Shown here: positions 1-64,000 of the stretch, in pieces
How the letters are laid out: each line of letters starts with the position of its first letter
How positions within the stretch are numbered: the first letter of the stretch is position 1
NCBI GenBank assembly: GCA_038049695.1
Contig: CP142454.1
Location: 87,008,501-87,072,500 of the forward strand
Length of the DNA stretch: 64,000 bases
Direction of reading: 5' to 3'
Origin: Cinnamomum chago
Lineage: Eukaryota > Streptophyta > Magnoliopsida > Laurales > Lauraceae
The notes under the pieces: model-generated
Databases searched by the model: none
Told to the model about the DNA's origin: nothing
Seen by the model: only the letters and a program-made list of their open reading frames with translations
Made by a program: the position numbers and the translations under genes

Positions 1-947
1 TTTGAATAATCTTTGAGGAAATTAAGGAAACTGACTTCTAATAGATTTCTTTGATGGGAAGAAATCTATTTAGAGTTATCTATAAAAATGGTTTTCCGGT
101 CCTCTCTGTTAACTCACAACATATTGCACAGTACTATCTACCATCACGCTTATCAGAGTGAGTGACAAGGGAGATAGATGAAAACTCTATTTGATAAAGG
201 CCGTTGATCGCAAGGTGAGAAAAGCTTTAAATTAATCAAACTCAAACCACTCATCATCAGATTGGCGCATGGCACGCTTTTAGAATTTCAAATTATCCAT
301 TGTTTAATGCATGACAAGATTCGTAGGTTTATTTGTACTGCAAACCATATTACATCTTACAAAGACAAGACTTATTTTTACTAAAAACTTGAGCTTAGGT
401 CCAACTTTTAGACCCAATAAAAAGGATTCTGGATTGAAAAAGTTAGGCCCCTAACTAAAGAGGTTGTAGGTGACCAAGCTTAGCCCTTCCATTTTGCAAA
501 CCCTTTTTTTTTTTTCTGGTAGCCTTGGTATAGTCAAATTAATGTGTTTTTCGACTGATTTATCTAAACGAGGCCCACAATTTGGATGATTTGGATATCC
601 ATGATTCTAGCTCTTTAATGGGCAAAAGCATGCCACAATGCCGCTCCCTGCGACTACTTTAAAAACAGGCCCACGAGCACAATATTGAATGTCTATAAAA
701 TATTGAGTTGTGCCTCCTCCATCACCAATTGGCTTTCGAAAGAATGGCAGCTAAGTGGGTGGATAAGATCTTACACATGATTGTTTTTTTAGAACTAGAA
801 TGGGAGACTGACAACCTTCATAGGATATATTTTTTTTTAAGAAAGCAGAAATAATGATAGTTACAATAGTACCATTAGCAATAGCAAACCTTGTTGGTTG
901 ATATGCAAGTAACAATGGGGTATATTGAAAAAACAGGGTCACATAAG
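1..947. other. Intergenic sequence, nothing recognised
   Basis: AT-rich spacer with scattered poly-T runs. No exon with a recognisable protein match and no RNA gene was seen on either strand. It ends at the 8-bp target duplication (940-947) of the hAT element that follows. Confidence 0.5.
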
Positions 948-1816
948 CTATGATACCCGGATAATGCAAATTGCCTGTGGTATCCGTACCGATACGGTCC
1001 GATACGGATACCGGTACGGGATACGGCAAGATACGGCTTGGATACGGTGGGCCAATTTTAGGATATGGCTTGCATTATTTTTCGCCCAATGTTTCGGCGG
1101 ATTTTCCATTTCAGCCAATTTCTGTCTTTCTCTTAGTTTGATCAAAAGGAAAACAAAAAAGAAGAAGAGGAGGAGGAGGAGACCCACCTGCTTCGACTGC
1201 TGATGCTGCTGTTTCTTCGACTGCTGCTGCTGCGACCTTCATATGCCAGGTATTCCTCCTCTTCTTCTTCCTCCGTTCTTTTTTCTTTCTTTCTTTCTTT
1301 CCTTCTTCTTCTTCTTCTTTCATCTTTTTTTTTTCTCTCATTCGTTTGTGCCCTAGAAATGCCAACGAAAGGGCAGAAAAGAATCCGTTGCTCTTATAAA
1401 TGAGTATGGGCCCGTTGGGCCTATTCTGTTTCTTTCATTTTTTAATGTTGGGCTACTGGGCCCATCAGCCACTCAGCCCATTTTTCTTTTCTTCTCTTTT
1501 TAATGTTGTGCTACTGATCCAATCAGCCACTCAGCCCACTTTTCTATTTTTTTCTCTTTTTCTATGCTGAGATATTGTATTGTGAGGCGCGCCTCATTGA
1601 AAATTTAAAACAAACAATGGGCCTTGTAATATTTGAGCTCTAAATTGAGATAAAATAAGCATTCCACCTAAAATAAATCCCTAATCAAATATTTATATTT
1701 ATATATTTCTAGGAATGTCGTACCCGTATCCGTATCCTAAGACTTTGAAGTTGACGTATCGGACGCTCGTTCCCGTGTCCCGTATCCGTACCCGTGTTCG
1801 TATCCGGGCATCATAG
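948..1816. mobile_element. Non-autonomous hAT element with 8-bp target duplication
   Basis: The 869-bp element starts CTATGATACCCGGAT and ends ATCCGGGCATCATAG, so its ends are inverted repeats of about 15 bp. The octamer cacataag lies directly outside both ends (940-947 and 1817-1824), the target duplication expected of hAT transposons. Just inside each end are clustered GATACGG/CCGTATC motifs (about 978-1045 and 1718-1795). These resemble the subterminal repeats that hAT transposases bind. The interior has CTG/CAG-like and GA/CT tracts and no transposase. It therefore looks like a deletion or MITE-like derivative mobilised in trans. The family is new to me; the superfamily call rests on TSD length and end structure. 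Confidence 0.85.
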
Positions 1817-1824
1817 CACATAAG

Positions 1825-3026
1825 TAATGGAAACATTTTCTCTTTAGGGGTTGTTTATTTTTTACACATGGGATAAGTTTTACATATTTAAAGGGTTTAT
1901 TTATTTGCAAATGATACACATATGAAACACTTCTTAGTCTTTCTCCTACAGACATCTGCATGGAGTTGCATGCATGAAATGTTATTCATGCCCTTCATGG
2001 AGAGATAACCTCATGGCATTAAAGTGTGCCAACAACAGACGTCTATAGGAGAAAATATCTCTAAAACACATTATCATATTTGTAAAGGAAGCATTATTTT
2101 CAACAAATGAGTACATCTAACCATTTTTTCTGTATTTGGATGTTTTTCACATGCTTCTCAATATATGTGAAAATTTATGATATTGAAACTAAACGTCTTA
2201 TTGTTATCATCAATATGAGTATATTGAATAGTACGGATCATGAATTAGATGCCGAAGAAATGCATGATATCAAATCTATAGACTGAGATTTCTTGTTGTT
2301 TTTATAAATTTCTCAAAATCTATCAATATTTAAGATACAAAACAAAATGTCTTGAAAGTTTTTAGACCAATAACGAAGATGGGCGGCTTGATTACCAATT
2401 TGGAAACCACGAAAGTGCAAAAAACAAATACAGCATGTGAGAGGCCGAAGCTCAATTGTAATTATTTACCACCTCCTTCAGTATGTAAATAAGAGGCGAA
2501 ATATGGCCTCTTTCACTCATCATTTTCAATCTTGATGCATAAATGAGCAAGAATAAATGTGATCATACATAGATATTATGCATGTACAAGATTTAAGCGG
2601 CAAACAAATGATCCCTCATGGCAAAATCAGCTTAATTTTCTCTTCAGGGTATTTCAGCCCTGGAAGGCAAAGGCTGATCTATTCATTGCTATGTCAGCTT
2701 ATTTTCTAATCACTCTCATTTTGTCTGTGTGGACCAATATCTCCAGCTCCTTTCAATCCTCTTGACCCTACATGGTTTTCAAAATATTGGTCAATGTCAT
2801 GTCCCTACACATGGTTTTCAAAATCTAGCTCGATGTCATGACCCATCCCCCATCACCTCAGTCGCATCTTTCTCCAATCCAAAAGCTCTAAACCATTCCA
2901 CTACTACAACCAAATGGTCTTGATTCTTCTTCACGAAAGGGGAAAAAAAATACAAAACTCCTTATACAGAGTCCAAAGAGTACTCCAACCATCACCTTCC
3001 TCATTTTCTCCTCTCGAAAAGGCCAA
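1825..3026. other. Spacer and upstream region of the LRR gene
   Basis: AT-rich spacer without a recognisable gene. The last 100-200 bp before 3027 are pyrimidine-rich, as in many plant 5' leaders. No clear TATA box could be assigned. Confidence 0.35.
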
Positions 3027-4403
3027 ATGCATTCTTCCTCTCTCCTCTTTCTTCTCTCTCTACAGGGTCTCTGTCTCCTGTCCCCTTCTGTTTATAGCAA
3101 TGACCAGCACCTGGACTCCATGGAGATGAACTTGGACCCTTCAGAAACACAGACCCTTTTCCACATCATGGAGACCATGTCCTCTGATAGAAAATGGAGG
3201 ATCTCCAATCCAACCCCATGTAAACCAGGCTCTTCATGGCCTGGCATTGAATGCAAGATGGGCAAAGACAACCAACTCCATGTCTCTAGGCTAGATTTTG
3301 GAACCCCACCAAACCCCACTTGCAAGAAAACAGCAGTCTTCCCAACCCAAATCTTCAACCTCCCTTACCTCCAATCTATCTTCTTCTTCAACTGTTTCAC
3401 ACACACCAAAACCTCCATTTCTGTACAACAACATTCCACTCAGAAAACAAGCTCCTCTCTTCAACAGCTTAGCCTCAGAGCAAACCAGGCACTGGTAGGA
3501 CCAATACCACCTGAAATATACTCTCTAATATCTCTTCAAATCCTGACTCTCTCACAGAACCACCTTCATGGGAAAATACCTGAAGAAATCTCCACCTTGA
3601 CCTCTCTCATACATCTGGATTTAAGCTACAATTTCCTCACAGGCAACATTCCAACCCAGATAGGAAACCTTAGGAACCTGGTTGGCCTTGATTTGAGCTA
3701 TAATTCTCTAACAGGCCCCATCCCTGAAGCAATTGGGCAAATGGGTCTTCTCCAGAAGCTCGATCTGAGCTCGAATTCGCTTACAGGAGGCGTCCCAAAC
3801 AGCTTACAGAGCCTCACTTCTCTGGTTTTCATGGCACTGAGCAGCAACAGGTTAAAAGGGAAGCTCCCAGCAGGGCTGGAAAAGCTGCAGAGCCTCCAGT
3901 ACTTTATTATGGATGATAATCCCATGTACATGCCTCTGCCTGCTGAGCTTGGGAAGTTGGTGAGATTGCAGGAGCTGAGGCTTGCAAATTCAGGGTATTC
4001 TGGAGTTATTCCAGGGAGCTTTTCCCAGCTTTTGAACCTCAGCACCTTGTCTCTGCAGAACAACAACCTGACAGGAGAAATCCCTGTTGGTTTGAAGAAC
4101 CTCTCTCATATCTACCATTTGAATCTGAGCAGGAACATGTTGGGTGGTGTTGTCCCTTTTGATGCTGGTTTCTTGAACAGGCTTGGTAGGAATCTGGATT
4201 TGAGTGGCAATCCAGGGCTCTGCTTGAACATGTCTGAAGGCTCTGAAAGCGGAAAGATTGGAGTTGCGGTCTGTGGAAGTAACAGAACTGGTTCTTTTGT
4301 TCTTCCATTGAAGAAATCTGGAGCTCCTCCATCTGGCTTCTCCAAATTATGGAATTTGGTGGGATTCTTAATTGTCTCTGGACTCTACAAGTGGTTTCCT
4401 TAG
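3027..4403 (+). CDS. RLP29: Leucine-rich-repeat receptor-like protein, RLP29-like
   Basis: An intronless 458-residue protein. Residues 1-24 form a signal peptide (MHSSSLLFLLSL start). An N-cap with the family pattern W.GIEC lies near residue 70. About ten plant-type extracellular LRRs (LxxLxLSxNxLxGxIPxxIGxL) follow from roughly residue 145 to 405. There are several N-glycosylation sequons. The C-terminal tail is hydrophobic (LWNLVGFLIVSGLYKWF), which would suit membrane or GPI-type attachment. There is no kinase domain. This layout matches the receptor-like protein 29 / PII-2 group of plant LRR proteins, which act at the cell surface, probably with a co-receptor kinase. The start was chosen as the only ATG giving an immediate signal peptide. 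The reading frame is intact, so I take it as functional. The ligand cannot be told from sequence. Confidence 0.87.
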   Translation: MHSSSLLFLLSLQGLCLLSPSVYSNDQHLDSMEMNLDPSETQTLFHIMETMSSDRKWRISNPTPCKPGSSWPGIECKMGKDNQLHVSRLDFGTPPNPTCKKTAVFPTQIFNLPYLQSIFFFNCFTHTKTSISVQQHSTQKTSSSLQQLSLRANQALVGPIPPEIYSLISLQILTLSQNHLHGKIPEEISTLTSLIHLDLSYNFLTGNIPTQIGNLRNLVGLDLSYNSLTGPIPEAIGQMGLLQKLDLSSNSLTGGVPNSLQSLTSLVFMALSSNRLKGKLPAGLEKLQSLQYFIMDDNPMYMPLPAELGKLVRLQELRLANSGYSGVIPGSFSQLLNLSTLSLQNNNLTGEIPVGLKNLSHIYHLNLSRNMLGGVVPFDAGFLNRLGRNLDLSGNPGLCLNMSEGSESGKIGVAVCGSNRTGSFVLPLKKSGAPPSGFSKLWNLVGFLIVSGLYKWFP

Positions 4404-7400
4404 ATGGGCTTTTTTCCTTTTCTTCTTCTATAATCTCTTTTGATTTTCTCAATCTCTTATCTACCTATTTATTCTATTGGTGGCCAGGTAATATAGTAAA
4501 ATGGGAGGTATGCCATTGAAGAAGAAGCTCTCTCCCTTCAGCTTCAACAAGCTGTCTCCTTTGTACTTGATTTTAGGGGTCTGGAGTCTTTTATTTCTTT
4601 TTTAGTTTCTTTCCTTAGTTGGGGTTTTAGATGGGCTCTGTTCCTCATGAACTGGTCTGGGTTGAGACCATTATCATGTGGAGTGTGTATCAGATTGGGT
4701 GACTGATAGCTATAGTTGTTTCATAAATTTTAGCTTAAAGAAGTGGTGATTGCTTGCACATTTATTTATCTACTGATGACTGGTGTTTTGGGCTTTTTAC
4801 TAAAAATGAGATGGAAACTGGAGCTGTTGCTGAATTACTTTACTTCTCAGAGCTTCAATCTAAACACAACTAGATATGCTTTCAGTAGTGTATTGCAGAG
4901 TAATGGGCTCTTTTTTTATATTGTTATTGCATGGGGGTGGTTTGGTCTTTTGAATGGAGAAAAACAAATGATTCCTCTACGTGACTTTTGACACGCATGC
5001 ACACTGACAGGACACAATGGGAGGTACCGGGTACATCGATCTTCATTATTAGGTCCCCCAAGAAAAACCAGGGTTGACTGGGCCAAGCCCTGTTTGGGCC
5101 CACATAGTATTATACTATTTAGCCTCAAGCCTGGCCAGAGCCCAGATGAACATAAAGAGGGAGAACCAATTCTGAGGTGACACAATTATATTTGGGAGAA
5201 GAAGACTTAACTCAAGAAAGTGGTGGAAACAGTAGGAAATGGCAATGGAGACCAATCAGTGAGAGAGAGAGAGATTGATTTAGACCCTACATTCTTAAGC
5301 CCAAGCTCAGTCAAATTATTGATTGGGCTAACCGAGTCTAGCCAAGTAATTAATCAGGCTCAAAATAGGCTGTGTTCAGTCTGGATTAGTCCTTGTGCAA
5401 CCTTTTAAAAACCACAGTTTACTTTTAAGAAGTGCACCCTCATTTTTATTCAAAACAATGGGCCCATTTATGATCAATCCAAACCTGTACCTCCTACCCC
5501 TCATGCAGTGGAAGAAACAGCAAATTTTCCTTAACATATTGGGGTTTCAAGATTTCATGGCCCCTCCCCCCCCCCCCCCCCCCCCCCCCCCAATTCCCTT
5601 TCCCTTTCCGCCCAGGATCACATGAATTAGCACTAAACCTGTAGAACTGTTCAAACTCATGTAGACCAAAAGATCATGTGTTAGCATACATTCAATAGGT
5701 TACATTTTTAAAAACTAAATTTGGGTTTATATACATCTCTATTAATCTTGGACACTTGGGGAGTAGCACCAATTTCCCAATTTAATGGAATTCATTGGTG
5801 GAATTTCTTAAATTGGAACTCTTGGCCATTGCTACACTTCAACCACTCTCTTTTAATGTGATTTTAGGATTTGTGAAACATTCATAATGCCCTCAACTGT
5901 GACTGCTTAGATTGGGAAGGTTTGTCTTTTTTCCCCCTTCTGGTGCCTATGACCACATATATTGGAATGAGATGGTATCTGGATCATTCCCAAAGGAAAT
6001 TCATTCCGGGCTTTGTAAACTCTTGTATTAATTAGCCCCTTTTATCTTTTGGCCCTTTTATCATTTCCAATATACAAATCCAAGCCATAAACACTTACCT
6101 GAGCCCTCCAAATATGGCTTAATTAACCAAGTTGACACTACTAAACAATTCACACTAATCCGGTGTATGTTTTGCATTGAAGACTGTATGAAAGAAAACG
6201 AGGCACAATAGAAAGGTACTAATTATTTTTTAGATTAAGGATAGACAAGTCCCATTAGATGTTGCTTCTTTGCTAATAATCAGAGGTAACTGGTTTTTGT
6301 TTTGATAATTAGTTTTATCTGTTTTTTAGGCGTGTATTATCTCTACATCTTCACCTTTACCCCCTCACACTTGTTTTCCCTGGGGCGTGCGTTTGCAGGA
6401 ATTTCTTATGGGAATTGCATATTTTGGAACTTAGTAAATTTTAACAGCAATGTCAATTGGTATACCCCATAGCCCAACATTTGGAATTTACAATTTGATT
6501 GGTGAGATCCCAAATATCCATCCATGTGTATTGTTACTTTTGGCTTGTAGAAATTCTTCAAATTCCAACTTCTAAAATATTAGAAATGTCATAGCATTTG
6601 TGATTTTAGCTCGGAACAACATTTGGGAAATTTAGATATCACCCATCAGGATATCCTAGTTATTTCTAACAACAATGCTGGTCCGGTCTCTTGAGAGTTT
6701 CAAACTCTCTACTTAAATAGTGAGAATTCATGCTGTAAGTATGTAAAATGTCACTTTTGGCTTAAAGAACTCTCAAAACTCCAACATTTTGAATGCTCAA
6801 CAGCTCCTCAGCATTTTTGGAAAACCCCCATGGGTGACAACAATTGGAGCATCATTTCAACCTCCAAACAAAGAAATCTCCAAATGCTTGCAAAAGAAAA
6901 TGGCCCAGAAACATGTTTTCTATGCAAGTTGATTTTTATCTTTTCCTGGTGCCAATGTAGCAATGGGGAGGGAAGATTGTAAACGTTTTTAAGATGCAGG
7001 GCCCACACACAGGCCACAGCTAGTATAGATAAGTGCCTTTCTCTGGAAAGATGTCCTTGCAAATGAGAAGAAAAGACAGCAACCAACCCTCTTGTCTATG
7101 AAAAAAATCACTCCTAAGCAAACAAGGTAATCCACCTCCACCACTCACAGCTCTTCATAGGTCATTTGCATCATTTGGGGCCTGAACTGGGTGGAATGCA
7201 GAACCCCAGGGAGATTAAAAATCTGGGAAAGATGTACAGAACAAACTCATGTAACACATCTGGGAAAGGGACATCAAAGCCTCAGGATCCTTTTGTATTA
7301 AAATTGCAAAGAGAGGGAGGAGAGAAAGAGAGTGTGTGTTGTTTCTGACAATAGGCCTTGACAGCTGACTGCACAGGAGTGGAATGGCCCTGTCGGATGG

Positions 7401-8020
7401 GGACAGCAACAACCCCAACCCCTTCCTTTAGAAACATCAGACTCCTCACGTGGGCAACTTAGTACCACTCTTACACATCTTTTTAAAAAGGGCCACCCAC
7501 TCCCTATTATGCTATAATGATTCCTGTAGATCCACCTTCATCTAGACCCTTCAAATGGTGGAGAACATTGGTTCTAAGATTAGATCACAAGGGTACATTT
7601 GTTTGCATAGAATTGAACACAAAAGAAATTCATGCGTAAATAATCTTTACGAAAAAATTATTAAAGAGGTGAGGAGTGAAAGATGTATATATTGGGTTAT
7701 CGAAATTTAGAGATTCCTTGGTGGACCACTTTTCTCCAAATATCGTCCCCCATGTGGAATACCAAAATTGCTTATGTGCTGTTGCCATTTGGAATGTTGA
7801 ATTTATGAGAAATTGGCAAAAATGTCATTTAGAATGCCACTAACATAAATTCTCCTTAATCTAGCAAGGAAGTCAAAATTCTAGTGAGACTTGACTTGGT
7901 TAGGAATTCCCAACAAGGGGGATTTTCATCAAAAATGCTTGCAACCAAACCAAACGAGCAAAGATCTGGGTGGGACCTTGGCGGTCCAGGAATTTGAACT
8001 ACTATGATGATGGTTGAGTA
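4404..8020. other. Spacer downstream of the LRR gene
   Basis: The first few hundred bases are presumably its 3' UTR. The remainder is AT-rich with short GA tracts (near 5263 and 7310) and no coding sequence I can support. Confidence 0.4.
5566..5592. repeat. Poly(C) run of 27 bases
   Basis: An uninterrupted run of about 27 C residues, unusual in an AT-rich region. It could form i-motif or G-quadruplex structures. Its exact length in an assembly is uncertain. Confidence 0.85.
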
Positions 8021-8158
8021 TTCATTTGTTATCTCTCGTGGATTCATTTTCTATTAAAGAAGAGATTGATTGATGGTTGTTTTTTGGATATTATTTGTTA
8101 CCTCTCGTGGATTCATTTTCCATTAAAGAAGAGATTGATTGATGGTTGTTTTTTGGAT
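8021..8158. repeat. Tandem duplication, 69-bp unit, two copies
   Basis: Two adjacent near-identical units of about 69 bp, each containing ctctcgtggattcatttt and a gattgattgatgg core. They differ at only a few bases, so the duplication is recent. Confidence 0.8.
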
Positions 8159-8320
8159 ATTCACTTTTCTTTCTTAAATTTTAACAACTTTCAGAAATTT
8201 AAGTCTAAAAGTTCATGAGAATTCAATTACATGAAACAAATGGGCCCTAAGCCCCAAATTTGTAGAAAGAAATGATATATAGCAATTGCAATAGTTAGAG
8301 ATGGGTGCGAAAAACGTTCT

Positions 8321-8552
8321 TTTTTTTTTTTTTTGTTAACGGAGGGTTCTCAATCCTTTGGACTGGACTATTTCCTCCAGGTCCAGAGAAAAGCCTGGTA
8401 AAATCAGTATGGCCCCTAAGTGGTAGCACAAGTAGACTCAACATTTGGTTCCTAAAGAGGGGGAAATCGGGAGTCGATACTAGGACCTCTAGCTCTGAAA
8501 GAGAGAAGAACCATGGTCCTGACCACTCGGCCAATCCCTTGGAGTTGAAAAG
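8321..8552 (-). mobile_element. tRNA-derived SINE
   Basis: Read on the minus strand, it begins with a pol III A-box-like stretch (ggattggccgagtggtcag, plus 8518-8537) followed by a B-box-like stretch (gtatcgactccc, around 8470-8485). It ends in a poly(A) tail, seen as T15 at 8320-8334 on the plus strand. Short direct repeats of the type aaaa(c)cgttct flank it (8312-8320 and 8556-8567), as expected from LINE-assisted insertion. The length of about 230 bp is normal for plant SINEs. The apparent open frames across it are not genes. Confidence 0.75.
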
Positions 8553-9044
8553 AAAAAAAACCGTTCTCATTATACCGAGAATAGGGGTCCTGTAATTAGT
8601 GTAATTTCCACAAGTTGTGCCCTTTCTCCCACCTGTTCCAAAGGAGAGCACCCTGACTTTTGGAAAAACATGATTCATTCTATTTGGAGACCACATGGGT
8701 AGATGCAGGAAAGTATTACAGTGTGCATGATGGCTGAGCATCACTGCAATGCACATTTTCCTAGGGAAGGACTTGGTCACCCAAGCGGTGGCAATCAAAT
8801 CAGAGGCGCTTTACAGCTGATGTTTGTAGAATCATACAAATGAAAATCTGACGAGCATTTCAAACCTAGAATTTAGAGAGTTTCAAAGTGTTTAATCACT
8901 TATAAAATCTGAAACTAACTTTATTTTCTGGAATTTATCCCTCAAAACAGATTCTTAACCAATGATATCTATTTGAAGTCTCAAATCCTAAAATCCCAAT
9001 TCAGGCAAAAATATCCAACAGCAAACTTCAGGTAGGTCAGCGAA

Positions 9045-9260
9045 ACATGGGATGACGCAGTGGTAAAGGGCATCCTCGCTCACCTTAAGTGTCAGGTATC
9101 GACTCTGGGCATTAGTGGAGCACAATTGGAATTGGATCGTGCAGGAGCACAACAAAGGAGCGGAGCACCCCAAGGTTGACCCATGGGCTGATAGATTAGG
9201 CTAGTTTAGGACTAGGGTAATTTACAATTCCTCCTGTGTAATAGCAAAAAAAAAAAAAAA
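9045..9260 (+). mobile_element. tRNA-derived SINE
   Basis: The tRNA-like head has an A-box-like gggatgacgcagtggtaaag (about 9050-9069) and a B-box-like ggtatcgactc (about 9094-9104). A non-tRNA body follows, then a poly(A) tail (9246-9260). It lies in the opposite orientation to the SINE at 8.3 kb and has a different body, so it belongs to another family. I did not find a convincing target duplication. Confidence 0.65.
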
Positions 9261-12200
9261 GACCCTGGTAGATAGATTAGACTAGAGTGGTCCATCATGA
9301 CCACATGTCCAATACAATCTAAGGGCCCACATGCTAAGTTGATTTTAGGTGCTTTCCTTGTTTGTTTTGATTTAAATTAATCTAGCTTGGATTCAATTTT
9401 AGACCAATCCATTATACCATATTTGGATTTCTTTGATGGAAAGGAATCCATCTAGCTAAGGAACTCACGCATACTCGCCCAATGCCCATTACTTGCATGC
9501 ATCTTGACGTGGGGGAAGGGAGATTTGAGGAAAACCCAATTTGACCAAGACCACTGACAACTTGCAGAAACACAATCTTAGGTATTCAAGTACCTGAAAC
9601 AACAAACACTTCAAGCAGTTGAATGCATAGCAATGGTAAGACTTCTATTTCTAAAAAATAGTTAAAATTGAATTAACAAATATGAATTTTCAAAAAAAGA
9701 CAAGCAAATTATCTCCCCTTTAATGGAAAATGAATAAAAAGAGGTGGAAAATGAATACCCAGCCACCACTCTTGTAACTCAAATTTTTGAAAAGTGAGGG
9801 TTGGATTTACATTGCTGCTTTATATCCTTCACCCCCCTCACATCATGTCGTTAAGCTCGTGGAGCTCATTCGACACATAAATCGGTATGTATCAAATTCC
9901 TGTGTATTCTATGCAAGCAAAAAGAAACCATGTAAGTTTTCATATAAATAGTGAGAGCAAGAGGAGAAAGATTGAAAGAGGCAATACTGAGAGTAAGGTA
10001 GGACTCAATAATAGTGTGGGACTCACCAATGTCATTACAGAAACTTGTTACACATGTTTATGGTTCATTTGACGTGGAGTGAATGTGGACAGCGACCCAA
10101 CCCATGTCATTACAGAAACATGTAACACAGCAATATCTGTCCAAGAAATTGTTTCATCAGAGAAGAGAGGAGACAGCCAGGAATGGGAGTTTTTCCCTTT
10201 CAGCAGCAGCAGCAGCAGAGGAATCATACTGTGCAGGGACCCACCCACAGCTTAATGACGCAGAGAAAAGTGCACTTGACAGTTGACAGATCTATTTGGA
10301 TGGACGGACGGATAATAAGAATAGAACACACCAACAGAATTTCTCATCTAATCAATCCCTCAGCAGTCGGGTGACATTAGGTTGCCAACCAACTGAACAA
10401 CCTTCAAATCCCTTTGTTAAAGCTCGCACGAACTCACACTAAGCAAGGGATTAATAGAGTTTCTCCTTGCGAGGATGTTATTTTGTAGGGGTTTGAGTTG
10501 GTGGTTCAATGCTCTTGTACCTCTTTGTCTTTTGCTTCTTTTTACTTTTTTTACTTTTCTGTAATTGTTTCATCTCCTTCCTTTAATGAAGTTTATATTA
10601 CCGATCAAAAATAAATAAATTACTTAAAATATATGTTGTCTTCTAGAACACATAGAAGTTGTTCCACCATCAATTGGACATTTCATTTTTTTTTTCACAA
10701 TATTCTATGCATTTATTTTTAGTTGACCAATACAACAATTATTGGAGTGGAACTTTGCCATGGGTTATACAATAGGAGGACATTTATTTTGATTAGTTCT
10801 AAATTTTTATTAACAATCCATACTAGATGATCTTTACAGTATCTCAATCCAGCCATCTCCATATGGAATGAGGCAATTAAAACAAGGGATTTTTCACTGT
10901 ATAGGAGCCTTAAAGCTTGACTTTTGCCTCACGGCGGTTGACACTTAAAAAAAATACATACATTAGTTCATATAATAAATGATAGTATAAAATGACAATT
11001 TCGCCCTTATTCCGCGCGCTGTGATGTTACACATGCTAATATGTTTGCAATATCCTTTGTATGTGGGATGTTGCACATATTCACCTTTTCCCCCAAACCC
11101 GAAAACTCCCTTTTCTCTACATCATTTTACTTTCTACAAAAACCTCACCCAAACTCTTGAAATCAATCAATCATGTTCTCCTATTCTCCACTTCATCCAG
11201 CAATAAGAAAGGGAGTTTTACGTAAATAAAAGAAATTCTTTTTTTTTATTTATGGATAGAAAATATAAGATTTTATAAAAAGAACATGACCCTTAACCCT
11301 AGTGAAATCTCATAAGAAAATGTGTCTTTTTTTTTCTCTTCCTATTTATGGAATCATACAAAGCTAATAATTTAAAGGAAGTAGATAAGTTGCCAAACCT
11401 GGATTCTATAGAAGCTTTAAAAAGCAAGATTTTGTCCGATAACACACAAAAATAAGAGCAAATGTGTCAATACCTTACTGTACTATTGCAAGAGCAAAAC
11501 TGTAGGCATTTAAATCAACTGCTGTGAGGCAAAAACTAATGTCTCCGGGTAAATAGACGGTGGGGCCAGCTTTTGAACAGCTGATGAAAAAGTCCATGAT
11601 ACAACTGTACCAATAAATCAATCTTCATTTTAGCACATTTGAACGATGATGTTAAATTCAAACAATGTACCTCCATCACAAAAATTCATATGGGTCTGTC
11701 TGAATGTAAATAGTTAGGTGTCAGAGTGAGAATCTTGAAAATATCCTTTAAAATTTTTGAAAGAAAGAAAATGGATTGTCTGTCCGTACCATCTCAATTG
11801 GTGTGGGTGGGCAGAAAAAAGGGGAGGATTGTGTGCACCACATAACCAGATTCAATTTTTGGGTTAACTGCAGCGCCAGACAAGGAAGTGCGTACGCAGT
11901 ACAGTTATTTCAGCAGCAACACTGTGAAAAAGAGGCTTCAACACCAAAGATTCCTTCCTCTCTCCTTTTCCACATTGTTTGTGGAAATGCAGCAGAAAAT
12001 TGGTTCCAGGTAAAAAATAACTATTCTGCGGAAAAAAAATAAATTTAACTTGGTAGGAATTTATTTATTGAGAAATCACAAAAACCCATGAAAACCAGCA
12101 ACATATACTGCGGACCGTTTGTCCCCAGCCAGAGCAAACCCATGGGCTCTGGCTCAGCTCTATCGTGTTTGTTTGATTGAAAACAAATCAAACTTGTGCA

Positions 12201-13925
12201 AATAGCGAAGCCAAGGAAACGAAAGAAATTTCTGGAATCTATCACTACTACTTTTATCTATCGCTGCTACACATTGGCGAGCACCATTGTGACATGTGTT
12301 TTCATTTTATTTTCTTTTTTGTTTTTTAATTGTTATCTTGAAAATATTCAAACTATCTAAAACGAGTCTCTATTAATTTATCTCCTATTGATATTTTCTC
12401 TAAATGCTCTCAAATGCTTCTTTTCTCTTAAATTTCACCACATATCCATCTCAGCATTCTTATCTCTGTCACAACCATATTTTAAATGTGTTGTGCCTTA
12501 ATTGGTTGGCTAGGGCCTATTTATCATTCTATGAATGTTTCATTATGAGAATGAAAAAAAAAAAAAAAAACCCTGCTCAACAGGTATTTCGAGAATCTAA
12601 AAGAGAGGAAAAGAAAATGTCTATCAAACAAGCTTTTCTTCATTCATTCATTATCAAAAAATAAAATAAAATAACAACATAATGATGCCACAGGCCCTAA
12701 TATTTTGCTTCATAGATCATACCTATGTCGTAATATTTTTCATTCAATCTTTTTGGCATACATTAAAACACAAATCACTCCAACAGTAAAAGTCCACATG
12801 CAACAATCCAACACTTTTTGGGCCTATTTCTTAACTATAATTCCTGACATAAATTCTAGAGGCTTGGATTTTTAGGACATAATGTTATTTCCAAATTCCT
12901 TGTTAATAATTTCTAAATTCCAACACATGAAAGGTCCTAATTGGCCTTTTGAGAATTCAGGAATTTTACCCTCTTTGCATTTTGGTGGAAGTCCTTAATG
13001 CTCAAGTCCAAAGGAGCATTTAAGAATTTCACCTTGTCTGAGAATTCATGAATTCCAAAGACACGAATTCCTTGGAATTCTAGTAAACGAATAGGGAGTA
13101 TCCTCAATCTTCCCATCTTCGCTATTCATAGAGCGAGAGAACAAGAAAAATCAAGAAATAAATAGTAAATAGCCTGTCACTGGGGCATCCATTATAAGTA
13201 TTGTAACAAATCAAGTCCACTGAACTTAAGAGCAACTTGAGCGGTTTTTCTTCAATTCTTTATTTTTTTTATTTCAAGAGATCGTCTTGAATGACTTGCT
13301 GCCAATAAAATTATAAAGTTAAAGAACATATTTTGAAATGCTTAAAAAAAACCTACATCTAAAAAAGAAAATTCTTTCTATCAAAACATTAAACACCACG
13401 GTGACAACTGAAATAAATAAATAAAACCAAGGAGCTCTTATCTAACAATGATTCAGTTTTTTTTTTTTTAAGTAGGCTGGATATTTCTTTATTAATCATA
13501 ATTATTACTCAGTTGAAAAAAGTAAATCATTACTTCCTAAATGGTTTGATAGCCCAAAATTAGATTGAAATCAAATGAACAAAGCAATTTAAAAGATTAA
13601 AAAAGTTTAAAACCATTAGAACAGCCAGTCAAACAGATCCAACCCATGCTTAGTACTGGATTCAGTCCAAGTAATATTAACTGCATTCGCTGACGAAGTC
13701 AAATCCGAATATATTTTCAGCTAGTACAGACTGATCTTTAGAATATGGTAAATCATGACCTTAAGATACCACAAGAAAATTTCAGAAAACACGTTTTCTA
13801 GAGGTAACTGCCAGCAGCTTATAGAGAACCACAATCAACCTACAGGATACTTCATTTGCTTGAAACAAATGGGTACATATTTACTTACAATGACTCCACC
13901 CAGCCAAGGGAAAACACACCAATAT
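9261..13925. other. Long spacer, no gene recognised
   Basis: AT-rich DNA with a CAG run near 10201 and poly-A and poly-T tracts. All open frames are short and lack recognisable domains. The 3' UTR of the minus-strand ELOF1 gene probably occupies the last few hundred bases. Confidence 0.4.
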
Positions 13926-15003
13926 TTAAGCTTCAGTAGCTTCATCTTCAAGGTTATTGACCCGTTCACATTCATCAATCCATTCGCTATATCTGTTCAG
14001 AGCAACGCCCTACTTAGAAACGATACACAAAATGAACATATATATATATATATAATAAATCAATACAGAGGCCGTCAGAGATAATTACTTACATGTCTAT
14101 AGGTTCAGATAAAGCTGCAATGAGAGCAAAGAAAAGTAATCAAATAAGGATACAACCAATATTAAAGCAGCAGGCCTGATTGAGTTGTTCAATTTTTAAT
14201 TTTTTTAAACGAGGTGTTCAAGTCTAACCAATATCTGCTCATCCTCAAGGCTTAAGCACTTTAACGAGTCTAATTAGGAGGAAAGAAGAGATTCCAATTT
14301 ATAAAGCAAAAAAACAATTGCAACAGGATTGCACATTGCTGCATCGCAAATTTGCAGCTGATTTTGTGGTTAGAATCTTAAGAGATGATATTTCCCATAG
14401 CACATAGGAATGGCCAAACATACCTGTGATTGTTGTGCTGAAATTCTCTTGGCAAATCCTGCATGTGGCTTCTCCAATCAAATTCTTCATATCACTGAAA
14501 GGAGTAACAGTATCCACTCAGTCACATACAAATGTAGATATGCACAGCCTATAATGCACTACTACGAACAATTCAGTAGCTACAAAAAAAATCCAAACAA
14601 ATACAATAGCTAAAAAGACTATACTAGCTGTAGCTGCTATGATACCCAGATACTTCAGAATAGGCAATGGATGTGTATCTGATACTACACTTTTTAAGTG
14701 TAAACTCTGTGTCCAGGCAATATCCAAGGCATGTTCTTACCACATCCATGCCATATCTAGGCATCATAGACTAGCTGCATAAACAATCCTAAATCCTGTA
14801 GAAATTCACTATACCATCAAGCTTAGGGCATTGAATAAAGTGCCAAGAGAAAGACAGGAAAGCCTCCAAGGCTCAGTAAGAAGTGCTTACATGCGGCACT
14901 CAACACTGCTTCCATGGTTGCAGAAGGGGCAGCTAAACACCGTATCGAGCTTATCCATCCGCTTCTTTGGAGGTGGCTTGGCTCTCGATTTCCGCTTCCC
15001 CAT
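13926..15003 (-). CDS. ELOF1: Transcription elongation factor 1 homolog (ELOF1), four exons
   Basis: The coding exons are 15003-14891, 14494-14424, 14114-14093 and 13992-13926. Every junction is GT-AG and the phases fit, giving 273 nt or 90 residues. The protein starts [20 protein letters not shown], a basic tail. The ELOF1 zinc ribbon follows (CPFC...C near residues 25-50, second pair CRIC). It continues [20 protein letters not shown] and ends in an acidic tail NLEDEATEA. Length and order match eukaryotic Elf1, a conserved RNA polymerase II elongation factor that binds the transcribing polymerase near downstream DNA. An AG acceptor 13 bp upstream of the ATG (15017-15019) shows that the 5' UTR is interrupted by an intron. 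Exon 3 is only 22 nt long. The gene appears intact. Confidence 0.93.
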
Positions 15004-17542
15004 GACTCAAGTCCTTCTGTATTCAATGGAAAAACAGTTAGTTTGCTAGCCAAGTCACCAACTGAAAAGATTAACTGAGTAGTGTTTCTATTGTACAAAC
15101 GACATCGAAAGGACCATAATTTCCAGATCTGAGATGTTCTTCAAAACGAACATGCCAAAGTGCACAAATGTCTAAGATCAGGACCATTCATCCGGTAGGG
15201 CCACCATGAACATGCCGAGGCCTAAGAATGGGCAGGCCCGTTCATCAGGTGAACAATTTTTCATGTAAATGATACTTATATTGCTCAGTACAGATATACT
15301 AGTTATTCATTAACTTTCAATTGTAGACACATATAATGAATGAACCAGCCTAATTTTTTCACAAACACAAATAATGTAGGCCTGCCTAAAATTGGCTTAG
15401 AACTTGCCTGTGGGCTACATAAGCACATGCTTGGAGAAGGCTCTTCTGATCAATTTTCACGCAAATATCCCTAGCACCACTCTAATTAAATTGAGCACAA
15501 TATGCAGTTGGATGGATAATGTAGACAATGAAAGACTAGGTAATGGCCTTTAACCCTACCCATTGAATACTAAGGAACAACAAATGCAAATCCGCTTTCT
15601 CATAAAAGTGTAACGGTTGCTTGTAAATTTCTTTAAAATACAAATTCCAAGAAAATCTGAAATTCTATTTACAGATGCGGTATGGGTGTCATGAGGATGA
15701 ATATGGAAAGAATAAGAGTTTCCATCTATTTGTTGAGAATGGGCCTACTCATTTAATACACATATTAATCAATTATGAAGGCTCAGAATGGGACTCTAGA
15801 AGAGGGCTTAAAAAATAGCGAAAGCCAACCAATTTTATATTAGCCCTAAAAATGTAGCCAATGACGAGCACACGACCCCATGGAGTAGACCATCAGCGCA
15901 CATGGCCCATTTTCGCCCTAACTTATAAGTATAAACCAAACACATTAACCCTATTTATTAAACCTAGTCTCATGCAAGCTCTTACAAGTTATAACAGTTT
16001 GAGAAAAATTGAGCCCATGATGTCAATGATCAGGTGAGCTACAGCCCATGTGGGGCTAACAATGATCTCATCTCTCTTGCAACACTCACCGGACTATATC
16101 TAATTCTGGATTCAACATTTTTAACATTTTTCTATTGCTTTTTCCACCCTTGCTCTTATGGCCTTAACATCTAAGACCATACGATGGGCACTCAAGCTAT
16201 TAAGGGGTATACCCCTCATCGATGTATAGAGCTTTTCATGCTCCCACCCAAAATGATTGACATGGACCTGTGGGCCCACTGTGGCCGTCACTTACATATG
16301 GGTGACTTACACTGCTCCGCAGCTCACTTGTGTCGGAATTTTTTTTCGCATCAACACAATTCCCAAATATCTACTTGAAAACCATCTTATAGGGCCCACC
16401 CAAAATCCCAAATGCATGCAAGTCACAATCTGTGGCAGGGATAGGGACTTCTGTGTGAGGATAATGGATGGCCAAACAATCAACATAATAAAGATAATCA
16501 CAATATATATGGATTTTTGAGGACCAAAAGGTCAACAGTAAAGAGGTATAAATGGGTGTTTCAATCCAACAATTTTTATTTATTTATTTATTTATTTTAA
16601 TATGAAAGTCATTTTTGGACAAGTCCAACTCATGTGGCAGGGTGTAGATTGGTCATATGTTGGCCCATGCAACCCCACAAGGTACTTCTCATACAGTTTT
16701 TACAATGGTTACAATTTTGCATACATAAAGAGTAACAGTGGGGGTAAAATAAAGAAGTTGAGTTCAAAAGCTATTTCATTAAACCAAATCTATGTTTATG
16801 CGAACCAAATAAAGACCTTAAAGAAAATGATAATCCTACCTCAAGCCCAAAGCCAAGTGCATGGCAATTGGTGAGTAGAAATCCCATCAAATCAAATATT
16901 TTTGCCATCTGATGCATTATGTGATATGTAACTGTAGCCCAACAATATAGAACATATATTTGTCCAGCCCACAATATCACTGTACCAGGAAAACTTCAGG
17001 ACATTTTTTACACTATATTATACATGCTAAGAAGAATTGTTTCAGCATTCAGGAGCCATCTGACACACACTCGGGTCGTATGGCATTAAAATTAAAGTAT
17101 CCAAATCAATGATAACGAAAGGCAGCAATTGAAATTATTTGATTGGTTTAATTTAATGTTGTCTATTTCATGGGATTAGATTAGAAGGCAAAAAATATGA
17201 CTATTAGGTTAATAATTGGCAGATGCCTGACTTACAACCCCCTTGTAACTATCAGGGCAAGTTAACTGCACCAACATGTCATGTGTTCACTATAAAAATG
17301 GTAATGACGAGTCATCAAGTACAGGTGGCCCCTGGCACAGATCTTAAAGTTGTTTTCTGCACCCTAAATTGCAAGTAGACCAGCTACTTCGGCCTAGGTT
17401 ACACGGGCTCTTTCATGTGAACCATGTACCCATGTCGGACGGGTCAATCTGACACAATAAGATGCGGATTCTTAATGGATTCTTTAGCGCTAACTTAAAC
17501 ATTGTGTTACAACCAATAAAATACTATGATGCCTCCCATCTC

Positions 17543-17543
17543 T

Positions 17544-17587
<44 letters not shown>
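17543..17587. repeat. (AG)n microsatellite
   Basis: About 22 uninterrupted AG dinucleotides. Confidence 0.95.
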
Positions 17588-17589
<2 letters not shown>

Positions 17590-19324
17590 ACCTGATACCA
17601 CATCATTATGGCCCATTGCAATTCTGAATTAAAATCTTCGTTTCTCCTTCTAAAAATGTCATTATTCATGTTAAAAATGGTAATGTCTCTTTAATATTAT
17701 AAATGCCACTAAATTATCAATCTCTCCTATTTTACTCACTCCATGAATGCCAAACAAACAGAGAAATCTCGCCAGCTTAGAATATGGCCCCATCCAAATA
17801 ACTCGGTTTCATCCATAGTGGAGTACTATTTTTACATCTTTCACATCATAAAATATGTTTAGCACGGGTGTCTTTCGCTGGTAAAATACTATGATGCCTA
17901 TTTTCTCTTAGAATCTTATAAATAGATATGATAATTACTTAATTGTTTAGAGTAAGACTCATGTATTATTTTCATGGTGTTACTTTTCATATTACTTCTA
18001 TTCAAAATAAATCATCATCATCATCAGCAACAGCAACAAAGCCCGCCCATCAATCTAGGGTCAGCCAAAACAATTCTACACTTCTACTCCAACTCAATAT
18101 AATAAAACAAAATAAAATGATAATAAAAAAAAACAAATGATAAATGAAATAATATTTTTTTATTTAAAACAATATATATTTAAACTTATTTGAAAATGTT
18201 AAACCAAATTTATAATTCCTATGTTTAAGATTTGCCAAATTAGATAGCTCCTAACAGAATCAAATTCCAGCACACGCGCCTATACTCATGCAACTTAGTT
18301 TTTGACAGTACAACCAGATATACATTTGATGAATGTATGATGCAAACAGTGATTAAAAGTCACATGTAGAGGGGCATGGTTCCACTAACTACTGTGACTT
18401 AAATCAACGCCATATGAGTTGACACCTTCTGAACATTGTTTTGGTAAGAAAGGAACTCTTTTTTCAATGTGAGGAAAAAATCTCATCCCAACTTCCTCAG
18501 GAGATGCAAAAAGGACCTAAATAAATCCAAAAAAACCATACAGATGTGTCATACCTAAAAACAATTAGGGAAAAAATATTTCCAAAAACCTAGTTAATAT
18601 TAAAATTTAGTATTAAGAGGGGGAAAACGTATACTGCTTGCAAACTAATTAATTGTATATCTGGACAGGAGGTACTCAAGAGTCCCAATTTGTAAATATG
18701 ATGCCCATGTTTGATCCAGAGTTATGATGCCAACATTGATTGACCATGCCCCATTTTCATAGTAGATCCCAGCCAATAGTTATTTGGCCCTTCCCTTCAT
18801 TGACTGCGGACGATTACTTATTTCTTATTTAATTGTTGATATAATGAAAGGTACACAACCCTTAACTTCAAGTATCCTGGTCATTGAAGAGGAAAACCAT
18901 AGTATAAACATTCAAGTGGATGACTGGTTCTTCCCTGCAGAAGAGAATTAATGCAGACGTATCCATCCACACCCATAATGAGAAATTATAACATGATAAA
19001 CGATGTAAGAGGGGAGAAATTGAGGAATTCGGCTCAAAGCCAAGCTCTCTCCAATTGATAGACTTCATCACCACGACCTTCAACTTTAACAAGAAAACAG
19101 GTATAAAAGCATTAAGAGATGCAAGTAGGGATTTGGTGTTAGAATGATATGGCCCATATGCAGATACAGGCCATGGGCCAAAAGTACCATCTAAAGACTA
19201 AAAAAGGAGGCCCAAGAAAACCAGCACAACCTCAATCGACTAAAAGGGTCCATTACTTAAAGATTTAATTCGACATATGTGAAAAACTGGCAGGCCTAAA
19301 CAACACATGCAAAATTGAGTTTAG

Positions 19325-19660
19325 TAGATATGAGACTGTTGAGATGGACGTGTGGTAAAACTTGGAAAGAATAAAAAATGAAAGCATTCGGAAGCATTTA
19401 GGGGTGGCATCAATAGATGATAAGTTAAGAGAGTCTCTTTTGAGATGGTTTGGATATGTCCAACGCAACACAATAACGAACCGATGAGGAAAAGTTTCTC
19501 TATGCAAGTTGATGCCAAAGAGGACATGGATGAAAGTAGCAAGGATAGTTCTAAAGATGTGCAACCTATCCGGACAATTTGGCCCAGGATAGACTGGAAT
19601 GGCGAAACAAAACTCATGTCGTTGACCTAGCATAGTTGACAAGGCTTTGATGATGATATG
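19325..19660 (+). mobile_element. RTE-type LINE 3' fragment
   Basis: The plus strand keeps the C-terminal end of a plant RTE-clade LINE polyprotein in broken frames. First comes an MRxLRWxCG-like piece (19327-19356), then HLGVASIDDKLRESLLRWFG (around 19397-19455). It closes with remnants of the usual 'RIDWNGE...' end and a TGATGATGATG-type tail at 19647-19660. This end signature is typical of RTE elements. The fragment is 5'-truncated and dead. Confidence 0.7.
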
Positions 19661-20848
19661 TGAAATAACGGTGTCATTGTCCTTTTTTTAGTTTTCTTGA
19701 ATATTAACTTGGATTAATCAAAGGCTTAACAATACAGAAGAGGTATACTGAGAAGCTACGAAAAATACCAAAAAATAAAATAAAATAATAAAGACCCAAA
19801 AAAGGAAGATCTAAGGGTGTCATTGTCATTTTACATGCCCAATTATTGTATTCTTCATATTTTAGGAAGTATTCACCTAGAGGATCCATTTGATTGTATT
19901 ACATTTTAAGTTCAATAAAGCATGTTGGTCAAAATCTCAAAGGGTCACATTAGAAGGTGTAGGCTTTAATTAAGCACCAAGATTGTGGCTACTAGCCTAC
20001 CACAAAGCATGCATAGGGTCCCCAATGAAGACAATAAATATAACTTCTTCCAATCTTGAGTTGGTGAAATTAACTCCCTAGTCCCTCCCTCCTGCCCTCC
20101 CACACTCGTGAAGACTCCTTGCATCTTTAATGCATGAATACTCCATTCACAAGAATTCAAGATGTGCATAAAGGTTCCAAATTGATCCACCCTCCATTAT
20201 ATGTCCACTATTGGGCTTACAGGCATTAGAAGCCCATCACAGTTGTTCGGGTTATCCAATCCATCTGGCCTATTATCTAGTTTCTTCTTAGATGTTACCT
20301 AAGTTCTAAGTTAACCAAACCCTTAAATTGATCCAATATCCGTGCGTTTAAATTTATAGAGGCAACCGCTTGATTGATTTGCCCTTTGTGGAGACTTGAT
20401 GGAAGTCTCTAATAAGATCTAGAAATAGAAATATTTATCGGCCACCCCTCTTTCTACACTCAAGATATAGCTTGAAGACATCGGTCTACAACTAAATGAG
20501 AGAAGAAGAGAGACAAAGGAGGGGCTAATAGTATGGACCAAAGTCTACCAAGTTTATATCACTCATAATGATAAACTAACCCAAATATGTATAGATGGCA
20601 AATATGGCTATTTTCTTTGATTTTGCTTAAGCGCACTCAAGTGGAGGTCAAGTTCTTTATAATGATAAACTTCCAGCTCCATCCGCTATCAAACAAAGGA
20701 GAAGAAATCAACAATAAATAGAGATGAACATCCTTCGCGTAAATTTGATCCAACAACGCTCTGATCATTTTCAGACACTCACACCAACAAAACCATTTCA
20801 GAAACGGACTAACATCTTGTCCATCTGAATCCTAATCAGGAAAAAAAA

Positions 20849-21026
20849 AAACCCTAGTTAAAACCCTAATTTCACATACTCATTTCAAACCAACACATGA
20901 TCCAGATATAAACGGAGAAAGAACTTGAATCGAACTATTCCATACATATCTCAACGATAATCAAAACCAGATCTTGCAAAACCCTAGCTAAAATTCCACA
21001 CCACAGGCTTAATTTCTGAAACCCTA
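20849..21026 (-). promoter_or_regulatory. Cluster of four telo-boxes in the ELOF1 5' region
   Basis: AAACCCTA occurs at 20849-20856, 20861-20868, 20979-20986 and 21019-21026, read TAGGGTTT in the inferred transcript direction. Telo-boxes are known near the starts of plant translation and transcription housekeeping genes, so they fit a broadly expressed elongation factor. They lie in the inferred 5' UTR or start of intron 1. Confidence 0.55.
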
Positions 21027-21264
21027 GAAAGAATAATGTTGAAATGAAAAGCTTCGTGGTTGAGATTTGCTAAGATCTATCAAAAGAAACAAGAAAGAAA
21101 GTAAAGATGAAGAAAGAGAAAGATCAGAGAGAGAGAGATTTCTGCAAACTACCAGCAAAAGCAGCAGCCGATCGAATCGAATCGAGAGGCGTAGAACTAT
21201 AACCTCGTCCACGGTTCCACAAATCGCGATTTCAGGGTCTGAATTCCCAGACCGCTCCGCTGCA

Positions 21265-21272
21265 TTTTATAG
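21265..21272 (-). promoter_or_regulatory. Putative TATA box of ELOF1
   Basis: Minus-strand CTATAAAA lies 30-35 bp upstream of a CT-rich leader-like stretch (21240-21070). That leader contains several possible GT donors, for example at 21151-21152. The leader composition, the telo-boxes behind it and the absence of any other minus-strand gene make it the best candidate promoter for ELOF1. It is inferred, not proven. Confidence 0.4.
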
Positions 21273-21636
21273 TTTCCAGAGGATCTTGTGTAAATTACGC
21301 AAATACCCCTGAAGGCGTTCCAGATATTTCAGACCGTACAAAATTGACTCTCATCCCCAAAAGATATTATCAGGTTCATGCATGACAATGAGACGTGCTG
21401 AAACGGCCCGTCCAACCCCTTCCAGGTCCAAAAGTAGAGGGCTTTTAAAAAAATTGACCCCAATGTGCTAGGTTGGGTTTGGACAATATATTTTAAAGTC
21501 CGGCCAAAATAAGATTAGGAACAGACAGAAATAACCTAGCCTGTTCAGGCTCAACACGCTGCAAAGGCTTTTAATAATAATTATTTATATATTATTGAAA
21601 CTGCTCCTTACTAATAACAAAAAACGACTAATTATG

Positions 21637-21735
21637 TTTTAACCGATCCTACATTACTTTAACTTGGCTCATATAGGATACTCATTCTCATTCATTTCTA
21701 TTGATTTTTTTATTTTCTACTATCACCAGCAAAAC
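21637..21735 (+). repeat. Left copy of a direct repeat flanking the 21.7-28.3 kb element stack
   Basis: About 95 bp starting ttttaaccgatcctacatta. It recurs in direct orientation at 28386-28470 with small indels. It is too long for a target-site duplication and suggests a local duplication around the insertion. Confidence 0.75.
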
Positions 21736-21741
21736 AAAAAA

Positions 21742-23468
21742 AGGGGGCATTAGGCGACAAGTCCCTGAACATGTCACTTTATTGTCTTACGTCCACAATC
21801 TTTTTTCATAGTGTGATAAGTCTTTTTTTCAAATTTGAAGACATAAGATGTTTAATTTACCCTTTCTTCAAAATCATATCTCATTATTAGTGAGATATGC
21901 CATTAATAATGGTCAACTATCATTTAATTAGCCAAGTAAATTTCAAAAGATCCAAATAAATTTCAAAAAATGTAAATAAATTTCAAAAAACGAAAATAAA
22001 ATAAAATAACCAAATAAATCCGAAAAATACAAATAAATTCGAAAGAACGCAAATAAAATTCAAAAAATGCAATAATTTCAAAAAACGCAATAAATTTCAA
22101 AAGAAGGCAGGGAAATTTAAAAAGACGCAAATAAATCTCAAAAGATCCAAATAAGTTTCAAAAAATATAAATAAATTTGAAAAGATGAAAATCAATTTAA
22201 AAAGACGCAAATAAATTTCAAAAGATCCAAATATATTTCAAAAAATATAAATAAATTTCAAAAGATGAAAATCAATTTCAAAAAGTGTAAATAAATTTCA
22301 AAGGATGCAAATAAAATTAAAAAACACAAATAAATTTTTAAAAAAATGCAAATACATTTGCCACAACTAAGATAACTCAATTTTTCAAATTTCAGAAAAA
22401 TTTGCCAAAAACTAAAGTGTTTTTGCTAAAATTCAGTTAAATTTATTTTTAAAAAATACAAATAAATTTTAAAAGAACAGCCTGAGTTTAGTTCAAAAAC
22501 TCAATTAAAATTTTCCAAATGGAGATAAACTTGTTAGAAAGTCAACTATATTTTTCGAAAACTAAAATAAATTTTCCAAAACTCAGATAGATTTGTTCAG
22601 AACTCGGATAAATTTATTTCAGAACTCAAATAAATTTGCCAAAAATTTAGATAGATTTGTTCAGAACTCAGATAAATTTTTCCAGAACTCAGATATATTT
22701 GTTCCGGAAGTCAGATAAATAGCCAAAAACTCATATAGATTTGTACAGAACTCAGATAAATTTGTCCAGAAGTCAGATAAATAGCCAAAAACTCAGATAG
22801 ATTTGTCCAAAACTCAAATAAATTTGACAAAAAATACAGAACTCAAATAAATTTGACTTTTGAAACTAGTCAGGCTTGACCTGACCTGGACCAACTCGGA
22901 ATCAAACCCAGCCCAAATCATTGTCTTCTTCCCCAACAGAATATGGGTTTCCTCTTCATGTTCTCTGCGACATTCTGGAACCAGAACCATAAACCTCTCC
23001 CGGTTTGCTTCTTCTTCCACAGCAACGGCGCGGCGTGGCAGTGGCGGCGGAGAACTTCCTTCTCCAACGACGCACAACGGCGACCTCGACGATCTGTTTT
23101 CTGTTCACGGCTGTTCACGGCAATGTGGGGCCCAGCCGGACACAAATCCCAAACCGTTGTCTGCTTCTTCTTCTGCAACCTTTTCTCTATGACAAAAGAA
23201 AACTCCGGCGATGGCACGTCCTGATTCTTCTTCCCAGGCAATGGCAGCGGATGGCGGCGATCACCAAGCGATTATTCCTTCTTCTTGTTGTGTTTGGACG
23301 CTGCAACATGACTCAAACAGAGCCGCCCCTTCTTCACTATTTTTCTGCAACACGAAGATCTTCTTTCTCTTAACGAGAGAACAGTAGCCCTCTAACAGAT
23401 CTATCGATCTTCGCATCTCTTCTTCTTCTCCGATCAACCCTCTGATACGAGTCTCCGGTACTGTGCAG
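21742..23468 (+). mobile_element. AT-repeat element copy 1, left part (possibly Mutator-like)
   Basis: It begins gggggcattaggcgacaag and is followed by ~20-bp degenerate units of the type caaataaatttcaaaagat (21925-22350), then units of the type ctcagataaatttgtccag (22550-22860). The same order of parts occurs at 48638-49760. A GC-richer stretch follows (22870-23460), then the hAT insertion. The element resumes at 28098 and seems to end near 28270, where the inverted complement of its start (tccctgaa) is found. Weak inverted ends and an acquired-looking core suggest a MULE-like, non-autonomous element, but no transposase is present. Confidence 0.5.
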
Positions 23469-24044
23469 TAGGGCTGCACAGAACCGGACCGCAGACCGGA
23501 CCGGACCACAAAACCGGACCGGACCGGACCAGACTTGTGGTCTTTATAGCACAAATCCGGTCCGGTCCAGGCCTTTTAAAAACTGGTCTGGACCGGACCG
23601 GACCGGATTATATTTTTTATTTTTTAATATAAAATTCCTAAGTCATGTGAACACTATTGCTCTCAGTGGTCTGTTCATCAAATCTCCAATCTACTGCTCT
23701 GTAGTCCAACCATCTCCTAGAAAGAGCTTCGTGAGTTCGTGTCATTTTGGAGCCAACGGCCAACGCCATCTCCGAGATTCCGACTGCGATTCCAAATCGG
23801 CAAATCGGCTAAGGAAAGGAGTAACTGAGTAAGGACTTCTCTCTCTCTCTCTCTCTCAGGCCTCAGCTCAAGTAAGGGTTAGGGTTTTTCCCCACAAATC
23901 CCCAATTTCTCCCCCGTCTTTGTTCCTTTCCCTTTTCTTTACCTCTTTCAGTTTTGAATTGTTGGTGGTTACTCTCACACAATGGCTTTCGATTTCACAA
24001 CCTGTGCCTAAAAAGATGGAGTCAGATTGTCTCTCCCAATGCAA

Positions 24045-24235
24045 ATCAGGAAGTGACAGGAACTGTGAAAGTTCCTCATGCGTCTCAGCCCCGTTGGGCT
24101 TTTGAGTGGATAGCTTTGTAGGGTGAGGCTATGGAATGACTTTTACCCATTGAGGGATTTGCTTCTAAACAGTAGGTCTTTAACAATCCTTGAGGTATAT
24201 TATCAGTTCCTACAGAAGATGGAGGGATGAGGTAT
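24045..24235 (+). other. Protein-like fragment of unknown origin inside the hAT
   Basis: Two plus-strand stretches look coding in composition: VPHASQPRWAFEWIA (near 24075) and, one frame away, RLWNDFYPLRDLLLNSRSLT followed by ILEVYYQFLQK (near 24127-24225). A stop and a frame change separate them. I do not recognise the family. It may be a second captured gene fragment or part of a spliced leader of the transposase transcript. Confidence 0.3.
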
Positions 24236-24772
24236 TGACGGTGAGAATAATGGAGCCTTTTGTGGTTAAATCATGTAGTGGTGAATGCTCAATTTCTGCA
24301 AACAATAAATTATCAGCAAATCAATATATTAAAACACTCCCTAGGAATGAAATCAGAGCCATGTAGACCACCACAATCTTTCGCCGTGCATCAAAGTCTT
24401 CACCTAGCTCCATTCTATGGAAATGTTGGACAAGCACAAATAAATCACTGATGCACATAATCAGTTTTTCCATCTGGTGCAGTCAGTTTTCTTTGAAAGT
24501 CCATGTATACATTAAATTGTCCCCTGCTGATTGGAGAGACAGTCCCCTCTGTATCTTTGGACACTTATTTGGGTTATCCTGAAACAAAGGTTACAATGGA
24601 TTTGCAGAGAGGCTACTGGTGAAATGTGGGCTTGACAAAATAGAGAGTCAGAGCACAAATATTGATCTCCAAGATGTTGACATACACTGTTTCCTTCAAT
24701 CTCCTACCGGCTACCAAGCAAGGTAGCTTTTACATGTAATTGGTTATCCCAAGCTTTTATGGGATGTTGCAC

Positions 24773-25019
24773 CTATAATGATTGAATAAACTCTATGATA
24801 AGATCCACCATTCTGGCATCATAGGCAGGTCCCTCCATTTGGAAGTGGCCAACACCTTCAAGTAAATGAATTTCAGCGCACCCTGCTGCAGATTGTAGCT
24901 TGTTCTCCAACTGCTTTACACTTGTGAAGCCATCTTTGGTACCCATAACCAAAAACAGAGCCTTAGTGCCTGAAACTTTCTTGCTAGACCTTAACGAGGA
25001 GCTTATTATTAAGGCATTT
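24773..25019 (-). pseudogene. Captured last exon of a host alpha/beta-hydrolase
   Basis: The minus strand reads openly for about 80 residues to a natural-looking stop at 24773-24775. It contains TKALFLVMGTKDGFTSVKQL, then an EGVGHFQMEGPAYDARMVDL stretch, and ends EFIQSL. The GHF-type His and the FLVMGTKDG strand-Asp loop are the end of an alpha/beta-hydrolase fold. No upstream exons are found. It lies wholly inside the hAT ends, antisense to the transposase, so it looks like a host gene fragment carried by the transposon. The open frame suggests recent capture. The exact parent gene is not identified. Confidence 0.6.
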
Positions 25020-25304
25020 TAATCCAGCCAGTCGTTTATATAGGAAGGCTCTGATGTTTACATGCCATACACGTTTGTATAATGAGGCTTACAGCCTGTA
25101 CAAAGCCTATATTTTAATCTTTTGTTCCCATGATTTCTAAGTTCATGTGATCGGTTTGATTTTTTTATTTTTTTTTGCAGAATGTATAATAAAACATGCC
25201 TCCTTTATTAATGTCTCTGATATGTTGTTCTGTTTCAGGCAAAGGTCTTCCACTTCTTTCCTTCTCTATTTATGTTCATAGACTTCTAGCAGGGGATTTC
25301 TAAA

Positions 25305-27681
25305 ATGAGTCATGTTGATGCTGGGGGATTGAGTTTAGAGGATGTGGATATGATGGTTGAGGAGGAAGATGTTTCAGAAATTCCCACACCAAGTAGTGAA
25401 CCACCTAAACCAAAAAGAAAGAATCAATCTATGGTTTGGACTTCCTTTATAAAGAAGTATGTTGGTGACCCACCACGCCCTAGAGCATTTTGCAAATATT
25501 GTGATGCTGATTATGCTGCGGATGGAAATAAGAATGGGACGAAAAATTTGTTGGACCATCTTACTAAATGTAAGAAAAACCCCAATCAACTACCCCCAAA
25601 ACAAGACGAGGCAAAAAACTTTAGCATATGAGAAGGGAGTTGAGGGTGATGAGAACCCTAGTAATTTGGTGTTGGCAAAAAAATTTGACCATAATCATGC
25701 AATAGCTCTTCGTCAAGCTTTGGCAGAGTTTCTTATTGTTGATGAGCTGCCTTTCAGGATTGTGGAGTCTCCCAAATTTAGAAAATTTGTACAGATGCTA
25801 GAGCCTAGATTTCAAGTCCCATCTCGCATGACCATTGCTAGGACTTGTATGGACATTTTTAAGGATAAAAAAGCATGGTTGAAGTGTATGATGAGGGCTT
25901 GTGATAGTAGAGTTTGTCTCACCACTGATGCTTGGACTTCGATTCAGAATTTGAGCTATATGGTTGTCACTGCCCATTGGATTGACAAGGAGTGGAAATT
26001 GCATAAAAGGGTGATTAGCTTTCGTTTGATTGATAATCACAAAGGAGACACAATTAGGGCGCAAGTGGAGGAGTGTTTACATGATTGGGGAATTGACAAG
26101 ATTATGACCATCACAGTTGATAACGCGTCTTCAAATGATACAACTATTGGTTACTTGAAGAGACATCTACGAAGTAATGTGTTGAATGGTCTTTACATTC
26201 ACATGAGATGTGCGGCGCATATTATGAATCTTGTGGTTGGTGATGGGTTGAAGATAAATGATGATGCAATTACAAGGGTTCGTGATGCAATTAGGTATGT
26301 ATTTTTTTTTTCATTTCTTAGTACAATGCATAATTTGTTGAAATTTGTTATTTCTTATAGTTGTTTTTTGTGAAATGCAATTAGGTATGTGCGGTCTTCT
26401 CCTGCAAGGCTTATCAAGTTTAATCAATGTGTTGAGAAGGAGAGGATTGAATGTTCCAAGAGTTTGTGCCTTGATGTCTCAACTCGTTGGAACTCTACTT
26501 ATTTGATGTTGGATGTTGCTGAGAAGTATGAGTTTGCTTTTGATAGAATGGAGAGTGATGATGTTGATTATCGTCCGCATTTTACTGAAGGTGAGTGTGG
26601 GAAGAGGAACTTGGGACCTCCAACAAAAGAGGACTGGACAAAAATAAGGGTATTTTGCAAGTTTCTTGAACTCTTTTATGATGCTACGGTGCAATTTTCT
26701 GGTTCTTTGTATGTTACTTCGAATTCCTACTTCCATGGACTCTATAGGGTGCATTCCCAGTTGTGTCGTTATTCACAAAGTACGGACAAAAGATTGAAAG
26801 ACATGGCTGATATTATGATGGTTAAGTACCAAAAATATTGGGGGAGGAATGACATGTTAAATTTGTTGATATTTATTGCAAATGTGATTGATCCACGGTC
26901 TAAGTTACAAGTAATGGGACAAATGGTGAGGTTGATGTATGGTGGAATAGAGGGAGAGAAGTTGGTGGCCAGTATAAGTGATTTGTTTCATGCATTGTTT
27001 GATGAATATGCGTTGGGGTTACCACAGGCTCAGGTGCATTCATCTAGTACTACTAGTGTGCCTCCTCCTCCTGGACCTCCTCTAGTGGTTGCGGGTTCTG
27101 GCAGCAAGCTAACTTTATTTGAGGATTATTGGAGCATGGTTGTCTCGTTTGGAACATATTCATCAAGTCCTAGTGCAAACTTAGAAATTGACCGGTATTT
27201 GGCTGATCCACTTGTTGCCCCAGATAAGATTTTTGACGTATTGAAATGGTGGAAGGATAATGATTTACGATATCCTGTCATTGCTAGGATTGCACGAGAT
27301 GTATTGGCTATCCCTATCTCCACTGTGTCTTCAGAGTCCGCTTTTAGTACGGGGGGACGTGTACTGGATCCATTTCGGAGTTCATTAGCCCCAGCGACTG
27401 TGGAGGCCCTCATTTGCACCCAAGATTGGTTGAGGCGTGCGGATGAAAAGGAACCAATTGACATCAAAGAAACTTTGGATTGTATTGAGAGTTATGACAT
27501 GGATTCCGGTAAATAAAATGTGTTTGTAATTTTAATTCTCCTTTTATTTTCTCTATGCTTTGCTTATATATATATTTTTTAACATTTATTGACATTTAAA
27601 CTTGCAGAAATGGCAAGCAATAGCATTAGCACAGCAACAACCGAACTTGGGACATCGTCATCAACCACCGGCAATACTTGA
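25305..27681 (+). CDS. hAT transposase, BED-finger / RICESLEEPER type
   Basis: It starts MSHVDAGGLSLEDVDMM, followed by a BED zinc finger (CKYC...H...C, about residues 60-90). Next is the RNase-H-like core with LTTDAWTS and TVDNASSND (two catalytic Asp regions), a DUF4413-like middle, and the C-terminal dimerisation region (LPFR...; SSESAFSTGGRVL; PATVEALICTQDWLR). Two introns are inferred. One is 26295-26384, joining DAIR to YVRSS. The other is 27509-27607, after which the protein ends EMASNSISTATTELGTSSST. One single-base frameshift is visible near 25600, between PNQLPPK and QKTLAYEK. Apart from it, the gene is complete. The product would act in the nucleus on the element's own ends. If the shift is real, the copy is inactive; if it is a sequencing error, it could be active. 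Confidence 0.88.
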
Positions 27682-28097
27682 GGAGGAGACTCATTTGTGA
27701 CATTTGCAAGCTTTTTTAGTTTGTTAATGTATTTGTTTGTGCGTGTTTGAGACATTTGTATTTTGACTTATAGTGCTTAATTTGTTGAGACATTTGTAAC
27801 TAATTTGTTATCTTAAGTCAAAATCACTCCATTTTTACGTTAACTTTACAATTCAATAACCATATTGGAAGTAATGTTAACGAAGAAAACTAGACATATT
27901 TAGGTGTAATTTAGATGTGAGTTGAAAATGAAAAAAAAAAAAAAGCTCAAAAAAAAAAGAAGAAGAAATCGGTCTGGACCACTTAAGTGGTCCAGACCGG
28001 ACCGTTTTAGACCAGACCGGACCACTTATAAGTGGTCCGGTCCGGTCCTCACATTTAGGCCGGACCGGAAATCCGGTCGTGCAGCCCTACTGTGCAG

Positions 28098-28270
28098 CCT
28101 TCAAAACCAATCCCAGACGTTCGGCTCTCGGTCATCTGCAAACTTGAATCTCGTTTACCTAGAAATGAGGAGGGGGAATCCAAGATTTGAAATTTTAAAA
28201 TTCAAATCCGGTTGCCTAAACAGTTGAGAGAGGGCAAATTAGTCATATAAATTGTATTCAGGGACGTCTG
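28098..28270 (+). mobile_element. AT-repeat element copy 1, right part
   Basis: This is the continuation of the element after the hAT. It shares ccaagatttgaaattt and gcctaaa...agttgagagagggcaaattagtcat with 50680-50750 in copy 2. Near 28260 it shows ttcagggac, the complement of its left end. Confidence 0.45.
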
Positions 28271-28385
28271 GCTGCAAACAGTCTAGCTGCTTGGATCAGA
28301 GCCCTTAAAAAGAATTTGCCTGGACTGGAAGCTGGAAAGATTCAATTCTAGGGACCTTTCACTAATTATCTAAAAGAAAAAAAAG

Positions 28386-28470
28386 TTTTAACCGTTCCTA
28401 CATTACTTAACTCATATAGCCTATAGGATATTCATTCATTTCTATTGATTTTCTACTGTCACTGGCAAAA
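28386..28470 (+). repeat. Right copy of the flanking direct repeat
   Basis: It matches 21637-21735 base for base over most of its length, with a few short indels. Confidence 0.75.
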
Positions 28471-29720
28471 AACTAAATAAATAACACCGTCACGTTGCTT
28501 GTTGCATTGCATTGCCGGTCCCAAGCTCGGGAAAAAAAAAGGAGGGTTTAAAATCCGGTTCACATTGTGTGTCTGACGACAGTAAGAATAGTTAGAAAAT
28601 GTTTTGCTTATGTCCATGATCGGACTAAGCGCAGGCCTGGCCCTGTCCCAGCCCAAGCCCATATGGGATGAGATTTGATGTAGGCCCGTTCAATTTAGGG
28701 CTGGGATTGGACAACACCTGGAGGGCCCGTCCTATTTTCGGGACGGGATTGGACGACCCAAGCCCAGGCCAAGCCCGGCCCATCCTATTGATAGGCCTAG
28801 TCACAGGAGAATTTTACAAGGTTTTCTCTCCTGTGCCCGCATGGATTATTCTGACACTTAGGACATGTTTGACAATTAACTAGTTAAAGTGAAGGTAAAG
28901 TGAATCCAGACAAGAAATGACAAGGGGTCATATCAAAACTATACAATTTCAAAATTCCTTCCAAAATTTTCAAAAAAAGTCAAAAAAACAATCTTCTTTC
29001 TCCACTAAAAGATAAAAAAAAAAACTCTACTTTTCTATATAAAAAGTCAAAAGGATTTCATACCATCATAACACCTTATATTTTATTCTCTCTTGATTTG
29101 ATGCTTCACATCACCATACATCCAAACAGGCCCTAAGCTAGGAACCTTACATTATGAAAAAATAAAGGTTCTCAGCTCGGCAAAATAAAAACATTAATCC
29201 AAATGTTAATATAAAAAAATGAATAAAATCTTAAATTAACAAAAAAAATAAGAAATTATAACTTATGTCTTAGGTTAAATGAAAATTCACAAGTACATAT
29301 TTAACATATCAGTTGTCTAATCAAGACATCATAAACTGTAAAAAAGAAATTCTAATCGCCTATTAAACTATAATTAGAAGAAAATAAAAAATAAAGAAAA
29401 CATCAAATATGAGGTCTTGTTAAAACTAAGGAAGAAAAAAATAAATCTAAAATATCAAAAAGATTATGCATAAATAAAATTTACTTATAAAATAAAAGCT
29501 TTACTGATAGAAATAAGTAAGTTATGTTACACTTTTCATGTCTATGCTGAAAGAAAGAAAAAGACCCAACTTAATTTGCTAGAAGAATCCTGCAGCATGG
29601 TTGTTTAATCCGTAGTACTATAATAGTTCCACAAACATAAATCATGTCCCAGCATTTAATAATATAAACAATGCCACAAAATAAAACAAACCACAAAGTG
29701 TTTAATACACAATACTATTA
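28471..29720. other. Spacer with a GC-rich island
   Basis: 28625-28800 is rich in ggcccg/cgggcc words with partly inverted ends (caggcctggccc / ggcctag), perhaps a small hAT-type MITE. The rest is AT-rich with no gene seen. Confidence 0.35.
29620..29702 (+). repeat. Direct repeat, left copy, flanking the Helitron-like element
   Basis: About 80 bp (agttccacaaacataaatca ...) that recurs at 33850-33929 in the same orientation with few differences. Confidence 0.8.
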
Positions 29721-32700
29721 CTAGTGGAGCCCTGCACGTGCGTTACACAGTTTTACTAAGAAAATCTTAAAATGATAAAATTCTTAAAAAATTCAGTTTA
29801 AGCTTCAATACATTTAAAAATAAAATTTCAATAGAAAATTAGTGATTGTAAATTACAAGGCTTGTGCAATGTCCAAATACAATTGACACTACTTTTTTTT
29901 TCTATACATTTGAAAATAATAAAATAATGATATAGTGAGAAAAATGAGATCTCAAAATACAATCGATATGGATTTTATATAACTTTTTGAGGATGTAAAT
30001 CACATATTTCTAAATTTTTTATCATGAATGTGTACAGAGAAATTTCAATTTACTTTATTTAACCTGTCAGGTCGACTTATCAGTTTCTGGTAGACTTGAC
30101 CTGTTAAAGTTAGAGTGCAGTCTAAAGCATAGTCAAATTGATAATATGCAGTTTTATAAAAAATAAAAATAAAAACTAAGAACCAGATGAGCTTACTGTT
30201 CTAACCAATTACCATGAACATTATATGTTCACTACAAAATCATATTCTATTAAGGAAAAAAATTAATTATATCTTACCTAAGGACATCAGAATAACAAAA
30301 CTGAGATGGTGGTTTTAGTCTTAACTTATAAAGAAGAATAACATCTCACATTGACCGTCAAGAATAATGAAGTAATTTGACTTGTTCTCAAGCGACAGGG
30401 ATCAACAATGGTGGAACTATGATATGAACTCTGACGGGTAAGATTTACAAAGCACCTGTTGATCAATATTAATATTTAACATGTGCTTTGTTTTATTTTA
30501 TTAGAAGAACCACTATCGGGTAAAAAGAGGCAATACTTCTCCAAGAGTTAGCATCTTCTTTTGCTTGATACAAAGTGCTATATTTTATACCTTGTAAGAG
30601 AAGGATAATACAAAGTAATCATACAAGTTCAGTTAAATGGAAGCTCACAAATAGAAATATACATAGGGAAAAAAAAACCAAAAAATAAAAACTACAAATA
30701 CAAATCTGCCAAAAGGATTGGACCTTCCTCCTAAGAAATACATAAGAATGTAACCCATGTATTCTAGATCAACTCTTCTATTCTGTTCTGAATAGAGGAT
30801 GGGAGTGCTAATCGAAGTAAAAAAAAAAACCTCGAAACGAATAAAGACAAATTGAATTTGTTGTAGCTCGGCATCAAATACTTATTTTAGTTGTTTACAC
30901 TTAAACTGACCACTTCATTCATTGACTCTGAAGTTAGTAGTAACACTAACATAACAAACAGTTTCTTTGAGATTCTCGTTTTCCCTTTAAGGAAAGGCAT
31001 GACGTTTCATTGAAATATATGAAAAGCATAACAAGAACAAGAAGCTTGCAATGATGAAAGAAATAAATGTGTTAGAAAATGATCAAAGTTTTTCAATTTA
31101 ATCATGAGTAGGAGCAACAATAAATAAATATATTCATACCCTTAAAATGCCCTTTTATAATAAGAAAATTAACAAAAGTTGTATATTAAGAAACTAAAAA
31201 TTGTACTAAACAACAACAATTTTACGATAGCAATTCATAAGACTTACCACTAAATTGCATTTATGGAATTATCTTTAGTAATCACTAATATTGGAAGAGA
31301 ACTAATATTTAGTAGTAGTTATTATATTATCCAACTTGTGATTATTCTTCCAACAGGGGTTCAAATCAAGATCAATACAACTATTATGTCAGATTGAAAA
31401 CTCAATTATTCTAAGTAAATAAAATACAAACACATGAAGCAAAAGAGAAAAGAATATTTAATTTTTTTAATTGTAACTTTTATTAAAAGAGAAAAAAAAA
31501 CAAGACGGACAAAAAATGAGTTTAAGTTTGTACATTTCACTTTCTTATTTATGATATTTTGTCAGTTGCTACTTTTTTCTAAAAAAGAAAAAGAAAAAAA
31601 AATAAACATAAAGCAATAATGCAAACGAAGTACTTGTATATATGGGATGTGCTTATAAGTTTTGGAGGTTTTTATACCTTTTTCAAAGGCCATAATTAAT
31701 AATATACAACTAAAGGAACATCAAATTACAAATATTTAAGGTTAGTGTACAAAATGTTAAAGGGTTAATATTTAAAAAATAATAACAAAGGGTTACAACC
31801 GTACAAAGAAAATAATCTAATATATTCTGGAAACCTCTCGGAGCCCTCTGGTGTTCTTAACTCTCAATTTTCAAATTCCAAATACAAATATCACTCAAAT
31901 ATCTTTTAGTTCTACCAAAAAATAAAAATAAAAATAAATAAATAAATAAATAGAAACTATTTGCATAATTAGCATTGTTTCAGGTAAAAAGAAAAGAATA
32001 TTAATTTTCTCGTGTGTAGTCAATTTTGGTATTTGAATTATAACACAACCACCAATTGGCCACCAGCAACAAAAATAAAAGTAGCAAGCTAACTAATACC
32101 TTCTGTCACGACTTTTAAACTGATTTTTAAGCTGATGGCGAAGTATTTAAAGTGCCTACAAAATTGTAAGTATTGAACACCAAAAAGTAGTAAGTAAAAC
32201 ACACTTGATTCCTTTTTATTTGATCCATTATAAAATACACTATTCATTTTCTTTTTTGTTTTCATCTTGTCTTAGTTCAAGGTTTATTATTGAAAAAGCA
32301 CATTGTATTTAAGTTTTCAGAGATAAAAGACGGTATGTACACCATGAACCACATAATGGAGTAAATAATGCATAGTTAAAATCTTTTGTTTTTCCCACCT
32401 TGGCTTAGTTTATTAACCGTGGTAGACAAAATAGTGCCAAGAAAGACTAAAAAAACTTTTTGAATGATAAAATCTGAAATATTTTTCCTTTGACATGATT
32501 CTTTAATAGCACCATATCTCATAATTAATTTTACAAAAGACAAAAAAATTTTTTTAATAAAAATTTGGAAATTATTGAACAAAATAGTTTAATGAGAACC
32601 ACGAATGGATGCTTATTGGTCTTATCTCACTCCTGAGGGGTTTGGAGGGTGGCGATTGAAGAGGCCTTGGTTTAAAGCGTAAAACTTTAACTAACATAAA

Positions 32701-33752
32701 CTAAAATAGGAAACATAAACAAAATAAAATATCAGATTCCTATACAAATATGGATTATGTTTTTTGCCTTTTGAATATTTGCACTTGTACTACTTAAAAA
32801 AAAGCCATTCCCTTTCGACTCAATGGAGAAGGAAAACAGATTCAGATAGATAATGGAAAGCTTTTCAATGCCTCATAGCATCGTCCTTTTAGTTATTGCC
32901 TACTTTACTTTTCTCAACCATGATACTTTTTGTTTGAGTTTTTCATTTTCCTATCTCACATAACAAAACAGTATCAATTTTACATTTTAAATGCTATGCA
33001 CAAATTCATATTCCAAACATAGAGTGAGAACCAAATACAAAGTTCTACCATAAGGAAACATGGAACACGCACAATTTGGAAGTCTGCAGTTAAGATTCAA
33101 GAAATAAAACAGACATCTAATTAAAATTATTAGAGCACGAAGGCTATCAATGGGCCTAATTTTGTCCCAAACAGGAATGAGAATAAAAAAACCACATCTA
33201 CATCATCATTTTCTTAACTCTGGTTGCACCTATTTTTCTTAGAATGAAGATTTTATTGCAACATTAAAAAAATTGAAGAAGAAGAAACAATCAAATGACA
33301 ATAATTTCAGTAGACAGTGCTCACTTACATGTATGAAAACTCACCAATTCCAAAAGAAGTTAAGAGTCAATGAAGAATCTGTTAAAATGCCATGTTCTTC
33401 CTTATACAATTACTCACGGAGGAAAAACCTCATACCCACAGATTTCCCTGCATTGAAAATCTTGTATTATTTGAATAAGAATAATGTTAAACGAAAACTG
33501 AGAAAAGAAGAGAGAAAAAAACAACATTTGAGATATTGAAAATCTTGTAAGTATTTAAATAAGAAGAATGTTAAAAGAAAATTGAAAAAAGAAGAGGGAA
33601 AAAAACATCTTTCTCTCTTTTATAAGGGTGGGCCCCACAACTTGACTACATCTTTCTCTCTTTTATAAGGATATATAGATTTATTATATAATAAGGGTGG
33701 GCCCCACAACTTGCATTTCATTGGGCATCTCTCTTTTATAAGGATATATAGA
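29721..33752 (-). mobile_element. Helitron-like element, non-coding
   Basis: On the minus strand the right end reads A|TCTATATATCCTTATAAAAG (33752 downward), a plant Helitron-like TC start after an A. The left end reads ...GCACGTGCAGGGCTCCACTAG|T, giving CTAG-3' before a T with the GCACGTGC hairpin a few bases inside. Insertion between A and T, the TC/CTAG ends, the near-end hairpin and the absence of inverted repeats or a target duplication are Helitron features. The interior is about 4 kb of AT-rich DNA without Rep/helicase exons, so it is non-autonomous. An alternative 5' end at 33679 is equally good. Confidence 0.45.
33453..33610 (+). repeat. Tandem duplication, ~80-bp unit
   Basis: Two units beginning attgaaaatcttgta and ending agaagag(a/g)gaaaaaaaca. 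It is AT-rich and non-coding. Confidence 0.75.
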
Positions 33753-33798
33753 TTTATTATATAATAAGGGTGGGCCCCACAACTTGCATTTCAATGGG
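33608..33798 (+). repeat. Tandem array of ~74-bp units carrying Helitron-like 5' ends
   Basis: About 2.5 units, each with ctctcttttataaggatata followed by agggtgggccccacaacttg. On the minus strand each unit starts with the TCTATATATCCTTATAAAAG end, so the array is a repeat of element termini. A more diverged end lies at about 33816-33847. Confidence 0.75.
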
Positions 33799-33849
33799 CA
33801 TGTGTGGAGGCGTAGTACAACATCTTTATCTCTTTTATTAGGGTAGACA

Positions 33850-33929
33850 GATAGTTCCACAAACATAAATCACGTCCCAGCATTAGATAATATAAACAAT
33901 GCTGCGAAATAAAACAAACCACAAAGTGC
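33850..33929 (+). repeat. Direct repeat, right copy, flanking the Helitron-like element
   Basis: This is the partner of 29620-29702. A pair this long is not expected from Helitron insertion itself and suggests a duplication of the target region or of a larger unit. Confidence 0.8.
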
Positions 33930-34288
33930 ACAAGAAGACCGCCACAATCTATTGCACTATTCTTCTCTTTTGAATTAATAAACCTTAAAGAGATGCCAAG
34001 TCCAAAGATCCTACAATATGTTTGTGAATAGTATAATAATGAGTTGCTAATAGGATTCATAATTCTGATCTCTAAAAAAGAAAAGAAAAACCATTACAAA
34101 TCAAGCCTGATTAAAAAAATCAAGCATTTTATTGAGGGAGAGAAGAAGATGAGTCCGATAATCAGGCATCTAATAAGGTGTCACCTCACCTTGATCCAGC
34201 CTTGGTCAAATGATTAGGCAACCCATACTTATTCATGTTTCTTGCCACATCCTCTACTTATCCATGTTTCTGAACTGTAGATCATAGA

Positions 34289-34858
34289 TTTAGGGGATAA
34301 TTATCATATGAATGGTACTAAATCCGACATTTGCCGGATAAAAGATGAAAAAAAAATATATCCTTTATCGTACGATATCCTAAGGCTATAGGATATCTCA
34401 CCTCTACCTACTCCTAGCCAAATAGAAAGCGCATATATTTTCATCACGAACTGAAAAACTCTAGTTCATCTTATTCGGTTTTACTTGTGGGTTTCTATGG
34501 GATTTTACCGTTCTATGTTCTTAAGGTATGTGGGCCTACATCCTAAGGTATATGGGCCCATATTATTTCTGAATGCATTAAAAAAACAGCTCATACGTGT
34601 GGTATTGATAAATCTTTTTTTTTTCTGTATTAATTATTCTGATGGGACTGTAAGGTCAAAGTGATTTTTCAATTTAGGATATCGAATCCTGCAATATTTT
34701 ACAAGTCTAGGATGTGGGACTCAAGGTAAAGGGTAAAATTGCCATAACTGCGGCATTATTTTTTCATACAAAATAGTTATTTGGTAATTTCAACTTTTTT
34801 ATCTTTTATCAGGCAAATGTCGGATTTAGTGCCATCCATACGGTAATTATTCCTAAAT
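34289..34858. mobile_element. Foldback/MITE-like element with ~55-bp inverted ends
   Basis: The left end (ttta..ggataattatc, actaaatccgacatttgcc, ggataaaagat) is matched in reverse by 34797-34858. The interior has no coding sequence. The target duplication is unclear, so the superfamily is open (Mutator-like is possible). Confidence 0.65.
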
Positions 34859-35186
34859 TTTGCAAATTTTTCTTACTGCAATGATAAAATGAGAATATCT
34901 AAATTATCTTAGGTTTAATGAGAAGTATTAGATCTACTCATTAATTACAATGACATAAACGATGAAACTTAATCCCACTCCTACTAAAAATAAAATCCGA
35001 GATTATATCATTGGATGGGAATGGGATTCAAGATGAATGGCCCGGATCACTCTTGGTGGGCCCATGATGGAGCTGCAGCACGTGCTACACGATTCCCAAT
35101 TAGCGGGTCGGTAGTCGGGTTGGGTACGTACGAACTCGCGCCATCAGCAATCGAAGTCGTAGACGACTTTCCAAACCCGTTGAGAA

Positions 35187-35212
35187 CTCTCTCTCTCTCT
35201 CTCTCTCTCTCT
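35187..35212 (+). repeat. (CT)n microsatellite in the citrate synthase leader
   Basis: An uninterrupted CT run about 75 bp before the ATG, in the probable 5' UTR. Such Y-patches are common near plant transcription starts. A TAGGGTTT telo-box-like word follows at 35237-35244. Confidence 0.85.
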
Positions 35213-35284
35213 AATTTCAGAAATCTGCAAATTTTCTAGGGTTTCTGTTCTCTCAATCGCATTTCAACAACGCCATCACAGACG

Positions 35285-44836
<9,552 letters not shown>

Positions 44837-46940
44837 CTTCTGTGTAGTAAGTAATAAATGTAATTTACTTTCGGCCTTGGAAGACAAGGCTGTCTCTGAA
44901 GCGTGGAAGTTGGCTTTTCAAGTGACTTTGTATGTCACTTTTAATAAATGGGATGGAGACTGCAATCTGATGACTGCAATCTGATCACTGCAATATTTTT
45001 CTGGCAAGGCACACGTGGTTGAGAATTTAGTGAAAAATGAAATTTGTAAATTAGGAGGTCTTCAGCAAGGGTCAACAAAAGGGGGAGAAAAAGTACCAAG
45101 GCTGAAAAAACTCCATTTCTTATTGAAAGATGCTCCAAATTAACAAGGTCATGTGCACATTTACCCCTCCTTAAAAGAGGAAGGAAGAAATTTTTTATAC
45201 GACATTGGAAGGAAAGGGTTGGCTTTACTATTTCCTGGATTTGCTTCTTCCACTTAAGTTGTAAAAACTGAACATGGGGAAGATAAAATTAATTAAATTT
45301 TAACAGGATGGATTGCTGCCTCTGAATGGACTCCTTACTGCAACACAATACCAGGATTGAATGTAAAAGAGGAATGCTTATTGAGGTCAGGAAAAATAAA
45401 AAAAAACATAAGAATGTAGTTCAGAATAATGGCAGTTTTTAAGGGGGTTTTGACAGAGAAGACTACAGGCCCGTCACCTGGAGCTGGATTTGAGCTGAGT
45501 TCATATGCCATGATGTTGGACATGGTTCTAGAACAGGATATCCTTCCAGATGTAAATATCTAAGAGAATAGAATGCAAAGATGGTGATGATGGAGTTTCA
45601 ATACACGTTTTATGTTTCTGGCTGAATGCAAAATTGGTAACACGCCCATGGCCATGGTGAGAGGACTTGGTTTTGGCCGGGTTTTAAAGCCATGGTCTGG
45701 TGCTGGACTAATATGCTGCTCTCAGCTCTAATTTCAGGCCCAATGGATTTTCTTGAATATTATCATGGTCTAGCATCAATAGCGCCCTATTTCATTTTAA
45801 TGGGACCTGTATTAGATTGAATCAATAAATGGGCTGCACATGGATAAGCCTTGGCCAGTCGTCTTTGCAAAATGCAACATTGCTGCAATGATTTGAAAGT
45901 GGATTTAGTGACGCTATCATGGCTTAGCATCTGTTTCTCAGCCTCATTACTTCCAAAATGATGCCAAAAAAAAATGAAAAATAGAGGAAAATCCAGCAAG
46001 GTTAATCACCCACAAGAGAAGAATCCAAGCTATATTATCAATAAACTCAGATTAAATCCATAAAAATACAGCCCTCAAGGACTGTTTTCTGCATTACAGA
46101 ATCTTTAATGAATAAAAGGCTAAAACAAGACAAGCCGCAGTACTGCTCACACATACACAACAGTTCTACCTAGTGCTTCAAACTCCATAAGCTTCTAAAG
46201 AAACTTTTCTAAATGATTCTAGACAGATTTTCTCTAATCATACTATGATTAGTATTGCTAAATAAATATAATGACTCATTGAGAAGAAGCTCCAAATCAG
46301 GAAAATCTGACTTGTATTGGGCGTCACATGTGGATTGTGGACTCACACACCTTGCATTTTCTTGAAACATTTTATTTTGGTTGAAGTTAGGCTTATGGGC
46401 GACCATAATGGTGCAATTAAGGCCCAGTCAATTCAATCCCCAAAACAGCCTGTTTGCTGTATTTTTCTGCAACAGGATTTCTTTATTTACACAGCACACC
46501 CTTATGTAGTTGCAGAGTTTTCGAACAGCGCCTTTAAGTAATATTTTTATTTTCCAGGGCTGCTTTGGTTCCTTCTGCCTATATGAACTATTCACACAAA
46601 TGATGCCCAAATACGGATATAGATAAAGACACTAATATGGGGATTAGGAATACAATTCATCACTTTTGAAATTTAGGACAAGGGGAATACAATTCATCAC
46701 TTTTGAAATTTAGGACAAGGATATGGATACGGGTGACCTAATTTTTTCTTTAGATCACTTTCGAATCAATGAAATTATCATTGTTTTCGTCTTTTTCTAG
46801 CTTTTTTTTTAAAAGAATCATCATATGAAATAAAGGACTGTATAAGAGTATGATATGTTAACCTTGTTCCCTAAAAATATTAGTGTAGTATCTAGTACCA
46901 ATACAAGTGTCATATCAGGTACTAATTACAACTTTATAAG
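44837..46940. other. Spacer after citrate synthase
   Basis: The 3' UTR presumably occupies the first few hundred bases. A perfect tandem pair of 37 bp (ggaatacaattcatcacttt...) lies at 46646-46719. No other gene was seen. Confidence 0.45.
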
Positions 46941-47850
46941 CGCCATGGCATCTTCCCACATTTGATGATGTTATTCCATGCGTCATATCTAAAGCTCCCA
47001 CACTGCTTTATTATGCATAATAAAGAAAAAAGAATGCAATAAAAGAGGTAAATTGCAAAGTATATTTCACAGTGCAGACCTGCTCACTTTGGTTGCAACC
47101 ACCATTGAAAAATTTCATCCATTCAATTTAAAAACAATTTCTCCTTAATGATAGAGTAATGGCCATATGTTCTTGCTATAATTTCTTTTCAAATGTACAA
47201 GCTACATCCATTTGCACACAAATGATTAGTTCACAAGGGTTGTTTGTAGCTTCATCCCTCTATGATCAACTTCTAGATAAACAGCCTAAGATCGGCAAAT
47301 TGCACTATTGATTGATGCAGTATTCTAACAATCTATTCTTTTAGCTACCATGGACATGATAGAATAGGAGCAATGTATGGGGTTATGAGGTTATGGGGAT
47401 CCATGTTGAGTATCAAATGAAAATGGGAGTCTCTAAATGACCTTTTTTCTTTTTCTTTAAACACAAGATTGATTGAAGTATGTAGTTTAGTTTTGCTAGA
47501 TGATTCTGTTATCAGTTAGAGGCTTCATCTATAAATAATTTGTTGATGAAGTCATAGGGAGTTGAGGGGGAATAATACCCTGCCAGAAGCACGTTCAATA
47601 AGATTGTAGCTCCAACTGCAAGACCAACAAGTTCTCCTATCTGCAATTGCCATCAGAAGGGAACAAAACAAAGTTTCTTAGTAGTTGCAACAAGAGAGGA
47701 GCTCTCCATTCCCATCCCTCCATGGGAAAATCAAAATCCTCTTCTATGGAGGAAAATCTGTTCAATTTTCTCCCTTTTCCGCATTGAAAATATGTCGCAT
47801 AAAACAACAGAATAATGGGTCGCACGGAAAACTAGAATAATTTTCCTCTC
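46941..47850 (-). repeat. NIP inverted duplication, minus copy
   Basis: On the minus strand this segment matches 56325-63178 of the plus strand, except where the plus copy holds two insertions and where this copy lacks the last NIP exon. It keeps single, unduplicated target sites for both insertions (attgttag near 47310; caaccc near 47240). Homology stops at 46941/63178 on the outer side. Confidence 0.9.
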
Positions 47851-48422
47851 TATTGGGGAATCCTCTCTTTGGCCAAATGCACCCCAAAAGTCCTAAAAAT
47901 AATCCTAGAAATTTGTTACATATTTTGACCCTAATAATTGAAACAGTTAAATGATCTTTCCTAGTAACTTTTTTGAGATGTTGAGAAGTAAAGCTTTTAA
48001 CTGATCAGTTATAGTGACATTCAAGTTGGTGCAAAATTAGGTGAATCCCATCCAAGAGGCCAGCTGACTTAATGAAGATTCACATTTGTATCCATCTATT
48101 GGACTGAATGGTAAAGAGAATTTCTATACTATAGATCAGTTCGCACTGATTGTAATCTGGTCATCTAACCCAAACCAATGGCCTATTTTATAACGATAAT
48201 AAAAACTCTAGAGATTCTGCTTCAAAATGGACTTACCGCTCTGTTATCGGAGATGACAAACATGAGATAGAAAGTGATGATGAACTCAAGCACCAGGGAT
48301 TGCAGGTTTGATCCAGAAGGAATGGTTCCTGGGAAATGCTCATGCATTCCATCGAATAACAAGCGAAGCGTTCCACTTGCAAGGGTTGCACCCAACATCG
48401 AAGCTGAGAGATAAACTGGTAC
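47579..48422 (-). pseudogene. NIP: NIP aquaporin, two internal exons, last exon lost
   Basis: Exon 48422-48237 encodes VPVYLSASMLGATLASGTLR through TFYLMFVISDNRA (62 residues). Exon 47640-47579 encodes IGELVGLAVGATILLNVLLA plus a split Gly. Both have good AG/GT borders. They are the middle of a nodulin-26-like intrinsic protein, a membrane channel for small solutes such as glycerol, boric or silicic acid. Compared with the family pattern VISGVATDNRA, four residues (GVAT) are missing. The exon with the second NPA motif should follow near 47.35 kb. There the plus copy has about 250 bp that this copy has lost. No upstream exons (first NPA) were found, so the gene is a remnant. Confidence 0.8.
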
Positions 48423-48637
48423 CTGTAGAACAATCATAAAGAATTGATTACATGTCTCAGAAAGGGAGAGAACCAACGACCCAAACATAGTTCAATGGAT
48501 CTATTAAATGGTTATATGGTCATAGTTCTGTACAGCTAGAAAAGTAAGGATTCATTAGCACTGGATAGATGGATAAGAAGGAAATAATACTACAATCTAG
48601 AGAAAGGGCAGATGATTTATTGTCATGGAAAAAAATA

Positions 48638-49760
48638 GGGGAATTTGGCGATGGGTCCCTGAACATTTAACTTTATCGCCTTAGATCCACAATTTTTTTT
48701 CATAGTGTGATAGGTCATTTTTTTTTTCAAATTTGAAGACCTAATATGTCTAATTTACCATTTCTTCAAAATCATAGCTCACGAATAGTGGGATATGCCA
48801 TTAATAATGATCAACTACCATTTAATTGACCAAGTAAATCTCAAAAGATCCAAATAAATTTAAAAAAATGTAAATTTTTTTTCAAAAGACGTAAATAAAA
48901 TTAAAAACGAATATAAATTCTAAAAAAACACAAACAACTTTCAAAAAATACAAATAAATTCGAAAGAATGCAAATAAATTTCAAAAAATGCAATAATTTT
49001 AAAAAACGCAATAAATTTAAAAAGATCCAAATAAATATAAATAAATTGCAAAAGATGAAAATCAATTTAAAAAGATGCAAATAAATTTCAAAAGATCCAA
49101 ATAAATTTATAAAAACATAAATAAATTTCAAAAGATCCAAATAAATTTTAAAAAATGTAAATAAATTTCAAAAGACACAAATAAATTTCAAAAGACGTAA
49201 ATAAGATTAAAAAAAGCAAATAAAATTAAAAAAACGTAAATACATTTGCCAAAACTAAGATAAACCAATTTTCCAAATTTCAAAAAAGTTTGCAAAAAAC
49301 TCAAGTATTTTTTCCAAAACTCAGTTAAATTTATTTAAAAAAATATAAATAAATTTCAAAAGAATAGCCTGAGTTTAGTTCAAAAACTCAGTTAAATTTT
49401 GCCAAATGGAGATAAATTTGTCAGGAACTCTGTTATATTTTTCAAAAACTTAAATAAATTTGCCAAAAACTCAGATAGATTTATCCAGAACTCAGATAGA
49501 TTTGTTTCAGAACTCAGATAAATTAGCCAAAAACTCAGATAGATTTGTCCAAAACTCAGAGAAACTTTTTTCAGAACTCAGATAAATTTCCGCAAAACTA
49601 AAATAAATTTGAAAAAAAAAGAAAAACTAAGATAAATATGATAGAAACTCATATAAATTTGTTAAAGCTCAGATAAACTTGACAAAAACTTAGATAAATT
49701 TCATAAAAACTCAGATAAATTTCATAAAAACTCATAGATTTGTCAAAAACAATATAACAA
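48638..49760 (+). mobile_element. AT-repeat element copy 2 (possibly Mutator-like)
   Basis: It begins ggggaatttggcgatgggtc, closely matching the start of the 21742 copy. The same two arrays of degenerate ~20-bp units follow (48830-49250 and 49380-49745). It sits just upstream of the NIP minus copy's first preserved exon, inside what was an intron. It continues into a GC-richer core and the palindrome. Confidence 0.55.
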
Positions 49761-50327
49761 CCATGTTGCCTTCTTTCTCTGGCGATCGCGCAACACGTCG
49801 ACTACGTTCGACAAGGACAGAAAAACTACAGTGGCGGCTACAACAAGACCGGCATGCCTTCTTCCTTCCATTTTCGCTGCCAAAGTCTGACAAAATCTCT
49901 CAAGTAGATGAAAAATCCGACCTTTCTGGTTAGATCGGAGGGTGGAAGCAGCGTCAAAATTTGGTTTTCGGCATAGGAAGCGATGACGATTTGATCGAAA
50001 GAAGAGGGAATTTGGGTTTTGAGCAGAACAGAGAGTGAAAGAAGAAGAAAGCATGCGTTGATGGGTTTGATTGGGCTTGATTGGCCTTCTTAAAATTGAG
50101 ATTCAATTCTACCTACAGGAGCCAGTGGGCACCATACATGTGGCTCCTTAGATTTTTGTGGATGGGTGGGGCCATAGCAGAAACCTAGAGCCCATTTCAA
50201 ATTGACCCTCAATCCGGAAGGGAGGTTCTTTTCAGTTAAAGAACAGGCATATAAGGGAGTTGATTTCTTCTTAAACACCATCCACAAAAATTTATTGGGG
50301 GCATTTTGTCATATTTTGGCAGCGGAA

Positions 50328-50450
50328 ATGGGAGGGATGATGTCGTCAATGGCGGCGAAGTTCACCTTCTTCCCGTCGGATCCGCCGTCGTACAAGCATG
50401 CCGTCGACGAGTGTATGTGGGGGCGGGGACCACTCGAAGAGGCCGCATGA
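50328..50450 (+). pseudogene. Captured ABHD17-like first exon, left palindrome arm
   Basis: It starts MGGMMSSMAAKFTFFPSDPP and continues SYKHAVDECMW before losing the frame seen in the other arm because of an extra G. The opening M-G-G-x-x-S-S-M-A-A-K-F-x-F-F-P is the N-terminus of plant ABHD17-type alpha/beta-hydrolases (putative depalmitoylases). No downstream exons are present. Confidence 0.6.
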
Positions 50451-51031
50451 TATCATCATCATTGTGGAAGAAAAACCCAAGCCATAAAATCCTAACCCAA
50501 CCCTAATTCATCCAAACACAGGAAAGTACAGATTCATGAAAGAGAGGAAGGAAGAGGAAACAGAAGAAGAAAGAGGGGGGTTTTGGGGTGTTTTACAGGT
50601 TTCTGTGTGCAGCTACTCCCATCAGACGAGTCACGAGACTGAAAGAGGAATGGGGTGAAGAAGAAGAGGGATAAACCAAGATTTGAAATTTGATATTTCA
50701 AAATTTTATGCCTAAAAATAGTTGAAAGGGTAAATCAGTCATGAAAAATTTTGAAATCTCTAGACACAATTTTCATGACTGATTTACCCTTTCAACTGTT
50801 TTTAGGCATAAAATTTTGAAATCTAAAACTTCAAATCTTGGTTTATCCCTCTTCTTCTTCACCCCATTCCTATCTCAGTGATCTCGTGACTCGTCTGATG
50901 GGAGAAGCTGCACACAGAAACCTATAAAACACCCCAAAACCCCCTCTTTCTTCTTTTGTTTCCTCTTCCTTTCTGTCTATCATGAATCCGTACTTTCCTA
51001 GGTTTGGATGAATTAGGATAGGGTTAGGATT

Positions 51032-51190
51032 TTATGGCTTGGGTTTTTCTTCCACAATGATGATGATATCACGCGGCCTCTTCGGGTGGTCCCCGCCCCA
51101 CATACACTCGTCGACGGCATGCTTGTACGACTGCGGATCCGGCGGAAAGAAGGTGAACTTCGCCGCCATCGACGACGTCATCCCTCCCAT
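51032..51190 (-). pseudogene. Captured ABHD17-like first exon, right palindrome arm
   Basis: A 52-residue open frame on the minus strand: MGGMTSSMAAKFTFFPPDPQ, then SYKHAVDECMWGGDHPKRPR and DIIIIVEEKPKP before a stop. The first ~28 residues match the ABHD17-type N-terminus; the rest does not. The frame is open here while its mirror copy has drifted. It is a gene fragment, not a full enzyme, which would be several times longer. Confidence 0.55.
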
Positions 51191-51380
51191 TTCCGTTGCC
51201 AGAATCTGACCAAATGCCCCAATAAATTTTTGTGGATGGTGTTTAAGAAGAAGTCAACTCCCTTATATGCCCGTTCTTTAACTGAGAAGAGCCTCCCTTC
51301 TGGATTGAGGGTCAATTTGAAATGAGCTCTAGGTTTCGGCTATGGCCCCATCCATCCACAGAAATCCAAGGAGCCACATG

Positions 51381-53080
51381 TGTAAGGCCCCAATTCTGGA
51401 TACCGAGAAAACCGTCAAGATATCCGAAGTTGCACGCTACTTCCCGAAAAATCCGAGAACTTCCAAGATCATAGGTCCGCAGTGAGGTCCAATTTAAAAC
51501 TTTTTAAACGATATAAGATCAACGGTTAATATTGCGGAAGCATGTGAATATATCGGAAGCAATGATAAGGTATCATAAGTCTGTAACAAATATAGCAGGG
51601 CTGAAATCCAGCCAAAAGTGTCAAAGTTATAAAGGATTATTACAAATTGTAACAATTACCCTGCTCACTACAAAAATCTCTCAAAATCCCAAAATAATAA
51701 AGAACTCTCACACCCCAGGTGCCGGCTCTCCAACTTCCAACTCGACCTCATGGTTTGCTGGTCCCCATCCGTAGTCCCCTACTACGGGTGCCTCAACTAG
51801 CGCGAGCGCGTCGTTCTTGGAATTGGGGTCGAAACCTAAGCACCAAGAATGGATTAGATCTAAAGATCTGACAAGTCACAGTATACAAGTAACATAGGAT
51901 ATATGTATTAAAAGAGTAAAGACAATTATATAGTTTAAGAGAATATCAAGATACATGATCTAGGCAGTTAAACAAAATAAGCATTTAGAATCAGGATAAA
52001 CATAATATCTAATCTATCACAATATGACACATTCACACGAGCTGGATACCGCGGGATATTATGCCGCAGCCCTCCCATACTGGACACAGTCACTGCGGGG
52101 AATCTCACAAGTGTTGGGGAATGACTAGCCCCGCAAATCACACTCAACAGTCTCACCACACTCATCACTCGGGGAGACTGGACTCGGCATCACACCGTCC
52201 GTCTAGAACATAGCTCATCGTGATAGCTCACTCAACACTCATAAATAGCTCATACCAGTGATAATCAGTCCAAAGGCTGAGCTTAGTACAACAGAGTGAA
52301 TGTCTATGCCGACTCAAGGAAACAATAAAGTTCTGCGTCTGTCTAGGCTTTGCCTTGCTTGAACAAGGTCTCTAAGAGGTCAAAACATCAATTCAGTCCA
52401 TGAATCACAATCCAAGTCCAAGTCCACCCGTTGGATCCATACCAAGGCCCATCAGATACATGGCCTGGTCTGAAACAGTCCAAACGAGGTAACAAGTCCA
52501 TTTCCATTAATAAACAATTTATTCTCATCCACAATGAGTTATAAGTCCAATATAATTCACCTCTCCAATCTAAGGATAACACATTCATGCATAGGCCATA
52601 AAAGGGCCCGCCTAGCCACAAACACGGGTTAGTGTTCACCCAATCACATCACCAGGTCACCTCGAAGTAGTCCTAGCTCTAGGTCATCCATTTTCCATTT
52701 AATTAACAGTTATAAGCTATAGTAAGGACATAAGAGTGACAGTAATATGATAAGTGAAGTAAGAACTCCAAATACAAGAATCAACAGGGAAATATCAATA
52801 ATCCAACCTAGGTAATGATCCACATTCGGGTCCAGGTTCATCTCAGGTAATTCGATCTCTAAATGGAGTCTCAGATGTCAATGGATACTGTGTTTGGTGC
52901 TCCAGAAGTTAAGGGCATCATTAACAACGTTTAACGATCGAATCATCGTAGAATATACAACCAAGACCCTACTTGGTGGTCCCCACGAGTCAAGGTTGAG
53001 CCACACCATTGACTCGGGCTTAGCGCATCAATAGAAGTCCACTTGGATGGTCAATGGGCCCTACAAACGATCACAACCTC
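51381..53080. mobile_element. LTR-element fossil piece
   Basis: It starts TGTAAGGCCCC at the very end of the palindrome arm, as an LTR would. It continues as non-coding DNA with regulatory-region character. No protein-coding part was found, so the superfamily is uncertain (Ty3-like is a guess). It is broken. The inner border with the copia fossil was not resolved. Confidence 0.35.
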
Positions 53081-56000
53081 AAAATGTGAAAATTGGAAAA
53101 TCATTGAATGCAGTGTTCTCGGTCGACCCGACACAGGGCTCGGTCGACCGAGTACACTGGTCTGTCAAGATTTTGACTCCCAGGTTGACCTCCGTGCAGT
53201 GTGTTCGGTCGACCTCCTGGCCTGGTCGGTCGACCGAGTGCTCTGGAAATATGGGGTCAAGCACCTGGCAGGCAATGCCTTCATCTCAGGAATTCTATGT
53301 GTGTCCGGTCGACCTCCTGGTCTGGACGGTCGACCGCACATACTAAAAACCTGCAGAAATTGGATGTCCTAGCTCTCAGCATTCACACTGATATCCCTGT
53401 GTTGTTGGTCGATCGAGTACATGGTCGGGTCGACTGAGAACACAGGATGTCTGTGTCTGAGGGAAAGTCCAGCTCTCAGTTATTTCTTAAAAATCCTGTG
53501 TGCTCGGTCGACCTGGGACAGGTTTTGAAGGTTCCCCTAGTGACAAGAAGAATAGTTTTCAAATATCTACTAAGAGTCTCCACAAACCTATAGTTGAGAG
53601 AGATTATATCCCTAAATGGACTTGTCATTTTTGCAACCGTAGTGGACATTTGGTCCCTAATTACCCATACAAAATTAGGCTGTCTCTAAAAAATCCCTCT
53701 AGAATACCTTTCAAATTTGTCCCCAAGTCCATTCCCTGTAAATCTCCTTTATCTAGTTAGATGGTAAAAGGAACAAACTTTGAGAGTCTCCTAGTTCAAA
53801 CCGCTTTAAAAGCAAAGGAAAATCCTACCTGGTTCTTAGATAGTGGTTGTTCAAAACACATGACAGGAGACCGATCTAGATTCAGCTCTATAGTGGAATA
53901 TGATGGAGGAAGTGTTTCTTTTGGGGATAATAGTAAAGCTCAAATCATTGGCAAGGGAAGTGTAAAAGGAGATCAAATACCAACTCTAAATGATGTATTT
54001 CTTGTGGAAGGATTGAAACATAATCTTCTTAGCATTAGCCAATTATGTGACAAAGGAAACAAGGTAGTCTTTGACAGTCAATCATGCAAAATGGTAAATG
54101 ATAAAATCCATCAAGTTATTCTTACTGGATCAAGGACAAAAGGAAACATTTACATTATAGAAGAATGTGATGACAATGAATCTAGGTGCTTGATAACTAA
54201 AGATCAAGAGAATTACTTATAGCACCAAAGGATGGGTCACATAAATTTTAAATTGATTAAAACCTTATCGAAGAATGAAATTGTGAAAGGAATTCCCAAA
54301 TTAAGTGATGAAAAAAGCTGAACTCTATAAGGCTTGCAAAATGGGTAAACAAATCAAGAAGAGCTTCAAAGGTTTAAAGGATATATCATCTTCCCGTCCT
54401 CTTGAATTAATCCACATGGACTTGATTGGACTTGCACCAGTGCAAAGTATTGGAGGAAAGAAGTTTATTTTGGTTATGGTAGACAATTATTCTCGTTTTG
54501 GATGGGTTGCTTTTCTTCATGCTAAATCGGATGCTGTAGACAATATCATAAGAATTTGCAATAAGATACAAGTAGAAAAGGATTGTAAAATTCAGAAGAT
54601 TAGAAGTGATCATGGGGGAGAGTTTGAAAATGAAAAATTTGCTAAATTTTGTGAGAGTCATGGAATCAATCATGAATATTTTGCTCCTAAAACTCATCAA
54701 CATAATGGAGTGGTTGAAAGGAGAAATAGAGTTATTCAAGAAATGGCCAGGACCATGCTTAATGAAAAGAATCTCTCTCATAATCTATGGGCTAAAACTG
54801 TGAATACTGCTTGTTATCTCATAAACAGAGTCTATCTCACTAAGAATACCAACCAAACTCCCTACGAACTTTATTTTGAAGGAAAACCTAATTTGGGGTA
54901 TTTGAAAGTGTTTGGAAGCAAATGTTATATTCTAAGAGATAGGGAGCAGTTGGAGAAATTTGAGCCAAAACCTGATGAAGGAATTTTCCTAGGCTATTCT
55001 GAAAGGAGCAAAGCATACAGAGTATTTAATCATAGAACCATGACCATAATGGAGTCAGCTCATGTTGTCATTGATGACACAAATCAAATTGGAAGAATTC
55101 TAGAAGATGATGATGAAGCTGAAATTGATATTGAATAACCTATTCCAAAAGATAGTAATGATATCATTCCATCCAAAGCCATTGTTCCAACAAAATTAAT
55201 GAAAAATCACACCTTGGATAATATTATTGGAGATATCAGCAGTGGGGTTATGGCCCGGAAACAAGTTTAAAATCTATGTGCTCATTACTCCTTTGTCTCT
55301 TAAATCGAGCCCAAGAATTTTTCTGAGGCTGAATCAAAATCTGAATGGATGGAAGCTATGTAAGAAGAATTGAATCAATGTAAGAAAAATGATGTTTGGG
55401 ATCTTGTTCCATTACCTGCAGAGAAAAATCCCGTTGGCACTAAGTGGATTTTCAAGAACAAGTCAGATGAATCTGGAAATGTTGTGACAAACAAGGCAAG
55501 ACTAGTATCAAAACGATATGCTCAAATAGAAGGAATTGATTTTGAAGAAACTTTTGCTCCTGTAGCCCGTTTGGAGTCCATAAGAATCCTATTGAGTTAT
55601 GCGAGTAGCATGAGAATCAAACTATTTCAGATGGATGTCAAAAGTGCCTTCTTGAATGGAGAAATTGAAGAAGATGTTTATGTTACTCAACCAGAAGGCT
55701 TTGAAGACTCTCACCATCCTGAGTATGTATACAAACTCAAGAAAGCTCTCTATGGATTAAAACAAGCACCACGGGCTTGGTATGAAAAGCTTACAAATCA
55801 TCTGATTGAAAATGATTTTGACTGTGGGAAAGTTGATGAGACCCTGTTTATCAAGAAAATTGATCAAGACATTCTTGTAGCTCAAATCTATGTTGATGAT
55901 ATAGTGTTTGGATCTACTTCAAAGAAACTAGCTCAAGGATTTTTAGAATTGATGAGTTCCACTTTTGAGATGAGTCTGGTCGGTCCCCTGCAATTCTTCC

Positions 56001-56318
56001 TAGGACTTCAAGTTAATCAAACTGAGAAAGGGATTTTTCTTAGCCAGCCCAAATTTGCCTTACAAATCATTAAGAAGTTTGGTTCAGAAAACTCTAAGTC
56101 TAGTTGCAAGCCCATGGCTTCTACTTCAAAACTCTTTAGTGACCCAGGTGGTGTTAAAGTAGACCAAAAACTCTACCGTAGTATGATAGGAAGTCTTCTC
56201 TACCTCACAGCTAGTAGACCGGATCTATCCTTTATTGTTGGAATTTGTGCTAGGTATCAATCAGATCCTCGTGAGTCCCATTTTAAAGCTGTCAAACGTA
56301 TCATCAAATATGTCATAG
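53081..56318 (+). mobile_element. Ty1/copia fossil, SIRE-like lineage
   Basis: Parts in order on the plus strand: a region rich in the palindromic word cggtcgaccg (53110-53520), a gag-type zinc-knuckle region (about 53620-53690), aspartic protease and pre-integrase (about 53760-54220), integrase core (about 54305-55140), and reverse transcriptase (about 55370-56310). The order protease-integrase-RT defines Ty1/copia. The residue style of the RT resembles SIRE/Maximus. It is broken, with several breaks, and clear LTRs were not recognised at either end. It abuts the NIP intron sequence at 56319. It looks old enough to be inactive but still easily recognised. Confidence 0.85.
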
Positions 56319-56528
56319 AGAGAATTTTTTTTTCTGGTTTCCGTGCGACCCATTATTTTGTTGTTTTATGTGACATATTTTCAATGAGGAAAAGGGAGAA
56401 AATTGAACTGATTTTCCTCGATAGAAAATGATTTTGATTTTCCCATGGGAGGGATAGGAATGTAGAGCTCCTCTCTTATTGTAATTACTAAGAAACTTTG
56501 TTTTGTTCCCTTTTGATGGCAATTGCAG

Positions 56529-57023
56529 GTAGGAGAAATTGCTGGTGTTGCAGTTGGAGCTACGATCGAATTGAACTTGCTTCTGGTTGGATATTATTCC
56601 CCTCAACTCCCTATAACTTCATCAACAAATTATCTATAGATGAAGCCTCTAACTGATAAGAGATTCATCTAGCAATACTAAACTATATACTTCAATCAAT
56701 CTTGTGTTTAAAGAAATAGAAAAAAGTCATTTAGAGACTTCCATTTTTCATTTGATTCTCAACATGGATCCTCATAACAACATGCATTTGTCTTTTGACA
56801 GTCCAATATCTGGGCGTCGATGAATCCAGCAAGGAGCTTGGGGCCCGCGATCGTGGCCAGCCGTTACGAGAGCATATGGGTGTATGTTGCGGGGCCTATA
56901 TGTGGGGCGGTGTCGGGCGCATGGGCCTACAACCTCATCAGGTTCACCAACAAGCCCTTGCGTGAAATCACCAAGACTGGTTCTTTCTTGAAAAGCATAA
57001 GAAGTGGCTCACAGTTGAATTAA
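56529..57023 (+). pseudogene. NIP: NIP aquaporin, last two exons
   Basis: Exon 56529-56590 encodes VGEIAGVAVGATIELNLLLV plus Gly, the partner of the minus-copy exon. Exon 56802-57023 encodes the second-NPA exon, ASMNPARSLGPAIV, through WVYVAGPICGAVSGAWAYNL to the tail SIRSGSQLN and a stop. Together they give the C-terminal half of an NIP channel. Two lesions are visible against the family and the sister copy. The donor after the first exon reads AT instead of GT, and one base is missing in the PISGASMNPA stretch. Upstream exons are absent, replaced by the copia fossil. It is a pseudogene, although the last exon still reads cleanly. Confidence 0.85.
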
Positions 57024-57080
57024 ACTTAAGAATGGCTCGTACTCTATCATGTCCATGGTAGCTAAAAGATAGATTGTTAG

Positions 57081-57144
57081 CTAGGCCGGTTCAAGACAAT
57101 TTGAGGCCTAAAGCAACAATTTTAAATGTGGCCTCAAATTATCT

Positions 57145-57176
<32 letters not shown>

Positions 57177-57959
57177 TAAGTTTGGAGTATCTGGATTCGT
57201 ATTTTCTAATATATACATTTATCATTTAGAAATTATAACTAATAATATTTATAAATCAAACGAACACTAACTATAATAAACATACAATACGAGCATGGAA
57301 TTAAAAAAAATCTTAAAATCATAAAATAATAGAACCTGATTTAGTGATTTATCATTATTGACCACAAAGATTGTAGATGTAGATGAATTTCAAATTTTAT
57401 CCAGCCTTTTCATTATGAAAAAAATGGATTATATTTGAGTTAGTGGGTTATGATTAACATATGTTATAAAAAAGACTCACATATATTATCAGAATATATC
57501 CACATATTATTAAAAAGAAGACAAAACCAGATCAATAAATCTTTAAAGAAGATTGCTTTAGAAATAAAAAAAGTAATTATAGAGAAAGACAATCTATGAG
57601 AGAGACAGGGTGAGAGAGTAAGGAGTATGTGAGATGGAAAAGTGTTGGTGGAGAAACGTTCATTTGAAAAACCTCACTGGTGAGGTGGCAAGGAGGTTGG
57701 GTTGGGATTTATTGGGATTTAAAAAGACACTGTATAGAGGAAAAGAATGATGACACTAGTTTTAATGCTTTGTTTAAATGTGAAAAGATAGCTTTAATAG
57801 GATGGAATACTAATTACTATTATGGGGCCTTGGGAGAAAAAAAATTATGACAGTTGCTTGAATGCTTTTTTAGAATTTGAAAAAATGATTTTATGGGGCC
57901 TTATTTTTTGGGAGGCGTAAAGCCAGGGCTTTTCTTTCCCAATGGTCGAGTCACCCCTA
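57081..57959 (+). mobile_element. Non-autonomous hAT in the NIP 3' region, empty site known
   Basis: The 879-bp insert is flanked by attgttag (57073-57080 and 57960-57967). The sister NIP copy has a single attgttag with no insert, so the borders are proven within the window. The ends are CTAGGCCGGTTCAAGAC and GGTCGAGTCACCCCTA (imperfect inverted repeats), and ggcct/taaagc words lie near both ends. No transposase is present. It inserted after the NIP duplication. Confidence 0.88.
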
Positions 57960-58083
57960 ATTGTTAGAATACTGCATCAATCAACAGTGCAATTTGTTGA
58001 TCTTTGGCTGTTTATCTAGAAGTTGATCATAGAGGGATGAAGCTACTAACAACCTGTGACGTTTTGATTATTATATATATATA

Positions 58084-58237
58084 GGGAGGTGAATCTGTGA
58101 GAGCATCTTTCACCTTATTATAAGAGATAAGAGTGTGGGCCCTCACATTTAGGTTATTGGCATTGGATATGGATGTGAGTGCCCCTCACCTTATCTCTCA
58201 TAGTAAGGTGAGAGATGCTCTCATAGGAGCATCTCCC
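58084..58237. mobile_element. MITE with ~50-bp inverted ends
   Basis: The left end GGGAGGTGAATCTGTGAGAG is mirrored by the right end (gctctcataggagcatctccc), and the arms continue through caccttat...agagataag. It is inserted in a TATATA run, so a TA-rich target is likely (PIF/Harbinger or Tc1-type cannot be separated). Confidence 0.8.
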
Positions 58238-58257
58238 ATATATATATTTATATATAT

Positions 58258-58644
58258 GGGCAAGGCTCTCCTAAGCTTAAACTTAAGATAAAATTCAATA
58301 AGCTCATGCTTGTAAGGCCCATGCTTGATCCATCCAAATGAACCATACACACGATCCCCCTGAATTGCATATGTCCACCAACTTTCGGTCAGATTTGAAT
58401 TTATTGGACCGTTGGATCGATTGTGTACTAATCCAAATGGACTGTTAACCATTAAACTTTTAGGACCAGATGGAGATTATAGAGACCACGATTGAGGCTG
58501 ATTTTTTTCAAATAGGAGGGTCCTAGGGAGTCCTTAAAATCCCCCCATCCCCATCCCTATGTGGGTCCCCAGGTGGGCCCCACCACACAATTGAGCTTAC
58601 CTAAGCTTACTTTATCCTAAGCTTCAGCTTAGGAGAGCTGACCC
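58258..58644. mobile_element. Second MITE, different family
   Basis: The ends GGGCAAGGCTCTCCTAAGCT and (reverse) GGGTCAGCTCTCCTAAGCTG form inverted repeats of about 35 bp. It is flanked by the same TATATA-type sequence. The 387-bp body is non-coding. Confidence 0.8.
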
Positions 58645-58679
58645 TATATATATAAATTATATTATTATTATTATGATGT

Positions 58680-60740
58680 AATTGATTGTGTTTTAGTTAA
58701 ATACGTGATTAGTCCAAGTGGGGCCCACGTTAGGCTTAGGTTTCGTGAGTTAGGCTTGTTGGATAGGTGTCTTGACCCATAGTTAACCCGGGCCCAGTTT
58801 AGTTGGTATAATTCTTCTCCAACCAAGACTCTTATCTATTTGGAACCTAAAGTCTATTCTTTTTATAATTTAAGTCATATTACAACTCCGATTCTCATTC
58901 CCTATTTATACAACACCACCACTCTTTTATTTTCACACACAACTTTCTCTCTTACAACTTTTCTCTGGGATATCACTTGGGTTTTGGCAATAGGAATTCT
59001 AGACTGTCTGTGTTCCTCATTGATTCATGTGTGGATGCATGTAGAAACCCTTTGATGCCCTTTTTCATTAGATAATGTGGTTATGCGATTTTGTTTTGCA
59101 ATGAAATCGGAGATTTGGGGTGTTAGGTTTTTGTTTGTTGCTAATTTGATGGATTCACGATCACTTTCACTGTCAAATGATCACACACTCATGCATCTTA
59201 GTTTGACTTTAGAATCTAAGTTTCTAACTTGCATTTGCATTTAATTTTCAAATGATTTAATCATGCATGTTTTAGAACTTAAATGCACCTTTGAAAACCT
59301 AGTTCTTCGTGCATAGTTTTGGAAAATCGAGTTAGATATCTAGGTTAGTGATTTGCATACATTCCTCATTTTTAGAATTTTGTTATTATGCTTAAATCAC
59401 ACTGGCCATGATTTTCAAGGTTCACCTTTGGAAAGTTGCAATTTCTGCAGGAACTCATCCCAGGCCAGTTTACTCGGTCGGCTGACCCTTGCACCCGGTT
59501 GACCGAGCCAACTAGTCGTTGGGCATCTTGGGCAGAATACGCGGTCGACCGAGCCCTATCCAGGTTGACCGGGGAACTAGCCATTGGGCCAATATAGCCG
59601 TTGGGCCAGCTCGACCTGAGGGTCATGGGCTCGACCGAGCCAACTAGCTGTTGGATTGTTTTTTCTATAAAAGTCCATTTCATTCCCTTCTTTCAAGAGG
59701 CTTGTTTAGTGAAACTCTTGAACCATATTGAAGCCTAAGAAAGAGGAATAAGCTGAGAAAGCTAGAGGGCTATTGGAAATTAAAATGTTTGAGATTTAAA
59801 GGTATATCTTTCAAGTTAAAGTTGATTTCCATTCCATTTAAATTCCATGCATGTTTAACTCTTTGTAACTTCATACTTGCATGATTTCTAGCTTTAATTG
59901 AGTTGTTTTGCAATCACCAAACCACTTATTCATATTAGATTGTTTTGCAAACACTCTTGTCTCAATCACATGTGTTTTAATCTTTAAACTTCATACAACT
60001 TGTGTAGTATGTCTTTCAAAGTTGTTTTGAATATTTCATGTGATTAGCTTATCACTTCAATCATCTATTTCTGTACTTAGATTTTCAAATGCATCAAGCA
60101 TTCATTTAAGAGCTTCATTTTAGAAATTGATTGAAGTAAACATTCATACACTTTGAGCACACACCTTAGCTATTTGTTTGTGTATGTTTGTATCATGTTT
60201 TAAACTTTCATATCAGCCTATTTAAGAGGCAAATGTATTGAGCTTAAATTGTATCTCCTTGAGTGTTTGTGTAGACACTACTTTGAGAGAAATCTTTTTT
60301 ATTGTATAGGTTATTGCTTAGCCTAAGAAAAACACACTGTAGAGGTTATTGCTTAGCCTTGGAAAAGCATCTTGTAAAGGTTATTGCTTAGCCTAGAAAA
60401 ACACATTGATAGGTTGTTGTTTAGCCTAGAAAAACATCGTTGATAAGGTTATTGCTTAGCCTTTTGAAAAGCATAAATAGTGAAAATCGGTGGGGGTGTT
60501 GGTTCACAAGCCGATAGTGGATGTAGGAATTGAGGCCGAACCACTATAAATCTTTGTGTGATGGTGTATGCTTGTGGTGATTGCTTTTGTAAGCTTCCGC
60601 ATTTTATTTGATAATCACCACTAGTGGCTAGTTAATTTAAAAGAAATTAAAATTGGGCTTAATTGGTCACTAACTTATAGCTCACCCTATTCACCCCCTT
60701 CTAGGGTTAGGATGCCGGACTTTCATGGGGATGACTCAAT
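58680..60740 (+). mobile_element. Copia-like LTR region nested in the 58-63 kb insertion
   Basis: It contains cggtcgaccg-type words (59470-59640) like those at 53.1-53.5 kb, a TATA-like ctataaaag (59667-59675), and a tandem array of gttattgcttagcct units. It closes with the attcaccccct-tctaggg stretch typical of some plant copia LTR ends. The borders are approximate. Fossil. Confidence 0.45.
60299..60480 (+). repeat. Tandem array, ~36-bp unit, five units
   Basis: Units of the form aggttattgcttagcc(t)a(a)gaaaaacac..., decaying towards the right. It lies inside the copia-like LTR region. Confidence 0.8.
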
Positions 60741-63178
60741 CGATTTTCTCATATTGATACTACTTTTGCATTGTTTCAAGCTGCTATTGCCCACAACACT
60801 TTTGTTTGGATTTCAAAATCCTTTTTCAACTTATATGATTATGTAGATTTGTGTATGAAGGTAGATGGATTACCCATTGAAAACCAGGGAGGACCGGATC
60901 TTGTAACAGGCTCCCGGACTTGGAGCCGTGAGGAATTGTACCCGTGTGTTGGACTGTGGGGGCCTAGGTGGGCCACCCGATGACCGATTGATCTGTGGAT
61001 CCGGAGGAGGACCCATGGGCGACCTTACAGGCGTGGACCTGTTAGGTGGGCCCCATTTATTCCCCATCGAGCACCTTGATCAGAGAGAGGGCGTGTTTGA
61101 GGAAGAAAAATTGTTTGGTTGTCAGGCCATTGTGGGAGGTCATGATCAGTGGGGCCCACTATCCTAGCACTCTTGCTACATCAGGCGAGAAACTCAAGTT
61201 TTGGAAGAAGTTCTGTAACATGCGTTGTCAGGAAGAAGGGAATGTGGAATCAGTCGCCTGAGGGTGTATGGAATGTGTGGACCTCACTTATGTTATAGAA
61301 CTTAGAGTTCTATTAAATTTCTTACCATGCCCCTTGAGTTTTTGGAAATTAGGAAAAAGACCCTGGTTGTCTTATAAACCCAAATTAGACCATTTGACTT
61401 ATTATAAAGGTGGAAAAATATTTTGGTTGGAGTCCTTAGTTTTTCTAAAATTATAGACTAAGATTGTTATTTCTTATTATTATTTGCAAATTAATTTTGA
61501 ATGGTATCTTTGATTTTTATTGTGTTAAAATCATATTTGTGTACCTTATTAATCGGATCATTGGACCTGAGAAAATACCGTCTGGGCACATGATATCTTA
61601 CCAATGTGGGGTTTAGTACCTGGTATGACCTCGGGGAAATCCTAGTGGATTCGAGCTCAACCCATCTTTATTGGAAAACCCTCAATTGGGTCTATGTACC
61701 ATTGATTGTGAAGGGATGCATTGATCTTTTATCTATTTAGAGATTCATGTGGTTGTTGGGTACGAGACCTTATGCTTGACCTTAGGCTTGACTTGTGATT
61801 ATTCTTTGACCTTCGGGTTTGCACTTTGCATACATGACTGAGATTGATGTTGATTTATTAGTTGCATACCCTATGTTGATTGGATATGGACCGTGATGTG
61901 GCTTGGCAATTGATTGAAATAATGTAGAGGTTTATTTGAATGATTTGATTGGTATTCAATTGTGGATTATTATGCAGCCAGTCCTTCACTTTAACTTAGG
62001 TTTCTGTGTCAGAGTATTACTGGTCACTAGGTCTATTCTACTATGATATGTATATATATATGTACATCGATTGGGTCATATTCGATCAACTACAGTTGTA
62101 ATTGGACGACTGATCACCGATGTGTGCGGACACTGTAATATCCGAATTGATTTTGAACCGGTTTATCCGGCCTACGATTACGAACCGGTTTATGACCGCC
62201 GGCCTTTGAACGGATTTTCTCGCTTTACTAAGGCTAACTACCCAAAACAGTAGCATTGCTTCTATGTGTTTATTGTATTGCTCTATTGTGTAGATTCGGA
62301 TATAGGTTATACGTTCTTTTCGTCATTATCGTGTTATTCTGTTATGATGATTACCTGATTTACTTACCTTGATCTTGTATTTTATTTATAAATTTTGCTT
62401 TTTTGCTTGCTGTTTACCTTGTTTATTGGTGCATAGGTACCGATCCCTACTTTGCCGTGGATACAGATGAGGTTCAAACGTTTCAAGCGTTGGAGCCAAT
62501 TGTTGAACCCAAGTGGAGAGCCGGAGATGGCTACGGAGTTGTCTGAGTCCGCACGAGAGTGACTTTCATCATAGAGACTATTTTAGTAGCAAATTATTCA
62601 CAATGAACCTAATTTTATTTAGTTGTTTTGTTTAGGTTATTTTGGAAACTTTAACCTTAAATATTTAGTTGGTTTTGTGTTGGTTTGGATTTTGGATTTT
62701 GGATATTGATACCAATTGATTTAATGCTTTCGCAAAGAGTTTATTATGACTCACCATGTTTCAAAATTTTTTGGGTTTAAATTTGGGAGCTTGTGTTGCA
62801 TTAAACATAGGAAAATGAATGTTTATTTTTATTTCTCACATTATATATTGGTTGTATTTTGGGGACGTGACACAACCCTTTGAACTAATCATTTGTGTGC
62901 AAATGGATGTAGCTTGCATATTTGAAAAGAAATTATAGCAAGTACATATGGCCATTACTCTATCATTAAGGAGAAATCGTCTTTAAATTGAATCGATGAA
63001 ATTGTCCAATGGTGGTTGTGACCAAAGAGAGCAGGTCTGCACTATGAAATATACTTTGCAAGTTACCTCTTTTATTGCATTCTTTTCTTCTTTATCATGG
63101 ATAATAAAGCAAGTGGGAGCTTTAGATATGATGCATAGAATAACATCATCAAATGTGGGAAGATGCAATGGCGCTTTA

Positions 63179-64000
63179 GGCTCACTTTGCACTTTGCCAA
63201 AAGTGTATTGAGGGGGGCCTTCTTATTATAACTAGTGGCCCTACATTTAAGTCGAATCAAACTGGTTGTTATCTTAGCCATATTGTGTGACCCCTAATCA
63301 GTGACCATTGTGGCACATGTCCTTTCGGTTCAATCCAACCAAAGCCTAAGCCTCTAGTCCGTTGAACCAAAGCCCAAGTCTATGTGCTTATGATACCTGA
63401 ATATTTGTACGCGCCCAAAGTATATGTATCGATCGGACAGTGTCAGATTGCAGCTAACTGAGACATGTCCTCTGCCCGATCGATCTGACAGTTGATTGTC
63501 ACCCCGAAATTTGGGCTTTTTGCAACTTCTTCCCCAAGCCATTCCAAGGCTAAACCTGTGAAAATGAGCCTCCATTCTCCCCATTCATCACATAAACATT
63601 CAAAACAATAGAAACACTTCTATCACCATCCATCCATCATCAATCCGGGCCATTGATCTTCCAAATGAGCAAAAACCCATCCATCAATGGCCAAACTCCA
63701 TGAAAACAACCTCGAAGGTAGATCTAATCATTTCTAGCATAATATGAATAAAATTTTAGAATAAAAAATAGTAAACATGCATTCTATGCTAAGTGAGTAT
63801 ATTGCACTTGCCTCAAATCCGAATTTGCAAATGTAATGAGCAAAAAGAAGCAATCCAAGCTATCCAAACCTCTAATGGCCTTCTCACACCCAAACCAATC
63901 CAATCTACCAAACCTAACGCCCATTCCACAAGAAAATAGCTACTTAGAAAAGGAAATCTAAAGAGAAAGGAAATCATACAAAATCACATGGAAATTGAAC
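63179..64000. other. Terminal spacer
   Basis: Beyond the end of NIP-duplication homology. Contains short CA-rich tracts and no recognisable gene. Confidence 0.4.

Follow-up and report, generated by a model that had tools for sequence, protein, structure and literature searches.

The locus and its features

The window, the whole stretch of 64,000 nucleotides that was analysed (C4:87008501-87072500), was compared with the Cinnamomum chago genome (1.06 Gb searched), and its features of interest are collected in Table 1. At the locus, an element carrying a large inverted repeat lies within an aquaporin intron, the gene being presumably of the NIP type. An alignment of the two arms of the repeat spans 615 columns, of which 571 are identical, 38 mismatched and 6 gapped (92.8% identity by blastn); the left arm as a query matches the right arm at E 1.6e-259, far above chance, and a spacer of 22 nt separates them. 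As such, the near-perfect palindrome with almost no spacer described in the initial annotation of this DNA is upheld, as are its reports of an ABHD17-like gene start in each arm and of one open and one drifted frame. The open frame, of 52 residues, lies on the minus strand of the right arm, and its left-arm counterpart stops after 40 residues following a one-base shift; about the first 28 codons of the 52-residue frame belong to the ABHD17-type gene and the remainder is antisense ABCB leader. The 7% drift between the arms likewise agrees with the earlier view that they are old and have diverged without being removed.

Table 1. Positions of the features discussed, counted from the first letter of the window
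Feature	Position	Strand	Basis or remark
Exon of aquaporin (MIP) gene copy, host of the insertion	48222..48488	-	Pfam MIP E 1.6e-07, profile 85-147
Putative left copy of 9-bp target-site duplication	48629..48637	.	flush with left end
What remains of the non-autonomous MULE-like element (left end, array and captured fragments; right terminus missing)	48638..50747	+	colinear with C6 copy L009
Family-typical tandem array, 20-21 bp units	48831..49750	+	also in other family copies
Captured ABHD17-type 5' leader/start region, gene sense minus	49864..50049	-	91% to C5:33008361-33008546
Fragment homologous to C1:41065131-41065344	50078..50296	+	86%; source not settled
Left arm	50136..50747	+	arm-arm alignment
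Captured ABHD17-type leader and ~28 codons	50305..50410	+	90% to C5:33008516-33008621
Captured ABCB transporter gene 5' leader and start codon	50402..50658	-	86% to C2:77660831
Right subterminal repeat of transposon family	50650..50747	+	genome matches; extends beyond 50747 in relatives
Probable 15-bp templated insert	50745..50759	+	exact copy of 50810-50824
Palindrome centre (spacer)	50748..50769	.	32-bp pattern across centre unique in genome
Right arm, inverted copy	50770..51381	-	arm-arm alignment
Copia-type retroelement, 3' side cut off	51381..56316	+	flush with right-arm end; Pol_BBD, rve, RVT_2

The aquaporin gene has two paralogues in tandem, R1 and R2, at distances of ~52 and ~100 kb on the right, and in both the insertion site is unoccupied. 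In R1, the exons that encode the start of the protein are found past the insertion site; this first-exon stretch matches R2 and has no third copy within 184 kb around the window, and therefore the 5' part of the window's own gene copy seems to have been lost. The local aquaporin cluster comprises C4:87055438, 87106835 and 87154658 together with an inverted copy at 87064829-87071676, the latter (window 56312-63411) being fragmented by several insertions.

On its other side, the palindrome is truncated. Of 2928 candidates the best 40 were scored, and among these the matches to L042 and L043, two copies of a highly repeated element, start at 51381 and 51382; the match to L042 extends through a Copia-type pol region to ~56314, where the inverted aquaporin sequence starts, and L043 matches over the first 2.1 kb only. 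The right boundary given earlier for the palindrome is thus to be read as the point where the right arm stops at the start of a Copia-type element, 51381, and any right-arm sequence past this point is gone.

The arms as a patchwork of gene fragments

A genome search with the left arm, in which the best 40 of 1216 candidates were scored and counts are accordingly lower bounds, returned at least 41 matches among those listed. Five of these are near full length (the arm itself, the right arm, C6:23147051, C2:57441900 and C2:57452825), three cover a single fragment (C2:77660831, C1:41065190 and C5:33008516), and the other 33 of the 41 consist only of a ~98-bp repeat at the inner end of the arm. 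Read inwards, the arm is made up of a C1-homologous fragment, an ABHD17-type leader with ~28 codons, an antisense ABCB leader with its start codon, and the family repeat. The first of these fragments also matches C2:99182932 and C3:46245657 at 88-89% over 146 bp.

The search for a full ABHD17-like parent, proposed with the initial annotation, led to an apparently intact gene at C5:33008516, which has the same 5' leader and start as the arms, followed by introns and more exons. Its joined exons score above the cut-off for Hydrolase_4 and Abhydrolase_1 in Pfam and have four weak PDB matches, none bearing the name ABHD17; that name, taken from the annotation, is our presumption. At C2:77660831, similarly, lies the 5' portion of an ABC transporter B gene, which we take to be ABCB6/20, its exon having matched B chains of ABC transporters (best E 2.2e-08). 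Against Pfam, single exons of the ABHD17-type and ABCB genes gave no match.

Left of the arm lies a second, reversed ABHD17-type leader piece, followed by a short ABCB piece at ~50050-50085 (by eye). The ABHD17-type 5' end is thus present twice in the element, head to head and with ~31 bp of parent overlap, as if a fold-back switch had taken part in the capture itself. The description of a captured exon therefore holds as far as a gene start was captured, but this start is one among several fragments inside a transposon. Elsewhere in the genome, C3:71980595, C8:19874110, C8:20117365 and C8:20193763 each have an ABHD17-type leader piece beside an oppositely oriented family piece, and are perhaps further gene-carrying copies of the family.

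A gene-capturing transposon family

Other family copies have the same left terminus (~48638 in the window), a tandem array built of 20-21 bp units, and the right repeat; the C6 copy (L009) is colinear with the window from the left end through 50747. In the test for target-site duplications, end references were aligned to 13 loci, three of which (L009, L010 and L011) fell below the score; among the 10 loci reported, both ends were located in six and no left end in four. Flanking duplications in the six two-ended copies were a perfect 9 bp in three, 8 of 9 bases in one and none in two. As a control, left flanks were crossed with other copies' right flanks, giving 9/9 in 1/30 pairs and 8/9 in 6/30, and because the flanks are A/T-rich an 8/9 match is worthless as evidence of duplication, whereas the perfect duplications in half of the copies stand out. 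In the C6 copy a 9-bp duplication is visible by eye, with one base doubtful at the right end. The window element keeps only its left target-site flank, the right copy being lost, and this flank agrees with the unoccupied site in R1 and R2 at 7/9 bases.

The duplications fall within the 9-11 bp given for MULEs in the available part of the source (PMC3310237), and the element holds ABHD17-type and ABCB fragments whose parent loci were located, as Pack-MULEs do. Long terminal inverted repeats were sought in three copies, and in 3/3 the best end-to-end local match was within the range of shuffles. Among the best 150 of 3015 PF10551 candidates, inspection by eye placed no transposase inside a family copy; two listed matches lie near a family end, C7:39729943 (2.3 kb) and C6:71493204 (7.8 kb), and in both cases the orientation puts the match outside that end. 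Taken together, these sequence features make it most likely that the element is a non-autonomous, gene-capturing, Mutator-like transposon, a Pack-MULE of the non-TIR kind. As regards its extent, the palindrome is real, yet it is part of a transposon that begins some way to its left, and from its composition it reads as the broken right half of that transposon and not as a simple gene palindrome. Another family copy in the window, at 21733-22957, has the same left end and tandem array, with homology stopping at ~22957.

Relatives of the arms

The patchwork occurs in three relatives, one on C6 and two on C2, as a single copy with no mirror arm among the matches listed. In an alignment of both arms with these relatives (580 ungapped columns), eight sites group the left with the right arm, and one site each conflicts by grouping the right arm with C6, the left arm with C6 and the right arm with C2a. 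The arms are 93.6% identical to each other and the right arm is 93.5% identical to C6; because the arm-arm value hardly exceeds the other, sisterhood of the arms has few sites to rest on and might be mimicked by gene conversion. That the arms are sisters, closer to each other than to the relatives, is supported by the alignment but not certain.

The age of the arms raises a further point. Their difference of 6.4% is greater than the 4.2% between the host gene copy and the unoccupied paralogue R1, which would be surprising in a later event unless mutation was faster in the arms. An excess of C-to-T among private changes, as a scar of methylation, showed no clear enrichment at counts too small to judge by (13/21 in the left arm, 5/10 in the right arm and 6/13 in C6).

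The centre and a proposed origin

The family repeat runs beyond 50747 in the relatives, with 120 bp to the terminus in C6, and these last 120 bp of the element are absent from the window. At the centre, AAAATTTTGAAATCT is an exact copy of 50810-50824. A 15-bp match was reached in 0/2000 plain shuffles (longest 14), in 0/20000 further ones and in 4/20000 dinucleotide shuffles; in real arm windows 15 was reached in 0/565 and 14 in 16/565 overlapping windows. The insert is A/T-rich and matches of 14 also arise in some shuffles; copying from a template is likely but unproven. Judged by eye, at the centre the right arm extends ~10-16 bp further, in family sequence, than the left. The 32-bp pattern over the centre was found at one genome locus at up to three mismatches. 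The idea of a mobile palindrome was accordingly rejected, the genome-wide search for its centre having led to this single locus.

The best explanation, to which we give a probability of roughly 0.68, is that a broken gene-capturing transposon was folded back by template switching during repair. A non-autonomous transposon carrying captured gene pieces would have inserted into the intron of the tandemly repeated aquaporin gene, and a DNA break would then have occurred ~120 bp inside its right end. Repair would have proceeded via microhomology-guided template switching, the copying strand exiting the element after GTCATGAAAA, copying 15 bp (AAAATTTTGAAATCT) of the opposite strand, slipping back and then continuing along the opposite strand over 612 bp or more. 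The outcome would be an inverted duplication and the loss of the element's terminus; later, the Copia element would have interrupted the right arm, with loss of the sequence beyond, and the arms would have diverged to 93%. Of this account, the patchwork, the single-arm relatives, the missing terminus, the unique centre and the Copia truncation are observed, whereas the break, its cause and the order of copying are what we infer.

A possible but distinctly less probable origin is that two separate Pack-MULE copies inserted head to head and that later deletions took both right termini. The abundance of the transposon family would fit such a history, as would a right arm almost as near to C6 as to the left arm. 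However, eight sites group the arms as opposed to one and one for the arm-C6 pairings, the probable templated insert lies at the centre, and the patchwork is found at only three other loci among the 41 listed matches.

A fold-back of the broken transposon must also be weighed against a far larger event, an inverted duplication with the palindrome as its core that would take in the aquaporin gene, whose fragments are mirrored at 46938-47840 and 56329-63176. The inverted matches on the two sides are colinear, share the axis of the palindrome and have 91-93% identity, but over 849 columns the inverted fragment is an outlier with 40 private sites, and informative sites join the window copy with R1 eight times, with R2 four times and with the inverted fragment twice. 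Moreover, no other mirrored sequence was found in 47841-50135 at E 1e-8. With the inverted piece an outlier to the left copy and to both paralogues, this larger duplication was dropped as improbable. An assembly artefact is still less credible, for although fold-back (chimeric) reads do produce palindromes with short centres, the arms of such artefacts are near identical, and here 38 sites and 6 gap columns of the 615 differ, a drift of 7% that argues against this origin, and the arms end in different neighbours.

Hairpin potential and silencing targets

As the initial annotation anticipated, a transcript across the centre would form a long hairpin: the predicted RNA folds end to end over the entire region at -1077 kcal/mol, a figure without a shuffle control at such length. 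Its proposal that the ABHD17-type parent would be silenced fared less well, since the left arm matches that gene perfectly over just 24 nt and the right arm over 22 nt, and others match better. Perfect 21-mer stretches to the ABHD17-type parent occur only at 50317-50340 and 51174-51195; those to the ABCB gene are at 50557-50579, 50919-50955 and 51069-51106, and those to the C1 locus at 50157-50187 and 51352-51380. Other family copies share three to 11 perfect 21-mers per arm in 7/7 tested. With so few perfect 21-mers, the ABHD17-type gene makes a poorer target than either the ABCB gene or the family of transposons, whose shared subterminal repeat has at least 33 copies among the matches listed and 1216 first-look candidates. 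If the locus is transcribed, the likeliest effect, judging from these matches, would be a hairpin giving rise to siRNAs that act on the transposon family, and perhaps on the ABCB gene as well.

That selection has kept the locus as a hairpin gene silencing the ABHD17-type parent is highly implausible: the predicted fold is near perfect and the parent gene is present, but the perfect matches to it are the two short ones above and the Copia element interrupts the right arm at 51381.

Comparison with known systems

The known system that comes closest is maize Mu killer (Muk), which, in the part of the account available, is an inverted duplication in a broken Mutator-type element that duplicates part of mudrA and its TIR and silences MuDR, a long hairpin RNA of ~4 kb having been proposed (PMC3440606). 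The same partial account reports that plants with Muk silencing have short antisense transcripts unable to form a large hairpin, and the long hairpin is therefore disputed even for Muk; the centre of Muk, moreover, resisted amplification and sequencing (PMC3440606). Both are inverted duplications inside a Mutator-type element, so far as the window element is a MULE, but compared with this description of Muk the window locus carries a subterminal repeat together with the 5' ends of host genes, and its silencing role is putative. A natural locus of the Mu killer kind, whose hairpin RNA would silence related transposons via the subterminal repeat and tune the ABCB gene via its start-codon region, is by this analogy conceivable, if rather improbable.

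Pack-MULEs, as far as the excerpt describes them, are likewise non-autonomous and carry several captured gene fragments (PMC3310237), whereas in the window family no terminal inverted repeat was found in the three copies examined, and the palindrome lies within the captured part. Closer in this respect are the non-TIR MULEs, the grapevine families and Arabidopsis VANDAL, for which the text at hand describes mobility without recognisable TIRs and 9-nt target duplications (PMC2528002); the window family resembles this description in structure, but no transposase or VANC gene was linked to it in this analysis. VANDAL VANC proteins bind short motifs in non-coding regions, according to a partly available report (PMC13317346), and by analogy the A/T-rich 20-21 bp arrays near the left end may be a VANC-like target. 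In the birth model for plant MIR genes, as outlined in the available portion of its source, inverted copies of a founder gene are able to fold (PMC10004981). Foldable inverted copies of a gene piece are found here as well, but the pieces at the window locus came via a transposon. The palindrome centre of the window is at one locus only, and a likeness to Tm1 of root-knot nematodes, reportedly a Mutator/Foldback family, Mutator-type with a fold-back structure, is drawn by title alone.

A literature search for palindromic or inverted-duplicated Pack-MULEs found none described in the titles or abstract openings of the papers listed. The parts of the locus are thus of known kinds, and what is new is the combination of captured host gene starts with a readable centre. 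It offers an old inverted duplication that is readable across its centre, may preserve a trace of its formation and has single-arm relatives within this genome, and if transcribed it would connect transposon control with captured pieces of host genes.
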